Assembly (NCBI GenBank): GCA_947626755.1
Contig: CANQTP010000018.1
Location: 1-43,081, forward strand
Direction of reading: 5' to 3'
Length of the DNA stretch: 43,081 nucleotides
Source: an uncultured Clostridia bacterium
GTDB lineage: Bacteria; Bacillota; Clostridia; Oscillospirales; Ruminococcaceae
The position numbers and the translations under genes were made by a program. Each line of letters starts with the position of its first letter. Position 1 is the stretch's first letter. This document shows positions 1 to 43,081 of this stretch, piece after piece. The notes under the pieces were generated by a model, which was given only the letters and a program-made list of their open reading frames with translations, ran no database searches and had not been told where the DNA came from.

Positions 1-33
1 TTTTTTTTGTTTTTTTTTTTTTTTTTTTTTTTT
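1..33. repeat. poly-T tract at window edge
   Basis: The first 33 bases are all T except for one G at position 9. On the minus strand, where hsdR is read, this is an A-run, so it cannot be the U-tract of an hsdR terminator. It could end the U-tract of a plus-strand gene lying to the left, but its length suggests a contig edge or a sequencing/assembly artefact. Confidence 0.8.
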
Positions 34-61
34 AGAAAAGCTGTCTGATGCGGAAAAAGCC

Positions 62-3000
62 TTACACCACTGCTTGCATTGCATTGTTCTTGATACTTTC
101 AATTATTTGCAGTAAAGCATTTCTTGTTTTTGGGTCAAACATCTTTATAAAGCTGTACGGTTTATCAAACGGCGGCTTCATCAGAATTTTTACATCTTCT
201 ATATAGCCGTTGTTCTCAATATGTTTGATAATTTTCAGGATAAATTCTATTTGTTTCTGATTGAGTGAACTGTCATTTATAAAGGCAGAAAAAGCAGCCA
301 TCGTGCTTTCATGATCGAGTTTTGTTATACTGCGGATCAGCAGCCCGAAAGGCGTATCGCCGTATTCACGCTTGTAATCTTCACTGTCGCCAAGTTCCTG
401 CGTGAGTATTCTTTCAAGCTCTTCATAATCTTCCTTTGACAGCGGGAAATTGTGGTTCAGCTTATAAATAACGGCATCGTTCTTATGCTCCTCAACATAG
501 CGATTTACTTTTTTGCTGTAATCTTCAAAATCATACGCAGCGGCGATAGGATCGCCTTCCTTGCTTTCAAGGATCGGATCATCAAGCTTTGTGAATATCA
601 TTGGTTTGCCAGCACCGTCAGCAAGGAACTGCATAAGATCGCGAAGTTCCTGCCGTACTTTTTCCATAGTCAGAATACTGATATTTTCCCAAAATGTATC
701 TGTCTGAATATCTTTTATCAGCGTGATTTTTTGCATTACCTGCGGAATGTTCGCTTTGCGCTCCAATGCTGCGGCGGTCAGGCAAAGCTGATTTTTCAGG
801 TAATTCATTGTTGGCAGCTTATCTATATTTGCAAGCATCATGCCATACATGAAATTATCGAAACGTTTTGCATATTCGTCTGTATCGTTCGTTGTAATAA
901 GCGGAGCAATTTGCTTCTGAAGCTCCGATACGTCCATATCGGAAAGAGATGTCCAGTTATCGGCTTTTTTGAATTTCTCAACATATTCTTTTTTGAGCCG
1001 AACCGATACAATATCGTAGGACAAAGCATTTACGCCGATTTGACAGGTCTCTGCTAATTGCCTGCGGAATTCCTGATACTCATTATCGGAGAAAATACCG
1101 TCCTGCAATGCGAATATCAGCCGCACTTGTTTGCAGAAGATATTTTCCGTCAGTGATTTTGTTTCGCCTGTTTCGTAACCGTTCCGGTTTTCGCGGAAAT
1201 ATTCAAAATTTCCGCAGTAATCAAATATCAGGAAACGGCGTTTTCCCACATATTCCCCGTCAATGCCGTCAACGCAGGCAAGCTCTTTGCAAAGCCTTGT
1301 GCCTCTGCCGATCATCTGCCAGAATTTCGTTTTTGAACGTACTTTCTTGAAAAAGACAAGATTTACACATTCAGGAGCATCGATCCCCGTGTCCATCATA
1401 TCCACCGAAACGGCAATAACAGGCATTTTATCCGCTATTTTAAAATCATCAATGATCGACTGGGCATAGCTGTCATCACAGGTGACGCGTTGGGCGAATG
1501 TGCCGTTATATTTCGGATAAAGCTTGTTGAAACGCTGTACTATAAATTCGGCGTGATCCTTGTTCTGGGCGAAAATAATGGTTTTGCCCAGCCTGTCGCC
1601 GCCGTGAACTTTTATTCCGCGCTCCATAAGATCCTGCAGGACAGTGTCCGCCGTTGTTTCGTTAAATACGAACTTGTTTAACTGCGCCGAGGGGATAAAG
1701 TCGGGAACATATCCGTCCTCCGCAAAATCGTCCTCATACCGCTCTTTGTCTTCGTCGGAAAGATCATCGTAGGTGATACCTTCTTCAAGAAATTTCGTCT
1801 TGACTTCATAATTATAATACGGCACAAGCACATGATCGGTATTTACCGCTGTTTCGTAATCGTAGGCATAAGTCGGCACACCGTTTTCAACCTCAAAAAA
1901 ATCATATGTATTGCGGTCAACATCGGTTTTCGGCGTTGCCGTCAAGCCGACCATTATCGCATCGAAATATTCAAATATCGCTCTGTATTTTTTGAAAATG
2001 CTCCTGTGGCTTTCGTCTGTGATGATAAGATCAAAGTGCGCGGGAGAAAACAGCGGCACGCCGTCCTTTGTTTTTGTGTTGTCAATTGCATTCAATATGG
2101 TGGGATAGGTAGAAAACACAATGCGCGCGTTTCTGTCGTCCTTGTTGGAACAAAGATTGCAAAGCGACATATCGGGCAGATAATTCTTGAAATCGTCCTT
2201 TGCCTGCTTGACAAGGGCAGTCCTGTCCGCAAGGAAAAGAATATTTGTAACATAACCGCCTCGGCTCAGAACGTCCGTAAGGCTTGAAGCCGTTCTTGTC
2301 TTGCCCGTGCCTGTTGCCATAACGAGCAAAGCCTTGCGGAAACCTTGTTCGATATGTTCGCACACCGCGCGGATCGCAGCTTTTTGATAATAGCGGTCGG
2401 TAATTTTGTCATTTATTGAAATAGTACCGAGCTTTTTTCGTGCTTCACGGCGGTTCATAAGCTTTTCAAGATCGGACTTTGTGAAAAATCCGCTGACTTT
2501 CCGCTGCGGAGACGATCCATCGTCCCAGAAATATGTTTCAAAGCCGTTTGAAGTGAACATCATCGGTCTGCGCCCGAATTTCCGTTCCAGACAGTCAGCA
2601 TACAGGGAAACCTGTTTTCTGCCGATATTGGGATCTTTGCTTGTCCGCTTTGCTTCAATTACCGCAAGGGGCAGACCGTCACGTCCGAACAGAACGTAAT
2701 CGCAGTAACCTTTCTGTCCGGGAACGCCGTTCATGTCGTTGACTTCATACTCTTCCCAGACGTCCGCATCATTGCCGCCGAACTTCCAGCCCATAAATTT
2801 AAGATCAACGTCAATGTATATTTTGCGCGTCATGAATTCCGAAAGATCGGCAGGGGAAAAGCTTCGGCTCTCCTGTTTTTCTTCTTTTTCGGAAGTCAGT
2901 TTAGCCGATATTTCTGCAATTTTCGCCTGTAATTCTTTGATCTCGCTTTCTTTCTGCTCAATAAGGGATTCCTGCTCTTTTATCTTTTTAGTGTCGATAA

Positions 3001-3433
3001 CTACCTTTGCCGTAGGGATAAGGGCAGGATCGAAATGCCGTTCCACATAGTCTGCGCCGTAGCAATAGTCCACCCATTCGATAAATTCAAACAGGCTTCC
3101 GAGGGCAAGAAGAGCGTCGGCGTTGTTTACGGCTTTTTCGGTATGTACGGATAAATTGCCGAGCCTGATAATAAACGGCAGTTTTCCCCAAGTCTGCGAA
3201 TCAAGCGCAAAACGGAACGACGGCTCATGTATCAGCGATTGCAGATTATCCTTATACGGCATACTTATCGTATTGTCGGCGGAATATACCCACTTGACGG
3301 CAAGTTCAAGTGCTTTGCGGCAGCCCACCGCGCACATTGCAGGAGAAGTGGCAAAGACCTTTTCCGCTTCTATTGCCGCGCTTGCAAACAGGGCATAATC
3401 AGCGATATTTCCTAAAAATTCAAAATTGGTCAT
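62..3433 (-). CDS. hsdR: type I restriction enzyme R subunit (HsdR)
   Basis: This is the motor and nuclease subunit of a type I restriction-modification complex. It cuts unmodified DNA after ATP-driven translocation. The 1123-residue protein has an N-terminal helical region resembling DUF4145 (about 1-125), a charged coiled coil (about 147-190), and a PD-(D/E)xK nuclease core with Asp245 and the Glu260-Ala-Lys262 pair. The superfamily 2 helicase follows, with Walker A GTGKT near 375, DESH at 473-476, TATP at 498-501 and a QMIGRGTR motif VI. The C-terminal part resembles the EcoEI R C-terminal domain. Every catalytic motif is intact, so it is probably active. The start has an AAGGAG Shine-Dalgarno at 3445-3450 with a longish 11-nt spacer. 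It also overlaps the stop of a 19-codon ORF (ATGA), which suggests translational coupling. It is the last gene of the hsd cluster; no terminator is visible after it. Confidence 0.95.
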   Translation of the reverse strand: MTNFEFLGNIADYALFASAAIEAEKVFATSPAMCAVGCRKALELAVKWVYSADNTISMPYKDNLQSLIHEPSFRFALDSQTWGKLPFIIRLGNLSVHTEKAVNNADALLALGSLFEFIEWVDYCYGADYVERHFDPALIPTAKVVIDTKKIKEQESLIEQKESEIKELQAKIAEISAKLTSEKEEKQESRSFSPADLSEFMTRKIYIDVDLKFMGWKFGGNDADVWEEYEVNDMNGVPGQKGYCDYVLFGRDGLPLAVIEAKRTSKDPNIGRKQVSLYADCLERKFGRRPMMFTSNGFETYFWDDGSSPQRKVSGFFTKSDLEKLMNRREARKKLGTISINDKITDRYYQKAAIRAVCEHIEQGFRKALLVMATGTGKTRTASSLTDVLSRGGYVTNILFLADRTALVKQAKDDFKNYLPDMSLCNLCSNKDDRNARIVFSTYPTILNAIDNTKTKDGVPLFSPAHFDLIITDESHRSIFKKYRAIFEYFDAIMVGLTATPKTDVDRNTYDFFEVENGVPTYAYDYETAVNTDHVLVPYYNYEVKTKFLEEGITYDDLSDEDKERYEDDFAEDGYVPDFIPSAQLNKFVFNETTADTVLQDLMERGIKVHGGDRLGKTIIFAQNKDHAEFIVQRFNKLYPKYNGTFAQRVTCDDSYAQSIIDDFKIADKMPVIAVSVDMMDTGIDAPECVNLVFFKKVRSKTKFWQMIGRGTRLCKELACVDGIDGEYVGKRRFLIFDYCGNFEYFRENRNGYETGETKSLTENIFCKQVRLIFALQDGIFSDNEYQEFRRQLAETCQIGVNALSYDIVSVRLKKEYVEKFKKADNWTSLSDMDVSELQKQIAPLITTNDTDEYAKRFDNFMYGMMLANIDKLPTMNYLKNQLCLTAAALERKANIPQVMQKITLIKDIQTDTFWENISILTMEKVRQELRDLMQFLADGAGKPMIFTKLDDPILESKEGDPIAAAYDFEDYSKKVNRYVEEHKNDAVIYKLNHNFPLSKEDYEELERILTQELGDSEDYKREYGDTPFGLLIRSITKLDHESTMAAFSAFINDSSLNQKQIEFILKIIKHIENNGYIEDVKILMKPPFDKPYSFIKMFDPKTRNALLQIIESIKNNAMQAVV

Positions 3434-3489
3434 AAAATTTCACTCTCCTTATAATTTTTTTGGATATTTAAAATTACCTGTTCTTTCAT
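3430..3489 (-). CDS. 19-residue leader ORF coupled to hsdR
   Basis: A short ORF encodes MKEQVILNIQKNYKESEIL. It has a good Shine-Dalgarno (GAGGTG on the minus strand, 3496-3501) six bases before ATG, and its TGA overlaps the hsdR ATG in the ATGA arrangement typical of coupled genes. It fills most of the 106-bp gap between the upstream ATPase gene and hsdR. The peptide resembles nothing I recognise. It may serve only to deliver ribosomes to hsdR, or to make hsdR expression conditional. It could be a chance ORF, but RBS, spacing and overlap all agree. Confidence 0.45.
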   Translation of the reverse strand: MKEQVILNIQKNYKESEIL

Positions 3490-3539
3490 ATGATACACCT
3501 CATTTAAAATTAGTGTACCAACATTCTGCGACCAAAATA

Positions 3540-4493
3540 TTATTTTACATAAATTTCACTTATTATTTTTTCTGAATTTATAGGATCCAGATATACCGGA
3601 TTTATCTTTGCTTTGCTATATTGAAAGGGCGTATTTGCGGTGATATGTATAAGATACTTTTCAAAGAAATTTTCCCAGCTGAAATTCTCGGAACATTCTA
3701 TGTGATCTGACGGATCATCAAGTATTTTAATATCTGCCGTTTTTATGATACCTGATCTCAGAATAAGCCATTCAAATGACTCCGGCAGGCACAGTCTGAT
3801 ATTCGGAAAAGAATGCATTTTTATGATCCTGTCAATTTCAGAACCAAAAGCCGCACCGTCTGCGATCACAAATACTTTTTTGTCCCCATTCTCTTTCAGC
3901 CATTTAAATATAGCAGAATTTGATCCGGATGTGAAACATATGATATTATTGTTTTTAAAATAATGCTCATAAAACTGATACCCTGATTTAGAATCTTCTG
4001 TCAGCAAAGTATCATACTTCATCTTTTTTGGTGCATCTTCTTTGTAGTAAACGTGTTTTGCGTTATGCCTGAACACTTTCCTGAATTTGTGAAATTTACC
4101 GCTTGCACTGATCTCATAAATTTCTTCAACGCTGTACGGCAGGTCATGCAGGCTTTCACGGTTGAATATAACATAGTAGTTATCAGTGTTTTTCACTGCG
4201 CCTGCAAAATCTTTTGTTTTAAGAAAATCCGCACCTTCATCAATAAAGACGATACTGTCTTTTATGCCTTTTAGTTGGTTTCTCCAGTCAATATCTGTCA
4301 GAGCAACACATGGCTTATCACACGAGATATTTACACCGCTGGCTTCTTTAAGACGTGTATGATCGGCGATCATTTCATAAAGCGTTGTTTTTCCCGTTCC
4401 GCTGTCGCCTTTTACAATTGTAATATTTCTGTACAGATCAAATTTGAATGCAGCGTCACGGTTTTTTACCTCAACATGATGTATTCCTTTCAT
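3540..4493 (-). CDS. P-loop ATPase partner of DUF4869 protein
   Basis: A 317-residue protein of unknown role with a clear P-loop near the N-terminus (GDSGTGKTT, about 29-37) and a Walker B-like strand IVFIDEG at about 81-87. There are no membrane segments and no helicase motifs. I recognise it as the ATP-binding protein usually found directly behind a DUF4869 gene in Firmicutes; the function of that pair is not known to me. The start was set at the ATG at 4493, which has GAGGT a few bases upstream and lies 7 bp after the DUF4869 stop. A longer version from 4529 would overlap that gene and lacks an RBS. Its position between hsdS and hsdR suggests a defence or DNA-transaction role, but this is inference. 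Confidence 0.75.
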   Translation of the reverse strand: MKGIHHVEVKNRDAAFKFDLYRNITIVKGDSGTGKTTLYEMIADHTRLKEASGVNISCDKPCVALTDIDWRNQLKGIKDSIVFIDEGADFLKTKDFAGAVKNTDNYYVIFNRESLHDLPYSVEEIYEISASGKFHKFRKVFRHNAKHVYYKEDAPKKMKYDTLLTEDSKSGYQFYEHYFKNNNIICFTSGSNSAIFKWLKENGDKKVFVIADGAAFGSEIDRIIKMHSFPNIRLCLPESFEWLILRSGIIKTADIKILDDPSDHIECSENFSWENFFEKYLIHITANTPFQYSKAKINPVYLDPINSEKIISEIYVK

Positions 4494-4500
4494 AATTACC

Positions 4501-4938
4501 TCACACAAATTCTCCGGCTTCGTAAACAAGATCGCCCATATTTTTCACGATCTTGCCTGTATTCATAACTTTTATCTTAAATTCGCCCTTGCCGAAATCC
4601 ATAAGATGCCTTAAGTTGATAACGATTTTTTTATCCTCGGCAATTCTGAGTATCCATTCCGCGCAATTATCCCCACAGGTAGAAGCATTGAAAACTTTTG
4701 AATGATCGTATGCGATCAGCAGAAGCGTTTTCACACCGCCAGAAAGCCTTTTGGGACTCATATTTCCAAAAACGGGGCTTAAGATAGTCCGCTCGTCAAT
4801 TACATCGGATTTGTCAACAGCTTTTATTATCTCTTTTGAAAGCGGTTTAGTGATCCACTCATCTTTGTAAGTGTTGTTAAAATAAACGTTTGTATTAAAG
4901 ATAGCGTCGGGCATATCACCGAAAAATACATTCAGCAA
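4501..4938 (-). CDS. DUF4869 domain-containing protein
   Basis: A 145-residue protein whose opening (LNVFFGDMPDAIFNTNVYF) and middle (NASTCGDNCAEWILRIAED) match my memory of the DUF4869 family. No signal peptide or membrane segment is present, and its biochemical function is unknown. The start codon is TTG (4936-4938), chosen because family members begin at this residue and because GAGGTG stands 7 bases upstream; no in-frame ATG fits. It lies 32 bp after hsdS and 7 bp before the ATPase gene, so all are probably cotranscribed. A conserved DUF4869/ATPase pair within an hsd operon is a candidate accessory or second defence module. Confidence 0.8.
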   Translation of the reverse strand: MLNVFFGDMPDAIFNTNVYFNNTYKDEWITKPLSKEIIKAVDKSDVIDERTILSPVFGNMSPKRLSGGVKTLLLIAYDHSKVFNASTCGDNCAEWILRIAEDKKIVINLRHLMDFGKGEFKIKVMNTGKIVKNMGDLVYEAGEFV

Positions 4939-4970
4939 TGTTCATCACCTCTGTTTTATTTTTTGAAAAA

Positions 4971-6155
4971 TTATCCGAAATATTCCTGCATAAGCGCATT
5001 TTTGAGAGTTTCCGCCTTTTCAAGAACTTTTTTTACTGCCAATTTCGATTTGTCGGTTTGTTTTAAAAAATCTGCAAAAACCTGTTGCCGTTCCATATTG
5101 GGCATGATAATTGGGAAATCTTCAACCTGATCGAGATTTATCTGACGTTTATCAATTCCGCCAACACAAACTTTTCTGATGTACTTTCTATATGCCTCTC
5201 CCGTAAGAATTGTTACAACAAACTCAGGAATAACAAAATCTTTCAATCTTACAAGATAAACATGACCATTGATATTAGCAGAATTATCTTCTCCCAAATA
5301 CAGTGCAGCTCTGCCTAAACTGCTATTTTCTGTGTTTATTCTTCCGGTTTTCGTAATAAGAATATCTTTATGCATTACAATACTTTTTTTCATTTTTAGA
5401 TGTGTATTTTCATCTATGTATGCAACATCTGAAAGGTCAATTCTATTTCTCCACACATTCTGACTACGAAGAAAAATTATGCCATTGTCAACATAATTTT
5501 CACTGCCACCTTTTGGAGTGTTGCCGTTTGTAATAAGAGTAGAAAGTTCTTTTAACGATTTGACTTGCCACCCCATGGGGTTATCAATCGGATCCCCGAA
5601 CATCTCCACAAACCGTGATTTGACGAGCAGATCAAGCTTTTCAAGTATAGTATTGCATATATCTATTGTGCGTGTTACTTTGTCGAGATTGTCGGCGATC
5701 TGCTTTTGAATTTCAAGCGGCGGGAGGGGTATTTCAAATTCTTTTAGCCATTCCGTACTAAGATTTTTTTGTGCCACTCCATTTGAAGCTAAAATACATT
5801 GCTCTTCAAAATAATCAGAATTTAATAAGTGAAATAAAAATTTTTCAAATATATTGTCATTTTTTATTCTCAAACAAGCTACACGTTGATTTAACGCCGC
5901 CGGTAAAAACCTGTCATTAATGATTCCGACTCTGCCAACATTTCCTGTTAAAGATAATAGTAAATCTCCGGATTTAAGAAAATATTTTTCTATATTTTTT
6001 GACTCATCTAAAGGGTAATATTTAGGGTCGTTATCTTCAATAAAACCCTTTTGCACATTTGTTATTCTTATAACCCTGATCCCACTATTTACATACTTTT
6101 CACTTTTGAAAGCATATCCATTTAAAATATCACAAACCGTTCCAAGTTTAGCCAT
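4971..6155 (-). CDS. hsdS: type I restriction specificity subunit (HsdS)
   Basis: This is the DNA-recognition subunit that directs HsdM and HsdR to a bipartite target. The 394-residue protein has the expected two target-recognition domains (about 1-150 and 200-345), each followed by a helical conserved spacer. The central one carries the IPLPPLEIQKQIADNL motif near residue 140-155, and the C-terminal one the equivalent PMIxPxxERQQVFADFL-type motif. Full length, no frameshift. Its ATG overlaps the hsdM stop by 8 bp, so translation is probably coupled. The second recognition domain (starting near GWQVKSLKELSTLI) differs from the first, so an asymmetric bipartite recognition site is expected. 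The sequence recognised cannot be read from the protein. Confidence 0.95.
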   Translation of the reverse strand: MAKLGTVCDILNGYAFKSEKYVNSGIRVIRITNVQKGFIEDNDPKYYPLDESKNIEKYFLKSGDLLLSLTGNVGRVGIINDRFLPAALNQRVACLRIKNDNIFEKFLFHLLNSDYFEEQCILASNGVAQKNLSTEWLKEFEIPLPPLEIQKQIADNLDKVTRTIDICNTILEKLDLLVKSRFVEMFGDPIDNPMGWQVKSLKELSTLITNGNTPKGGSENYVDNGIIFLRSQNVWRNRIDLSDVAYIDENTHLKMKKSIVMHKDILITKTGRINTENSSLGRAALYLGEDNSANINGHVYLVRLKDFVIPEFVVTILTGEAYRKYIRKVCVGGIDKRQINLDQVEDFPIIMPNMERQQVFADFLKQTDKSKLAVKKVLEKAETLKNALMQEYFG

Positions 6156-7683
6156 TCACCGCACCCTCCAACTCCGAAAGAGTGTCGCCAAGTTCCCGGT
6201 ACAAGCCGTTAAGTTCCGCAAGAATTTCTTCTGTGGGAGGATATTCCACAGCCGCATATTCCGTCTTTTTGTATTTGTTTATGGACAGATCATAGTCATT
6301 GTCAACGATCTCCTGCTTCGGCACAAAGAAAGACTGTTCCGTGCGCTGTCTGCTCTTTTCACCCTCAGGATCGTAAAAACGCCTGATAATATCGGGAATG
6401 TCATTCTCCGTTATTTCCGAACGCTTATCGTCAAGAGAAAATCCGTCCGCTTTCATGTCGTAGAACCAGACGTTCTCCGTTCCGCCCGCGTCGGTCTTTA
6501 CAAATACCAGCACCGCCGTGGAAACTCCCGCATATGGTTTGAAAACGCCGCTTGGCATGGAAATTACCGCTTTGAGCTGATGATTTTCTATAAGTTCCTT
6601 ACGTATGGATTTGTGCGCGTTGCTTGAACCGAAAAGTACACCGTCAGGAACGATACACGCGCACCGTCCGCCCTTCTGAAGCATACGCAGGAACAGCGCA
6701 ATAAACAGCAGTTCCGTCTTTTTTGTGTTGGTAACGGCTTTCAGGTTATCGTTAATGCTTTCCGCGTCAACAGAACCCTTGAAAGGCGGATTTGCAAGGC
6801 ATACGGTATATTTGCCGCTGACGTTGTTCTGCTTTGAAACGCTGTCCCTGTAATCAATATCGGGATCTGTAACGGAATGTAACATCATGTTCATAGCCGA
6901 TATGCGGAGCATTGTGGGGTCGGTGTCGTATCCGGTGAAAGTGCTGCCCGCAAAATTTTCCCACTGCTCCTCGGTCATGGTGTCCTCGTAATGTCTGCGG
7001 ATATATTCCGCTGCGGAAACGAGGAATCCCGCCGTTCCGCAGGCAGGGTCGCATATAACATCGTCGGGAGTCGGCGCAACGAGTTCCACCATCATCTCGC
7101 GGATATGTTTCGGCGTGCGGAACTGTCCGTTCTGACCTGCCACTGCAAGTTTTCCCAGCATATATTCATACAGATCGCCCTGCATATCCAGCTCGGAAAT
7201 ATCATGTTCATACAAATCATCAAGCCCCGTGATTATCTTCTGCAATAACTGCGGGTTCGGAATAGAAAATGCCGCATCATTCATATATCGCGTAAAAGCC
7301 GTCTGTACAGTCTCGCCGTCGTTCCTGTCGGGGATCTCGATCATTTCTCCGTTTTTGTCAAAATCGGGCAGCCTGCCGTACTTCATTTTCTTGATGGCGG
7401 GAAAAGCGTATTTTGAAATTATATTGTAAATATCGCGGGCGTCCTTGTCCCTGAACCTGCTCCAACGCATAGCCTGTCCTATTTCCGACCTGGGGAATAT
7501 CGGTTCGGCGGCGTCGCCCGTCATATTGGAAAACTCCTCGTTTTCAAGTTCTTTCTCATCAAGTGAACGTATGAACATAAGATATGTAAGCTGTTCAATT
7601 ACCGTCAGCGGGTTTGAGATACCGCCTGCCCATATATCCGTCCATATTTTGTCTATCTTGTTTTTAATTACACCTGTTATCAT
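6148..7683 (-). CDS. hsdM: type I DNA methyltransferase subunit (HsdM)
   Basis: An adenine-N6 methyltransferase that protects host sites and forms the core of the restriction complex. The 511-residue protein has the N-terminal helical HsdM domain (about 5-150). The Rossmann methylase follows, with the AdoMet-binding motif DPACGTAGF at 212-220 and the catalytic NPPF at 298-301, both intact. The ATG has CGGAGG six bases upstream. It is the first gene of the hsd operon. A perfect TTGACA-17-TATAAT promoter ends about 45 bp before the start, so methylase is made first and restriction subunit last. Confidence 0.96.
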   Translation of the reverse strand: MITGVIKNKIDKIWTDIWAGGISNPLTVIEQLTYLMFIRSLDEKELENEEFSNMTGDAAEPIFPRSEIGQAMRWSRFRDKDARDIYNIISKYAFPAIKKMKYGRLPDFDKNGEMIEIPDRNDGETVQTAFTRYMNDAAFSIPNPQLLQKIITGLDDLYEHDISELDMQGDLYEYMLGKLAVAGQNGQFRTPKHIREMMVELVAPTPDDVICDPACGTAGFLVSAAEYIRRHYEDTMTEEQWENFAGSTFTGYDTDPTMLRISAMNMMLHSVTDPDIDYRDSVSKQNNVSGKYTVCLANPPFKGSVDAESINDNLKAVTNTKKTELLFIALFLRMLQKGGRCACIVPDGVLFGSSNAHKSIRKELIENHQLKAVISMPSGVFKPYAGVSTAVLVFVKTDAGGTENVWFYDMKADGFSLDDKRSEITENDIPDIIRRFYDPEGEKSRQRTEQSFFVPKQEIVDNDYDLSINKYKKTEYAAVEYPPTEEILAELNGLYRELGDTLSELEGAVNG

Positions 7684-7729
7684 TATAAACCTCCGTTCAC
7701 CCTGTATAAAGCAAGGTATTGCCTTTTAA

Positions 7730-7758
7730 ATTATATCACATTTTGCAAAAAGTGTCAA
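7730..7758 (-). promoter_or_regulatory. sigma-A promoter of the hsd operon
   Basis: On the minus strand: -35 TTGACA (7753-7758), 17-bp spacer, -10 TATAAT (7730-7735), all consensus. Expected transcription start is about 7723, giving a leader of about 40 nt before hsdM. It lies in the 94-bp gap after the ToxN-like gene, so the hsd genes need not depend on that gene's transcription. Confidence 0.85.
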
Positions 7759-7777
7759 TCGTCAGATTAGGAAATAT

Positions 7778-8836
7778 TTATTCCTGATAAAATTTTGCAA
7801 TACCCATGCTTCTTATATTTTCTGCAAGCTCCTCAATAGTCGGATATGATGTAAAATTCAATCCGTATTTCTGAAGTTCCTGCCTTAGTTTGTCAAGGCT
7901 GCTTACGGGGTCTGTGTAAAAGTTTTCATATCCTTTTTCAAACATACTTTTCAGCATTATCAGATCATCTTCAAGTGTCTGCTTTATTTTATATTTGGGG
8001 TGAAGTACTAAATACATCTGATCGGAATCATCAAAATATATCGGAAATTGTTCTTTATATTCCTCATCATATTTCGTGTAATAAAAATCATATAAATTCT
8101 TGAAAGATATAACGTATGTACAGCGTTTTTTCGGACAGGGAATGATCTCTTCTTCATTTATAAACTTTGAAATATCATTGCCCACAAAGCATATCCACAG
8201 ATATTCAATTGTATCAAGATCCGTATATATCGGCACAAAATAATTGAAACGTCCGTGTTTTGTATTCCGGCAAAATACAGGTCCGTAATAATAATTTGTA
8301 TATTCCGCAGAAAGAATTCTGCTGTTCTGCTGCCTTAAATATTCAATATGATCTTCATTAATGCTGTATAGACCTGCGGGAATATCCGTTTCCGCATATG
8401 TATCATCGGGATCTTCACATTCCGGATCTTTTAAATTCTGCAATTTTCGGATCTGTATTACATTTTCAATTATAAACGTTCTCATATTAGTGCAAATTTC
8501 GGAAAGCATTTCATCGGAATCGTCTTTTGCAAGGTATTCCTTAATACACGGAACAGCTTTTTCTGTATCAATAAAACCGCATATTATTTCGTTTTCAAAT
8601 GAAAGTTCAATTAAAGATCCGTCATTTATAAAATTCTCATGCTCGGGCAGTATCGGTACGAAATAATTCAGAACACCGCGCTCGGCTTTTGTTCCGAACA
8701 CAGGACCGCAGTAACGATCTGTCAGATCCGGATCGGGAATATTTTTATATTTTCTCCGCAGGAATGAAATGCAGTTCTTGTCGATCCTGTATACGCCGAA
8801 AGGCATAGTTGTTTTTTCGGTTAAAATATTTTTCAT
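7778..8836 (-). CDS. protein with two tandem ToxN/AbiQ-like units
   Basis: A 352-residue soluble protein, not confidently assigned. It contains an internal duplication. Unit 1 (about 13-105) carries GVYRID, then a conserved FLR, GPVF and NYFVPI. Unit 2 (about 154-250) repeats GLYSIN, YLR, GPVF and NYFVPI at equal spacing. This order (short first strand with a basic helix, an acidic/Tyr loop, then two strands ending in a Pro) resembles the N-terminal part of ToxN/AbiQ endoribonuclease toxins of type III toxin-antitoxin systems. The remaining ~100 residues match nothing I know. The ATG has GGAG upstream. A terminator hairpin stands just before it, as between antitoxin RNA and toxin in toxIN loci, but no tandem RNA repeats are visible. 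It neighbours the hsd locus. The ToxN link is remote and inferred; the duplication is seen directly. Confidence 0.4.
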   Translation of the reverse strand: MKNILTEKTTMPFGVYRIDKNCISFLRRKYKNIPDPDLTDRYCGPVFGTKAERGVLNYFVPILPEHENFINDGSLIELSFENEIICGFIDTEKAVPCIKEYLAKDDSDEMLSEICTNMRTFIIENVIQIRKLQNLKDPECEDPDDTYAETDIPAGLYSINEDHIEYLRQQNSRILSAEYTNYYYGPVFCRNTKHGRFNYFVPIYTDLDTIEYLWICFVGNDISKFINEEEIIPCPKKRCTYVISFKNLYDFYYTKYDEEYKEQFPIYFDDSDQMYLVLHPKYKIKQTLEDDLIMLKSMFEKGYENFYTDPVSSLDKLRQELQKYGLNFTSYPTIEELAENIRSMGIAKFYQE

Positions 8837-8862
8837 AATGCATCTCCGCTTTTATTTAAAAT

Positions 8863-8890
8863 AAAAAACGAACGTCTGCAAAACGTTCGT
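8863..8890 (-). terminator. intrinsic terminator after radA
   Basis: A perfect 8-bp inverted repeat (ACGAACGT at 8868-8875 and ACGTTCGT at 8883-8890) with a 7-nt loop is followed, reading on the minus strand, by a run of six T and further T-rich sequence. It lies about 75 bp past the radA stop and 31 bp before the ToxN-like gene, so it can also act as a leaky attenuator for that gene. Confidence 0.85.
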
Positions 8891-8962
8891 CGGTTCGCAT
8901 AACACGTTTTGTCATTTTGTGCTTGCTGAAATTTAATTACAGATAAATTAAAAATATTATAA

Positions 8963-10372
8963 TTAAGACTCTGCTTTGCCGCTTTCCTTCTTTACAACGG
9001 CAAATGCCTGTCTCAGGTTTGAAACTCCGTAAATATGCATATTATACTTGCTCGGATCAATGTTCCGCAAAGCCTGCTTGGGAATGATACACTCGGTAAA
9101 GCCCAGCCGCTGCGCTTCCTGTATCCTCTGGGGAATGTTGGACGTGTTCCGCACTTCGCCGCCCAAGCCTATTTCTCCGAAAGCGATCAGCTTTTCGCTT
9201 ATGGGAATATCAAAATATCCGCTGTATGCCGCAAGGGCAACAGGCAGATCTCCCGCAGGCTCGTCAAGACGGAATCCGCCTACAATGTTGAGATAAACGT
9301 CCAGCGTTCCGAAAAACATTCCCATTCGCTTTTCAAGAACTGCAATTATTATTGCAAGACGGTTATAGTCAAATCCCGTGGACGTCCGTTTCGGAGCGGA
9401 AAATGTGCTTTTTGTGACAAGAGCCTGAACTTCCGCAAGGATCGGGCGGCTGCCTTCCATTATGCAGGCAACGCAAGTCCCCGAGATACCGACGGGACGT
9501 CCGCTGAGAAGCATGAGCGAAGGATTTTCCACTTCTTCAAGACCGTTGTCGCACATCTCAAAAACGCCTATTTCATTGGTAGAACCGTAACGGTTCTTTA
9601 CTGCGCGGAGTATCCTGTAGCTGAGGTGACGTTCTCCCTCAAAATACAGAACGGTGTCAACGATGTGTTCCATGACTTTCGGACCTGCGATAGCGCCGTC
9701 CTTGTTCACATGACCTACTATAAATATAGGTATTTCTTCGGATTTTGCCGTCCGCATGAAAAGATTTGTGCATTCCCTTACTTGTGTTATGCTTCCCGCG
9801 CTTGAATTGATCTCGCTGATGTTCATGGTCTGGATAGAGTCTATAATTGCAATATCGGGTTTATGCACCGAGATCGTATTTGCCGCCGCGTGAGCGTCAT
9901 TTGTGGAGAGCAGCGACAGATTTTCCGTGTCAACGCCCAGCCTCTGGGCGCGTATCTTAATCTGGCGGATACTTTCCTCTCCCGAAATGTACAGTATGGT
10001 GTGTTCCTCGCCGAGGAATTTGCATATCTGCAAAAGAATGGTGGATTTTCCTATTCCCGGTTCTCCGCCCAGAAGTACGAGAGAACCTTTCACAAGTCCT
10101 CCGCCCAGAACTCGATTAAGTTCGTTTATTCCCGTAGAATAGCGGACGTCCTCATCAACATCTATCCCCGAAAGCGTTCTGACTTCCGAGGAAAGATCAA
10201 TGGTTTTTATGGAAGATACTGCCTTTCCTGCCGAAGCTTTTGCAGGGGAAACGTCAACAACGTCCTCCTCAAAAGTGTTCCATTCCCCGCAGGAAGGGCA
10301 TTTTCCGTTCCATTTTGGACTTTCATAACCGCATTGACTGCATATGTAGACTGTTTTTAACTTTCCTGCCAT
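8963..10372 (-). CDS. radA: DNA repair protein RadA (Sms)
   Basis: A RecA-like helicase that assists branch migration during recombinational repair. The 469-residue protein has the complete RadA layout: N-terminal zinc finger (Cys11, Cys14, Cys25, Cys28), Walker A EPGIGKST at about 104-111, the RadA-specific KNRYG motif in the middle (usual form KNRFG), and the C-terminal Lon-protease-like domain with no sign of truncation. The ATG is 18 bp downstream of the amidase gene, so the two are probably cotranscribed, and a strong terminator follows. In many Firmicutes radA lies beside clpC or disA; neither is seen here. Confidence 0.96.
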   Translation of the reverse strand: MAGKLKTVYICSQCGYESPKWNGKCPSCGEWNTFEEDVVDVSPAKASAGKAVSSIKTIDLSSEVRTLSGIDVDEDVRYSTGINELNRVLGGGLVKGSLVLLGGEPGIGKSTILLQICKFLGEEHTILYISGEESIRQIKIRAQRLGVDTENLSLLSTNDAHAAANTISVHKPDIAIIDSIQTMNISEINSSAGSITQVRECTNLFMRTAKSEEIPIFIVGHVNKDGAIAGPKVMEHIVDTVLYFEGERHLSYRILRAVKNRYGSTNEIGVFEMCDNGLEEVENPSLMLLSGRPVGISGTCVACIMEGSRPILAEVQALVTKSTFSAPKRTSTGFDYNRLAIIIAVLEKRMGMFFGTLDVYLNIVGGFRLDEPAGDLPVALAAYSGYFDIPISEKLIAFGEIGLGGEVRNTSNIPQRIQEAQRLGFTECIIPKQALRNIDPSKYNMHIYGVSNLRQAFAVVKKESGKAES

Positions 10373-10390
10373 TTTACGCTCCTTGATTTT

Positions 10391-11116
10391 TTATGCCTCG
10401 TAAGTATCGGCAAATTCGTTTATTCCCGAAAATATCGTAAACGCCACTTTCTCCTGATAGCTTCTGTCGGTAAGCTTTGCGGCTTCTTCGGGATTGGAAA
10501 GGAAACCGCATTCTATCATGACTGTCGGGTTATTGCAGTAATAGCAAAGATACAGCTCATCGCCGCAAAGTTTTATCTCCCGCTGATTGTCGGGCTGAAG
10601 ATCTGCAGCGAATTTCTGCTGCATTATGTAAGCCAGATCTTCACTTGCGGGATTTGTGTCACTGTAAAACATCTGCGCTCCGTGATAAACAGGGTCGCTG
10701 AATGTGTTCTGATGGATAGAAACGCAGACCGCATTTGGATATTTGTTAAAAATATCCAGTCTGTTCTCCATATCGGAAATTTTCTGATTCCGTATGCCCG
10801 TAACGCCTTTGTCGTGAATGGACATATCCCTGTCGCGGGTAACTTCCACATCATACCCGAAAAGTCTGCTCATATCCCTTACAGATAGCAGGATATTCAG
10901 GTTAATGCCCTTTTCCGTCTTTCCGTCCGCAGTGGAGCAGCCGCCGTCAATACCGCCATGTCCCGCATCGAGAACAATAACAGGAGCGTCCTGTTCCACA
11001 GTATTGCTTTCAACAGTTACCACATCGTCTATCTGCGCGGCGGCATAGCAGATAACTCCGATACACGCAATAAACGTCATCACCACAAATGCGGCGTTCC
11101 ATCTTATCTTTTTCAT
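10391..11116 (-). CDS. N-acetylmuramoyl-L-alanine amidase, CwlD-like
   Basis: An amidase_3-family zinc hydrolase that removes stem peptides from peptidoglycan. The 241-residue protein has an N-terminal membrane segment or uncleaved signal (about 7-27), a short linker, then the catalytic domain with all expected metal and catalytic residues: His in LDAGHGG, Glu in EKGINLN, His in VSIHQNTF and Glu in MIECGFLSN. There is no separate cell-wall-binding domain. Size and layout match CwlD, which makes muramic-lactam during spore cortex formation, but the sequence alone does not separate it from other single-domain amidases. Good AGGT-type RBS before the ATG. Confidence 0.85.
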   Translation of the reverse strand: MKKIRWNAAFVVMTFIACIGVICYAAAQIDDVVTVESNTVEQDAPVIVLDAGHGGIDGGCSTADGKTEKGINLNILLSVRDMSRLFGYDVEVTRDRDMSIHDKGVTGIRNQKISDMENRLDIFNKYPNAVCVSIHQNTFSDPVYHGAQMFYSDTNPASEDLAYIMQQKFAADLQPDNQREIKLCGDELYLCYYCNNPTVMIECGFLSNPEEAAKLTDRSYQEKVAFTIFSGINEFADTYEA

Positions 11117-11491
11117 AGAATACCTCCAAACAGCTTGTTTTATTGTATACTATGAAAATATCGGGGCTTGTATTACAATTTCTGCGGAAAAATTCCGCCG
11201 TCCGCCTTATTGACGCGGCTGTTTCGGACATTCAGAATTAAATAATTATATCATATTTTACAAATATCCTCAAGGCAAATTGTTGATTTTTGACTTAATA
11301 AACAAGCGTTCAACACACAATTTGTTGAATTGCACATACATACCCATAGCGTTTATTAACGCTTGTTAGAGATGTTGTGTTAAATTTTTTATTAAAACTA
11401 TTGAAATTATTAACGAAATATGTTATAATAAGTCCATGATGTGCAGTTTGCTGCACGGGCAATAAGGATTTTATAAAAGGAGCTGTTACAT
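11117..11491. other. divergent intergenic region with competing hairpins
   Basis: A 375-bp gap between the divergent amidase and SPFH genes. It contains AACAAGCGTT (11301-11310), which can pair over 10 bp with AACGCTTGTT (11358-11367). The right arm can instead pair with the adjacent AGCGTT (11348-11353) in a 6-bp stem with a 4-nt loop. These structures lie upstream of the SPFH promoter at 11401-11429, so they are not in that transcript. They may be an operator region, or part of a small RNA. No ORF with an RBS is evident here. Confidence 0.5.
11401..11429 (+). promoter_or_regulatory. sigma-A promoter of the SPFH operon
   Basis: -35 TTGAAA (11401-11406), 17-bp spacer, -10 TATAAT (11424-11429), with TG at 11421-11422 giving an extended -10 (TGTTATAAT). 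Start of transcription is expected near 11436, leaving a leader of about 55 nt before the SPFH start codon. Confidence 0.8.
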
Positions 11492-12808
11492 ATGGGTCTT
11501 ATCAAAGCCGCAGTCGATGCAGTAAAGGGAACTTTAGCAGATCAGTGGAAGGAATACTTCTATTGTGAAGCTCTCCCCACCGATGTCCTTGTGAGAAAGG
11601 GTCAGAAAAAGACGGGCGGAAAATCGTCAAGCGACAACATTATCTCTCAGGGATCGGGAATTGCCGTTGCGGACGGTCAGTGCATGATAATCGTTGAACA
11701 GGGCAAGATACTTGATGTCTGCGCCGAACCGGGTGAGTATACATTCAATATTTCCGGCGAGCCCACTATTTTTGCAGGCGATCTGGGAACGACTATAAAG
11801 GAGACTTTCGCAAGCCTTGGTTCAAGGATCGCTCACGGCGGTGAAGCTGCCAGAGATACGAGAGTTTACTATTTCAATACCAAAGAGATCATCGGCAATA
11901 AGTACGGAACGCCGTCCCCTGTGTCTTTCAGAGTGGTCGACAAGAATATCGGACTGGATATTGACGTTTCTATCAGGTGCAACGGCGAATATTCCTATAA
12001 GATCGTAGACCCGCTGCTGTTCTATACGAACGTTTGCGGAAATGTTTCCAACGAATACCGCCGCAGCGAAATAGACAGCACTTTAAAAGTCGAGCTTATG
12101 ACAGCTCTCCAGCCCGCTTTCGGAAAAATTTCCGAAATGGGTATCAGGTACAGCTCTCTTCCTGCCCATACAATGGATATTGCGGACGCTCTTAATGAAG
12201 TCCTTTCCAAGAAATGGACGGAACTCCGCGGAATCAAAATTTCCTCTTTCGGCATAAATCCCGTAACACTTTCTCCCGAAGATGAAAAGATGATAAAGGA
12301 TCTCCAGCGCACAGCCGTTATGCGTGATCCGGGCATGGCTGCCGCTTCTCTTGTGGAAGCTCAGGGCGATGCTATGAAAGCTGCCGCTTCAAACAGCGCG
12401 GGAGCAATGACAGGTTTTGTGGGCATGGGAATGGCTCAGCAGGCAGGCGGTCTGAACGCGCAGGCTCTTTACGGAATGGCTGCCCGGAATTCTCAGAACG
12501 CGCAGAACTCTAATACATCTGCGTCGCAAGCTTCTGATCCCGAACAGTGGAAATGCTCCTGCGGCGCGGTGAATACCACAAAATTCTGCACGGAATGCGG
12601 CAAGCCGAAGCCTTCCGCAAACGGCTGGACCTGCTCCTGCGGAGCGGTAAACAAGGGAAAATTCTGCTCGGAATGCGGAAAGCCCAAGCCGGCGGGCGAA
12701 CCCCTTTACCGCTGCGACAAGTGCGGCTGGGAACCCGAAGATCCGAAGAATCCTCCTAAGTTCTGTCCCGAATGCGGAGATGTTTTCAATGACAGCGATA
12801 AGGTCTGA
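11492..12808 (+). CDS. SPFH domain protein with C-terminal zinc ribbons
   Basis: A 438-residue protein of the prokaryotic SPFH family that is often annotated as a virion core-like protein (YdjI type). The SPFH/band-7-like region spans about 25-290, followed by an Ala/Gly/Gln-rich linker. Three Cys-rich ribbons follow. Two are nearly identical (CSCGAVN...FCxECGKPKP), and the third has CDKCGW...FCPECGD. No membrane segment is seen, so it is presumably a peripheral membrane scaffold. An AAAGGAGC RBS precedes the ATG. It heads a three-gene operon with a zinc-ribbon protein and a TPM protein, an association common in Firmicutes; the role is probably envelope stress or membrane organisation, by inference. 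Confidence 0.85.
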   Translation: MGLIKAAVDAVKGTLADQWKEYFYCEALPTDVLVRKGQKKTGGKSSSDNIISQGSGIAVADGQCMIIVEQGKILDVCAEPGEYTFNISGEPTIFAGDLGTTIKETFASLGSRIAHGGEAARDTRVYYFNTKEIIGNKYGTPSPVSFRVVDKNIGLDIDVSIRCNGEYSYKIVDPLLFYTNVCGNVSNEYRRSEIDSTLKVELMTALQPAFGKISEMGIRYSSLPAHTMDIADALNEVLSKKWTELRGIKISSFGINPVTLSPEDEKMIKDLQRTAVMRDPGMAAASLVEAQGDAMKAAASNSAGAMTGFVGMGMAQQAGGLNAQALYGMAARNSQNAQNSNTSASQASDPEQWKCSCGAVNTTKFCTECGKPKPSANGWTCSCGAVNKGKFCSECGKPKPAGEPLYRCDKCGWEPEDPKNPPKFCPECGDVFNDSDKV

Positions 12809-12826
12809 TCGGAAAGGAGCCGTTTT

Positions 12827-13906
12827 ATGGACGATCTTACCGAGTTTAAATGTCCCAACTGCGGCGGTGCGGTAGAGTTCAACAGCGCAGGTCAGAACAT
12901 GAAATGTCCCTACTGCGACGCGGAATTTGATATTAACGGTTTAAAAGAATATAGCGATGTCTGCCGTCAGGAAACAGGGGACGATATTGAATGGCGTACA
13001 AGCGGCGCGGAATGGTCTGCTGAGGACAGCAAGGGAATGAAAGTTTACACCTGCCGGAGCTGCGGCGGACAGATAGTTGCCGATGAGACAACTGCCGCTT
13101 CTGCCTGTCCGTACTGTGATAATCCCATAGTCATGACAGGACAGTTTGAGGGCGGTTCAAAGCCCGATCTGGTGATCCCTTTCAAGATAGACAAAAAGCA
13201 GGCGGAAGCTGCTCTGAAGCAGCACCTGAAAGGCAAGTTCCTGCTGCCGAAAAGCTTTTCAAGCGACAGCCGCATAGAGGAGATCAAGGGGCTTTATGTT
13301 CCGTTCTGGCTCTTCGACTGCGACGCGGAAGCCCATACCCGTTACAAGGCAACGCGCATTCGCACATGGATCTCGGGGAATTACACTTATACCGAAACTT
13401 CCCACTATCTTGTGACCCGTGACGGGGAAATAAGCTTTGACAAAGTTCCTGCGGACGGTTCCTCAAAGATGCCCGATGATTTTTCCCAGTCGGTAGAACC
13501 TTACAGATATGCCGATTGTGTGGATTTCAACCCGGCTTATCTTGCGGGCTATCTGGCGGATAAATATGATGTTGAATCTGAACAGTGCGCGCAAACCGTA
13601 AATCTTCGTATCCACAAAAGCACCGAGGACGTGTTCAGAGGTACTGTGCAGGGCTATGCGTCGGTAGTTCAAGAATCCGCAAATATCCGTCTGAAACGGG
13701 GACAGGCACTTTATGCTCTTATGCCCGTCTGGGTGCTCAGCACTAATTATCACGGGCAGATCTACCGCTTTGCAATGAACGGTCAGACAGGTAAATTTGT
13801 GGGCGATCTTCCCGTTGACAAGGGACGTTTCTGGGGATTGTTCGCGGCGATAACGGCTGCCGTGACGGCGCTCTCGTTCTGGTTTATGTCGGCTATGAGC
13901 TTTTAA
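12827..13906 (+). CDS. TFIIB-type zinc ribbon membrane protein
   Basis: A 359-residue protein with two N-terminal zinc ribbons (CPNCGG...CPYCDA at about 9-29 and CRSCGG...CPYCDN at about 72-94). A long mixed domain of unknown function (about 110-325) includes a VPFWLFDCDAEAHTRY stretch, and a C-terminal transmembrane segment (about 335-355) ends at the C-terminus. Family members are usually called TFIIB-type zinc ribbon-containing proteins, although nothing suggests a transcription role. It starts 18 bp after the SPFH stop with a GGAAAGGAG RBS. Its place between an SPFH scaffold and a TPM protein suggests a shared membrane assembly. Confidence 0.8.
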   Translation: MDDLTEFKCPNCGGAVEFNSAGQNMKCPYCDAEFDINGLKEYSDVCRQETGDDIEWRTSGAEWSAEDSKGMKVYTCRSCGGQIVADETTAASACPYCDNPIVMTGQFEGGSKPDLVIPFKIDKKQAEAALKQHLKGKFLLPKSFSSDSRIEEIKGLYVPFWLFDCDAEAHTRYKATRIRTWISGNYTYTETSHYLVTRDGEISFDKVPADGSSKMPDDFSQSVEPYRYADCVDFNPAYLAGYLADKYDVESEQCAQTVNLRIHKSTEDVFRGTVQGYASVVQESANIRLKRGQALYALMPVWVLSTNYHGQIYRFAMNGQTGKFVGDLPVDKGRFWGLFAAITAAVTALSFWFMSAMSF

Positions 13907-13918
13907 GGGGGAATATCT

Positions 13919-14746
13919 GTGAAATTTCTTAAAAATATTCTTGCCCTTGTAATTGCGCTGACGGCTGTTCTCGTGCTGAATGTAAACGTTTCGGCGGAAA
14001 ATTCCGACAAGGTCGTCGACAATGCGGATATTCTCACCGATTCGGAAGAAAACGAGCTTGAAAAGGATATTCTCGGAATAATCGAGGAACACGGCAGAAA
14101 ATATGATATTGCCGTTATTACCACATACGGCACCGGCGGAATGGGCATTGAAGCCTTTGCGGATGATTTCTACGACTATAACGGCTACGGCTACGGCTCG
14201 GAATACAGCGGAATAATCCTTGCGGTTGATATGGAAAGCCGCCGTTATCAGCTTTCCACCTGCGGAGAGGGGATAACGGTCTTTACCGATTACGGGCTTG
14301 AATACATAGAGGACGGATTTTTAAGTTATCTCAGCAGCGGCAATAACGCCGCGGCGTTCTGCGAATATGCGGAATGTGCGGGAACACTTATTGAGTATTA
14401 CGAAAGCCACGGCAAGGCATATGATGTAGGCGTAAACAGACCAAAACCGCGGTATTTCCTTTATTTTGTATGCGCGCTGATATTCGGAAGCATAATCGGA
14501 TTTACGGTTTGTATGTGCATGAAAAATCAGCTTAAAAGCGTTAATTTTCAAGCAAATGCTGCAAATTATGTGCGGCAGGGAAGTTTCCATGTTACAAATT
14601 CGCGGGATATGTTCTTATACAGAACTGTTTCGCGGGTGAAACATGAAACGAGCAGTTCGGGCGGAAGTTCGGGAAGAAGCGGCGGAAGTTCCACACACCA
14701 CAGTTCAAGCGGCAGAAGCCACGGCGGACGCGGCGGAAGCTTCTGA
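13919..14746 (+). CDS. TPM domain protein, secreted and membrane-anchored
   Basis: A 275-residue protein with a signal peptide (about 1-26), a TPM (YgcG-type) domain at about 30-155 starting VVDNADILTDSEENELE, a transmembrane helix (about 178-198), and a cytosolic tail rich in Ser, Gly and His that ends in an RSHGGRGGSF-like stretch typical of this family. TPM domains of this type have been linked to membrane protein quality control and, in plants, photosystem repair; the bacterial role is not settled. The start is GTG at 13919, with AAGGGGGA about 7 bases before it. It is the last gene of the SPFH operon and is followed by a strong terminator. Confidence 0.85.
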   Translation: MKFLKNILALVIALTAVLVLNVNVSAENSDKVVDNADILTDSEENELEKDILGIIEEHGRKYDIAVITTYGTGGMGIEAFADDFYDYNGYGYGSEYSGIILAVDMESRRYQLSTCGEGITVFTDYGLEYIEDGFLSYLSSGNNAAAFCEYAECAGTLIEYYESHGKAYDVGVNRPKPRYFLYFVCALIFGSIIGFTVCMCMKNQLKSVNFQANAANYVRQGSFHVTNSRDMFLYRTVSRVKHETSSSGGSSGRSGGSSTHHSSSGRSHGGRGGSF

Positions 14747-14758
14747 AATAGTACAAAG

Positions 14759-14787
14759 AAAGGTGCAGCACTCGGCTGCACCTTTTT
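14759..14787 (+). terminator. bidirectional terminator between convergent genes
   Basis: AGGTGCAG (14761-14768) pairs with CTGCACCT (14776-14783) across a 7-nt loop, extended by A-T pairs. It is followed by T-rich sequence on the plus strand and, for minus-strand reading, by a T-rich run too. It ends the SPFH operon and overlaps the stop codon of the convergent GGDEF-EAL gene, so it may serve both. Confidence 0.9.
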
Positions 14788-17404
14788 ATTTGGAAATTAT
14801 AAAGTCCTCCTGAGACGGGTCGCTGTCATCGCCTTCGGAGTTTTCACTTTCCTTTCGGCGGCGCTCTTTCTCATCTGCAAGTCGCCGCTCGTTTTCTTCA
14901 AGCTTGCGCTTATCGGGCTTGTGGAGCGCATCGTATTTTTCCACAAATTCGATGGCGTCCGCTTCTTCAAGCGGCTTGCTCATCAGGAATCCCTGAATGT
15001 AGTCGCACTTCATCTTTGCAAGGAATTTGTACTGCTCCACAGTTTCAATTCCTTCCGCGACCGTGTGTATACCGAGATTGTGAACAAGATCAATTATCGA
15101 GTCGGTGATGGCATAGTCTCTCTGGTTGTTGTTTATCTCGTCAATGAACGATTTGTCGATCTTCAGGCACTTGATGGGGAAGTTTTTAAGATAATTCAGT
15201 GACGAATAACCCGTTCCGAAATCGTCCAGCGCAAGCGCGATGCCCATATCGTTTATCTCATTGATTACCTTGCTCTTGGAATCGGTAAAGTCTATAAGCG
15301 TGCTTTCCGTTATTTCAAGCTGGATATTTTTAGGGTTTACATGAGTTATCTCAATTACTCTCTTGACGTGTTCGATGTAATCATCTCTGCGGAGCTGCAC
15401 GGGGGAAACGTTTATCGACATGATAACATCGGGGTTAAGTGTTTCATTTATTTTTGTAAGAGTTCTGCAGGCACTTTCAAATATCCATGTTCCGATCTGT
15501 ACGATAGCGCCGCTTTCTTCGGCAACGTTTATGAAATCCGTGGGGGAGACAAGTCCGAACTCGGGACTTATCCAGCGCAGAAGCACTTCAAATCCGTGAA
15601 TATCACAGGTGTCCGCTGCGATTATCGGCTGATAGTGCAGGCAGAGTTCGCCTTTTTCAAGGGCTTCATTCAGGCTGCGTGCGATAACGGCTTTGCTCAT
15701 AAGGCTGTTCTTGCGGCTTGAATTGGTATAGAAAGCAACTCTGTCCTTGCCGCTTTCTTTTGCGCGGTGAAGAGCCATTTCCGCGTCTCTGAGAAGCAGG
15801 TCGGGCGTAAGGTCGTCATTCGGATAGATAGAAACGCCTATGGAAAATTTTACATATATTTTGTCATTAAGTATTTCAAGAGGCTTGTTGAAACAATTGT
15901 GGAGACGTTCAATAACAGTGTGAACTTCGGAATAATCGTTGTCAAACTCTTTAAGAAGTATGAACTCATCACCGCTGAATCGGAACATCGTCACATCTGA
16001 GGAAAGCTGCTCCTTCATTATTGATGCAAAAGAACAGAGAACAGCGTCTCCGAAATTATGTCCGAGAGTTTCGTTCAGCCATTTGAAGTTGTCGATATCA
16101 ATAAACATTACTGCGAAACGGCTTCTGCCTTCTTCGCGCGTCTGTATAATGTCTTCCATGTATTCATAAAGTTTGCTGCGGTTGTAAAGTCCTGTAAGAG
16201 TGTCAATGTAAGTGTAGTTTCTTATGACGTTATTTTCTGACTGTAAAATTTCAGCAATGCTGTTGATATTTTTCCCGATAGCGCCGAATTCGTTTTTAGC
16301 GGCGGAAGTTACGCGGTAGTTGTAATTTTCATTTACAAGTTCATCAGTGCATATGCGTATTTCGCGGAGCGGCGAACTTTCACGGTGGATCAGATCCGTA
16401 ATTATCATTATCAGCAGTGCGCAAAGACAAGTAAGGATCACCATTCTCTGTACGAACATGGTATAGATATTCTTATTCTTAGCTGCGCTGTCGAAAAGCA
16501 CGATAATATTCCAGCCTGTCACATCGCTTGTTTTGCGGTAGTAATATACTATTTCGCCTTTTTCCGAAACAAAGCTGTCGATCTCCTCCGCGAAGAAATC
16601 CGTGCGGCTTATCATATTTGTCAAAGGCGCATCGTCCATGTTGAATTTTTGGGAGAAATCGCTGCCTGAAGGAGTATATACCGCAAATCCGTCTGCGGAA
16701 ACTATCGGGTAGCTTCCGTTCATGAAAGTATATTCCGAAAGGACGCTGAACAGAGCGGAGTATTTTACTTCCATTCCGCAGAAAGCATATGTGTAGCCGT
16801 CCGATGAGGTAACGGGAAGGACGATCGTCACAACATTTTCTTCGGGGGAGAATATGCTTTTTGCAGGTGAAGTGCATAAATAATCATATTTCATTGACAT
16901 ACGGGAGGTATATTTTGTGTACCAGAGCTGATCTTTAAGGGAATATCCGTTTAACGGCATCTGTCCGCCGCTGCCTACAAGTATGCCGCTTCTTTCCGAA
17001 ACTACCCAAGCGGAGACAATATCACTGTTTCCGCGGCAGATAGTATCAAGAGCATTCTGTATATCGCTGTAGCCTTCAAGCTTGGAAATATCTGAAACGT
17101 TTTCGACGCTGTTTAATCCCGATATAAACGTTTTAAGATGTTCGTTTTCTGCTGCAATGTCCAGCTGAGAACTTATTGACCTGACATGATCGTCAAGAAT
17201 ATCCGAGATCAGACTTCCTGTGCTGTTCATTATCTGAGAAAATTCCGATACGGCATTCATGCGGGTAAGAACGAATGACATTACTCCGAATATCACAAGC
17301 ATTATCAGTATAAATAAGGAAATGAAGATCGAGATCCTTTTGGTAAAGCTGTTATGTATTACGGACAGGAATTTATTCTGCTTTATTTGTTCTTTATCGG
17401 ACAT
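14786..17404 (-). CDS. membrane GGDEF-EAL cyclic-di-GMP enzyme
   Basis: An 872-residue sensor protein likely to make and/or degrade cyclic di-GMP. Layout: cytosolic N-terminus, TM helix (about 25-47), extracellular double-Cache-like sensor (about 50-315), second TM (about 322-342), HAMP-like linker (about 345-390), GGDEF domain (about 400-560), EAL domain (about 575-825) and a highly charged C-terminal tail. The cyclase signature reads SGDEF, a tolerated variant of GGDEF. The phosphodiesterase keeps EVL in place of EAL, plus SINVS, EITES, DDFGTG, the Lys in LKIDKSF and the Glu in AEGIE, so it appears catalytic. Which activity dominates cannot be read. It is a single gene with its own promoter at 17461-17489. 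Confidence 0.9.
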   Translation of the reverse strand: MSDKEQIKQNKFLSVIHNSFTKRISIFISLFILIMLVIFGVMSFVLTRMNAVSEFSQIMNSTGSLISDILDDHVRSISSQLDIAAENEHLKTFISGLNSVENVSDISKLEGYSDIQNALDTICRGNSDIVSAWVVSERSGILVGSGGQMPLNGYSLKDQLWYTKYTSRMSMKYDYLCTSPAKSIFSPEENVVTIVLPVTSSDGYTYAFCGMEVKYSALFSVLSEYTFMNGSYPIVSADGFAVYTPSGSDFSQKFNMDDAPLTNMISRTDFFAEEIDSFVSEKGEIVYYYRKTSDVTGWNIIVLFDSAAKNKNIYTMFVQRMVILTCLCALLIMIITDLIHRESSPLREIRICTDELVNENYNYRVTSAAKNEFGAIGKNINSIAEILQSENNVIRNYTYIDTLTGLYNRSKLYEYMEDIIQTREEGRSRFAVMFIDIDNFKWLNETLGHNFGDAVLCSFASIMKEQLSSDVTMFRFSGDEFILLKEFDNDYSEVHTVIERLHNCFNKPLEILNDKIYVKFSIGVSIYPNDDLTPDLLLRDAEMALHRAKESGKDRVAFYTNSSRKNSLMSKAVIARSLNEALEKGELCLHYQPIIAADTCDIHGFEVLLRWISPEFGLVSPTDFINVAEESGAIVQIGTWIFESACRTLTKINETLNPDVIMSINVSPVQLRRDDYIEHVKRVIEITHVNPKNIQLEITESTLIDFTDSKSKVINEINDMGIALALDDFGTGYSSLNYLKNFPIKCLKIDKSFIDEINNNQRDYAITDSIIDLVHNLGIHTVAEGIETVEQYKFLAKMKCDYIQGFLMSKPLEEADAIEFVEKYDALHKPDKRKLEENERRLADEKERRRKESENSEGDDSDPSQEDFIISK

Positions 17405-17460
17405 ATTTTATTAAAGCTCCTTTAAAATACGCTTATCATCTGAAAGATTGACCTGCAAAT

Positions 17461-17489
17461 ATTATAACACATTTCCTATAATTTTTAAA
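17461..17489 (-). promoter_or_regulatory. extended -10 promoter of the GGDEF-EAL gene
   Basis: On the minus strand: -10 TATAAT (17461-17466) preceded by TGT (extended -10), with a weak -35 TTTAAA (17484-17489) at 17 bp. Start of transcription is expected about 50 bp before the ATG. The surrounding 200-bp gap is very AT-rich and contains no other recognisable feature; no terminator for the upstream DUF1385 operon was found in it. Confidence 0.6.
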
Positions 17490-17608
17490 TAATTTTTTAT
17501 GATTTGAAAATTTTTTGACGCTTTAAACAAATTACTGCATTTTATGATACGCAAAACTATTTATTCAGACGATTTTTCTGTATATTTTTTCCTGAAATGT
17601 TATACGCG

Positions 17609-18571
17609 TTACCACTTGTCCTCTTCGCCCTCTTTTGGAAGGCACGGAGTAAGCGCTGCAATTGCAACTTCTATCTGCTTGTCGTTGGGTTCTTTGGTCG
17701 TGATCCTCTGGAGCCAGAGTCCCGGAGCGGAAATGATCTTTGTAAAGATATTGTCATACCGTCCCGCAAGCTTGATTATTTCGTATGCAACGGAAGCTTC
17801 GGGGATAAGGCAGAGCATCTGCACTCCGAAGCGTATCCACATATTTCCCCTCGGAAGGAAAATTCCCACAATGAAGCTGATTATCAGTACTATCAATATG
17901 AAGCTCGTTCCGCAGCGGGGGTGGAATCTTGTGTGTTTGCGGACGTTTTCCACAGTCAGTTCTTCTTTTGCTTCGTAACAGGCTATAGTCTTGTGTTCCG
18001 CGCCGTGGTATCTGAAAAGCGTTTTGATGCTGCCCATAAATGAGATGGCGTACATATATCCCACCAACAGGAAAAGCCGCACAAATCCTTCTATTATAGG
18101 ACGTGCCGACTCGGGCGCGCCTGCCTTTTCGATAAGATCCGCCACAAGTATGGGTACGCCCTTGAAAACCACCAGCGAGACCGCAAGGGCGATGACGACG
18201 GACACTATCATTACCGCCGAAACAAGCTTGTCCCCGAACTTATCGGTGAGCCACTGCTCGAATTTGCTGAGTTCTTCCTCTTCTTCCTCGTCCTCATCTA
18301 TCTGCTTTTCGGCGGACTTCATTGTGCAGCGTATTCCCTCGATAAGGCTTGCCACAAAATTTATGCAGCCCCGCACAAAGGGAGTTCTCCTGTACCATGG
18401 CGCGTCCTTGCCGTTGCGGACAGCCCACTGCTCCACATCTATAGTGCCGTTCGGAAGTCTGCAAGCCATTGCCGCTGTTGTTATCCCGCGCATATAAACG
18501 CCTTCTATCAGCGCTTGTCCGCCGATTTTTGACTTGAAACATTCCTTGCCGCAGTTCTTTTCTTCGCTCAT
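17609..18571 (-). CDS. DUF1385 family membrane protein
   Basis: A 320-residue integral membrane protein of the DUF1385 (YqhQ-like) family; its biochemical role is not established to my knowledge. The family signature GGQALIEGVYMRG is at about 17-29. An acidic stretch (EDEEEEEE, about 93-100) precedes several transmembrane helices (about 118-138, 160-180, 220-240). A conserved HGAEHKTIACYEAKEEL motif lies near residue 190-205, with HPRCGTSF after it. The last helical segment (FILIVLIISFIVGIFL) is also hydrophobic. It is 12 bp after the histidine kinase gene, so probably the last gene of that operon, which is a less usual place than beside prmC/prfA. Confidence 0.88.
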   Translation of the reverse strand: MSEEKNCGKECFKSKIGGQALIEGVYMRGITTAAMACRLPNGTIDVEQWAVRNGKDAPWYRRTPFVRGCINFVASLIEGIRCTMKSAEKQIDEDEEEEEELSKFEQWLTDKFGDKLVSAVMIVSVVIALAVSLVVFKGVPILVADLIEKAGAPESARPIIEGFVRLFLLVGYMYAISFMGSIKTLFRYHGAEHKTIACYEAKEELTVENVRKHTRFHPRCGTSFILIVLIISFIVGIFLPRGNMWIRFGVQMLCLIPEASVAYEIIKLAGRYDNIFTKIISAPGLWLQRITTKEPNDKQIEVAIAALTPCLPKEGEEDKW

Positions 18572-18583
18572 CTTAACATCCTT

Positions 18584-20008
18584 TCAGTTTTTGGCGTTGT
18601 CGTTTTTCTTTTCTATAGGAAGTTTTATGGTGACTGTAGTACCTTTTCCCTGTTCGCTGTAAATATCCAGACTTCCGCCGTGCATGGCGATTATCTCATC
18701 GGCAACTGCAAGTCCGATACCGCTTCCGCGGCGGGTATGATTTGCCTTGTAGAATTTCGTCTTGACCTTCGGCAGATCCTGCGGACTTATCCCGCAGCCC
18801 GTATCTGCAATATCTATCTCGATATTGTCCGCGTCCGCCATAAGCGCGCGCACCGTGACAGTTCCGCCTTTGTCGGAATACTTTATGGCGTTGTCGATAA
18901 CATTTATAAATACCTGCCGTATACGGTTCTTGTCCCCGTAAACAAAGGGCAGCATATCGGGTTCGTCATAAATTATCTCAATGCCTTCGCTTCTTGCCTT
19001 TTCGGCGTATATAAGTACAGCGTCCCCAAGTTCGGCAAGAATATCCATTGTTTTCTTTTCAAGAGTGAACCGTCCGTTCTGCATTCGCGAGAAATCAAGC
19101 AGTTCCTCTACCATCCGGGAAAGTCTGTCGCTTTCGCTGCTTATGACTCTCATGCCTTTTGCAACGGTCTCCGCGTCCTCGGGCATACTTCCTATAGTTT
19201 CCGCCCAGCCTTTTATAGCCGTCAGGGGAGTGCGCAGTTCGTGGGAAACGCTGGAAATGAATTCGTTCTTCATGGATTCGGCAAGCGCAAGTTCACTTGC
19301 CATATGGTTTACAATGTCGCAGAGTTCGCCTATCTCATCGTCATTTTTCTTTGTGATACGCACGGAAAAATCCCCCATAGCGTATCTTCTTGCGGTAGAA
19401 CCGATCTGCCTTACGGGGATAACGATGGATCTTACGAAATACGATCCCGAAAGTATCATCATAAGCAGTACCGCAAGGCAGATTACTGCAAGTATAACTG
19501 CAATTGCCGCGATGTGCCTGTCCACCGCTTCAAGTGAGGAAACCAGACGTATTGCAGAGTATCCCGAGTCGTTATCGGGCAGCAGGACGCATACAGCCAT
19601 GATGTGTTCGCCTGTGGAAATACGTCCCGTATAATAGCCGTTGGCGCCGTTTGAAACAGCCTGCGCGTAGTCAGCCATTTCATCAAGATCTTCCGACGGA
19701 ATGAATCCCGATGATGTGAGGGCGATATTTTCGCGGTTTCCCACCACCATTATCTCTGTTTTGTCCTTTTCCGACCAATTCACCGCAACGGAGCGTATTT
19801 CCGAGGAAAAGCTTGTGGAAGGATCGTTGTATGAACGCTGCAAAATGCTTGACACCATATTCATTCTGGAGGTGAGATACTGCCTTGCCGCGCTGTAGTA
19901 ATAGCTTCTTACGAAAAGTATACCGCCTATCACAACAGCAAAAAGCATTGCGGAAATAACTCCCAGATTGTTTACGAGCCAACGGCGCGTTATGGTAAAT
20001 CTGCTCAT
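18584..20008 (-). CDS. sensor histidine kinase, HAMP type
   Basis: A 474-residue membrane kinase: TM helix (about 13-33), extracellular sensor (about 35-165), second TM (about 166-188), HAMP (about 190-245), HisKA with phospho-acceptor His256 in the SSVSHELRTPL box, then the ATPase domain with N box (FINVIDNAIKYS), DTGCGI and GSGIGLA motifs, all complete. There is no PAS domain, so it is not a canonical WalK, though its catalytic half belongs to the same broad class. It follows the response regulator by 25 bp and forms a cognate pair. The ligand is unknown. Confidence 0.93.
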   Translation of the reverse strand: MSRFTITRRWLVNNLGVISAMLFAVVIGGILFVRSYYYSAARQYLTSRMNMVSSILQRSYNDPSTSFSSEIRSVAVNWSEKDKTEIMVVGNRENIALTSSGFIPSEDLDEMADYAQAVSNGANGYYTGRISTGEHIMAVCVLLPDNDSGYSAIRLVSSLEAVDRHIAAIAVILAVICLAVLLMMILSGSYFVRSIVIPVRQIGSTARRYAMGDFSVRITKKNDDEIGELCDIVNHMASELALAESMKNEFISSVSHELRTPLTAIKGWAETIGSMPEDAETVAKGMRVISSESDRLSRMVEELLDFSRMQNGRFTLEKKTMDILAELGDAVLIYAEKARSEGIEIIYDEPDMLPFVYGDKNRIRQVFINVIDNAIKYSDKGGTVTVRALMADADNIEIDIADTGCGISPQDLPKVKTKFYKANHTRRGSGIGLAVADEIIAMHGGSLDIYSEQGKGTTVTIKLPIEKKNDNAKN

Positions 20009-20033
20009 GCTGTTCCTCCTCGGGTAAAGCAGG

Positions 20034-20747
20034 TCAATCTTCAGGCGGTTTTACCGACCATTTATATCCGAAGCCCCATATGGTGGATATGTACCGCGGG
20101 TGCGAGGGTTCGTCCTCGATCTTCATTCTTATGCGGCGGATATTTACATCGACGATCTTATCATCGCCGTAGTAATTATCCCCCCAGATATGCATGAGAA
20201 TGGAATTCCTGTCAAGGGCAATTTCCGCATGAGTGAGGAAATATTCCAATATCTGGTACTCTACCTGTGTAAGGTCGATGGGAATACCGTTCTTGGCAAT
20301 TGTGCGGCTTTTCAGATTCAGAACGAAAGGTCCTGATTCTATGGTCTGATAGAGGTCATCGTCTCTTGGAACGCTCATGCTGACGCGGCGGTAGACTGCG
20401 TCTATCCTTGCGGTAAGTTCGGAAGTGGTAAAGGGCTTTGTTATGTAATCGTCCGCGCCTATCATAAGACCGCTTACCTTGTCGATCTCCTGTGTTTTGG
20501 CGGAAAGCATGATTATGCCCAGCGTGCTGCTCCTTCTGCGGAGTTCCTTGCAGACTTTGAAGCCGTCTATCCCCGGCATCATAATGTCCAGAAGTGCAAC
20601 ATCGAATGCTCCGCGGGTCTCATCGAACACCCGCAGCGCTTCTTCGCCGCAGTTTACGTCTACAACGTCATATCCCGCGCGTTTAAGGTTTATAACGACA
20701 AAATCGCGGATAACATCTTCGTCTTCGCAGACAAGTATCCGTTTCAT
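20034..20747 (-). CDS. OmpR/PhoB-family response regulator
   Basis: A 237-residue response regulator. The receiver domain (about 1-120) has the acidic pair in CEDED, the phosphorylated Asp in DIMMPGIDGF, and Lys in the ITKPF motif. The C-terminal winged helix (about 140-235) ends with RYISTIWGFGYKW, typical of OmpR/PhoB proteins. The start at 20747 was preferred to the ATG at 20765 because AAAGGCGG stands seven bases before it and overlaps the longer version. Proteins of this class bind direct repeats with an 11-bp period, as found upstream of the lipoprotein genes at 31571-31598; that this regulator is the one binding there is only a hypothesis. It lies 21 bp after the lipoprotein gene. Confidence 0.93.
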   Translation of the reverse strand: MKRILVCEDEDVIRDFVVINLKRAGYDVVDVNCGEEALRVFDETRGAFDVALLDIMMPGIDGFKVCKELRRRSSTLGIIMLSAKTQEIDKVSGLMIGADDYITKPFTTSELTARIDAVYRRVSMSVPRDDDLYQTIESGPFVLNLKSRTIAKNGIPIDLTQVEYQILEYFLTHAEIALDRNSILMHIWGDNYYGDDKIVDVNIRRIRMKIEDEPSHPRYISTIWGFGYKWSVKPPED

Positions 20748-20768
20748 ACAATTACCGCCTTTCATGGA

Positions 20769-22085
20769 TCATATCATAATATAGAAATTGTTGCTTATTT
20801 CTGTTCCCGTAAGGATAAGCGGTTCGTCCTCAATATCGGGGCATTTTACAAGATAATTCATGTTATTACCGCTTTTTATGGTCATATAGCCTTCTTCAAG
20901 CAGGGAGCGGGTCTCCTCATCGCTTACGGCAGCTATTCTCATAAGTTCGGTGGTACTGTTGGTAAGGTCGATCCTGTATTTGTAAAATACAAGTTCTCCC
21001 GTTGCGCTGTCCGTCTTTGCGGTCACAACTCCCGCCCATCTGCTTGGAAGGATAAAGCAGTAGCCGTCGCTTCTGCTGTAATAGCCGGAATATTTCTTTA
21101 CTATGCTGTAATTTTCCAGCACGTTCCAGTCGGTGCTGTAGATCTTCTCGGAGGAGTCCTCGGAATATCCCGGAAAAAGCGACCGCGTTGGGATCTCTAT
21201 GATACCGTCCAGATCAATGTCGGTACAAAGGTATCCCGCAGGACGGCGGGTATTTTCTATCATTGAGGATTCGCCGAGGTACAGCGGATTCCTGAGAGCA
21301 TCGTTAAGAGAATAAATGATTTCTGTGGTAAGCTGTCTGTCGTTCAGACCGTCTATAAATATGGCAGGCGTTCCCGAACCGATATATCCCGAAGCGATAT
21401 TGACAAATTCGGAAGCGTTCTTGTCAAGCGCCACGTTTCCCGTCTCTGTGACCTCACCGCTTCCGGCGCTTCTTGAAATAAGGCTCAGCGATGCGCTGCG
21501 GAGCTGTGTCTCAGTTCTGATAAGCACAAGTTCTTCCGAATCGTCTCTGTTAAGGTCGGTAATGAACATTGTATTATAGCTGTCATTGAAATCGTTGGAA
21601 AGTATACCGCCGCGGTAGCTGTAAACAGCCGCCTGTTTTTCTCCCGAAAGCAGGTCATAGCCTATCATCATGCTGACAGTTCCCGAACCGCCTATATCGG
21701 AAAACATAACTCTTTCTATGCCCGTACCCATGCCCGCATGATCGTAAACGCTGTGCCAAACGCCGTCCGCCGAACGGTCTATGATATTTATGCGGACGTT
21801 TCCCGTTCCCACGGTCTCGCCTGATTTTTCGTAAAAGACGATGGCTTCATCATCAGGCTCGTTGTCAATATTTGCAAACACAAAAGCGGAGCGGTAATCT
21901 CCCGCTCTCGGGTACTGGAGCTTGATGTCGTTTCCCACCGAGTTTATGAGGGCATTGTAAACGTTCCGCTGATCGGCAGAAAGTTTCGGCGGCGACAGAA
22001 GCGTGTCCACGGAACTTCCGAAGGAGCAGCCTGCAAGGCATACCGCAGTCAGGACGGGAAGCAATTTTTTTACTGTCTTTCCCAT
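20769..22085 (-). CDS. lipoprotein of unknown function, FG-GAP/VCBS-like
   Basis: A 438-residue secreted lipoprotein with lipobox CLAGC (Cys20) after a short hydrophobic signal. The mature part is made of strand-rich stretches with recurring Asp-rich turns (NIDNEPDDEAIVFY, DLNRDDSEELVLI, DIDLDGIIEIP), suggesting a beta-propeller of the FG-GAP or VCBS type. No catalytic motif is recognised. The start at 22085 is supported by AGGAG eight bases upstream; the longer form from 22163 lacks a signal and RBS. It lies between a polytopic membrane protein and a two-component system. It may feed the kinase with an extracellular signal, but this is inference. Confidence 0.8.
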   Translation of the reverse strand: MGKTVKKLLPVLTAVCLAGCSFGSSVDTLLSPPKLSADQRNVYNALINSVGNDIKLQYPRAGDYRSAFVFANIDNEPDDEAIVFYEKSGETVGTGNVRINIIDRSADGVWHSVYDHAGMGTGIERVMFSDIGGSGTVSMMIGYDLLSGEKQAAVYSYRGGILSNDFNDSYNTMFITDLNRDDSEELVLIRTETQLRSASLSLISRSAGSGEVTETGNVALDKNASEFVNIASGYIGSGTPAIFIDGLNDRQLTTEIIYSLNDALRNPLYLGESSMIENTRRPAGYLCTDIDLDGIIEIPTRSLFPGYSEDSSEKIYSTDWNVLENYSIVKKYSGYYSRSDGYCFILPSRWAGVVTAKTDSATGELVFYKYRIDLTNSTTELMRIAAVSDEETRSLLEEGYMTIKSGNNMNYLVKCPDIEDEPLILTGTEISNNFYIMI

Positions 22086-22169
22086 ATTTTCCGCTCCTTT
22101 CAGAAAAGGCGCACAGCAGAACGCACAGCGGAAGATCCGCCGTAATACGCCCGCAGTGCGCACAATCGA

Positions 22170-23261
22170 TCAGTTATTTTCATTTTCTTCCGGATCTTTT
22201 ATTTCATCTATAGAATCCATGCTGAAATTTTCATCTGCTTTTTGTTCTTCATTTTTCCAACTGCCCTTTTTGCCCAGATCAAGCTTCGGCATTTCTCTGT
22301 ACATATAAGAGCTCCAGAAAACGGCTATTATGGAGAGCGTTATAAATATGATGCCCACATCGGAAGTATCGGGAGTTGACATTCCGTATCTGTCCTCATA
22401 GCTTTTGGTAAAGTATATGATGTATCTGGGAAGGGTGGATACGGCAGCAAGTATAGAAGCGGCATATCCGAAAATGCACAGCCATATGCGGGTATGTTTC
22501 TTTTCAAATCCTGCAAAGAATCTTGCTGTATACAGGAAGAATATTGACGATGCCATAGCTGTCAGCATGATATATACCTTTTCGGAGTATGCGCCGACAA
22601 TTTCGCCCTTGCCTATCATGGAAAAGATATCAAGCAGTTTCCATATTGCGTAAATTGACAGGAACACGCAGTTTCCTCTGGTGAAACCTTCGCCTTTGAG
22701 AATGTTTGAGCCGATGGAAATGAAGGTTATGATAACAATGATCGCGCATACGTATGAGATCCAGTCAAGCACCGAAATACCCGCAAATGCAAATACAGGA
22801 TCATCTTCTGTGGAGATCTCCTTGTTTTTGTTTGCAACAGAAGAAAGCCTGAGAAATATGTCAAAAACTATCAGGAACGCCATAATGAACATAGCTGCTC
22901 CGCTTTTAGGAGAAATTTTCTTGTTTAACTGCTTCGAGTCCAGACACATAGGATTCATAACAACGCAGGAACTTGATATTTTACCTCCGTCTCCTCTTAA
23001 GTGGGTTATCTTATCCTTTGATATTCCGAATATCATTATAGCAATTATAAGTGCAAAACCTATTATAAGTACCCACAGCGTATAATTTTTTGCAAGGGAG
23101 CTGTCGATGTATTTCCCGGAATCGAAACTCATATTTGTCTGGAGCTGCACCGTTCTTGCAATGACCGCGGCGACAAGCGTCAGAAGGTATGCAAGCACCG
23201 AAAGCTTTTTGTCAAATATTACCTTTTTCTCCTTGTAAGGCTTAGTATTTGCTTTGCTCAT
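22170..23261 (-). CDS. eight-helix integral membrane protein, unknown
   Basis: A 363-residue protein with about eight hydrophobic helices (near 18-40, 60-82, 118-140, 150-175, 190-210, 220-240, 260-285 and 310-330). An N-terminal basic segment (KPYKEKK) and a C-terminal acidic tail (DEIKDPEENENN) are both presumably cytosolic. No known family signature or catalytic residues are recognised. It starts 35 bp after the citrate synthase stop and heads the apparent operon with the lipoprotein, the two-component system and the DUF1385 protein. No promoter fits in the short gap, so it may be read through from citrate synthase. Confidence 0.65.
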   Translation of the reverse strand: MSKANTKPYKEKKVIFDKKLSVLAYLLTLVAAVIARTVQLQTNMSFDSGKYIDSSLAKNYTLWVLIIGFALIIAIMIFGISKDKITHLRGDGGKISSSCVVMNPMCLDSKQLNKKISPKSGAAMFIMAFLIVFDIFLRLSSVANKNKEISTEDDPVFAFAGISVLDWISYVCAIIVIITFISIGSNILKGEGFTRGNCVFLSIYAIWKLLDIFSMIGKGEIVGAYSEKVYIMLTAMASSIFFLYTARFFAGFEKKHTRIWLCIFGYAASILAAVSTLPRYIIYFTKSYEDRYGMSTPDTSDVGIIFITLSIIAVFWSSYMYREMPKLDLGKKGSWKNEEQKADENFSMDSIDEIKDPEENENN

Positions 23262-23296
23262 GTCCGTATCCCCTTATAATAATAGTATATGTAATA

Positions 23297-24655
23297 TTAT
23301 CTCTCTTCAAGAGGGATATATTTACGCCTTTTTGCAATTGCCTTGTAGGCGGGTCTGATTATCCTCTTGCCGTTGAGGAGTTCCTCTATGCGGTGCGCCG
23401 ACCAGCCTGCTATACGCGATACCGCAAACATGGGAGTATTCAATTCTACAGGGATCTTCAGCATCTTGTAGACAAGTCCCGAATACAGATCAACGTTTGC
23501 GCACATTACCTTTGAGCTGCCCTTTATGCTTGCGAAAACTTCGGGAGTAAGGCGTTCCACAGCGTCAAGCAGCATGAATTCCTTTTCAAGATCAGTTCCC
23601 TTGGCAAGTTTCATGGCATTTTCCTTGAGGATCACCGCTCTCGGGTCGGAAAGCGTGTAGATGGCGTGTCCCATGCCGTAAACAAGTCCCGAGCCGTCTC
23701 CCGCTTCGCCTTTTATAACCTTTGCAAGGTAATCCTTTACTTCATTGTCGTTTCCCCAATCGGAAATATTTTCCTTGAATTCGTCCAGCTGGCGCATTAC
23801 CTTGAAGTTTGCGCCGCCGTGGCGGTGTCCTTTAAGGGAACCGATAGCGCCCGCGTAGGCGGAGTAAGCGTCCGTTCCCGAAGAAGTAAGTGTTCTGCAA
23901 GTGAATGTGGAGTTGTTTCCGCCGCCGTGTTCTGCGTGGATCATCAGCATAAGGTCAAGAAGCTTGGCTTCTTCTCTTGTGTAGACTCTGTCATGTCTCA
24001 GCGTGGAAAGAATGCTTTCCGCAGTGCATTCGTCGGGATTCAGCGGGTGAAGATACAAAGTCTCGTGGTCAAACACCTTGCGCTTTATCTGGTAGGAATC
24101 CACCATAGCGGACGGAAGTCTTGCGATTATTGCCACAGCCCGAAGAAGTTCCTTTTCAAGGCTCTGATCCTCGGGATCTTCCTCATAGGAATAAAGTGCC
24201 AGTACGGAACGTGCCATTTTATTCATTATATTCCGTGACGGGGCTTTAAATATCATATCTTCGGAAAAACCTGCGGGAAGTTCCCTGAATTCGGAAAGCA
24301 TCTCATTGAAGTTTTTCAGGCTCTGCTCGGTGGGAAGATTTCCGAAAAGAAGCAGATATACCGTTTCTTCAAAGCCGAACCTGTCTTTTCCTGTGGTGTT
24401 GGCAATAATATCGTTTATGTTGTATCCTCTGTAGATAAGTTCGCCTGCAACAGGTTCCCGTTCGCCTTCGTTGACGATATAGCCGTGGACGTTACAAATG
24501 TTGGTAATTCCTGCCACAACGCCGCTGCCGTCGCTGTTCCTGAGACCGCGTTTTACCTGATATTTTTCATAAAGCTGCGGGGGAATGGTGTTATTTTTTA
24601 CAAACTCATCGCATAAACTTTTAAAAGCAGCTTTATTGTAATTGACTGTGTTCAC
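23297..24655 (-). CDS. citrate synthase
   Basis: Condenses acetyl-CoA with oxaloacetate into citrate, here probably to supply 2-oxoglutarate for glutamate synthesis. The 452-residue protein is of the long clostridial type, with the family's RGYNINDI motif, the catalytic His region (HAEHGGGNNSTF), a GMGHAIY His, and the Asp in ANVDLYSGL. A 2-methylcitrate synthase cannot be excluded by motif alone. I place the start at GTG (24653-24655) because a strong AAAGGAGG stands eight bases before it; the longer reading from 24724 would begin inside the leader and has no RBS. A strong promoter lies 175 bp upstream, leaving an unusually long structured leader. Confidence 0.92.
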   Translation of the reverse strand: MNTVNYNKAAFKSLCDEFVKNNTIPPQLYEKYQVKRGLRNSDGSGVVAGITNICNVHGYIVNEGEREPVAGELIYRGYNINDIIANTTGKDRFGFEETVYLLLFGNLPTEQSLKNFNEMLSEFRELPAGFSEDMIFKAPSRNIMNKMARSVLALYSYEEDPEDQSLEKELLRAVAIIARLPSAMVDSYQIKRKVFDHETLYLHPLNPDECTAESILSTLRHDRVYTREEAKLLDLMLMIHAEHGGGNNSTFTCRTLTSSGTDAYSAYAGAIGSLKGHRHGGANFKVMRQLDEFKENISDWGNDNEVKDYLAKVIKGEAGDGSGLVYGMGHAIYTLSDPRAVILKENAMKLAKGTDLEKEFMLLDAVERLTPEVFASIKGSSKVMCANVDLYSGLVYKMLKIPVELNTPMFAVSRIAGWSAHRIEELLNGKRIIRPAYKAIAKRRKYIPLEER

Positions 24656-24822
24656 AAAAATGCCTCCTTTGATACTCAATGATACTCTGCGACCTATTGA
24701 ACCGACAGTTTCGTCTTGCTTCAATACGCCGTTGTATCAATGCGTTCCCGATACTGAACCGTTTACGGAGGTATTCGGCAACAGGTCGTCTGACAATATT
24801 TCTGCGGATAAAAAACACATAT
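24656..24822 (-). promoter_or_regulatory. long 5' leader of citrate synthase
   Basis: About 167 nt separate the expected transcription start from the GTG. On the minus strand the leader holds GTATC/GATAC elements several times, two tandem GAGTATC copies (plus 24670-24685) touching the Shine-Dalgarno, and two CGGTTCA copies. The element TTGATAC (plus 24735-24741) is a perfect 7-base complement of GTATCAA (plus 24669-24675) directly before AAAGGAGG, so folding could hide the RBS. It matches no riboswitch class I recognise. The remaining 100 bp up to the SpoIID-like gene are AT-rich. Confidence 0.4.
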
Positions 24823-24828
24823 ATACTT

Positions 24829-24857
24829 ATTTTACATCAACGGACCGCAATTGTCAA
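24829..24857 (-). promoter_or_regulatory. sigma-A promoter of citrate synthase
   Basis: On the minus strand: -35 TTGACA (24852-24857), 17-bp spacer, -10 TAAAAT (24829-24834). It is the only good promoter found in the 304-bp gap between citrate synthase and the divergent SpoIID-like gene. Confidence 0.8.
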
Positions 24858-24959
24858 GAATTTTTGAAAGAATTATTGTCTTAAGCAGAAAAAACAAGGA
24901 CTATAAAGGTATATTTTTCCATAAAAATGCAAAAATATACCAAGAAAGGAAGATCAGCC

Positions 24960-26039
24960 ATGAAAGAAATTTTTAAGATCGCTGTGATATTTGCTGTTTT
25001 GCTTGCTGCCATACCGTCACTGGCGTTTTTGCCGCAAAATGACAGTGAAACTTCCGCGCAGGTGAATATACCACTTGCCGCTTCCGAAACTGCGCCGCCG
25101 CAGGAGGATCTGCGGAAAACTTCCGAAACAGCCGCATTAACGCAGTTCCCCGCAGCATATCCCGAAGATGATGAGACTTCGGAGCAGGAAGATATTGTAA
25201 AAGTTCTTGATTTTACAAGCGGACAAGTCCTGACGCTTGATATGCAGGAATATGTTATCGGGGCGGTGCTTGCGGAAATGCCCGCCGCATATGATATTGA
25301 AGCGCTGAAAGCGCAGGCTGTTGCCGCAAGGACATACGCTTACCGTCAGAGGGAAAAGCAGCGCATTTCTCCCGATGCGGAGCTTATGGGAGCGGACATT
25401 TCCAATGACAGTTCAAAATATCAGGCATACTTCACTCCTGCCCGCGCCAAGGATTTTTACGGGGAAAGCTATGGCGCATATTCCGCGAAAGTCCGTGAAG
25501 CGGCGGAGCTTACCGACAGAATGATACTTTTCTATGAGGACGAGCCTATAGTTGCGGCTTTCCATTCCATGTCATCGGGAAGGACGGAAAGCGCGGAGAC
25601 CGTCTGGGGAAGTCCTGTTGAATATCTTATTCCCGTTGACAGCAGCGGCGACAAGGACGCGCCCACATACATCGAGGAAAAGACATTTTCCGAAAGTGAA
25701 TTGAAGGGACTTCTGGAAAGTTCTGTAAGCGGAGCGGATCTTTCCGGGGAGATCGAAGATAAGATAGTAATTTCCGAAAGAAGTTCTTCGGGAATGGTGA
25801 CAAAAATGTCGGTTGGCGGCGCGGAGATAAGCGGCGGAGAGTTCCGCAGTATACTTTCGCTCCGTTCGGCAAATTTCAGCATTGCCTTTGAAAACGGGAA
25901 TTGTACCATTACCACAAAGGGGTACGGTCACGGCGTGGGAATGAGCCAGTACGGCGCAAACGTCATGGCGGAAGAGGGAAGCGATTTTAAAGAGATACTT
26001 GAACATTACTATCCCGGGACGGAAATGAGGAAGTATTGA
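24960..26039 (+). CDS. SpoIID/LytB domain protein
   Basis: A 359-residue secreted or membrane-anchored protein with an N-terminal hydrophobic signal (about 5-25), a Ser/Thr/Glu-rich spacer (about 30-75), and a SpoIID/LytB domain with YVIGAVLAEMPA, EALKAQAVAARTYAY and the C-terminal GYGHGVGMSQYGA signature. SpoIID is a lytic transglycosylase of spore engulfment; related proteins act in vegetative wall turnover, so sporulation is not proved. The start at 24960 has GAAAGGA ahead of it and matches the signal peptide; a longer version from 24927 lacks an RBS. It ends 3 bp before the convergent oxidoreductase gene. No convincing promoter was found upstream. Confidence 0.88.
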   Translation: MKEIFKIAVIFAVLLAAIPSLAFLPQNDSETSAQVNIPLAASETAPPQEDLRKTSETAALTQFPAAYPEDDETSEQEDIVKVLDFTSGQVLTLDMQEYVIGAVLAEMPAAYDIEALKAQAVAARTYAYRQREKQRISPDAELMGADISNDSSKYQAYFTPARAKDFYGESYGAYSAKVREAAELTDRMILFYEDEPIVAAFHSMSSGRTESAETVWGSPVEYLIPVDSSGDKDAPTYIEEKTFSESELKGLLESSVSGADLSGEIEDKIVISERSSSGMVTKMSVGGAEISGGEFRSILSLRSANFSIAFENGNCTITTKGYGHGVGMSQYGANVMAEEGSDFKEILEHYYPGTEMRKY

Positions 26040-26042
26040 GCG

Positions 26043-27029
26043 TCATTCGCCCTCGTAGCTGAAATTCCACGATCTCCGCAGGCTGTCCATGATCTTCATG
26101 TTGTTTAACGTGTCGGAAAGCGGATTCAGGCGGCTTTCTTTCAAGCCTGCGGCAAGACAATTCTGAACTTCCATGATCTCAAATTCGTAACCGTTGCAAA
26201 GGTGCGGGGTCTTGCTTTCCTCGACAAAACGGTTGTTTTTATCGTAAAGCCGAACGGTGTCGGTGCAGAAAAACCACGGGTCAAAAGCGATCCTGCCGTC
26301 CGTTCCCACGATCACCGCGCGGTTTTCGTTGTCGATGTCAAATCCCGACACAAAGCTTGCGTAAGCGTCCTTGTACTTCATGATAACGGCTTCGTCCATG
26401 TCAACGCCCAGACCTGCAATATTCACCGAGGAATTTATTTCCTGCGGTTCAAAGCCGAGAAAAGCGGTTATGAAACTTATGGGGTAAACGCTGAGATCAA
26501 GAAGCGCACCGCCGCCCAGTTCGGGACGGAAAAGCCTGTCCTGCGGGTCAAATTCAACAGCGTTTGAAAAATCCGCCCGTATTGCTTTTATTTTTCCGAT
26601 CTTTCCATCGTCAAACCACTGTTTTGCCTTTAAAAATACGGGCAGACACTTTGTCCACATGGCTTCCATGAAAAACAGGTCTTTTGCCTTTGCAATAGAA
26701 ATAAGCTCTTCAAGCCGGGAAACGTTCAGGGTGATACTTTTTTCGCAGAGAACATTTTTCCCATGCTCAAAGCAGAGTTTGACATTTTCGTAATGGCAGC
26801 TCATTGGGGAAGCCACATAAATTACATCGATTTCCGGGTCTGCGGCAAGTTCTTCATAACTGCCGTAGAATTTTTCTGCGCCGAACTCATCGGCAAACTG
26901 CTTTGCTTTTTGGGAATTTCTCGAAGCGCAGGCGTATAATTTCGCATCGGGGACGTAATTTACCGCTTTTGCAAAAGTATGCGCTATCTTGCCTGTAGCC
27001 ATAATGCCCCAGTTAAAAATTTTCTCCAT
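26043..27029 (-). CDS. Gfo/Idh/MocA-family oxidoreductase
   Basis: A 328-residue NAD(P)-dependent oxidoreductase. The N-terminal Rossmann fold begins NWGIMATGKIAHTF, with the ASxMSCHYE stretch and CEKSITLN (usual form EKP; here EKS). A C-terminal alpha/beta domain (about 125-325) binds the substrate, with GGGALLDLSVYPI. The substrate is probably a sugar or inositol derivative, but it cannot be read from the sequence. It follows the small gene at 27044 by 14 bp, and both are probably transcribed from the promoter at 27386-27414. Confidence 0.9.
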   Translation of the reverse strand: MEKIFNWGIMATGKIAHTFAKAVNYVPDAKLYACASRNSQKAKQFADEFGAEKFYGSYEELAADPEIDVIYVASPMSCHYENVKLCFEHGKNVLCEKSITLNVSRLEELISIAKAKDLFFMEAMWTKCLPVFLKAKQWFDDGKIGKIKAIRADFSNAVEFDPQDRLFRPELGGGALLDLSVYPISFITAFLGFEPQEINSSVNIAGLGVDMDEAVIMKYKDAYASFVSGFDIDNENRAVIVGTDGRIAFDPWFFCTDTVRLYDKNNRFVEESKTPHLCNGYEFEIMEVQNCLAAGLKESRLNPLSDTLNNMKIMDSLRRSWNFSYEGE

Positions 27030-27043
27030 TTAAACACTGCCTT

Positions 27044-27355
27044 TCATAAATTTTTCAGACGATAGCCGAGGTTTGGGGAAAGATACTCATGCTCTTTTGT
27101 CCAATCGAGGAATTTTTCTTCAATATAGTCGCAAAGTGCGGCAAAACCCTCCTCGGACATATCAAATTCCGCTTCGGAATCAACGGTCGATTTCTCAAAA
27201 CACAATACTCCGATCCAAGTCTGTACCGTAATTTTTTCGGCGGGGGTGATGCGGAAATTAAAATCATCGTTCTTGGTTCCGCGCTTGCAGCCGCTGTATT
27301 TTCCGCCCATGCTGAAATATTCATAGGCGGGGATATTGAATGCTTTTTCGCTCAT
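27044..27355 (-). CDS. small hypothetical protein, about 103 aa
   Basis: A 103-residue soluble protein not recognised. It is predicted to be mixed alpha/beta: a Gly/Lys-rich N-terminal half (YFSMGGKYSGCKRGTKNDDF), a strand-rich middle (ITVQTWIGVLCFE), and a Glu-rich helical C-terminal half. No motif or membrane segment is seen. The start at 27355 (MSEKAFN) was chosen over 27364 because AAGGA lies nine bases upstream. It is the first gene of a two-gene unit with the oxidoreductase. Confidence 0.7.
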   Translation of the reverse strand: MSEKAFNIPAYEYFSMGGKYSGCKRGTKNDDFNFRITPAEKITVQTWIGVLCFEKSTVDSEAEFDMSEEGFAALCDYIEEKFLDWTKEHEYLSPNLGYRLKNL

Positions 27356-27385
27356 AAAGATCATTCCTTAACAATGTTTGAAAAC

Positions 27386-27414
27386 ATTATAACACACTTC
27401 CTAAAAAATTTCAA
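27386..27414 (-). promoter_or_regulatory. sigma-A promoter of the small gene/oxidoreductase unit
   Basis: On the minus strand: -35 TTGAAA (27409-27414), 17-bp spacer, -10 TATAAT (27386-27391) preceded by TGT. It lies just after the stop of the IseA-like lipoprotein gene, so it separates the two transcription units. Confidence 0.75.
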
Positions 27415-27420
27415 GAGCTT

Positions 27421-29691
27421 TTAATTAATTTCCACTATCGGCAGCTCGGAGCATACATAGCAGTGATCAAAGAAATGTCCATTATCAGTGTTATTTGTAT
27501 CACTGTCAAAATATATATCCGCTTTATATTCTGTGCCGTCAGGCATTATGAAAGTAAGCGGCATACCGTATACGCCATATCCGTTACCGATGATCGTTGA
27601 CCAGCTGTAAGGATCAATTATCGCTTCGGGAAGATAGTATTCGGGCGCGGATAATTTTCTGTAAATAACGCCGTCCTTTTCCGTGTAAACATCGGTTATG
27701 TATTTTCGGATATATTCGCTTCGCAGCGCGCCCTGTTTTTTCTGATAATAATCAAGATCTTTTTCTTCTATAATAATTTTATCTTTCCCGAACATATCCG
27801 CAAAGAACATTACCATTTCGGAAATTGACATATCAATATCGGTGGGGATATATATTTCGCCGTCTATCTCGATATTTTTTGTTTTATCGGTATTGCCGCC
27901 GCTCAGAATTTTATTGAGTGTGTCCCTTTTGGCGGAAAGCGCGGTAAATGCCGTATTATTCGGCTCCGGAAAGAAAAATTCGCTTTCGATATTGTCAAGT
28001 CTCCAGCCGTATTCATCAGAATTTATAAGATCCATTGTCATATAAGAGGGTTCTGCAACATCATGACCTATGGCAATTATTTCTGCAAAGCTGCCGTCAT
28101 ATGAAATTATATAAAATTCATCGGGATCGGGCTTTGTCATTACGCCTGTGTATTGATGTCTGGCGCAAAGATAGCCGTCGATCATTTTATATTCGGGGAC
28201 ATTTTTTTCGTCGGACTCAAAAAGAGTTTTTTGCATTTCCTCATCGGAAATATAATTTTCCGTAAAAGCGGCACGCATTTGTTTTGTAAGTTCATCAAAA
28301 TTTGACGCGTATTCCTGATCAATGGGAGCATATGTATATTCTTCTCTATCGTTTTTTTCAAGAACATTATCAAGATCTCCGAAATATGTGTCATCGTAAT
28401 TTTTGAAACCTGTTACGTTTGCGTAAAGCATGGCTCTTGAGTCTGCAATTTTAATTACGGCTTCCTTCAATTCGCTTTTAACATTTTCGGATACGTCCGC
28501 ATCTTTGAACGGAATAAATTTTTCAATGGGTATTTCCGTTTTCTTTTCTTCAATGGGGATCCCCGATGAGATAACGGGACTTCCGTCTTTTTCATTTATA
28601 ATAATAGTATAGCTGTTTGTTGAACCGTCGCTGTAATAAAATGAATGTGAAGCGTTCTGTTCAAAAATATCCATTTTCGGTTCGAGCATATAATATCTTT
28701 TAGCGTCATGATCGCGGAATATTTTGCCGTCTTTTTCAATAAAAATATCATCAATATAATTTTCCGAATACATTTCGCAGGGATATTCGTCAAATGTTTC
28801 TGAGAAAAAGTCATGCATTTCCTCAATTGACATATCAAGATCGGTCTCGATATAAATTTTATCATCATCAAAAATAATTTCGGGATCGTCCGTGTAATTT
28901 CCGCCGTTAAGTATCTTGTTTAGCGTGTCCTTTTTCAGATAAAGCGCGGTGTAGAAAAGATCTGCTTCAGATGGGTAACATTCCTGAAAATAATCAAGTC
29001 TCCAACCGTGTTCGTCCGATCTCCGGAGTTTCAGATAATATTTTTTCTCATTTTCGGGAGAACCCTCTTCATCGGCAATAATTTCTGCGGAATTACCCTC
29101 GCAGGAGCATATTTTAATATTGTTAAAATCTATCGGATATAAATTATCTCTCTTGCGAATTTTCATACAGAGTTTTCCGTCAATTATCTTGTAATTCTCT
29201 GAAATAAAAAGAGCTTCATTTATGTCTTTTTCGGAAGAATGATTTTCCGTAAAGGCTTCAAGCATCTTCTGAACGAGCTTTTCTTCCGAATCCGCATAAT
29301 CCGTATTTAACGGGGAATAAAAATCGCCTGTCAGATCGTTATATTCAAGGACAGTATCGGTATCTGAGGCGTTTTCAAAATAATCCGAACCGGAGCAGAA
29401 TCTGTTCGATGAATTATAGAAAGAAAACGCATCGGAAATTTTATGTACAGCTTCGCGGAGCTCTTTTTCTTCTGTTTTATCCGCCTTTCTTTTATCGGAA
29501 AAGGGATCAAATATCCCGATATTTATTTTGCTGTTTTCGATGATTGGATCGTCATTTTCAAGCATTTCCGTAAGCGTAAGGGAAGTGGTTTCCGAGGAAA
29601 CGGAGGTTGTAACTTCGGGGGTATTTTCATCGGTTTCACATGAGGAAAATAACAGGCATACTGCCGAGACAAAAATAATAATTTTTTTCAT
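27421..29691 (-). CDS. lipoprotein with four IseA-like units
   Basis: A 756-residue lipoprotein with lipobox FSSC (Cys18) and a Thr/Ser-rich linker. It contains two copies of a two-part module. Part A (about 75-235 and 400-575) has Y-P-I/L-x-x-(D/E)-Y-A, then an AFTEN helix and a YKIIDG/YKMIDG strand. Part B (about 240-390 and 580-756) has RDTLNKIL-type, DMSIEEM or DMSISEM, and YIDDIFIEKDGKI or YITDVYTEKDGVI. The repeat theme (a D-loop, an EE-rich helix, then an FTE/YI segment and a DGK strand) recalls the YoeB/IseA inhibitor of DL-endopeptidases, here in tandem. The first gene of the pair encodes a paralogue 13 bp upstream. Inhibitor function is inferred; the duplication is visible. Confidence 0.7.
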   Translation of the reverse strand: MKKIIIFVSAVCLLFSSCETDENTPEVTTSVSSETTSLTLTEMLENDDPIIENSKINIGIFDPFSDKRKADKTEEKELREAVHKISDAFSFYNSSNRFCSGSDYFENASDTDTVLEYNDLTGDFYSPLNTDYADSEEKLVQKMLEAFTENHSSEKDINEALFISENYKIIDGKLCMKIRKRDNLYPIDFNNIKICSCEGNSAEIIADEEGSPENEKKYYLKLRRSDEHGWRLDYFQECYPSEADLFYTALYLKKDTLNKILNGGNYTDDPEIIFDDDKIYIETDLDMSIEEMHDFFSETFDEYPCEMYSENYIDDIFIEKDGKIFRDHDAKRYYMLEPKMDIFEQNASHSFYYSDGSTNSYTIIINEKDGSPVISSGIPIEEKKTEIPIEKFIPFKDADVSENVKSELKEAVIKIADSRAMLYANVTGFKNYDDTYFGDLDNVLEKNDREEYTYAPIDQEYASNFDELTKQMRAAFTENYISDEEMQKTLFESDEKNVPEYKMIDGYLCARHQYTGVMTKPDPDEFYIISYDGSFAEIIAIGHDVAEPSYMTMDLINSDEYGWRLDNIESEFFFPEPNNTAFTALSAKRDTLNKILSGGNTDKTKNIEIDGEIYIPTDIDMSISEMVMFFADMFGKDKIIIEEKDLDYYQKKQGALRSEYIRKYITDVYTEKDGVIYRKLSAPEYYLPEAIIDPYSWSTIIGNGYGVYGMPLTFIMPDGTEYKADIYFDSDTNNTDNGHFFDHCYVCSELPIVEIN

Positions 29692-29704
29692 AAAAACACG
29701 TCCT

Positions 29705-31501
29705 TTACTTTATTTCTATAAGCGGAAGTTCCGAAGCGATATAAATGAATTCGTATTCATTTTCTGAATAATTTGTCATTGAATAATATACCGAAACATC
29801 GGAAGATGTAATATTTCCCTCTCTGTCCCTGAATTCCGTTTCAGCCGTAAACATGGAATTATCCGTATTTATTGCGGAAGTGCTCAGCCGGAGACCTTCT
29901 TTGACTTTATTTTCGGTGTCGGGAGAAAAAACAATTTCGGGAAGATAATACCTCGGCGCAGAATTTCTTCGGTAAACTTTGCCGTCCTGCTCATAATAAA
30001 CATTTGTTATATATTTTTTTATAAGTTCATTTCTAAGGTCGTCTCCTATGGTCACACCGCTGAATGATTCCGGGGGGTTAAAACTTTTTAAGGCAAATGT
30101 TTCGTTAAAAAAATTCTCCATTTCTTTTATTGAAACAATATTATTTTTTGTGTATGTTTCGTTGTTTACCGTAATTGTTTCCACGTCGGGCGAGGGAATC
30201 CCGCCTAAAATATTGTTTAGTTTTTCGGTTTTCAGATAAATTGCATTATACAGCATTTCATTCATTTTCTGTGCGTTTTCATCAATTTCCGAAACAGATA
30301 CATTTTCTTCATAGGGAACATCGGTCTCGGCTTTTATGAGTGCAAATTGTTTCTTTATCGGCAGATCGTTATAAATGACGTCATTTCCGTTTTCACCGCC
30401 GGTAAGCCGGATATGTATATTTTCTGTCGTATTGCTGTATCGGTCGAAAAATGTTCTGTCCTGACCAAAATCACAAGGGTCAATTATAATTTCGGGGATA
30501 TAATATTTATCCGCGTTTTTATCGCGGTAAATTATTCCGCTTTCCTCGTAATAAACATCGTCGATATATTGCTTTGAATAGCTGTTATAGATCCCCGTGC
30601 AGAATGTGTCCGCAAAAATTTCCTTCATATCGGAAATGCTCATTGTAATGTCGGTCTCGGCAAATTCTTTACCGTCAACTGTGATCTCACGCGGACTCGG
30701 GGGAGTTGCTCCGCCGTCAAGTATCATATTTATAATGTCGGTCTTGACATAAAGCAAGTTATAAAAAATATCCGCTTCATCAAGGTCGCAGCTTTCTATT
30801 CGTGAAGCCCGCCAGCCGTATTCTTCGGAATATTCAAGAGAAATATAATAGTCCTCTTCCCGTTCTTTTTCCGAGAAAATTATTGCTTCGGCAGTTTTGC
30901 CGTCACAATCGAGAATTTTTATATTTTCATAACTTGTCGGCATAGGTATCGGACCGCTGAAAGTCAGCATACACAATGTTCCGTCAATTATTTGATATTT
31001 TGGGACTATTTCTGTTCCGTCACTGTTTTCAAACAATTCGTTATAAAGTTTTTCATCGTCAATAAATTTTTCCGAAAGTGCAGAGCGGATATTTTTCATA
31101 AGTTCCTCCTCATCGGCGGCATAATCGGTATTTATCGGATAGTAATGATATGTATAGTCCCATACTTTCTCCTCGTGTACTGTATTTTCAAGATCGGCAA
31201 AATTATTGTAATATTTTGAGCTTTCGGGGAATTGTCCGTACAGAAAACCGCAGGCGTCAAAAATTTTCCCCAGTGAATCGACGATCTCCGCGGACTGCTG
31301 TTCGGTGGGCTGCGGTTTATCGGAATATATGGCAAAGAAATCATATTCGTGCGGATCGTTCTCGCTTATTTCTGTTATCTGTGTTGTTTCGGGAAGAGGG
31401 ATCTTTGTTTCTTCGGGAATATTTTCATCTTTCTTTTGGCAGGAAACGGCTGTCAGAGCCGCTGTCAGGATCAGCGCAGATGTTTTTATGTAATTTTTCA
31501 T
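29705..31501 (-). CDS. lipoprotein with IseA-like units, shortened paralogue
   Basis: A 598-residue lipoprotein with a C-terminal-of-signal Cys21 (TAVSC). It shares the modular plan of its downstream neighbour: Part A (about 65-230, with YYPINTDYAADEEEL and YQIIDGTLCM), Part B (about 235-375, with ITMSISDMKEIF and YIDDVYYEESGIIYR), and a second Part B (about 405-598, with VSIKEMENFFNETF and YITNVYYEQDGKVYR). The second Part A is missing, so it looks like a copy that lost one unit, or one before full duplication. It is first in the two-gene unit. Its promoter carries WalR-like boxes and a 17-bp inverted repeat. It has an AGAGGT RBS. Confidence 0.7.
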   Translation of the reverse strand: MKNYIKTSALILTAALTAVSCQKKDENIPEETKIPLPETTQITEISENDPHEYDFFAIYSDKPQPTEQQSAEIVDSLGKIFDACGFLYGQFPESSKYYNNFADLENTVHEEKVWDYTYHYYPINTDYAADEEELMKNIRSALSEKFIDDEKLYNELFENSDGTEIVPKYQIIDGTLCMLTFSGPIPMPTSYENIKILDCDGKTAEAIIFSEKEREEDYYISLEYSEEYGWRASRIESCDLDEADIFYNLLYVKTDIINMILDGGATPPSPREITVDGKEFAETDITMSISDMKEIFADTFCTGIYNSYSKQYIDDVYYEESGIIYRDKNADKYYIPEIIIDPCDFGQDRTFFDRYSNTTENIHIRLTGGENGNDVIYNDLPIKKQFALIKAETDVPYEENVSVSEIDENAQKMNEMLYNAIYLKTEKLNNILGGIPSPDVETITVNNETYTKNNIVSIKEMENFFNETFALKSFNPPESFSGVTIGDDLRNELIKKYITNVYYEQDGKVYRRNSAPRYYLPEIVFSPDTENKVKEGLRLSTSAINTDNSMFTAETEFRDREGNITSSDVSVYYSMTNYSENEYEFIYIASELPLIEIK

Positions 31502-31513
31502 ATGTATACCTCT

Positions 31514-31566
31514 TTTGATATGCGGAAATTTTTACAATTATAATTATACAATTTCCGCATATCAAA
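31514..31566. repeat. 17-bp inverted repeat around the lipoprotein promoter -10
   Basis: A perfect inverted repeat: left arm 31514-31530 (TTTGATATGCGGAAATT), right arm 31550-31566 (its exact complement), loop 31531-31549. The right arm lies in the -35/-10 spacer and the left arm in the early transcribed region, flanking the -10. It could be a repressor operator or fold as RNA next to the RBS at 31508-31513. Confidence 0.9.
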
Positions 31567-31571
31567 TGCAA
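31543..31571 (-). promoter_or_regulatory. promoter of the IseA-like lipoprotein pair
   Basis: On the minus strand: -35 TTGCAT (31566-31571), 17-bp spacer, -10 TATAAT (31543-31548). Expected transcription start is about 31536, so the leader is about 35 nt. Confidence 0.75.
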
Positions 31572-31598
31572 TTACAGAGCGGTTACAAATCGGTTACA
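31571..31598 (-). promoter_or_regulatory. three WalR-like direct-repeat boxes
   Basis: On the minus strand, TGTAAC (31593-31598), TGTAAC (31582-31587) and TGTAAT (31571-31576) follow one another at an exact 11-bp period with 5-bp gaps. Each fits the known WalR (YycF) box TGTWAH-N5-TGTWAH. The third box overlaps the -35 by one base, and the first overlaps the end of the upstream gene. In Bacillus, iseA is controlled by WalR, which agrees with the IseA-like products here. Direct proof would need DNA-binding data; an OmpR-family regulator with the same spacing preference is an alternative. Confidence 0.6.
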
Positions 31599-32004
31599 AA
31601 TTGGAAACAGCCGCTTTCAGTTCAATAAAACGCCGTGCAAAAAGCTCCGTAAGCGCAGCAGCGGGCATTGTTATGAAAAACCACAGCACCGAAAACGGCA
31701 GACAGATCTGTCCGAACAGGTCAAACATCAATCCCGAATAGTCCCATACGTTCCAGCCGAGCCACAGATTGACTATGCACCCTGCGATAAATTCAAGTAA
31801 CGTTATCACAACAGCGCCGAAAAGACATTTCATCATAAGCGGCTCCCGCGGACGTGAAACGAAATGCCTGTACAGTATCACAAGGCAAAGTCCGCCTGTA
31901 ATAGTCATGCTCCAGTGGGTGAAACCGCGGAAGATCACCTCAATGAGCGAGTAAAGTATTCCCCCGAAAAGGAAAAGCACAAAATTTTCAACAGCTTTCG
32001 GCAT
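31594..32004 (-). CDS. CmpB-like membrane protein (putative ABC permease)
   Basis: A 136-residue integral membrane protein with four predicted helices (about 7-27, 33-47, 58-85, 100-120). Its closing motif YSGLMFDLFGQICLPFSVLWF is typical of the small family often labelled putative ABC transporter permease (CmpB type). There is no partner ATPase nearby, so the label should not be taken as transport. The 3' end contains the first of the WalR-like boxes. It is transcribed in the same direction as the lipoproteins but separated from them by their own promoter. I see no clear promoter upstream. Confidence 0.75.
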   Translation of the reverse strand: MPKAVENFVLFLFGGILYSLIEVIFRGFTHWSMTITGGLCLVILYRHFVSRPREPLMMKCLFGAVVITLLEFIAGCIVNLWLGWNVWDYSGLMFDLFGQICLPFSVLWFFITMPAAALTELFARRFIELKAAVSNL

Positions 32005-32161
32005 AGAAAAAACCTCCGCATAATGTTGTTAATAATGTTATTTTCTGCGGAAATTTATCATCTATTTGCGGGAAGTTATGTAAATTGATCTTCAATTTTT
32101 TGCGAAAACGACAACATCATTTTTAACAAATGTACTGTAAAAATTTTGTGTAAAATATTTA

Positions 32162-32190
32162 TTGACAGATCTGGTTTGCTATGATAAACT
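32162..32190 (+). promoter_or_regulatory. candidate promoter of the BlaI-type regulator
   Basis: A perfect -35 TTGACA (32162-32167) with a weak -10 TAAACT (32185-32190) 17 bp later. A second option is the TATAAT at 32213-32218, inside the palindrome, lacking a good -35 but giving a more usual 20-nt leader. Both would be blocked by a protein bound at 32206-32223. Confidence 0.45.
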
Positions 32191-32205
32191 TATATTCGGA
32201 AACAA

Positions 32206-32223
32206 GGTTTATTATAATAAACC
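32206..32223 (+). promoter_or_regulatory. 18-bp perfect palindrome, likely operator
   Basis: GGTTTATTATAATAAACC is its own reverse complement. It lies between the candidate promoter and the RBS of the BlaI-family regulator gene, the usual place for an autoregulatory operator. It differs from the TACA/TGTA-type operators of Staphylococcus BlaI/MecI, and no second copy was noticed in the window. Confidence 0.6.
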
Positions 32224-32244
32224 GATTTGAAAGGAAAGATATTT

Positions 32245-32604
32245 ATGGAAGAATACAAACTTTTTGACGCGGAGTACAGATTTCTGTCGGTGATATGGGA
32301 TAACGAACCTGTGAATTCCACGGAACTTTCGCGGATCTGTTTCGGGAAATTAGGCTGGAAGAAATCCACGACTTTCAATATGATCCGCAAGCTGTCCGAG
32401 CGGGGATTTGTCCGTAACGAAAATGCCACCGTTACCGCAGTTGTAAAACGCGAACAAGTTGCAAAATATGAAAGCGAAGCGGTGGTCGAAAAGAATTTCG
32501 GCGGTTCTCTGCCTGCGTTCGTGGCGGCATTTCTGGACGGCAGAAAAATTACTCCCGAGGAAGCCGCCGAACTGAAAAAAATGATCGACGACAGCACTGT
32601 ATAA
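32245..32604 (+). CDS. BlaI/MecI/CopY-family transcriptional repressor
   Basis: A 119-residue winged-helix repressor: N-terminal wHTH (about 1-75, AEYRFLSVIWDNEPVNSTEL and KKSTTFNMIRKLSERGFV), then a short dimerisation helix region rich in Glu/Lys (about 90-115). The ATG at 32245 has AAAGGAAAG before it; an upstream TTG would give six extra residues but no RBS. In classical systems BlaI works with a BlaR1/MecR1 membrane sensor-protease and a beta-lactamase; neither is present here, so this is an orphan, and its inducer is unknown. Its own gene has a perfect palindrome upstream. Confidence 0.85.
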   Translation: MEEYKLFDAEYRFLSVIWDNEPVNSTELSRICFGKLGWKKSTTFNMIRKLSERGFVRNENATVTAVVKREQVAKYESEAVVEKNFGGSLPAFVAAFLDGRKITPEEAAELKKMIDDSTV

Positions 32605-32643
32605 TACAGAAAACAGCAATGTAAATTTTTATTATTAAAAATG

Positions 32644-32670
32644 CGTTCCCGTAATTGCGGGGACGTTTTT
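32644..32670 (+). terminator. intrinsic terminator after the BlaI-type gene
   Basis: CGTTCCCG (32644-32651) and CGGGGACG (32658-32665) form an 8-bp stem with one G-T wobble and a 6-nt loop, followed by five T. It lies 40 bp after the stop and separates the repressor from mtnA. Confidence 0.85.
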
Positions 32671-32720
32671 CTGTTTAATAAATAAATTAACAAAATATTG
32701 TTTTTTTGACGCTGTAAATA

Positions 32721-32729
32721 TGTTATAAT
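32721..32729 (+). promoter_or_regulatory. extended -10 promoter of mtnA
   Basis: TGTTATAAT at 32721-32729 gives an extended -10. Upstream -35-like sequences are poor or badly spaced (TTGACG at 32706-32711 is only 12 bp away). The mtnA ATG is about 28 bp further on. The same TGTTATAAT element occurs before the SPFH, GGDEF-EAL, small-gene and PBP-GGDEF units. Confidence 0.5.
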
Positions 32730-32756
32730 TTTCTTAAAAATAAAAGAGGTCTGTTT

Positions 32757-33812
32757 ATGGAATATCTTGATTCGGACAGCGTTCGCCTTTCGGAAGATGA
32801 TTCTGCGGTAATTATAATCGATCAGACGCTTCTGCCGTTAAGAACGGAATATAAATATCTCCGCACCGCAGAGGAAATTTTTGAAGCAATAAAAAATCTC
32901 CGAGTCCGCGGCGCACCTGCTATCGGGATCTGCGCGGGCTACGGAATGTTTATTCTCTCCCGCAGGATAATTTCCGAAAATGCCGATGTATTTACCGAAG
33001 AATTAAAAAATATCGGAAAATATCTTTGTTCCGCACGTCCCACGGCGGTGAACCTGTCCGCAGCGGTAAAAAGAATGATCTCGGAAGCGGAAAGAAATAA
33101 AGATCTGTCCGTGAATGAACTGCGCGAAGTCCTGAAAATCACCGCTGAAAATATCCACAAAGAAGATATTGAAATGTGCAGGAAAATTTCCGAATACGGA
33201 CTTTCCCTTGTGAAAAACGGCGACGGGATACTTACTCACTGCAATGCGGGACCGCTGGCAACTTCCCGTTACGGAACAGGTCTTGGAACGCTTTTTCTGG
33301 GAAAAGAGCGCGGATATGAATTTCACGTTTACGCCGATGAGACACGTCCGCTTTTGCAGGGCGCACGTTTAACTGCGTATGAACTTGACAAAGCGGGGAT
33401 AGATGTTACGCTTGTGTGCGATAATATGGCGGCTTCGCTTATGAAAGCAGGGAAGATCCAAGCCGTTTTTGCGGGCTGCGACCGCGTTGCCGCAAACGGA
33501 GATACGGCAAATAAGATCGGCACGAGCGGCGCGGCGATAATTGCAAAATATTACGGAGTGCCTTTTTATGTTTTCTGTCCGTCTACAACAATTGATCTTT
33601 CGTGTGAAAACGGCGGGGAAATTCCCATTGAATTCCGTGACGGCGGCGAGATACGGACTATGTTTTTCAAAGAACCGATCGCGCCCGATGTGAAATGCTA
33701 TAACCCGTCATTTGATGTTACGGACAACGAACTTATTACGGCAATTATCACCGAAAACGGAATTTGCCGTCCGCCGTATGGAGAAAATCTGAAAAAATTA
33801 TCCGCAATTTAA
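32757..33812 (+). CDS. mtnA: S-methyl-5-thioribose-1-phosphate isomerase
   Basis: Converts 5-methylthioribose-1-phosphate to 5-methylthioribulose-1-phosphate in the methionine salvage pathway. The 351-residue protein has the family signature RGAPAIG (51-57), the catalytic Cys162 in THCNAGPLAT, Asp242 in GCDRVAANGDTANKIGT, and the YADETRPLLQGARLTAYEL strand. All are intact. The related translation factor eIF2B-alpha family lacks these catalytic residues. No mtnK, mtnB/C or other salvage gene is in the window, so the substrate source is not shown. RBS AAAGAGG, followed 13 bp later by the next gene, with which it is probably cotranscribed. Confidence 0.94.
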   Translation: MEYLDSDSVRLSEDDSAVIIIDQTLLPLRTEYKYLRTAEEIFEAIKNLRVRGAPAIGICAGYGMFILSRRIISENADVFTEELKNIGKYLCSARPTAVNLSAAVKRMISEAERNKDLSVNELREVLKITAENIHKEDIEMCRKISEYGLSLVKNGDGILTHCNAGPLATSRYGTGLGTLFLGKERGYEFHVYADETRPLLQGARLTAYELDKAGIDVTLVCDNMAASLMKAGKIQAVFAGCDRVAANGDTANKIGTSGAAIIAKYYGVPFYVFCPSTTIDLSCENGGEIPIEFRDGGEIRTMFFKEPIAPDVKCYNPSFDVTDNELITAIITENGICRPPYGENLKKLSAI

Positions 33813-33825
33813 AAGGAGAGATCTT

Positions 33826-34308
33826 ATGCTGAAAAATATTCTTAAAAGCAGTGACTGCGCTGCCTGCAGAATTTGCTGCGTTTTTGACAAATACGATATA
33901 TGGGAAACTCCCGTGCTGGTCGATGAATTAAAAAAACGCGTGTCGGAACGCTTTCCGCAGTTATCATTTGTAAAAAAGGGCGGCGGCTGGCTTTTCCGCA
34001 TGGAAGAATCGGAGGACGAGCTTTTTTACTGTCCCGCACTTGATAAAAATTCGGGCTGCACTTTGGGCGAGGATAAACCTTTCGACTGCAAGATATGGCC
34101 ATACAGGATCATGGAGCTTGGCGGCAGGCGGGTAATTTCAATTGCATCTATCTGTCCTACAATGTTTAAAAAGCCGCTTTCGGAATTGTGCGCCGAACTT
34201 GAAAAAAATGATCTTGCGGATAAAATTTTTGAATTTGCCGATTCTCACCCCGATATTGTAAAACAATATGAGGACGGTTACCCTGTTTTAAAAGTTGAAA
34301 AAACATAA
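33826..34308 (+). CDS. YkgJ-type cysteine-cluster protein
   Basis: A 160-residue protein of the YkgJ/UPF0153 family with a Cys cluster CAACRICC (Cys11, 14, 17, 18), and further Cys residues in YCPAL, GCTL, FDCKIW and ICPTMF. These probably bind Zn or an Fe-S cluster; the function is not known. RBS AAAGGAGA, 13 bp after mtnA. It is likely part of the mtnA transcript. The 200-bp stretch after it is very AT-rich. Confidence 0.8.
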   Translation: MLKNILKSSDCAACRICCVFDKYDIWETPVLVDELKKRVSERFPQLSFVKKGGGWLFRMEESEDELFYCPALDKNSGCTLGEDKPFDCKIWPYRIMELGGRRVISIASICPTMFKKPLSELCAELEKNDLADKIFEFADSHPDIVKQYEDGYPVLKVEKT

Positions 34309-34407
34309 TAAATCGAAAAAATGTTTTGTTTTTTAATTATTTTGAATTAAAAAAACGCATTTTTTCAGAAAAAAATCGATTTTTTCAAAAAAAATTTCAA
34401 ATAATTA

Positions 34408-34436
34408 TTGACAAGCGTTTTAAAATTGGTTATAAT
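34408..34436 (+). promoter_or_regulatory. consensus sigma-A promoter with AT-rich upstream tract
   Basis: Perfect -35 TTGACA (34408-34413), 17-bp spacer and -10 TATAAT (34431-34436). Immediately upstream, 34309-34407 holds A- and T-tracts that could act as an UP element, and a palindromic A/T hairpin (34370-34385, centre ATCGAT) that might also end the previous transcript. It should be one of the strongest promoters in the window. Confidence 0.85.
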
Positions 34437-34505
34437 GTTTTTAATGAATGTTTTATTCGTTATATTAATTTTTTGATTGTCATTAATTTAAGGAGGATAA
34501 TTTAT

Positions 34506-35546
34506 ATGGCAAAGAGAAAAATTGCTGCTGCGGAAATTTCAGAGACAGCTGTTGTTGAAACAACTCCTGTTGCCGAAGCAGTTGCTGAACCTTCAAAAAC
34601 CGAAGAAGTAAAGCCCGCTGAACCCGCTGTTACGGCTGAAGAGCCTGCTGCTAAGGAAGAAAAGCCCGCAGCAAGGCGCGGAAGAAAACCCGCTGCCGCT
34701 AAGGCTGAAAAGTCCGAAGCTAAAGCAGACAAGCCCGCAGCAAGACGCGGAAGAAAACCCGCTGCCGCTAAGGCTGAACCCCCCGAGGTTAAAGAAGATA
34801 AACCCGCTGTCGCTAAGGCTGAAAATTCTGAAGCAAAAGCTGAAAAGCCCGCTGCAAGGCGCGGAAGAAAACCCGCTGCCGCAAAGGCTGAAAAGCCTGA
34901 AGCAAAAGCCGAAAAGCCCGCAGCAAGACGCGGAAGAAAACCCGCTGCCGCAAAAGCTGAAATGCCCGAAGTCAAAGCAGATAAGCCCGCTGCAAAGCGC
35001 GGAAGAAAACCCGCTGCCGCTAAGGCTGAGCAGCCCGCAGTAAAAGCAGATAAGCCCGCTGCAAAGCGCGGAAGAAAGCCTGCTGCCGTAAAGACTGAAA
35101 GCGCTGCAAAGAAAACTGCTGCAAAGGCAGAGAAACCCGCAGCAAGACGCGGAAGAAAACCCGCTGCAGAGAAGGCTGCTCCCGAACAGACAACCAAGAG
35201 AAATACAAGGAAAAACGGGATTTCCTATGATGATGTTTTTGAAGCTGCAAAGAAGAAAGTTCTTGCTGCCGATATTACAAAGATAAAATATCCTATTGCT
35301 GTAAATGTTGAACTTACGGGTTCTGCAACAGGCGATTTCTACATCTTTATTGACGCTGATAATCAGAATGTTTCCGTTGAGCCTTATAAGTATAACGATT
35401 ATGATGTTAATTTCCGCGTTGATGCTGATGAATTCCTTGCTGTTATGACAGGCAAGAAGAATTTCTACACCGCTCTTGCGGAAGGCAATGTTAAGGTAAA
35501 CGGCATCACTACAAAGGCTATTCTCTTTATTGACGCTGCTTTCTGA
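34506..35546 (+). CDS. AT-hook-like repeat protein with SCP2-like C-terminus
   Basis: A 346-residue basic protein. The N-terminal two thirds (about 50-225) is an Ala/Lys/Pro-rich tail with seven RRGRKPAA or KRGRKPAA copies, a non-canonical AT-hook or histone-H1-like motif, so it probably binds DNA by charge. The C-terminal ~110 residues (from KNGISYDDVF) look like an SCP2 sterol-carrier fold, with FYIFIDADNQNVSVEPY, then DEFLAVMTGKKNFYTALAEGNVKVNG, the usual SCP2 ending. I started at 34506 (MAKRK) since AAGGAGG is eight bases before it; the longer reading from 34326 runs through AT-rich non-coding DNA. The pairing of a nucleoid-type tail with a lipid-binding fold is unusual. Confidence 0.8.
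   Translation: MAKRKIAAAEISETAVVETTPVAEAVAEPSKTEEVKPAEPAVTAEEPAAKEEKPAARRGRKPAAAKAEKSEAKADKPAARRGRKPAAAKAEPPEVKEDKPAVAKAENSEAKAEKPAARRGRKPAAAKAEKPEAKAEKPAARRGRKPAAAKAEMPEVKADKPAAKRGRKPAAAKAEQPAVKADKPAAKRGRKPAAVKTESAAKKTAAKAEKPAARRGRKPAAEKAAPEQTTKRNTRKNGISYDDVFEAAKKKVLAADITKIKYPIAVNVELTGSATGDFYIFIDADNQNVSVEPYKYNDYDVNFRVDADEFLAVMTGKKNFYTALAEGNVKVNGITTKAILFIDAAF
34661..35177 (+). repeat. coding repeats encoding the RGRKP motif
   Basis: A stretch of near-identical copies of about 70-80 bp, each encoding KPAA(R/K)RGRKPAA followed by a variable linker such as KAEKPEAK. One linker lacks the RRGRKP motif. Copies differ mostly at third bases. Such repeats can slip, so copy number may vary between strains. 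Confidence 0.85.
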
Positions 35547-35568
35547 TCCCGGATACACAAAAATAATT

Positions 35569-35599
35569 CGCCGCATAGTTTTTCTATGCGGCGTTTTTT
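35569..35599 (+). terminator. strong terminator after the AT-hook/SCP2 gene
   Basis: CGCCGCATAG (35569-35578) pairs with CTATGCGGCG (35584-35593) in a perfect 10-bp stem with a TTTTT loop, followed by six T. The downstream transferase gene begins only 13 bp later, with its RBS GGAG just beyond the T-tract, so it depends on read-through or a promoter not seen. Confidence 0.92.
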
Positions 35600-35611
35600 C
35601 GGAGTAAGATC

Positions 35612-36154
35612 ATGCTTTTATATACATTTTTAAATGAAAATGCCGATCATAACGAACAGCATAATGCAGCTTATGATCTGCTGTCCTGCGGACTTAAAAA
35701 AATTTACGGCATTTCGGAATATTCTGTTGAAGCAGGGGAACACGGAAAGCCGTATCTTGCGGAATATCCGAAAATACATTTTAATTTAAGTCACTGCAAA
35801 GGACTTGCCGTTTGCTGTATTTCTGACAGCACTGTCGGAGTTGATGCGGAATATATCCGCAGATATGATCCGAGAGTTATGAAAAGATTTTCCGAGGAAG
35901 AACGCCGTTTTATAGCCGATCCCGATAACAGCCGTGAAAACTTTTTCCGCATATGGACGCTTAAAGAAGCGGTGGGAAAATATTTCGGAACGGGCGTGCT
36001 GCCTGTTTTAAAGGAATATTCATTTGCTTTTGACGGGGAAAATATCCTTTGTGAAAAAGCAGGGGATATGGTTTTCACACAAAAATTACTGCATGAAAAA
36101 TGGCTTGTGAGCGTTTGTGCTCACAAGCCCGAGAATGAATTTGTTTTCGTGTGA
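35612..36154 (+). CDS. 4'-phosphopantetheinyl transferase
   Basis: Transfers the phosphopantetheine arm from CoA to a carrier protein. The 180-residue protein is of the small AcpS/Sfp-type family with NLSHCKGLAVCC, the Mg-binding pair Asp78 and Glu80 in VGVDAEYI, then FRIWTLKEAVGKYFGTG (115-127), with Glu119 and Lys123. It is shorter than Sfp (about 220) but has both motifs. The target could be ACP or a biosynthetic carrier; no polyketide or peptide synthase gene is nearby. Its start lies 13 bp after a strong terminator. Confidence 0.88.
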   Translation: MLLYTFLNENADHNEQHNAAYDLLSCGLKKIYGISEYSVEAGEHGKPYLAEYPKIHFNLSHCKGLAVCCISDSTVGVDAEYIRRYDPRVMKRFSEEERRFIADPDNSRENFFRIWTLKEAVGKYFGTGVLPVLKEYSFAFDGENILCEKAGDMVFTQKLLHEKWLVSVCAHKPENEFVFV

Positions 36155-36156
36155 TA

Positions 36157-36846
36157 TTAATAGAAACGTCTCTTGCTTCTTATAACTATAATTACAACTA
36201 CTACAATTACCGCTACGACAACAGTTGCAATAACAATGGGGATTATCGGGATCCCGCCGCCTTCTTCCTTTTCGGGAGCTGCTGTTGTTGCGGCAGTGGT
36301 CGCTTCTGTTGCGGGAGGATCGGTTATTTCGATCACTTCGGCGGTGGTCGTTTCTGTCGTGGTGGTAACTTCAACTACAGTACAATTTGTAATGGTAAGT
36401 TTGGTGACAGTCAGGGGAGTTCCCGTATCGCCTATGCAAAGGTTATCCACTGTGGAAAGATCGTCCGTGCCGTACACCTTTATCATTGTTTCGTAATCGA
36501 AATACGCATATGTGTTATCATACTCATAAGGCTCTATCTTTGCCCAGATCTGGGGATCGGCTGTAGTGTAGTTGAACAGGATAAGTTCTACAGGTGCTAT
36601 ATTCGGATTTGAAGGCTCGCCGTCAAGTTCAAATTCTACCTGAACTACAGTATCGGGAGTAATTCTTCCGCAGTCAAAATCGTTCTTGTCAAGGGTAAGC
36701 GACTGCTCCCATGCGCCGGAAGTGGATTTTACTTTATTAAGCGGCGATTCAAAATCTTCCGTTTCGGCAGAAACGCACAATGTCATTACTGCGGCGGACA
36801 CGCAAGCAACAGCCGCTGCAAGAGCTGCTTTTAATATGTTTTTCAT
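36157..36846 (-). CDS. Thr-rich surface protein with C-terminal membrane anchor
   Basis: A 229-residue exported protein: signal peptide (about 1-27, SAAVMTLCVSAE), a beta-rich domain (about 30-155) resembling the Ruminococcus carbohydrate-binding-like modules (PDTVVQVEFELDGEPSNP...GDTGTPLTVTKLTITN), a Thr/Ala/Pro spacer (about 160-190), a C-terminal transmembrane segment (about 197-220) and a basic tail RSKRR. It is anchored like a type I membrane protein, not by LPxTG. Binding to sugar is guesswork. The start at 36846 has AAGGAG, and the longer reading is not supported. Convergent with the transferase gene, with 2 bp between stops. Confidence 0.75.
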   Translation of the reverse strand: MKNILKAALAAAVACVSAAVMTLCVSAETEDFESPLNKVKSTSGAWEQSLTLDKNDFDCGRITPDTVVQVEFELDGEPSNPNIAPVELILFNYTTADPQIWAKIEPYEYDNTYAYFDYETMIKVYGTDDLSTVDNLCIGDTGTPLTVTKLTITNCTVVEVTTTTETTTAEVIEITDPPATEATTAATTAAPEKEEGGGIPIIPIVIATVVVAVIVVVVIIVIRSKRRFY

Positions 36847-36890
36847 AAGTATCTTCTCCTTACTATTGCAAAAATCAATATACACATATA

Positions 36891-36919
36891 ATTTTACTCC
36901 ATTTATGCCGATTTGTCAA
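36891..36919 (-). promoter_or_regulatory. sigma-A promoter of the surface protein gene
   Basis: On the minus strand: -35 TTGACA (36914-36919), 17-bp spacer, -10 TAAAAT (36891-36896). Start of transcription is expected about 40 bp before the ATG. Confidence 0.8.
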
Positions 36920-36988
36920 CAACATTAATAATTTTTAACATAAAGTACAAATTTATGCGCATCGAAAATGATTTCGTTCGTTAAAATG

Positions 36989-39325
36989 CTATCTGAGAAT
37001 GGAAGTTTTCTTCTTTTTCTCATCGTACAGGACGGTATCCGCCTGAGCAAGTATCTTGGAAAGTTCGATGTCCGTTCCGCATCTGAATGCGTAAACTCCG
37101 ACGCTCATTCGCACGATGTACGGCTTGTTGTGGCTCTTGTTGAAGCTTTCGGTAGCCGACTTGATCCTTGAACGCACAGCGGATATTATCTCTTCGCTGT
37201 TTCCGCCTTCCACCATTGCCAGAACGGAAAACTCATCGCCGCCGATACGTCCGATTATGTCGGAACTGCGGAAGGAGTCGCTCAGTATGCGGGCGGCATT
37301 TTTTATTGCAAAATCTCCGTCCTCATGACTGAAAGAATCGTTTATGGTCTTGAGACTGTCAAGGTCGGCAAAAATGACAAGAGCGTCCTTTCCCGCGTTT
37401 ATGGGAGAATATATCAGGCTGCTTGCCTGCGCGAAGAATCCGCGGCGGTTGTAAACTCCTGTAAGTTCGTCTACTTTGGAAATAGCGTCAAGCTGCAAGT
37501 TCTTTTCCTGTATCTGGATAAGTGTGTTTTCCAGTTCCAGACGGATAGTTTCCTTGTCCTGAATGAGCCTTAATATCTTCATAGCCGCGCAAAGCTGCGA
37601 GGAAAGGGCGTTCAGGTAATAGAAGTAGTCATACTCCAGTTCGCAGAGGAAAAGTCCGTAGTGATCCGCGTTCAGGAATATTGCGGAAAGAACCATTGTA
37701 ACACGTCTGTCCTTGGGGATATACTTATTGTTGAAAAGGCGTTTTATGGAAATTTCCTGCTCTGATGCAGGGAGAACTTTCATTTTATCGCCGTCATGAT
37801 ATGATTTAAGAAGGACTTTTGACGGCGGGGTCCATTTTTCGTTCTTTTTCAGGGTAACGGTATCGGGGAAAACGTAGATATAGCTGCTTCCGATGTTCAT
37901 TCGCATGAATTTGTCGCTTACCGAGCCGTAGCTCTCATCATCGTAGCTGTCGAAAAGCAGCATATCCTTGGTGATGGAATTTGACTGGAAGGTGAGAAAT
38001 TCTATATCGTCAATGTGTTTTTCGCTGTAGTTGACAGCAGCGCGCATGATTATCTTGTAAAGATTTACAAAAACGGCGGAAAGTTTTTTTCTGTCCTCAT
38101 CGTTTTCGAGTCCTGCATTGAATCTGCGGCTCAGATAGTCCACGACCGTGCATATTTTGTCGTGGTCTATGTATTTCATGGTCTCAAAGGAAAGCAGCTC
38201 TTCAAGTCCCGAGGAAATGAATTCGCCCGCTTCATCGGAATAGGTGATATTTCCTTTATTGTCCGAACTGAGATGTTTAAAAATGTTGTTCAGGTATGAA
38301 GTGAACAGTTCTCTTGTGTCGGACACAATGCCGCTGCTTTTGTAGTTTGCAAAAAGGTATTGTATCAGCGCGGAGACCGTCTGGCTGTCGGAGCGGCACC
38401 AGCAGTGATTGAAAACAAAAACATCATCGGAACTGTTGTCGGAAATATCCGCTCTGCAGCCGCAGGAACGCCTTTTTACCATTGACGAGCGCACAAGGCT
38501 GCTTGCAGCGTCAGATCCTGTTTTGATATTTTCACATTTTTTAACAGCGTCATATCCCAGTTCGGAAGCGTCCGCGCCTACAGTCGTAAGCGGGGGCATA
38601 AGAGCGGAGGCGACAGGAGAGTCGTCAAAGCCTGTTACCATAATGTCTTTGCCGGGTTCAATGCCGCGTTCCTGAAAAACTTCGTATGCGCCTGTTACCA
38701 TGGCATCATTTGCAAAACCTATGGCGTCAAGGTCGGGACAGCGGTCAAGAAGTTCCCTGACAACATCATGGCTGTATGGTGAGAAATTGCCGTAAACTAC
38801 GCGTTTTTCGTCATAAGCTATGCTGTTTTCTTCCAGAACGGAGCGGTAAACGCCGAGTCGCTCGTTGGCATCGTCATTGGTCTCGGGACCGCTGACAAAG
38901 CCTATTTTCTTGCAGTTATGCTCATTGATAAGGTGGTCTATGCATTCTCGGAGACCGCTTTTGTTATCGAAGCACACAGACGGATAGCCGTCGATCTCAC
39001 AAGCGATGGTAATTATAGGGATATTGCCGAAACTTTTGAGGAATTCTTTCTTTCTTTCGTATGAAATAGCGTTGCAGATAGTTCCTGCAAGGACAAGAAG
39101 AACGTCAATATCTTCCGGGAAAGCATATGAAAACAGGGTGTTGTACTGGTACTCATATTCTGTGCGCTTTTTATCGGCATATACGGCGTCTATATACCTG
39201 CCGGGAAAGATAAAAAGGTTGGCGTCTATTTCTTTTGCGCCGATGATAGCACCGCGGCAGACAGCGCTTGCGAAGTCATCATCAAGATGGCTTATCATAA
39301 GACCGATATTAAGCCGTTTTTTCAT
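36989..39325 (-). CDS. cytosolic PBP-like sensor fused to GGDEF
   Basis: A 778-residue diguanylate cyclase. The N-terminal ~300 residues are a type I periplasmic-binding-protein-like domain of the LacI/GalR effector type (NIGLMISHLDDDFASAVCRGA, CVDHLINEHNCKKIGFVSGP-like, then DAIGFANDAMVTGAYEVF and VTGFDDSPVA). There is no signal peptide, no DNA-binding head and no TM, so the sensor is cytosolic. A middle region (about 310-600) of unclear fold follows, ending in a helical coil, then a GGDEF domain (about 615-770) with intact RIGGDEFSVL. It probably couples a small ligand, perhaps a sugar, to cyclic-di-GMP. ATG with GGGGT upstream; own promoter at 39412. Confidence 0.88.
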   Translation of the reverse strand: MKKRLNIGLMISHLDDDFASAVCRGAIIGAKEIDANLFIFPGRYIDAVYADKKRTEYEYQYNTLFSYAFPEDIDVLLVLAGTICNAISYERKKEFLKSFGNIPIITIACEIDGYPSVCFDNKSGLRECIDHLINEHNCKKIGFVSGPETNDDANERLGVYRSVLEENSIAYDEKRVVYGNFSPYSHDVVRELLDRCPDLDAIGFANDAMVTGAYEVFQERGIEPGKDIMVTGFDDSPVASALMPPLTTVGADASELGYDAVKKCENIKTGSDAASSLVRSSMVKRRSCGCRADISDNSSDDVFVFNHCWCRSDSQTVSALIQYLFANYKSSGIVSDTRELFTSYLNNIFKHLSSDNKGNITYSDEAGEFISSGLEELLSFETMKYIDHDKICTVVDYLSRRFNAGLENDEDRKKLSAVFVNLYKIIMRAAVNYSEKHIDDIEFLTFQSNSITKDMLLFDSYDDESYGSVSDKFMRMNIGSSYIYVFPDTVTLKKNEKWTPPSKVLLKSYHDGDKMKVLPASEQEISIKRLFNNKYIPKDRRVTMVLSAIFLNADHYGLFLCELEYDYFYYLNALSSQLCAAMKILRLIQDKETIRLELENTLIQIQEKNLQLDAISKVDELTGVYNRRGFFAQASSLIYSPINAGKDALVIFADLDSLKTINDSFSHEDGDFAIKNAARILSDSFRSSDIIGRIGGDEFSVLAMVEGGNSEEIISAVRSRIKSATESFNKSHNKPYIVRMSVGVYAFRCGTDIELSKILAQADTVLYDEKKKKTSILR

Positions 39326-39411
39326 ATCTGACCCCTTCTTTTCTATGGATCCGCATATTGCAGATCCTGATATTCTGCCGAAAACATTCCTACAGAAATT
39401 TAGTTACAAAC

Positions 39412-39420
39412 ATTATAACA
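39412..39420 (-). promoter_or_regulatory. extended -10 promoter of the PBP-GGDEF gene
   Basis: On the minus strand TGTTATAAT (39412-39420) with no good -35. The leader (about 80 nt) contains an 8-bp hairpin with one wobble pair, GGATCCGC (39347-39354) and GCAGATCC (39360-39367), just before the RBS. Confidence 0.5.
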
Positions 39421-39506
39421 TATTTTGCAGCAGATTTAGCACCGTATATAATTACTAATTTGTTAATAAATCATAAACACTCATTCAAAAGCCATCTGCG
39501 GGGCAA

Positions 39507-39536
39507 GAAAAAAGGACTGCCGCAGCAGTCCTTTTA
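39507..39536 (-). terminator. terminator after the amino acid-binding protein gene
   Basis: AAAGGACTGC (39511-39520) pairs with GCAGTCCTTT (39525-39534) across a CGCA loop; a T-rich tail follows on the minus strand. It stands within 10 bp of the stop of the binding protein gene, and ends that transcript before the PBP-GGDEF gene. Confidence 0.93.
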
Positions 39537-39544
39537 ATCTATAT

Positions 39545-40423
39545 TCAGATCCTTCCGCCTTCGACTACAAGATTTTCCTTGTCCACCGCGTCACCGTAAA
39601 CCGAAGCAAGTGTCGCGTCATAGTCGGCATGGAAAAAGTTTTCGTCCGCAAGTGTGACGATCTCGTCATTTATCCAGTTGAGAAGCGATTCATTGCCCTT
39701 GGAAACGGCAGGAGCAATAGTGTCAATGCTTCCCAGCGACTCGATCCCTACGGTAAATCCGGGATTCTGCATTGCCCATGCGAGAACTTCCGTGTTGTCG
39801 GTGGAGAATGCATCGCCGCGTCCGTCCTGAAGTGCGGAATAAGCCTCGTTGTATTCGTCAAACTTTACAAGTTCCACATCGGGATAATTGTCTGTGAAGT
39901 ATGTTTCTGCTGTTGTTCCCTTGACTACTATGAGCTTCTTGCCCGCAAGTTCCTCTTCGGAAGCTATTACCGCGCTGTCGGGAGAAACAACGCCAAGGGC
40001 AACTTTCATGTAGGGAAGTGCGAAATCAACCTTTTCGGCGCGTTCGCCTGTTACGGTGAAGTTTGCAAGAATGATGTCAACTTTGCCTGTTTCCAGAAAT
40101 TCCACGCGGCTTGCGGCTTCAACGGGGACAAGTTCAAGCTCCGTGCCCAGATCTTCCGCAAGGCGCTTTGCAAAGTAGATGTCGTAGCCCTGATATTCGC
40201 CGTTGTTGTCAATGTAGCCGAATGGGTTCTTGTCGGAGAAAACGCCTATTGTAAGCTTTCCCGAGGACTTGATGTCATCAAGCGTTCTGTAAATTGCCGT
40301 TCCGCCGTTTGCAGCATCGGTGTTTTCCGAAGCGGTATCGCCGCCGTTCCCGCCGCAGGCTGCAAAGCTAAGTGTCATTGCCGCAGCGGCTATAGCGGAA
40401 ATTATCCTTCTGATGTTTTTCAT
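39545..40423 (-). CDS. amino acid ABC transporter substrate-binding lipoprotein
   Basis: A 292-residue extracellular binding lipoprotein (SBP family 3): signal with lipobox SFAAC (Cys23), a Gly/Asn-rich linker, and a binding domain starting KLTIGVFSDKNPFGYID, with YQGYDIYFAKRLAEDLG, ILANFTVTGERAEKVDFALPYM and ADENFFHADYD. These are typical of polar amino acid binding (such as Gln, Glu, cystine or Arg); the exact substrate is open. It has its own strong promoter, and is separated from the other transporter genes by 193 bp, so it can be made in excess over the membrane complex. Confidence 0.93.
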   Translation of the reverse strand: MKNIRRIISAIAAAAMTLSFAACGGNGGDTASENTDAANGGTAIYRTLDDIKSSGKLTIGVFSDKNPFGYIDNNGEYQGYDIYFAKRLAEDLGTELELVPVEAASRVEFLETGKVDIILANFTVTGERAEKVDFALPYMKVALGVVSPDSAVIASEEELAGKKLIVVKGTTAETYFTDNYPDVELVKFDEYNEAYSALQDGRGDAFSTDNTEVLAWAMQNPGFTVGIESLGSIDTIAPAVSKGNESLLNWINDEIVTLADENFFHADYDATLASVYGDAVDKENLVVEGGRI

Positions 40424-40504
40424 AAATATTACTCCTTATATTTAAAAATTATTTTCGGACAGGAATTAAAAAGCTTATCCATAAAACCTATCTGACATAT
40501 AGAT

Positions 40505-40533
40505 ATTATACTCTCCAAGTTAATTTTTGTCAA
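40505..40533 (-). promoter_or_regulatory. sigma-A promoter of the binding protein gene
   Basis: On the minus strand: perfect -35 TTGACA (40528-40533), 17-bp spacer, perfect -10 TATAAT (40505-40510). The leader of about 75 nt contains no riboswitch that I recognise. Confidence 0.88.
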
Positions 40534-40616
40534 TAGGAATTTCCAAATTTTTTATTTTCGTATGAAAATTCAAAAACATGGCGTTTAAAATGTGGAATAT
40601 TGTGGTTTTTGATGAT

Positions 40617-41366
40617 TTATCTTGAATAGGAAAATGTGCTGAGGAAACGCCTTGCGCGCTCGGTGTCGGGGTCTTTGAAGAACTTTTCCGGGGGATTTTC
40701 CTCCACTATCACACCGCCGTCCATGAGGATCACGCGGTTTGCGGCGGCTTCCGCGAATGCCATTTCGTGGGTGACGATTATCATGGTGGAACCGTTCTTT
40801 GCAAGGTCGAGAACGACATTCAGGACTTCGTGTACCATCTCGGGGTCAAGAGCGGCTGTTATCTCGTCTAAAAGCATTATGTCGGGACGCACCACAAGAC
40901 TGCGGACAATTGCCGCACGCTGCTGCTGTCCTCCCGAAAGCTGTGACGGGTAGGACTTTGCCTTGTCGCCGAGACCTACTCTTTCAAGAAGCGCCATGGC
41001 TTCCTGCTTTACCTCGTCTTTGGCGCGTTTCTGGACTTTCAGCGGGGCGAGCATAACATTGTCAAGCACTGTCATATGCGGAAAAAGTCCGTAATCCTGA
41101 AACACCATGCCGATCTTCTGGCGAATTTTGTAAAGGCTTCTTTTGCCGTACTCAACGGGTTCGCCGTGGAGAAGCACAGAGCCTTCCTGTATAGGTTCAA
41201 GACCGTTCAGACAGCGCAGGAGCGTGCTTTTTCCGCAGCCTGACGGACCTATCAGCACGACTGTTTCGCCTTTTCTGACGGTCAGATCTATGCCGTTTAT
41301 GATAACGTTTTCCCCGAAAGATTTTTTCAGACCCTTTACTTCGATAACTACATCTTCGTTATCCAT
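40617..41366 (-). CDS. amino acid ABC transporter ATP-binding protein
   Basis: The 249-residue ATPase of a polar amino acid importer (GlnQ type). Walker A GPSGCGKST (40-48), Q-loop in VFQDYGLFPHM, signature LSGGQQQR, Walker B IMLLDEITAALDPE, and the switch His in VTHEMAFAEAAA. All are intact. It starts 20 bp after the second permease gene with a GAGGGAG RBS, in one operon with both permeases. Confidence 0.96.
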   Translation of the reverse strand: MDNEDVVIEVKGLKKSFGENVIINGIDLTVRKGETVVLIGPSGCGKSTLLRCLNGLEPIQEGSVLLHGEPVEYGKRSLYKIRQKIGMVFQDYGLFPHMTVLDNVMLAPLKVQKRAKDEVKQEAMALLERVGLGDKAKSYPSQLSGGQQQRAAIVRSLVVRPDIMLLDEITAALDPEMVHEVLNVVLDLAKNGSTMIIVTHEMAFAEAAANRVILMDGGVIVEENPPEKFFKDPDTERARRFLSTFSYSR

Positions 41367-41386
41367 GAAACACTCTCCCTCCTGTA

Positions 41387-42055
41387 TTATTTAAAACGGT
41401 CTGCCAGCTTTTTGGAAAATACCGACAGCGGGAAACATATTATAAAGTACATCAGGAATATTGCCGCGTAGACCCAGACAGCCGCATCGGGGGCGTCGTA
41501 ACGGTTTGCGTCAATTATCTGTTTCCCGACTTTCAGGACTTCTGTCACGCCGATGAGAGACACCAGCGCGGTGGTTTTTATCATTCTTGTGGATAAATTT
41601 ATGATATTAGGCGTAAGCCTGCGGATCGTCTGGGGAAGTATCACATATATGTAAAGCTGCGCTTTTCCCAATCCGAGTGCAAGACCCGATTCGTACTGAT
41701 GTTTCGGAATGGAAACGAATGCGCCGCGGACTAAGTCTCCCGTTTCCGCCGCGCCCCATATGGTGAAAACTATCACCGCCGCAGTCTCTCCCGAAAGATT
41801 GACTCCCGTGGAACGCGTAAGCCCGAAAAACACGATAAACAGCCACACAAGCTGGGGCATTATCCTTACAATTTCAAGATAGACCTTGCAGACGGCTTTT
41901 ACCGCCTTGTTTTTTACGGTCATTGCCGCGCCCAGAAGTATTCCCAGCACAAGGGAAAGGGCAATGGAAATAAGCGAGATCCGCAATGTTACCCACAGAC
42001 CGCTCAAAAGCCGCAGGAAGTTGTTCCCCGCGAAAAGAACTTCATATCCCCGCAC
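41387..42055 (-). CDS. amino acid ABC transporter permease
   Basis: A 222-residue membrane protein with about five helices and the coupling-helix motif GAAETGDLVRGAFVSIPKHQYESGLALGLG of HisM/GlnP permeases. The start is GTG (42053-42055), supported by AAAGGAGG seven bases upstream. It overlaps the end of the first permease gene by 14 bp, which indicates coupled translation. With the other permease it should form a heterodimeric channel. Confidence 0.94.
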   Translation of the reverse strand: MRGYEVLFAGNNFLRLLSGLWVTLRISLISIALSLVLGILLGAAMTVKNKAVKAVCKVYLEIVRIMPQLVWLFIVFFGLTRSTGVNLSGETAAVIVFTIWGAAETGDLVRGAFVSIPKHQYESGLALGLGKAQLYIYVILPQTIRRLTPNIINLSTRMIKTTALVSLIGVTEVLKVGKQIIDANRYDAPDAAVWVYAAIFLMYFIICFPLSVFSKKLADRFK

Positions 42056-42695
42056 GGTGGAGCCTCCTTTCTAACAGCGTAAACACTATCGAAACAGGCA
42101 GGATTATTATAAGATACGCTATTACAAGCATTGTCAGCGCTTCGGTGGTGCTGTAGTACATTCCGATGAGATCCTTTGCGGTGTACATCAGATCCGCAAG
42201 AGAAACCGCGCTGAAAACGCTGGTTTCCTTTAAAAGGAAGATAACATTTGCGCAAACGGCAGGAGTTGCCACAGACGCCGCCTGCGGCAGGATAACGCTT
42301 GTCATGGTCTGGAAGCCGTTCAAGCCCAGACTTGCGGCAGCTTCAAGGTGCGTCTTTCTCACCGAAAGAAGTCCGCTGAGAATGGATTCGGACATATATC
42401 CTCCGCCAAGGAATGCCAGTCCCACAACGCCGCAGGTCTCGGAAGAAAAGACTATGCCTATCTTCGGGAGCCCGAAGTACAGGAAAAACAGCTGCACTAT
42501 AAGCGGGGTGTTTCTGGAAAGTTCTGTATATGCGGCGGCAATGCCGTTCAGCAGGGGAATTCTGTAATATCTTGCCAGAGCGCAGAGTATCCCCACGATC
42601 ACCGAGAGGATAATTCCCAAGCCGCCTATGGTCACGGTCAGCACGGCTGATTCTATGTAAAGCGGGTAATATTCGGTTATGAATGCCTGATCCAT
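42042..42695 (-). CDS. amino acid ABC transporter permease
   Basis: A 217-residue membrane protein of the HisM/GlnP family with about five helices, ELSRNTPLIVQLFFLYFGLP near the N-terminal third, and the coupling-helix region MSESILSGLLSVRKTHLEAAASLGLN. It is the first gene of the transporter operon, following a perfect promoter at 42788-42816 and a leader of about 85 nt. AAAGGA lies eleven bases before the ATG, a longish spacing. The second permease overlaps its end. Confidence 0.94.
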   Translation of the reverse strand: MDQAFITEYYPLYIESAVLTVTIGGLGIILSVIVGILCALARYYRIPLLNGIAAAYTELSRNTPLIVQLFFLYFGLPKIGIVFSSETCGVVGLAFLGGGYMSESILSGLLSVRKTHLEAAASLGLNGFQTMTSVILPQAASVATPAVCANVIFLLKETSVFSAVSLADLMYTAKDLIGMYYSTTEALTMLVIAYLIIILPVSIVFTLLERRLHRAGI

Positions 42696-42787
42696 GCAGT
42701 CCGCAGTCCTTTCGCAAATATTATATAATAGTATAGATTATTCGGGATCTTTGCAAATTGTGAAAGCCCGTTTAAGAATACTGAAAA

Positions 42788-42816
42788 ATTATATCACACA
42801 AGCTCCAAAATGTCAA
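42788..42816 (-). promoter_or_regulatory. sigma-A promoter of the permease operon
   Basis: On the minus strand: perfect -35 TTGACA (42811-42816), 17-bp spacer, perfect -10 TATAAT (42788-42793). The 386-bp terminal gap contains this promoter, the plus-strand promoter at 42961, and no ORF with an RBS. Confidence 0.88.
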
Positions 42817-42960
42817 TACGCATTTGATTAACATTTTGTAATCCTATATAATTAATAGACATTGTATGATAGTAATTCCGCATTATGCACAAAAAAATGT
42901 TCTATATTTGACAAAAGTCATTAAAAACCATCAAAAATTATTAAATTTTTCCAAAGATAA

Positions 42961-42989
42961 TTGAATTATGCTCGGATAAGTGCTATAAT
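42961..42989 (+). promoter_or_regulatory. plus-strand promoter leading out of the window
   Basis: -35 TTGAAT (42961-42966), 17-bp spacer, -10 TATAAT (42984-42989) with TG at 42981-42982 (extended -10). A purine-rich leader of at least 85 nt follows to the window end without an ORF. Upstream, A-tracts near 42921, 42932 and 42943 repeat at about 11 bp, which could bend the DNA or act as an UP element. Confidence 0.75.
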
Positions 42990-43081
42990 TTACATGTAAT
43001 TTTTATTTAGAGTAGAGCAAAACACCGAACTCAAAGGCAGAAAAATTGAAGAGAGCAGGAAAAACAAAAGAAAAAGCAAGT

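Follow-up and report, generated by a model that had tools for sequence, protein, structure and literature searches.

Tandem WalR-type boxes beside the promoter of IseA-like lipoprotein genes in an uncultured Clostridia bacterium suggest a position-dependent cell-wall switch

The WalRK system is essential in the species studied, and its logic, hydrolases on and inhibitors off, is taken from Bacillus. A second system of relevance here, MtrAB, is that of Corynebacterium glutamicum, which belongs to a phylum other than that of our source organism. The binding consensus of WalR (YycF) is quoted in PMC9210968 as TGTWAH-N5-TGTWAH. For Bacillus subtilis, PMC7299342 and PMC4478028 describe phosphorylated WalR as an activator of lytE, cwlO, and yocH and as a repressor of iseA and pdaC. 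WalR of Staphylococcus aureus is reported to activate from sites upstream of the -35 element and to repress when its sites lie downstream of the promoter elements or between them (P<0.001 in both cases; PMC10746227), and the same rule is given for C. glutamicum MtrA, which represses near the -10 and activates upstream of the -35 (PMC3353115). A previous sequence-only reading of the DNA analyzed here had proposed a cell-wall homeostasis circuit not described for this group; WalRK has, however, already been studied in one clostridium, C. difficile, where several of its phenotypes are described as inverse, while the term "isea" is absent from the main text of that report (PMC9210968). Overexpression of WalR in this species is stated to raise pgdA 16-fold, to lower about 4-fold the expression of an NlpC/P60 gene that has two putative sites, to slow autolysis, and also to induce two putative amidases (PMC9210968). 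Among the matches listed in the literature, none describes WalR control of IseA-type genes in Clostridia, which does not prove that such a report is absent. The kind of system discussed below is already known; what is new is its promoter design, its position code, and the fact that the presumed inhibitors are lipoproteins.

The stretch of DNA that we analyzed, referred to as the window, is 43,081 nucleotides long (contig CANQTP010000018.1, C18 in our contig labels, of GenBank assembly GCA_947626755.1). The near relatives that could be named are uncultured Clostridia of the rabbit gut. Upstream of a pair of lipoprotein genes, the window contains the following elements:

31571..31598, minus strand: three tandem half-sites with an 11-bp period, TGTAAC-N5-TGTAAC-N5-TGTAAT, from a pattern search
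31604..31609, minus strand: a fourth, degenerate half-site, TGTTTC, in register with the array
31566..31571, minus strand: -35 element TTGCAT, overlapping the last half-site by one base; relatives keep it as TTGNNT
31543..31548, minus strand: -10 element TATAAT; the last half-site starts 28 nt before it

The three half-sites occupy positions 31598-31593 (TGTAAC), 31587-31582 (TGTAAC), and 31576-31571 (TGTAAT), and both overlapping pairs agree with the WalR consensus. Three copies of TGTWAY at 11 bp are found at a single place in the window and are absent from all 100 dinucleotide shuffles of it, and the fourth half-site reads TGTTAC or TGTTTC in near relatives. In the whole 3.31-Mb genome, the pattern TGTAACC-N4-TGTAACC with at most one mismatch has 13 sites, while its reversed version has none (38 against 14 in the control for the looser TGTWAY-N5-TGTWAY), and the exact pair is found in 23 of 148 family genomes (control, 0/148). 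That the array is a chance repeat in AT-rich intergenic DNA is so improbable in the face of the shuffles, of the genome and family counts against their controls, and of the conservation in relatives that we ruled it out. The sequence-only reading had described a WalR-type triple box adjoining a promoter, which our results confirm, its wider interpretation being partly supported: the exact 11-bp period was confirmed, the -35 does abut the array, the same boxes recur in the genome, and they are conserved in genomes of the genus and of the family. WalR-type boxes thus stand, but not their number, as the array holds four half-sites, one of them degenerate. We consider that it is best explained as a predicted WalR-type binding array.

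TTGCAT and TATAAT are separated by a 17-nt spacer (an alternative pairing, TTGATA/TATAAT, is possible about 6 bp further on), and the half-sites start 28, 39, 50, and 61 nt upstream of the -10. We compared this spacing across 37 promoters: 12 orthologous window loci, 24 promoters of other IseA-type lipoproteins of the genus (two of our genome and 22 of 35 ORFs, the other 13 being second genes, cut genes, or without a clear box), and that of one deacetylase of our genome. The 12 loci come from the 14 genus genomes that match P0001, the first lipoprotein of the pair, after omission of the two weak matches (G010 and G014). A good box, defined as at least 11 of 15 letters, was present in 29 promoters, and in 23 of these the distance from the last half-site to the -10 is exactly 28 nt. 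It is 39 nt, one repeat further up the array, in two of the remaining six and takes other values in four, one of which (G003_C6) shows, on visual inspection, another TATAAT at the 28-nt distance. Of the orthologous window loci, 12 in number, the distance is 28 nt in seven and, by eye, 28 nt in G020 and 29 nt in G013; the half-site spacing is irregular in G003, G004, and G007. By analogy with the position rule, the array is best explained as occupying an activator position next to the -35 that it overlaps.

A WalR-type site could also repress the lipoprotein genes, the array then occluding RNA polymerase at the -35. This would conform to the polarity of iseA and pdaC in B. subtilis (PMC7299342, PMC4478028) and to the one-base overlap of the last half-site with the -35; moreover, the half-sites themselves spell a -35/-10-like pair, so that the real promoter could be an overlapping TTGTAA-N17-TGTAAT. 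We nevertheless hold repression to be quite unlikely, because sites upstream of the -35 go with activation in the accounts of S. aureus WalR (PMC10746227) and C. glutamicum MtrA (PMC3353115), because the TTGNNT/TATAAT pair keeps its fixed distance in 23 of 29 promoters, and because the genes with boxes in the other position are hydrolases, so that the two classes need opposite signs. The direction of control, which had previously been left open between activation and repression, is thus pointed by the promoter geometry toward activation, the reverse of B. subtilis iseA.

The two genes downstream of the array encode the following proteins:

29705..31501, minus strand: lipoprotein P0001 (598 aa), encoded by the first of the two genes
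30773..31330, minus strand: IseA-like N-domain of P0001, residues 58-243 (model pLDDT 87.6)
27421..29691, minus strand: lipoprotein P0002 (756 aa), in which the P0001 N-domain occurs twice
28960..29520, minus strand: IseA-like domain copy 1 of P0002, from alignment to P0001
27958..28512, minus strand: IseA-like domain copy 2 of P0002, from alignment to P0001

IseA structures are the top matches of the P0001 N-domain model in both Foldseek and VIA searches and its sole matches at E<=1e-3, and the predicted structure of this domain has the fold of the DL-endopeptidase inhibitor IseA (PF16800; PDB 2rsx, 8i2e, 8wt4). The window proteins differ from IseA in that they are lipoproteins, 598 and 756 aa long, in which a single such domain or a pair of them is accompanied by a further, repeated C-terminal part. 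At the sequence level, the PF16800 profile (gathering score, 29.9 bits) has no match in P0001 at E<=10 and none in P0002 at E<=0.01, and it matches one of 17 family members (E 0.006); a sequence search for solved relatives of P0001 returned nothing at E<=10, and a profile of its domain gave only two unrelated matches (E 0.075 and 0.46). Hence, the earlier designation of the pair as IseA-like is supported by the fold, whereas sequence profiles do not match these two proteins. From the modeled fold, we infer that the lipoproteins are predicted inhibitors of peptidoglycan hydrolases outside the cell, which would point to wall-enzyme inhibition as the role of large lipoproteins without any Pfam family. 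Homology of P0001 to the lipoproteins on contigs C1 and C9 was rejected, as BLAST finds none outside the signal-peptide region, and the C6 lipoprotein cannot be aligned with the P0001 profile past the signal peptide.

The fold may instead serve another ligand, for example, a deacetylase or a transported substrate. IseA-family proteins do inhibit differing enzymes, IpdA of a Bacillus being described as acting on a deacetylase (PMC12700454), and the IseA-like lipoproteins of two relatives (G005 and G011) come after a gene of the SBP_bac_8 family. This possibility appears somewhat unlikely, given that the lipoproteins of the window have their promoter class in common with PF16800 lipoproteins and their box in common with hydrolase genes.

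The promoter class was delineated with a composite pattern consisting of a box pair, TTGNNT, 17 nt, and TATAAT. We found 30 such sites in 20 of 396 family genomes and none with the reversed control; the pattern was itself derived from some of the promoters that it later recovered (C1, C6, and C18). In our genome, the composite promoter occurs at exactly these three places, C18 being the window, and always precedes a lipoprotein gene: IseA-like by fold in the window and with a sub-threshold PF16800 match at the two others. The C1 lipoprotein (566 aa) has a weak C-terminal PF16800 stretch (18.9 bits, E 0.02), and that of C6 (420 aa) reaches 21.0 of the 29.9 bits needed (E 3.5e-4). An array of three exact half-sites plus TGTAGT, likewise in the activator position, was also found at a polysaccharide deacetylase gene (C23; Pfam E 2e-35). 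Leaving aside two composite sites with no usable gene (L211 and L228), and with full-length copies substituted for some cut genes, PF16800 is matched at E<=0.05 by 13 of the 28 proteins encoded downstream, and at least one of them, from another genus (L224), exceeds the cut-off with 30.7 bits; a cysteine is present in the lipobox column in at least 90% of these downstream proteins. The genes behind the composite promoter that are not IseA-like encode two GHL10 glycosyl-hydrolase-like lipoproteins (L221 and L231), a cytidylate kinase-like protein, an NfeD protein, and unknowns. More generally, the genes adjoining the boxes, called with our own scripts as the longest ORF, include M23, G5, LysM, 3D, NlpC/P60, polysaccharide deacetylase, and PF16800 genes, along with other gene classes, and the circuit first suggested for the window is in this sense supported as a cell-wall regulon.

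PF16800-type genes are present in 20 of the 21 genomes of the genus at E<=0.1 and exceed the cut-off in 11, while two of 14 control genomes, those of B. subtilis and Synechococcus elongatus, have matches, one over the cut-off. For 17 of 35 such ORFs, the three-box score of the upstream region was reached by none of 200 shuffles, which keep base composition only. Among 14 matches over the cut-off, one is cut, and the 12 that were scored divide into five with a box (L167, L170, L171, L173, and one in L185) and seven without. Two lipoproteins of our genome that exceed the cut-off, each of about 270-280 aa, are in the latter situation (L166, 1384-2196 of C125; L045, 39-887 of C9): no box was seen upstream of either, the 38 bp inspected for the C9 gene being complemented by strict and loose genome-wide pattern searches, which list no site there. 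Part of the IseA-type set therefore lies outside the composite promoter class, and the link between box and IseA-type gene is not universal.

Boxes at hydrolase genes occupy the other side of the promoter. We tallied 35 box loci, four of which have no gene within 420 bp, and scored the remaining 31 by the nearest start, with one gene per box (a rule that leaves out an NlpC/P60 gene divergent from the L146 box); five of the 31 have no callable promoter. Nine nearest genes encode peptidoglycan hydrolase or wall-binding Pfam domains (M23, NlpC/P60, G5, LysM, and 3D), labels that were assigned from Pfam after the sites were seen, and in all eight of these with a callable promoter the box lies downstream of the -10. 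For the 22 other genes, it lies upstream in 13, downstream in two, and overlapping in three, with no promoter in four. The corresponding contrast between downstream and upstream positions has a Fisher p of 9e-5, to be taken only as a guide because of this later labeling and because the genomes are related; without L132 (C89), which was added by hand from the looser search, the figures become 7/7 and p 2e-4. Eight other loci found by the looser search only were put through the same script but kept outside the tally: they comprise upstream sites at C6 and C24 and mixed, weak, or absent calls at C54, C112, C116, C142, C9:24198, and C25. The promoter at C74 has a poor -35. A second pattern, a -10 with an adjoining reversed box pair, retrieved five sites in 396 genomes and none in the control, although it had been made from two of its own five sites (L240, which is L147, and L243, which is L156). 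All five precede hydrolase-type genes, encoding NlpC/P60 with a PcsB coiled coil (L242 and L243) or G5 (L239, L240, and L241), L241 being called G5-like from its resemblance to L239 rather than from a Pfam scan.

If the rule described for S. aureus and C. glutamicum holds here, the box positions predict that the presumed inhibitors and the deacetylase are switched on and the hydrolases off. C. difficile, in which the Wal-ON state is reported to induce a peptidoglycan deacetylase, to repress an NlpC/P60 enzyme, and to slow autolysis, agrees only partially with this polarity, owing to the two putative amidases that are also induced (PMC9210968).

Which protein would bind the array was approached by scoring the OmpR-type regulators that the genome encodes in full length, seven in number, without the cut copy on C118. 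The highest YycF score, 250.6 bits, belongs to a response regulator on C2. As it remains under the NCBIfam equivalog cut-off of 340, we term it WalR-like rather than WalR; it likewise misses the MtrA equivalog cut-off (246.5 of 300 bits), which sets it apart from MtrAB of C. glutamicum, a system that resembles ours in its 11-bp TAAC direct repeats, its position rule, and its cell-wall peptidase targets (PMC3353115). The regulator gene is followed by genes for a kinase (HAMP, HisKA, and HATPase domains, with no PAS match), whose best NCBIfam model is WalK (221 of 725 bits), and for an HtrA-like protease. The C. difficile kinase is likewise described as PAS-less, in an operon, walA-walR-walK-truA2, that has no htrA (PMC9210968). 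The C2 regulator is 95-100% identical in 20 of the 21 genomes of the genus, our own included, the exception being G012, which is 80% complete. Autoregulation of the C2 operon was considered and dropped, as no clear box was found there.

The sequence-only reading had named a regulator encoded in the window itself:

20034..20765, minus strand: OmpR-family response regulator, now the less likely candidate

Its best NCBIfam model is also YycF, with 211 bits, which makes it weaker than the near-invariant C2 protein. That this regulator, a PhoB-like one on C16, or a member of an MtrA-like lineage acts at the boxes is unlikely in our estimation, even though seven OmpR-type regulators of the genome were scored, tandem 11-bp boxes are common to the family, and the MtrA consensus of C. 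glutamicum is given as (A/G)TAACAAT repeats at 11 bp (PMC3353115); against such a regulator stand the score and the conservation of the C2 protein, as well as targets that are cell-wall genes of the WalR/MtrA type.

Taken with moderate confidence, our preferred reading is that a WalR-like regulator activates the IseA-like lipoprotein genes through the array and represses hydrolase genes from boxes downstream of the -10. The active regulator would dock just upstream of the -35, which is weak, and bring RNA polymerase to the operon of the two lipoproteins. Anchored in the membrane, these proteins would use their IseA-like domains to block extracellular peptidoglycan hydrolases; at hydrolase genes (M23/G5/LysM/3D and NlpC/P60), the regulator would instead be bound downstream of the -10 and repress. 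What is observed here are the boxes with their spacing and conservation, the classes of genes next to them, and a fold like that of IseA; we infer binding of the C2 regulator, the direction of control, and the inhibitory activity. Compared with WalRK (YycFG/VicRK) of B. subtilis and S. aureus, the box is the same, TGTWAH-N5-TGTWAH, and the targets are likewise hydrolases, an IseA-type inhibitor, and a peptidoglycan deacetylase; the differences are arrays of up to four boxes, a candidate regulator below the YycF cut-off, a kinase without Pfam PAS match, and a polarity that is predicted to be reversed relative to B. subtilis. Whether this reversal is family-wide, with the WalR-like regulator using a single rigid promoter design to activate a polysaccharide deacetylase and IseA-type inhibitors that are membrane-anchored and in part multi-domain, and repressing hydrolases from boxes downstream of the -10, such that the active regulator means a locked wall and not an opened one, is close to an even call. 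For both gene classes, the sign of control would flip with the side of the promoter on which identical boxes lie, and a position code in the DNA of gut Clostridia would provide a concrete and testable reason for the inverse phenotypes of C. difficile.

Two further features of the window flank or overlap the promoter region:

31514..31566, no strand: perfect inverted repeat with 17-nt arms (31514-31530 and 31550-31566), straddling the -10
31594..32004, minus strand: gene of a CmpB-like membrane protein, upstream, with its stop codon inside the boxes

The inverted repeat extends from the -35/-10 spacer to the Shine-Dalgarno region and is retained in relatives, where changes in the two arms are paired (GGAAAT/ATTTCC to GGAGAT/ATCTCC in G019, ATGCGG/CCGCAT to GGCGG/CCGCC in G020); its folding z-scores range from -4.5 to -9.3 in six genomes and reach -2.3 in G013, against shuffles that keep base composition only. 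It is not an intrinsic terminator, as no T run follows it, and an RNA hairpin in the transcript of the window promoter is unlikely because the left arm precedes the start. It could be the operator of a second, dimeric factor or could matter in readthrough RNA from the CmpB-like gene. A similar CmpB-like neighbor was found in several relatives.

Some other boxes lie beside genes of different kinds. In G005 and G011, at an orthologous place (L086 and L087), a box precedes the gene of an SBP_bac_8 extracellular binding protein, which is followed by one or two IseA-like lipoprotein genes. Two near-alike double arrays of reversed boxes (L047, ~4054-4123 of C15; L048, ~5647-5716 of C26) lie upstream of two different ABC-transporter-like gene groups, where they overlap a -10 in a possible repressor layout. 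On C9, a reversed box pair is found upstream of the gene of an 858-aa lipoprotein with weak FG-GAP matches (L045, 2580-5156). Finally, a TGTAACC pair is located just upstream of a gene that resembles luxS (L155, 1007-1518), and a similar gene lies beside the L148 box.
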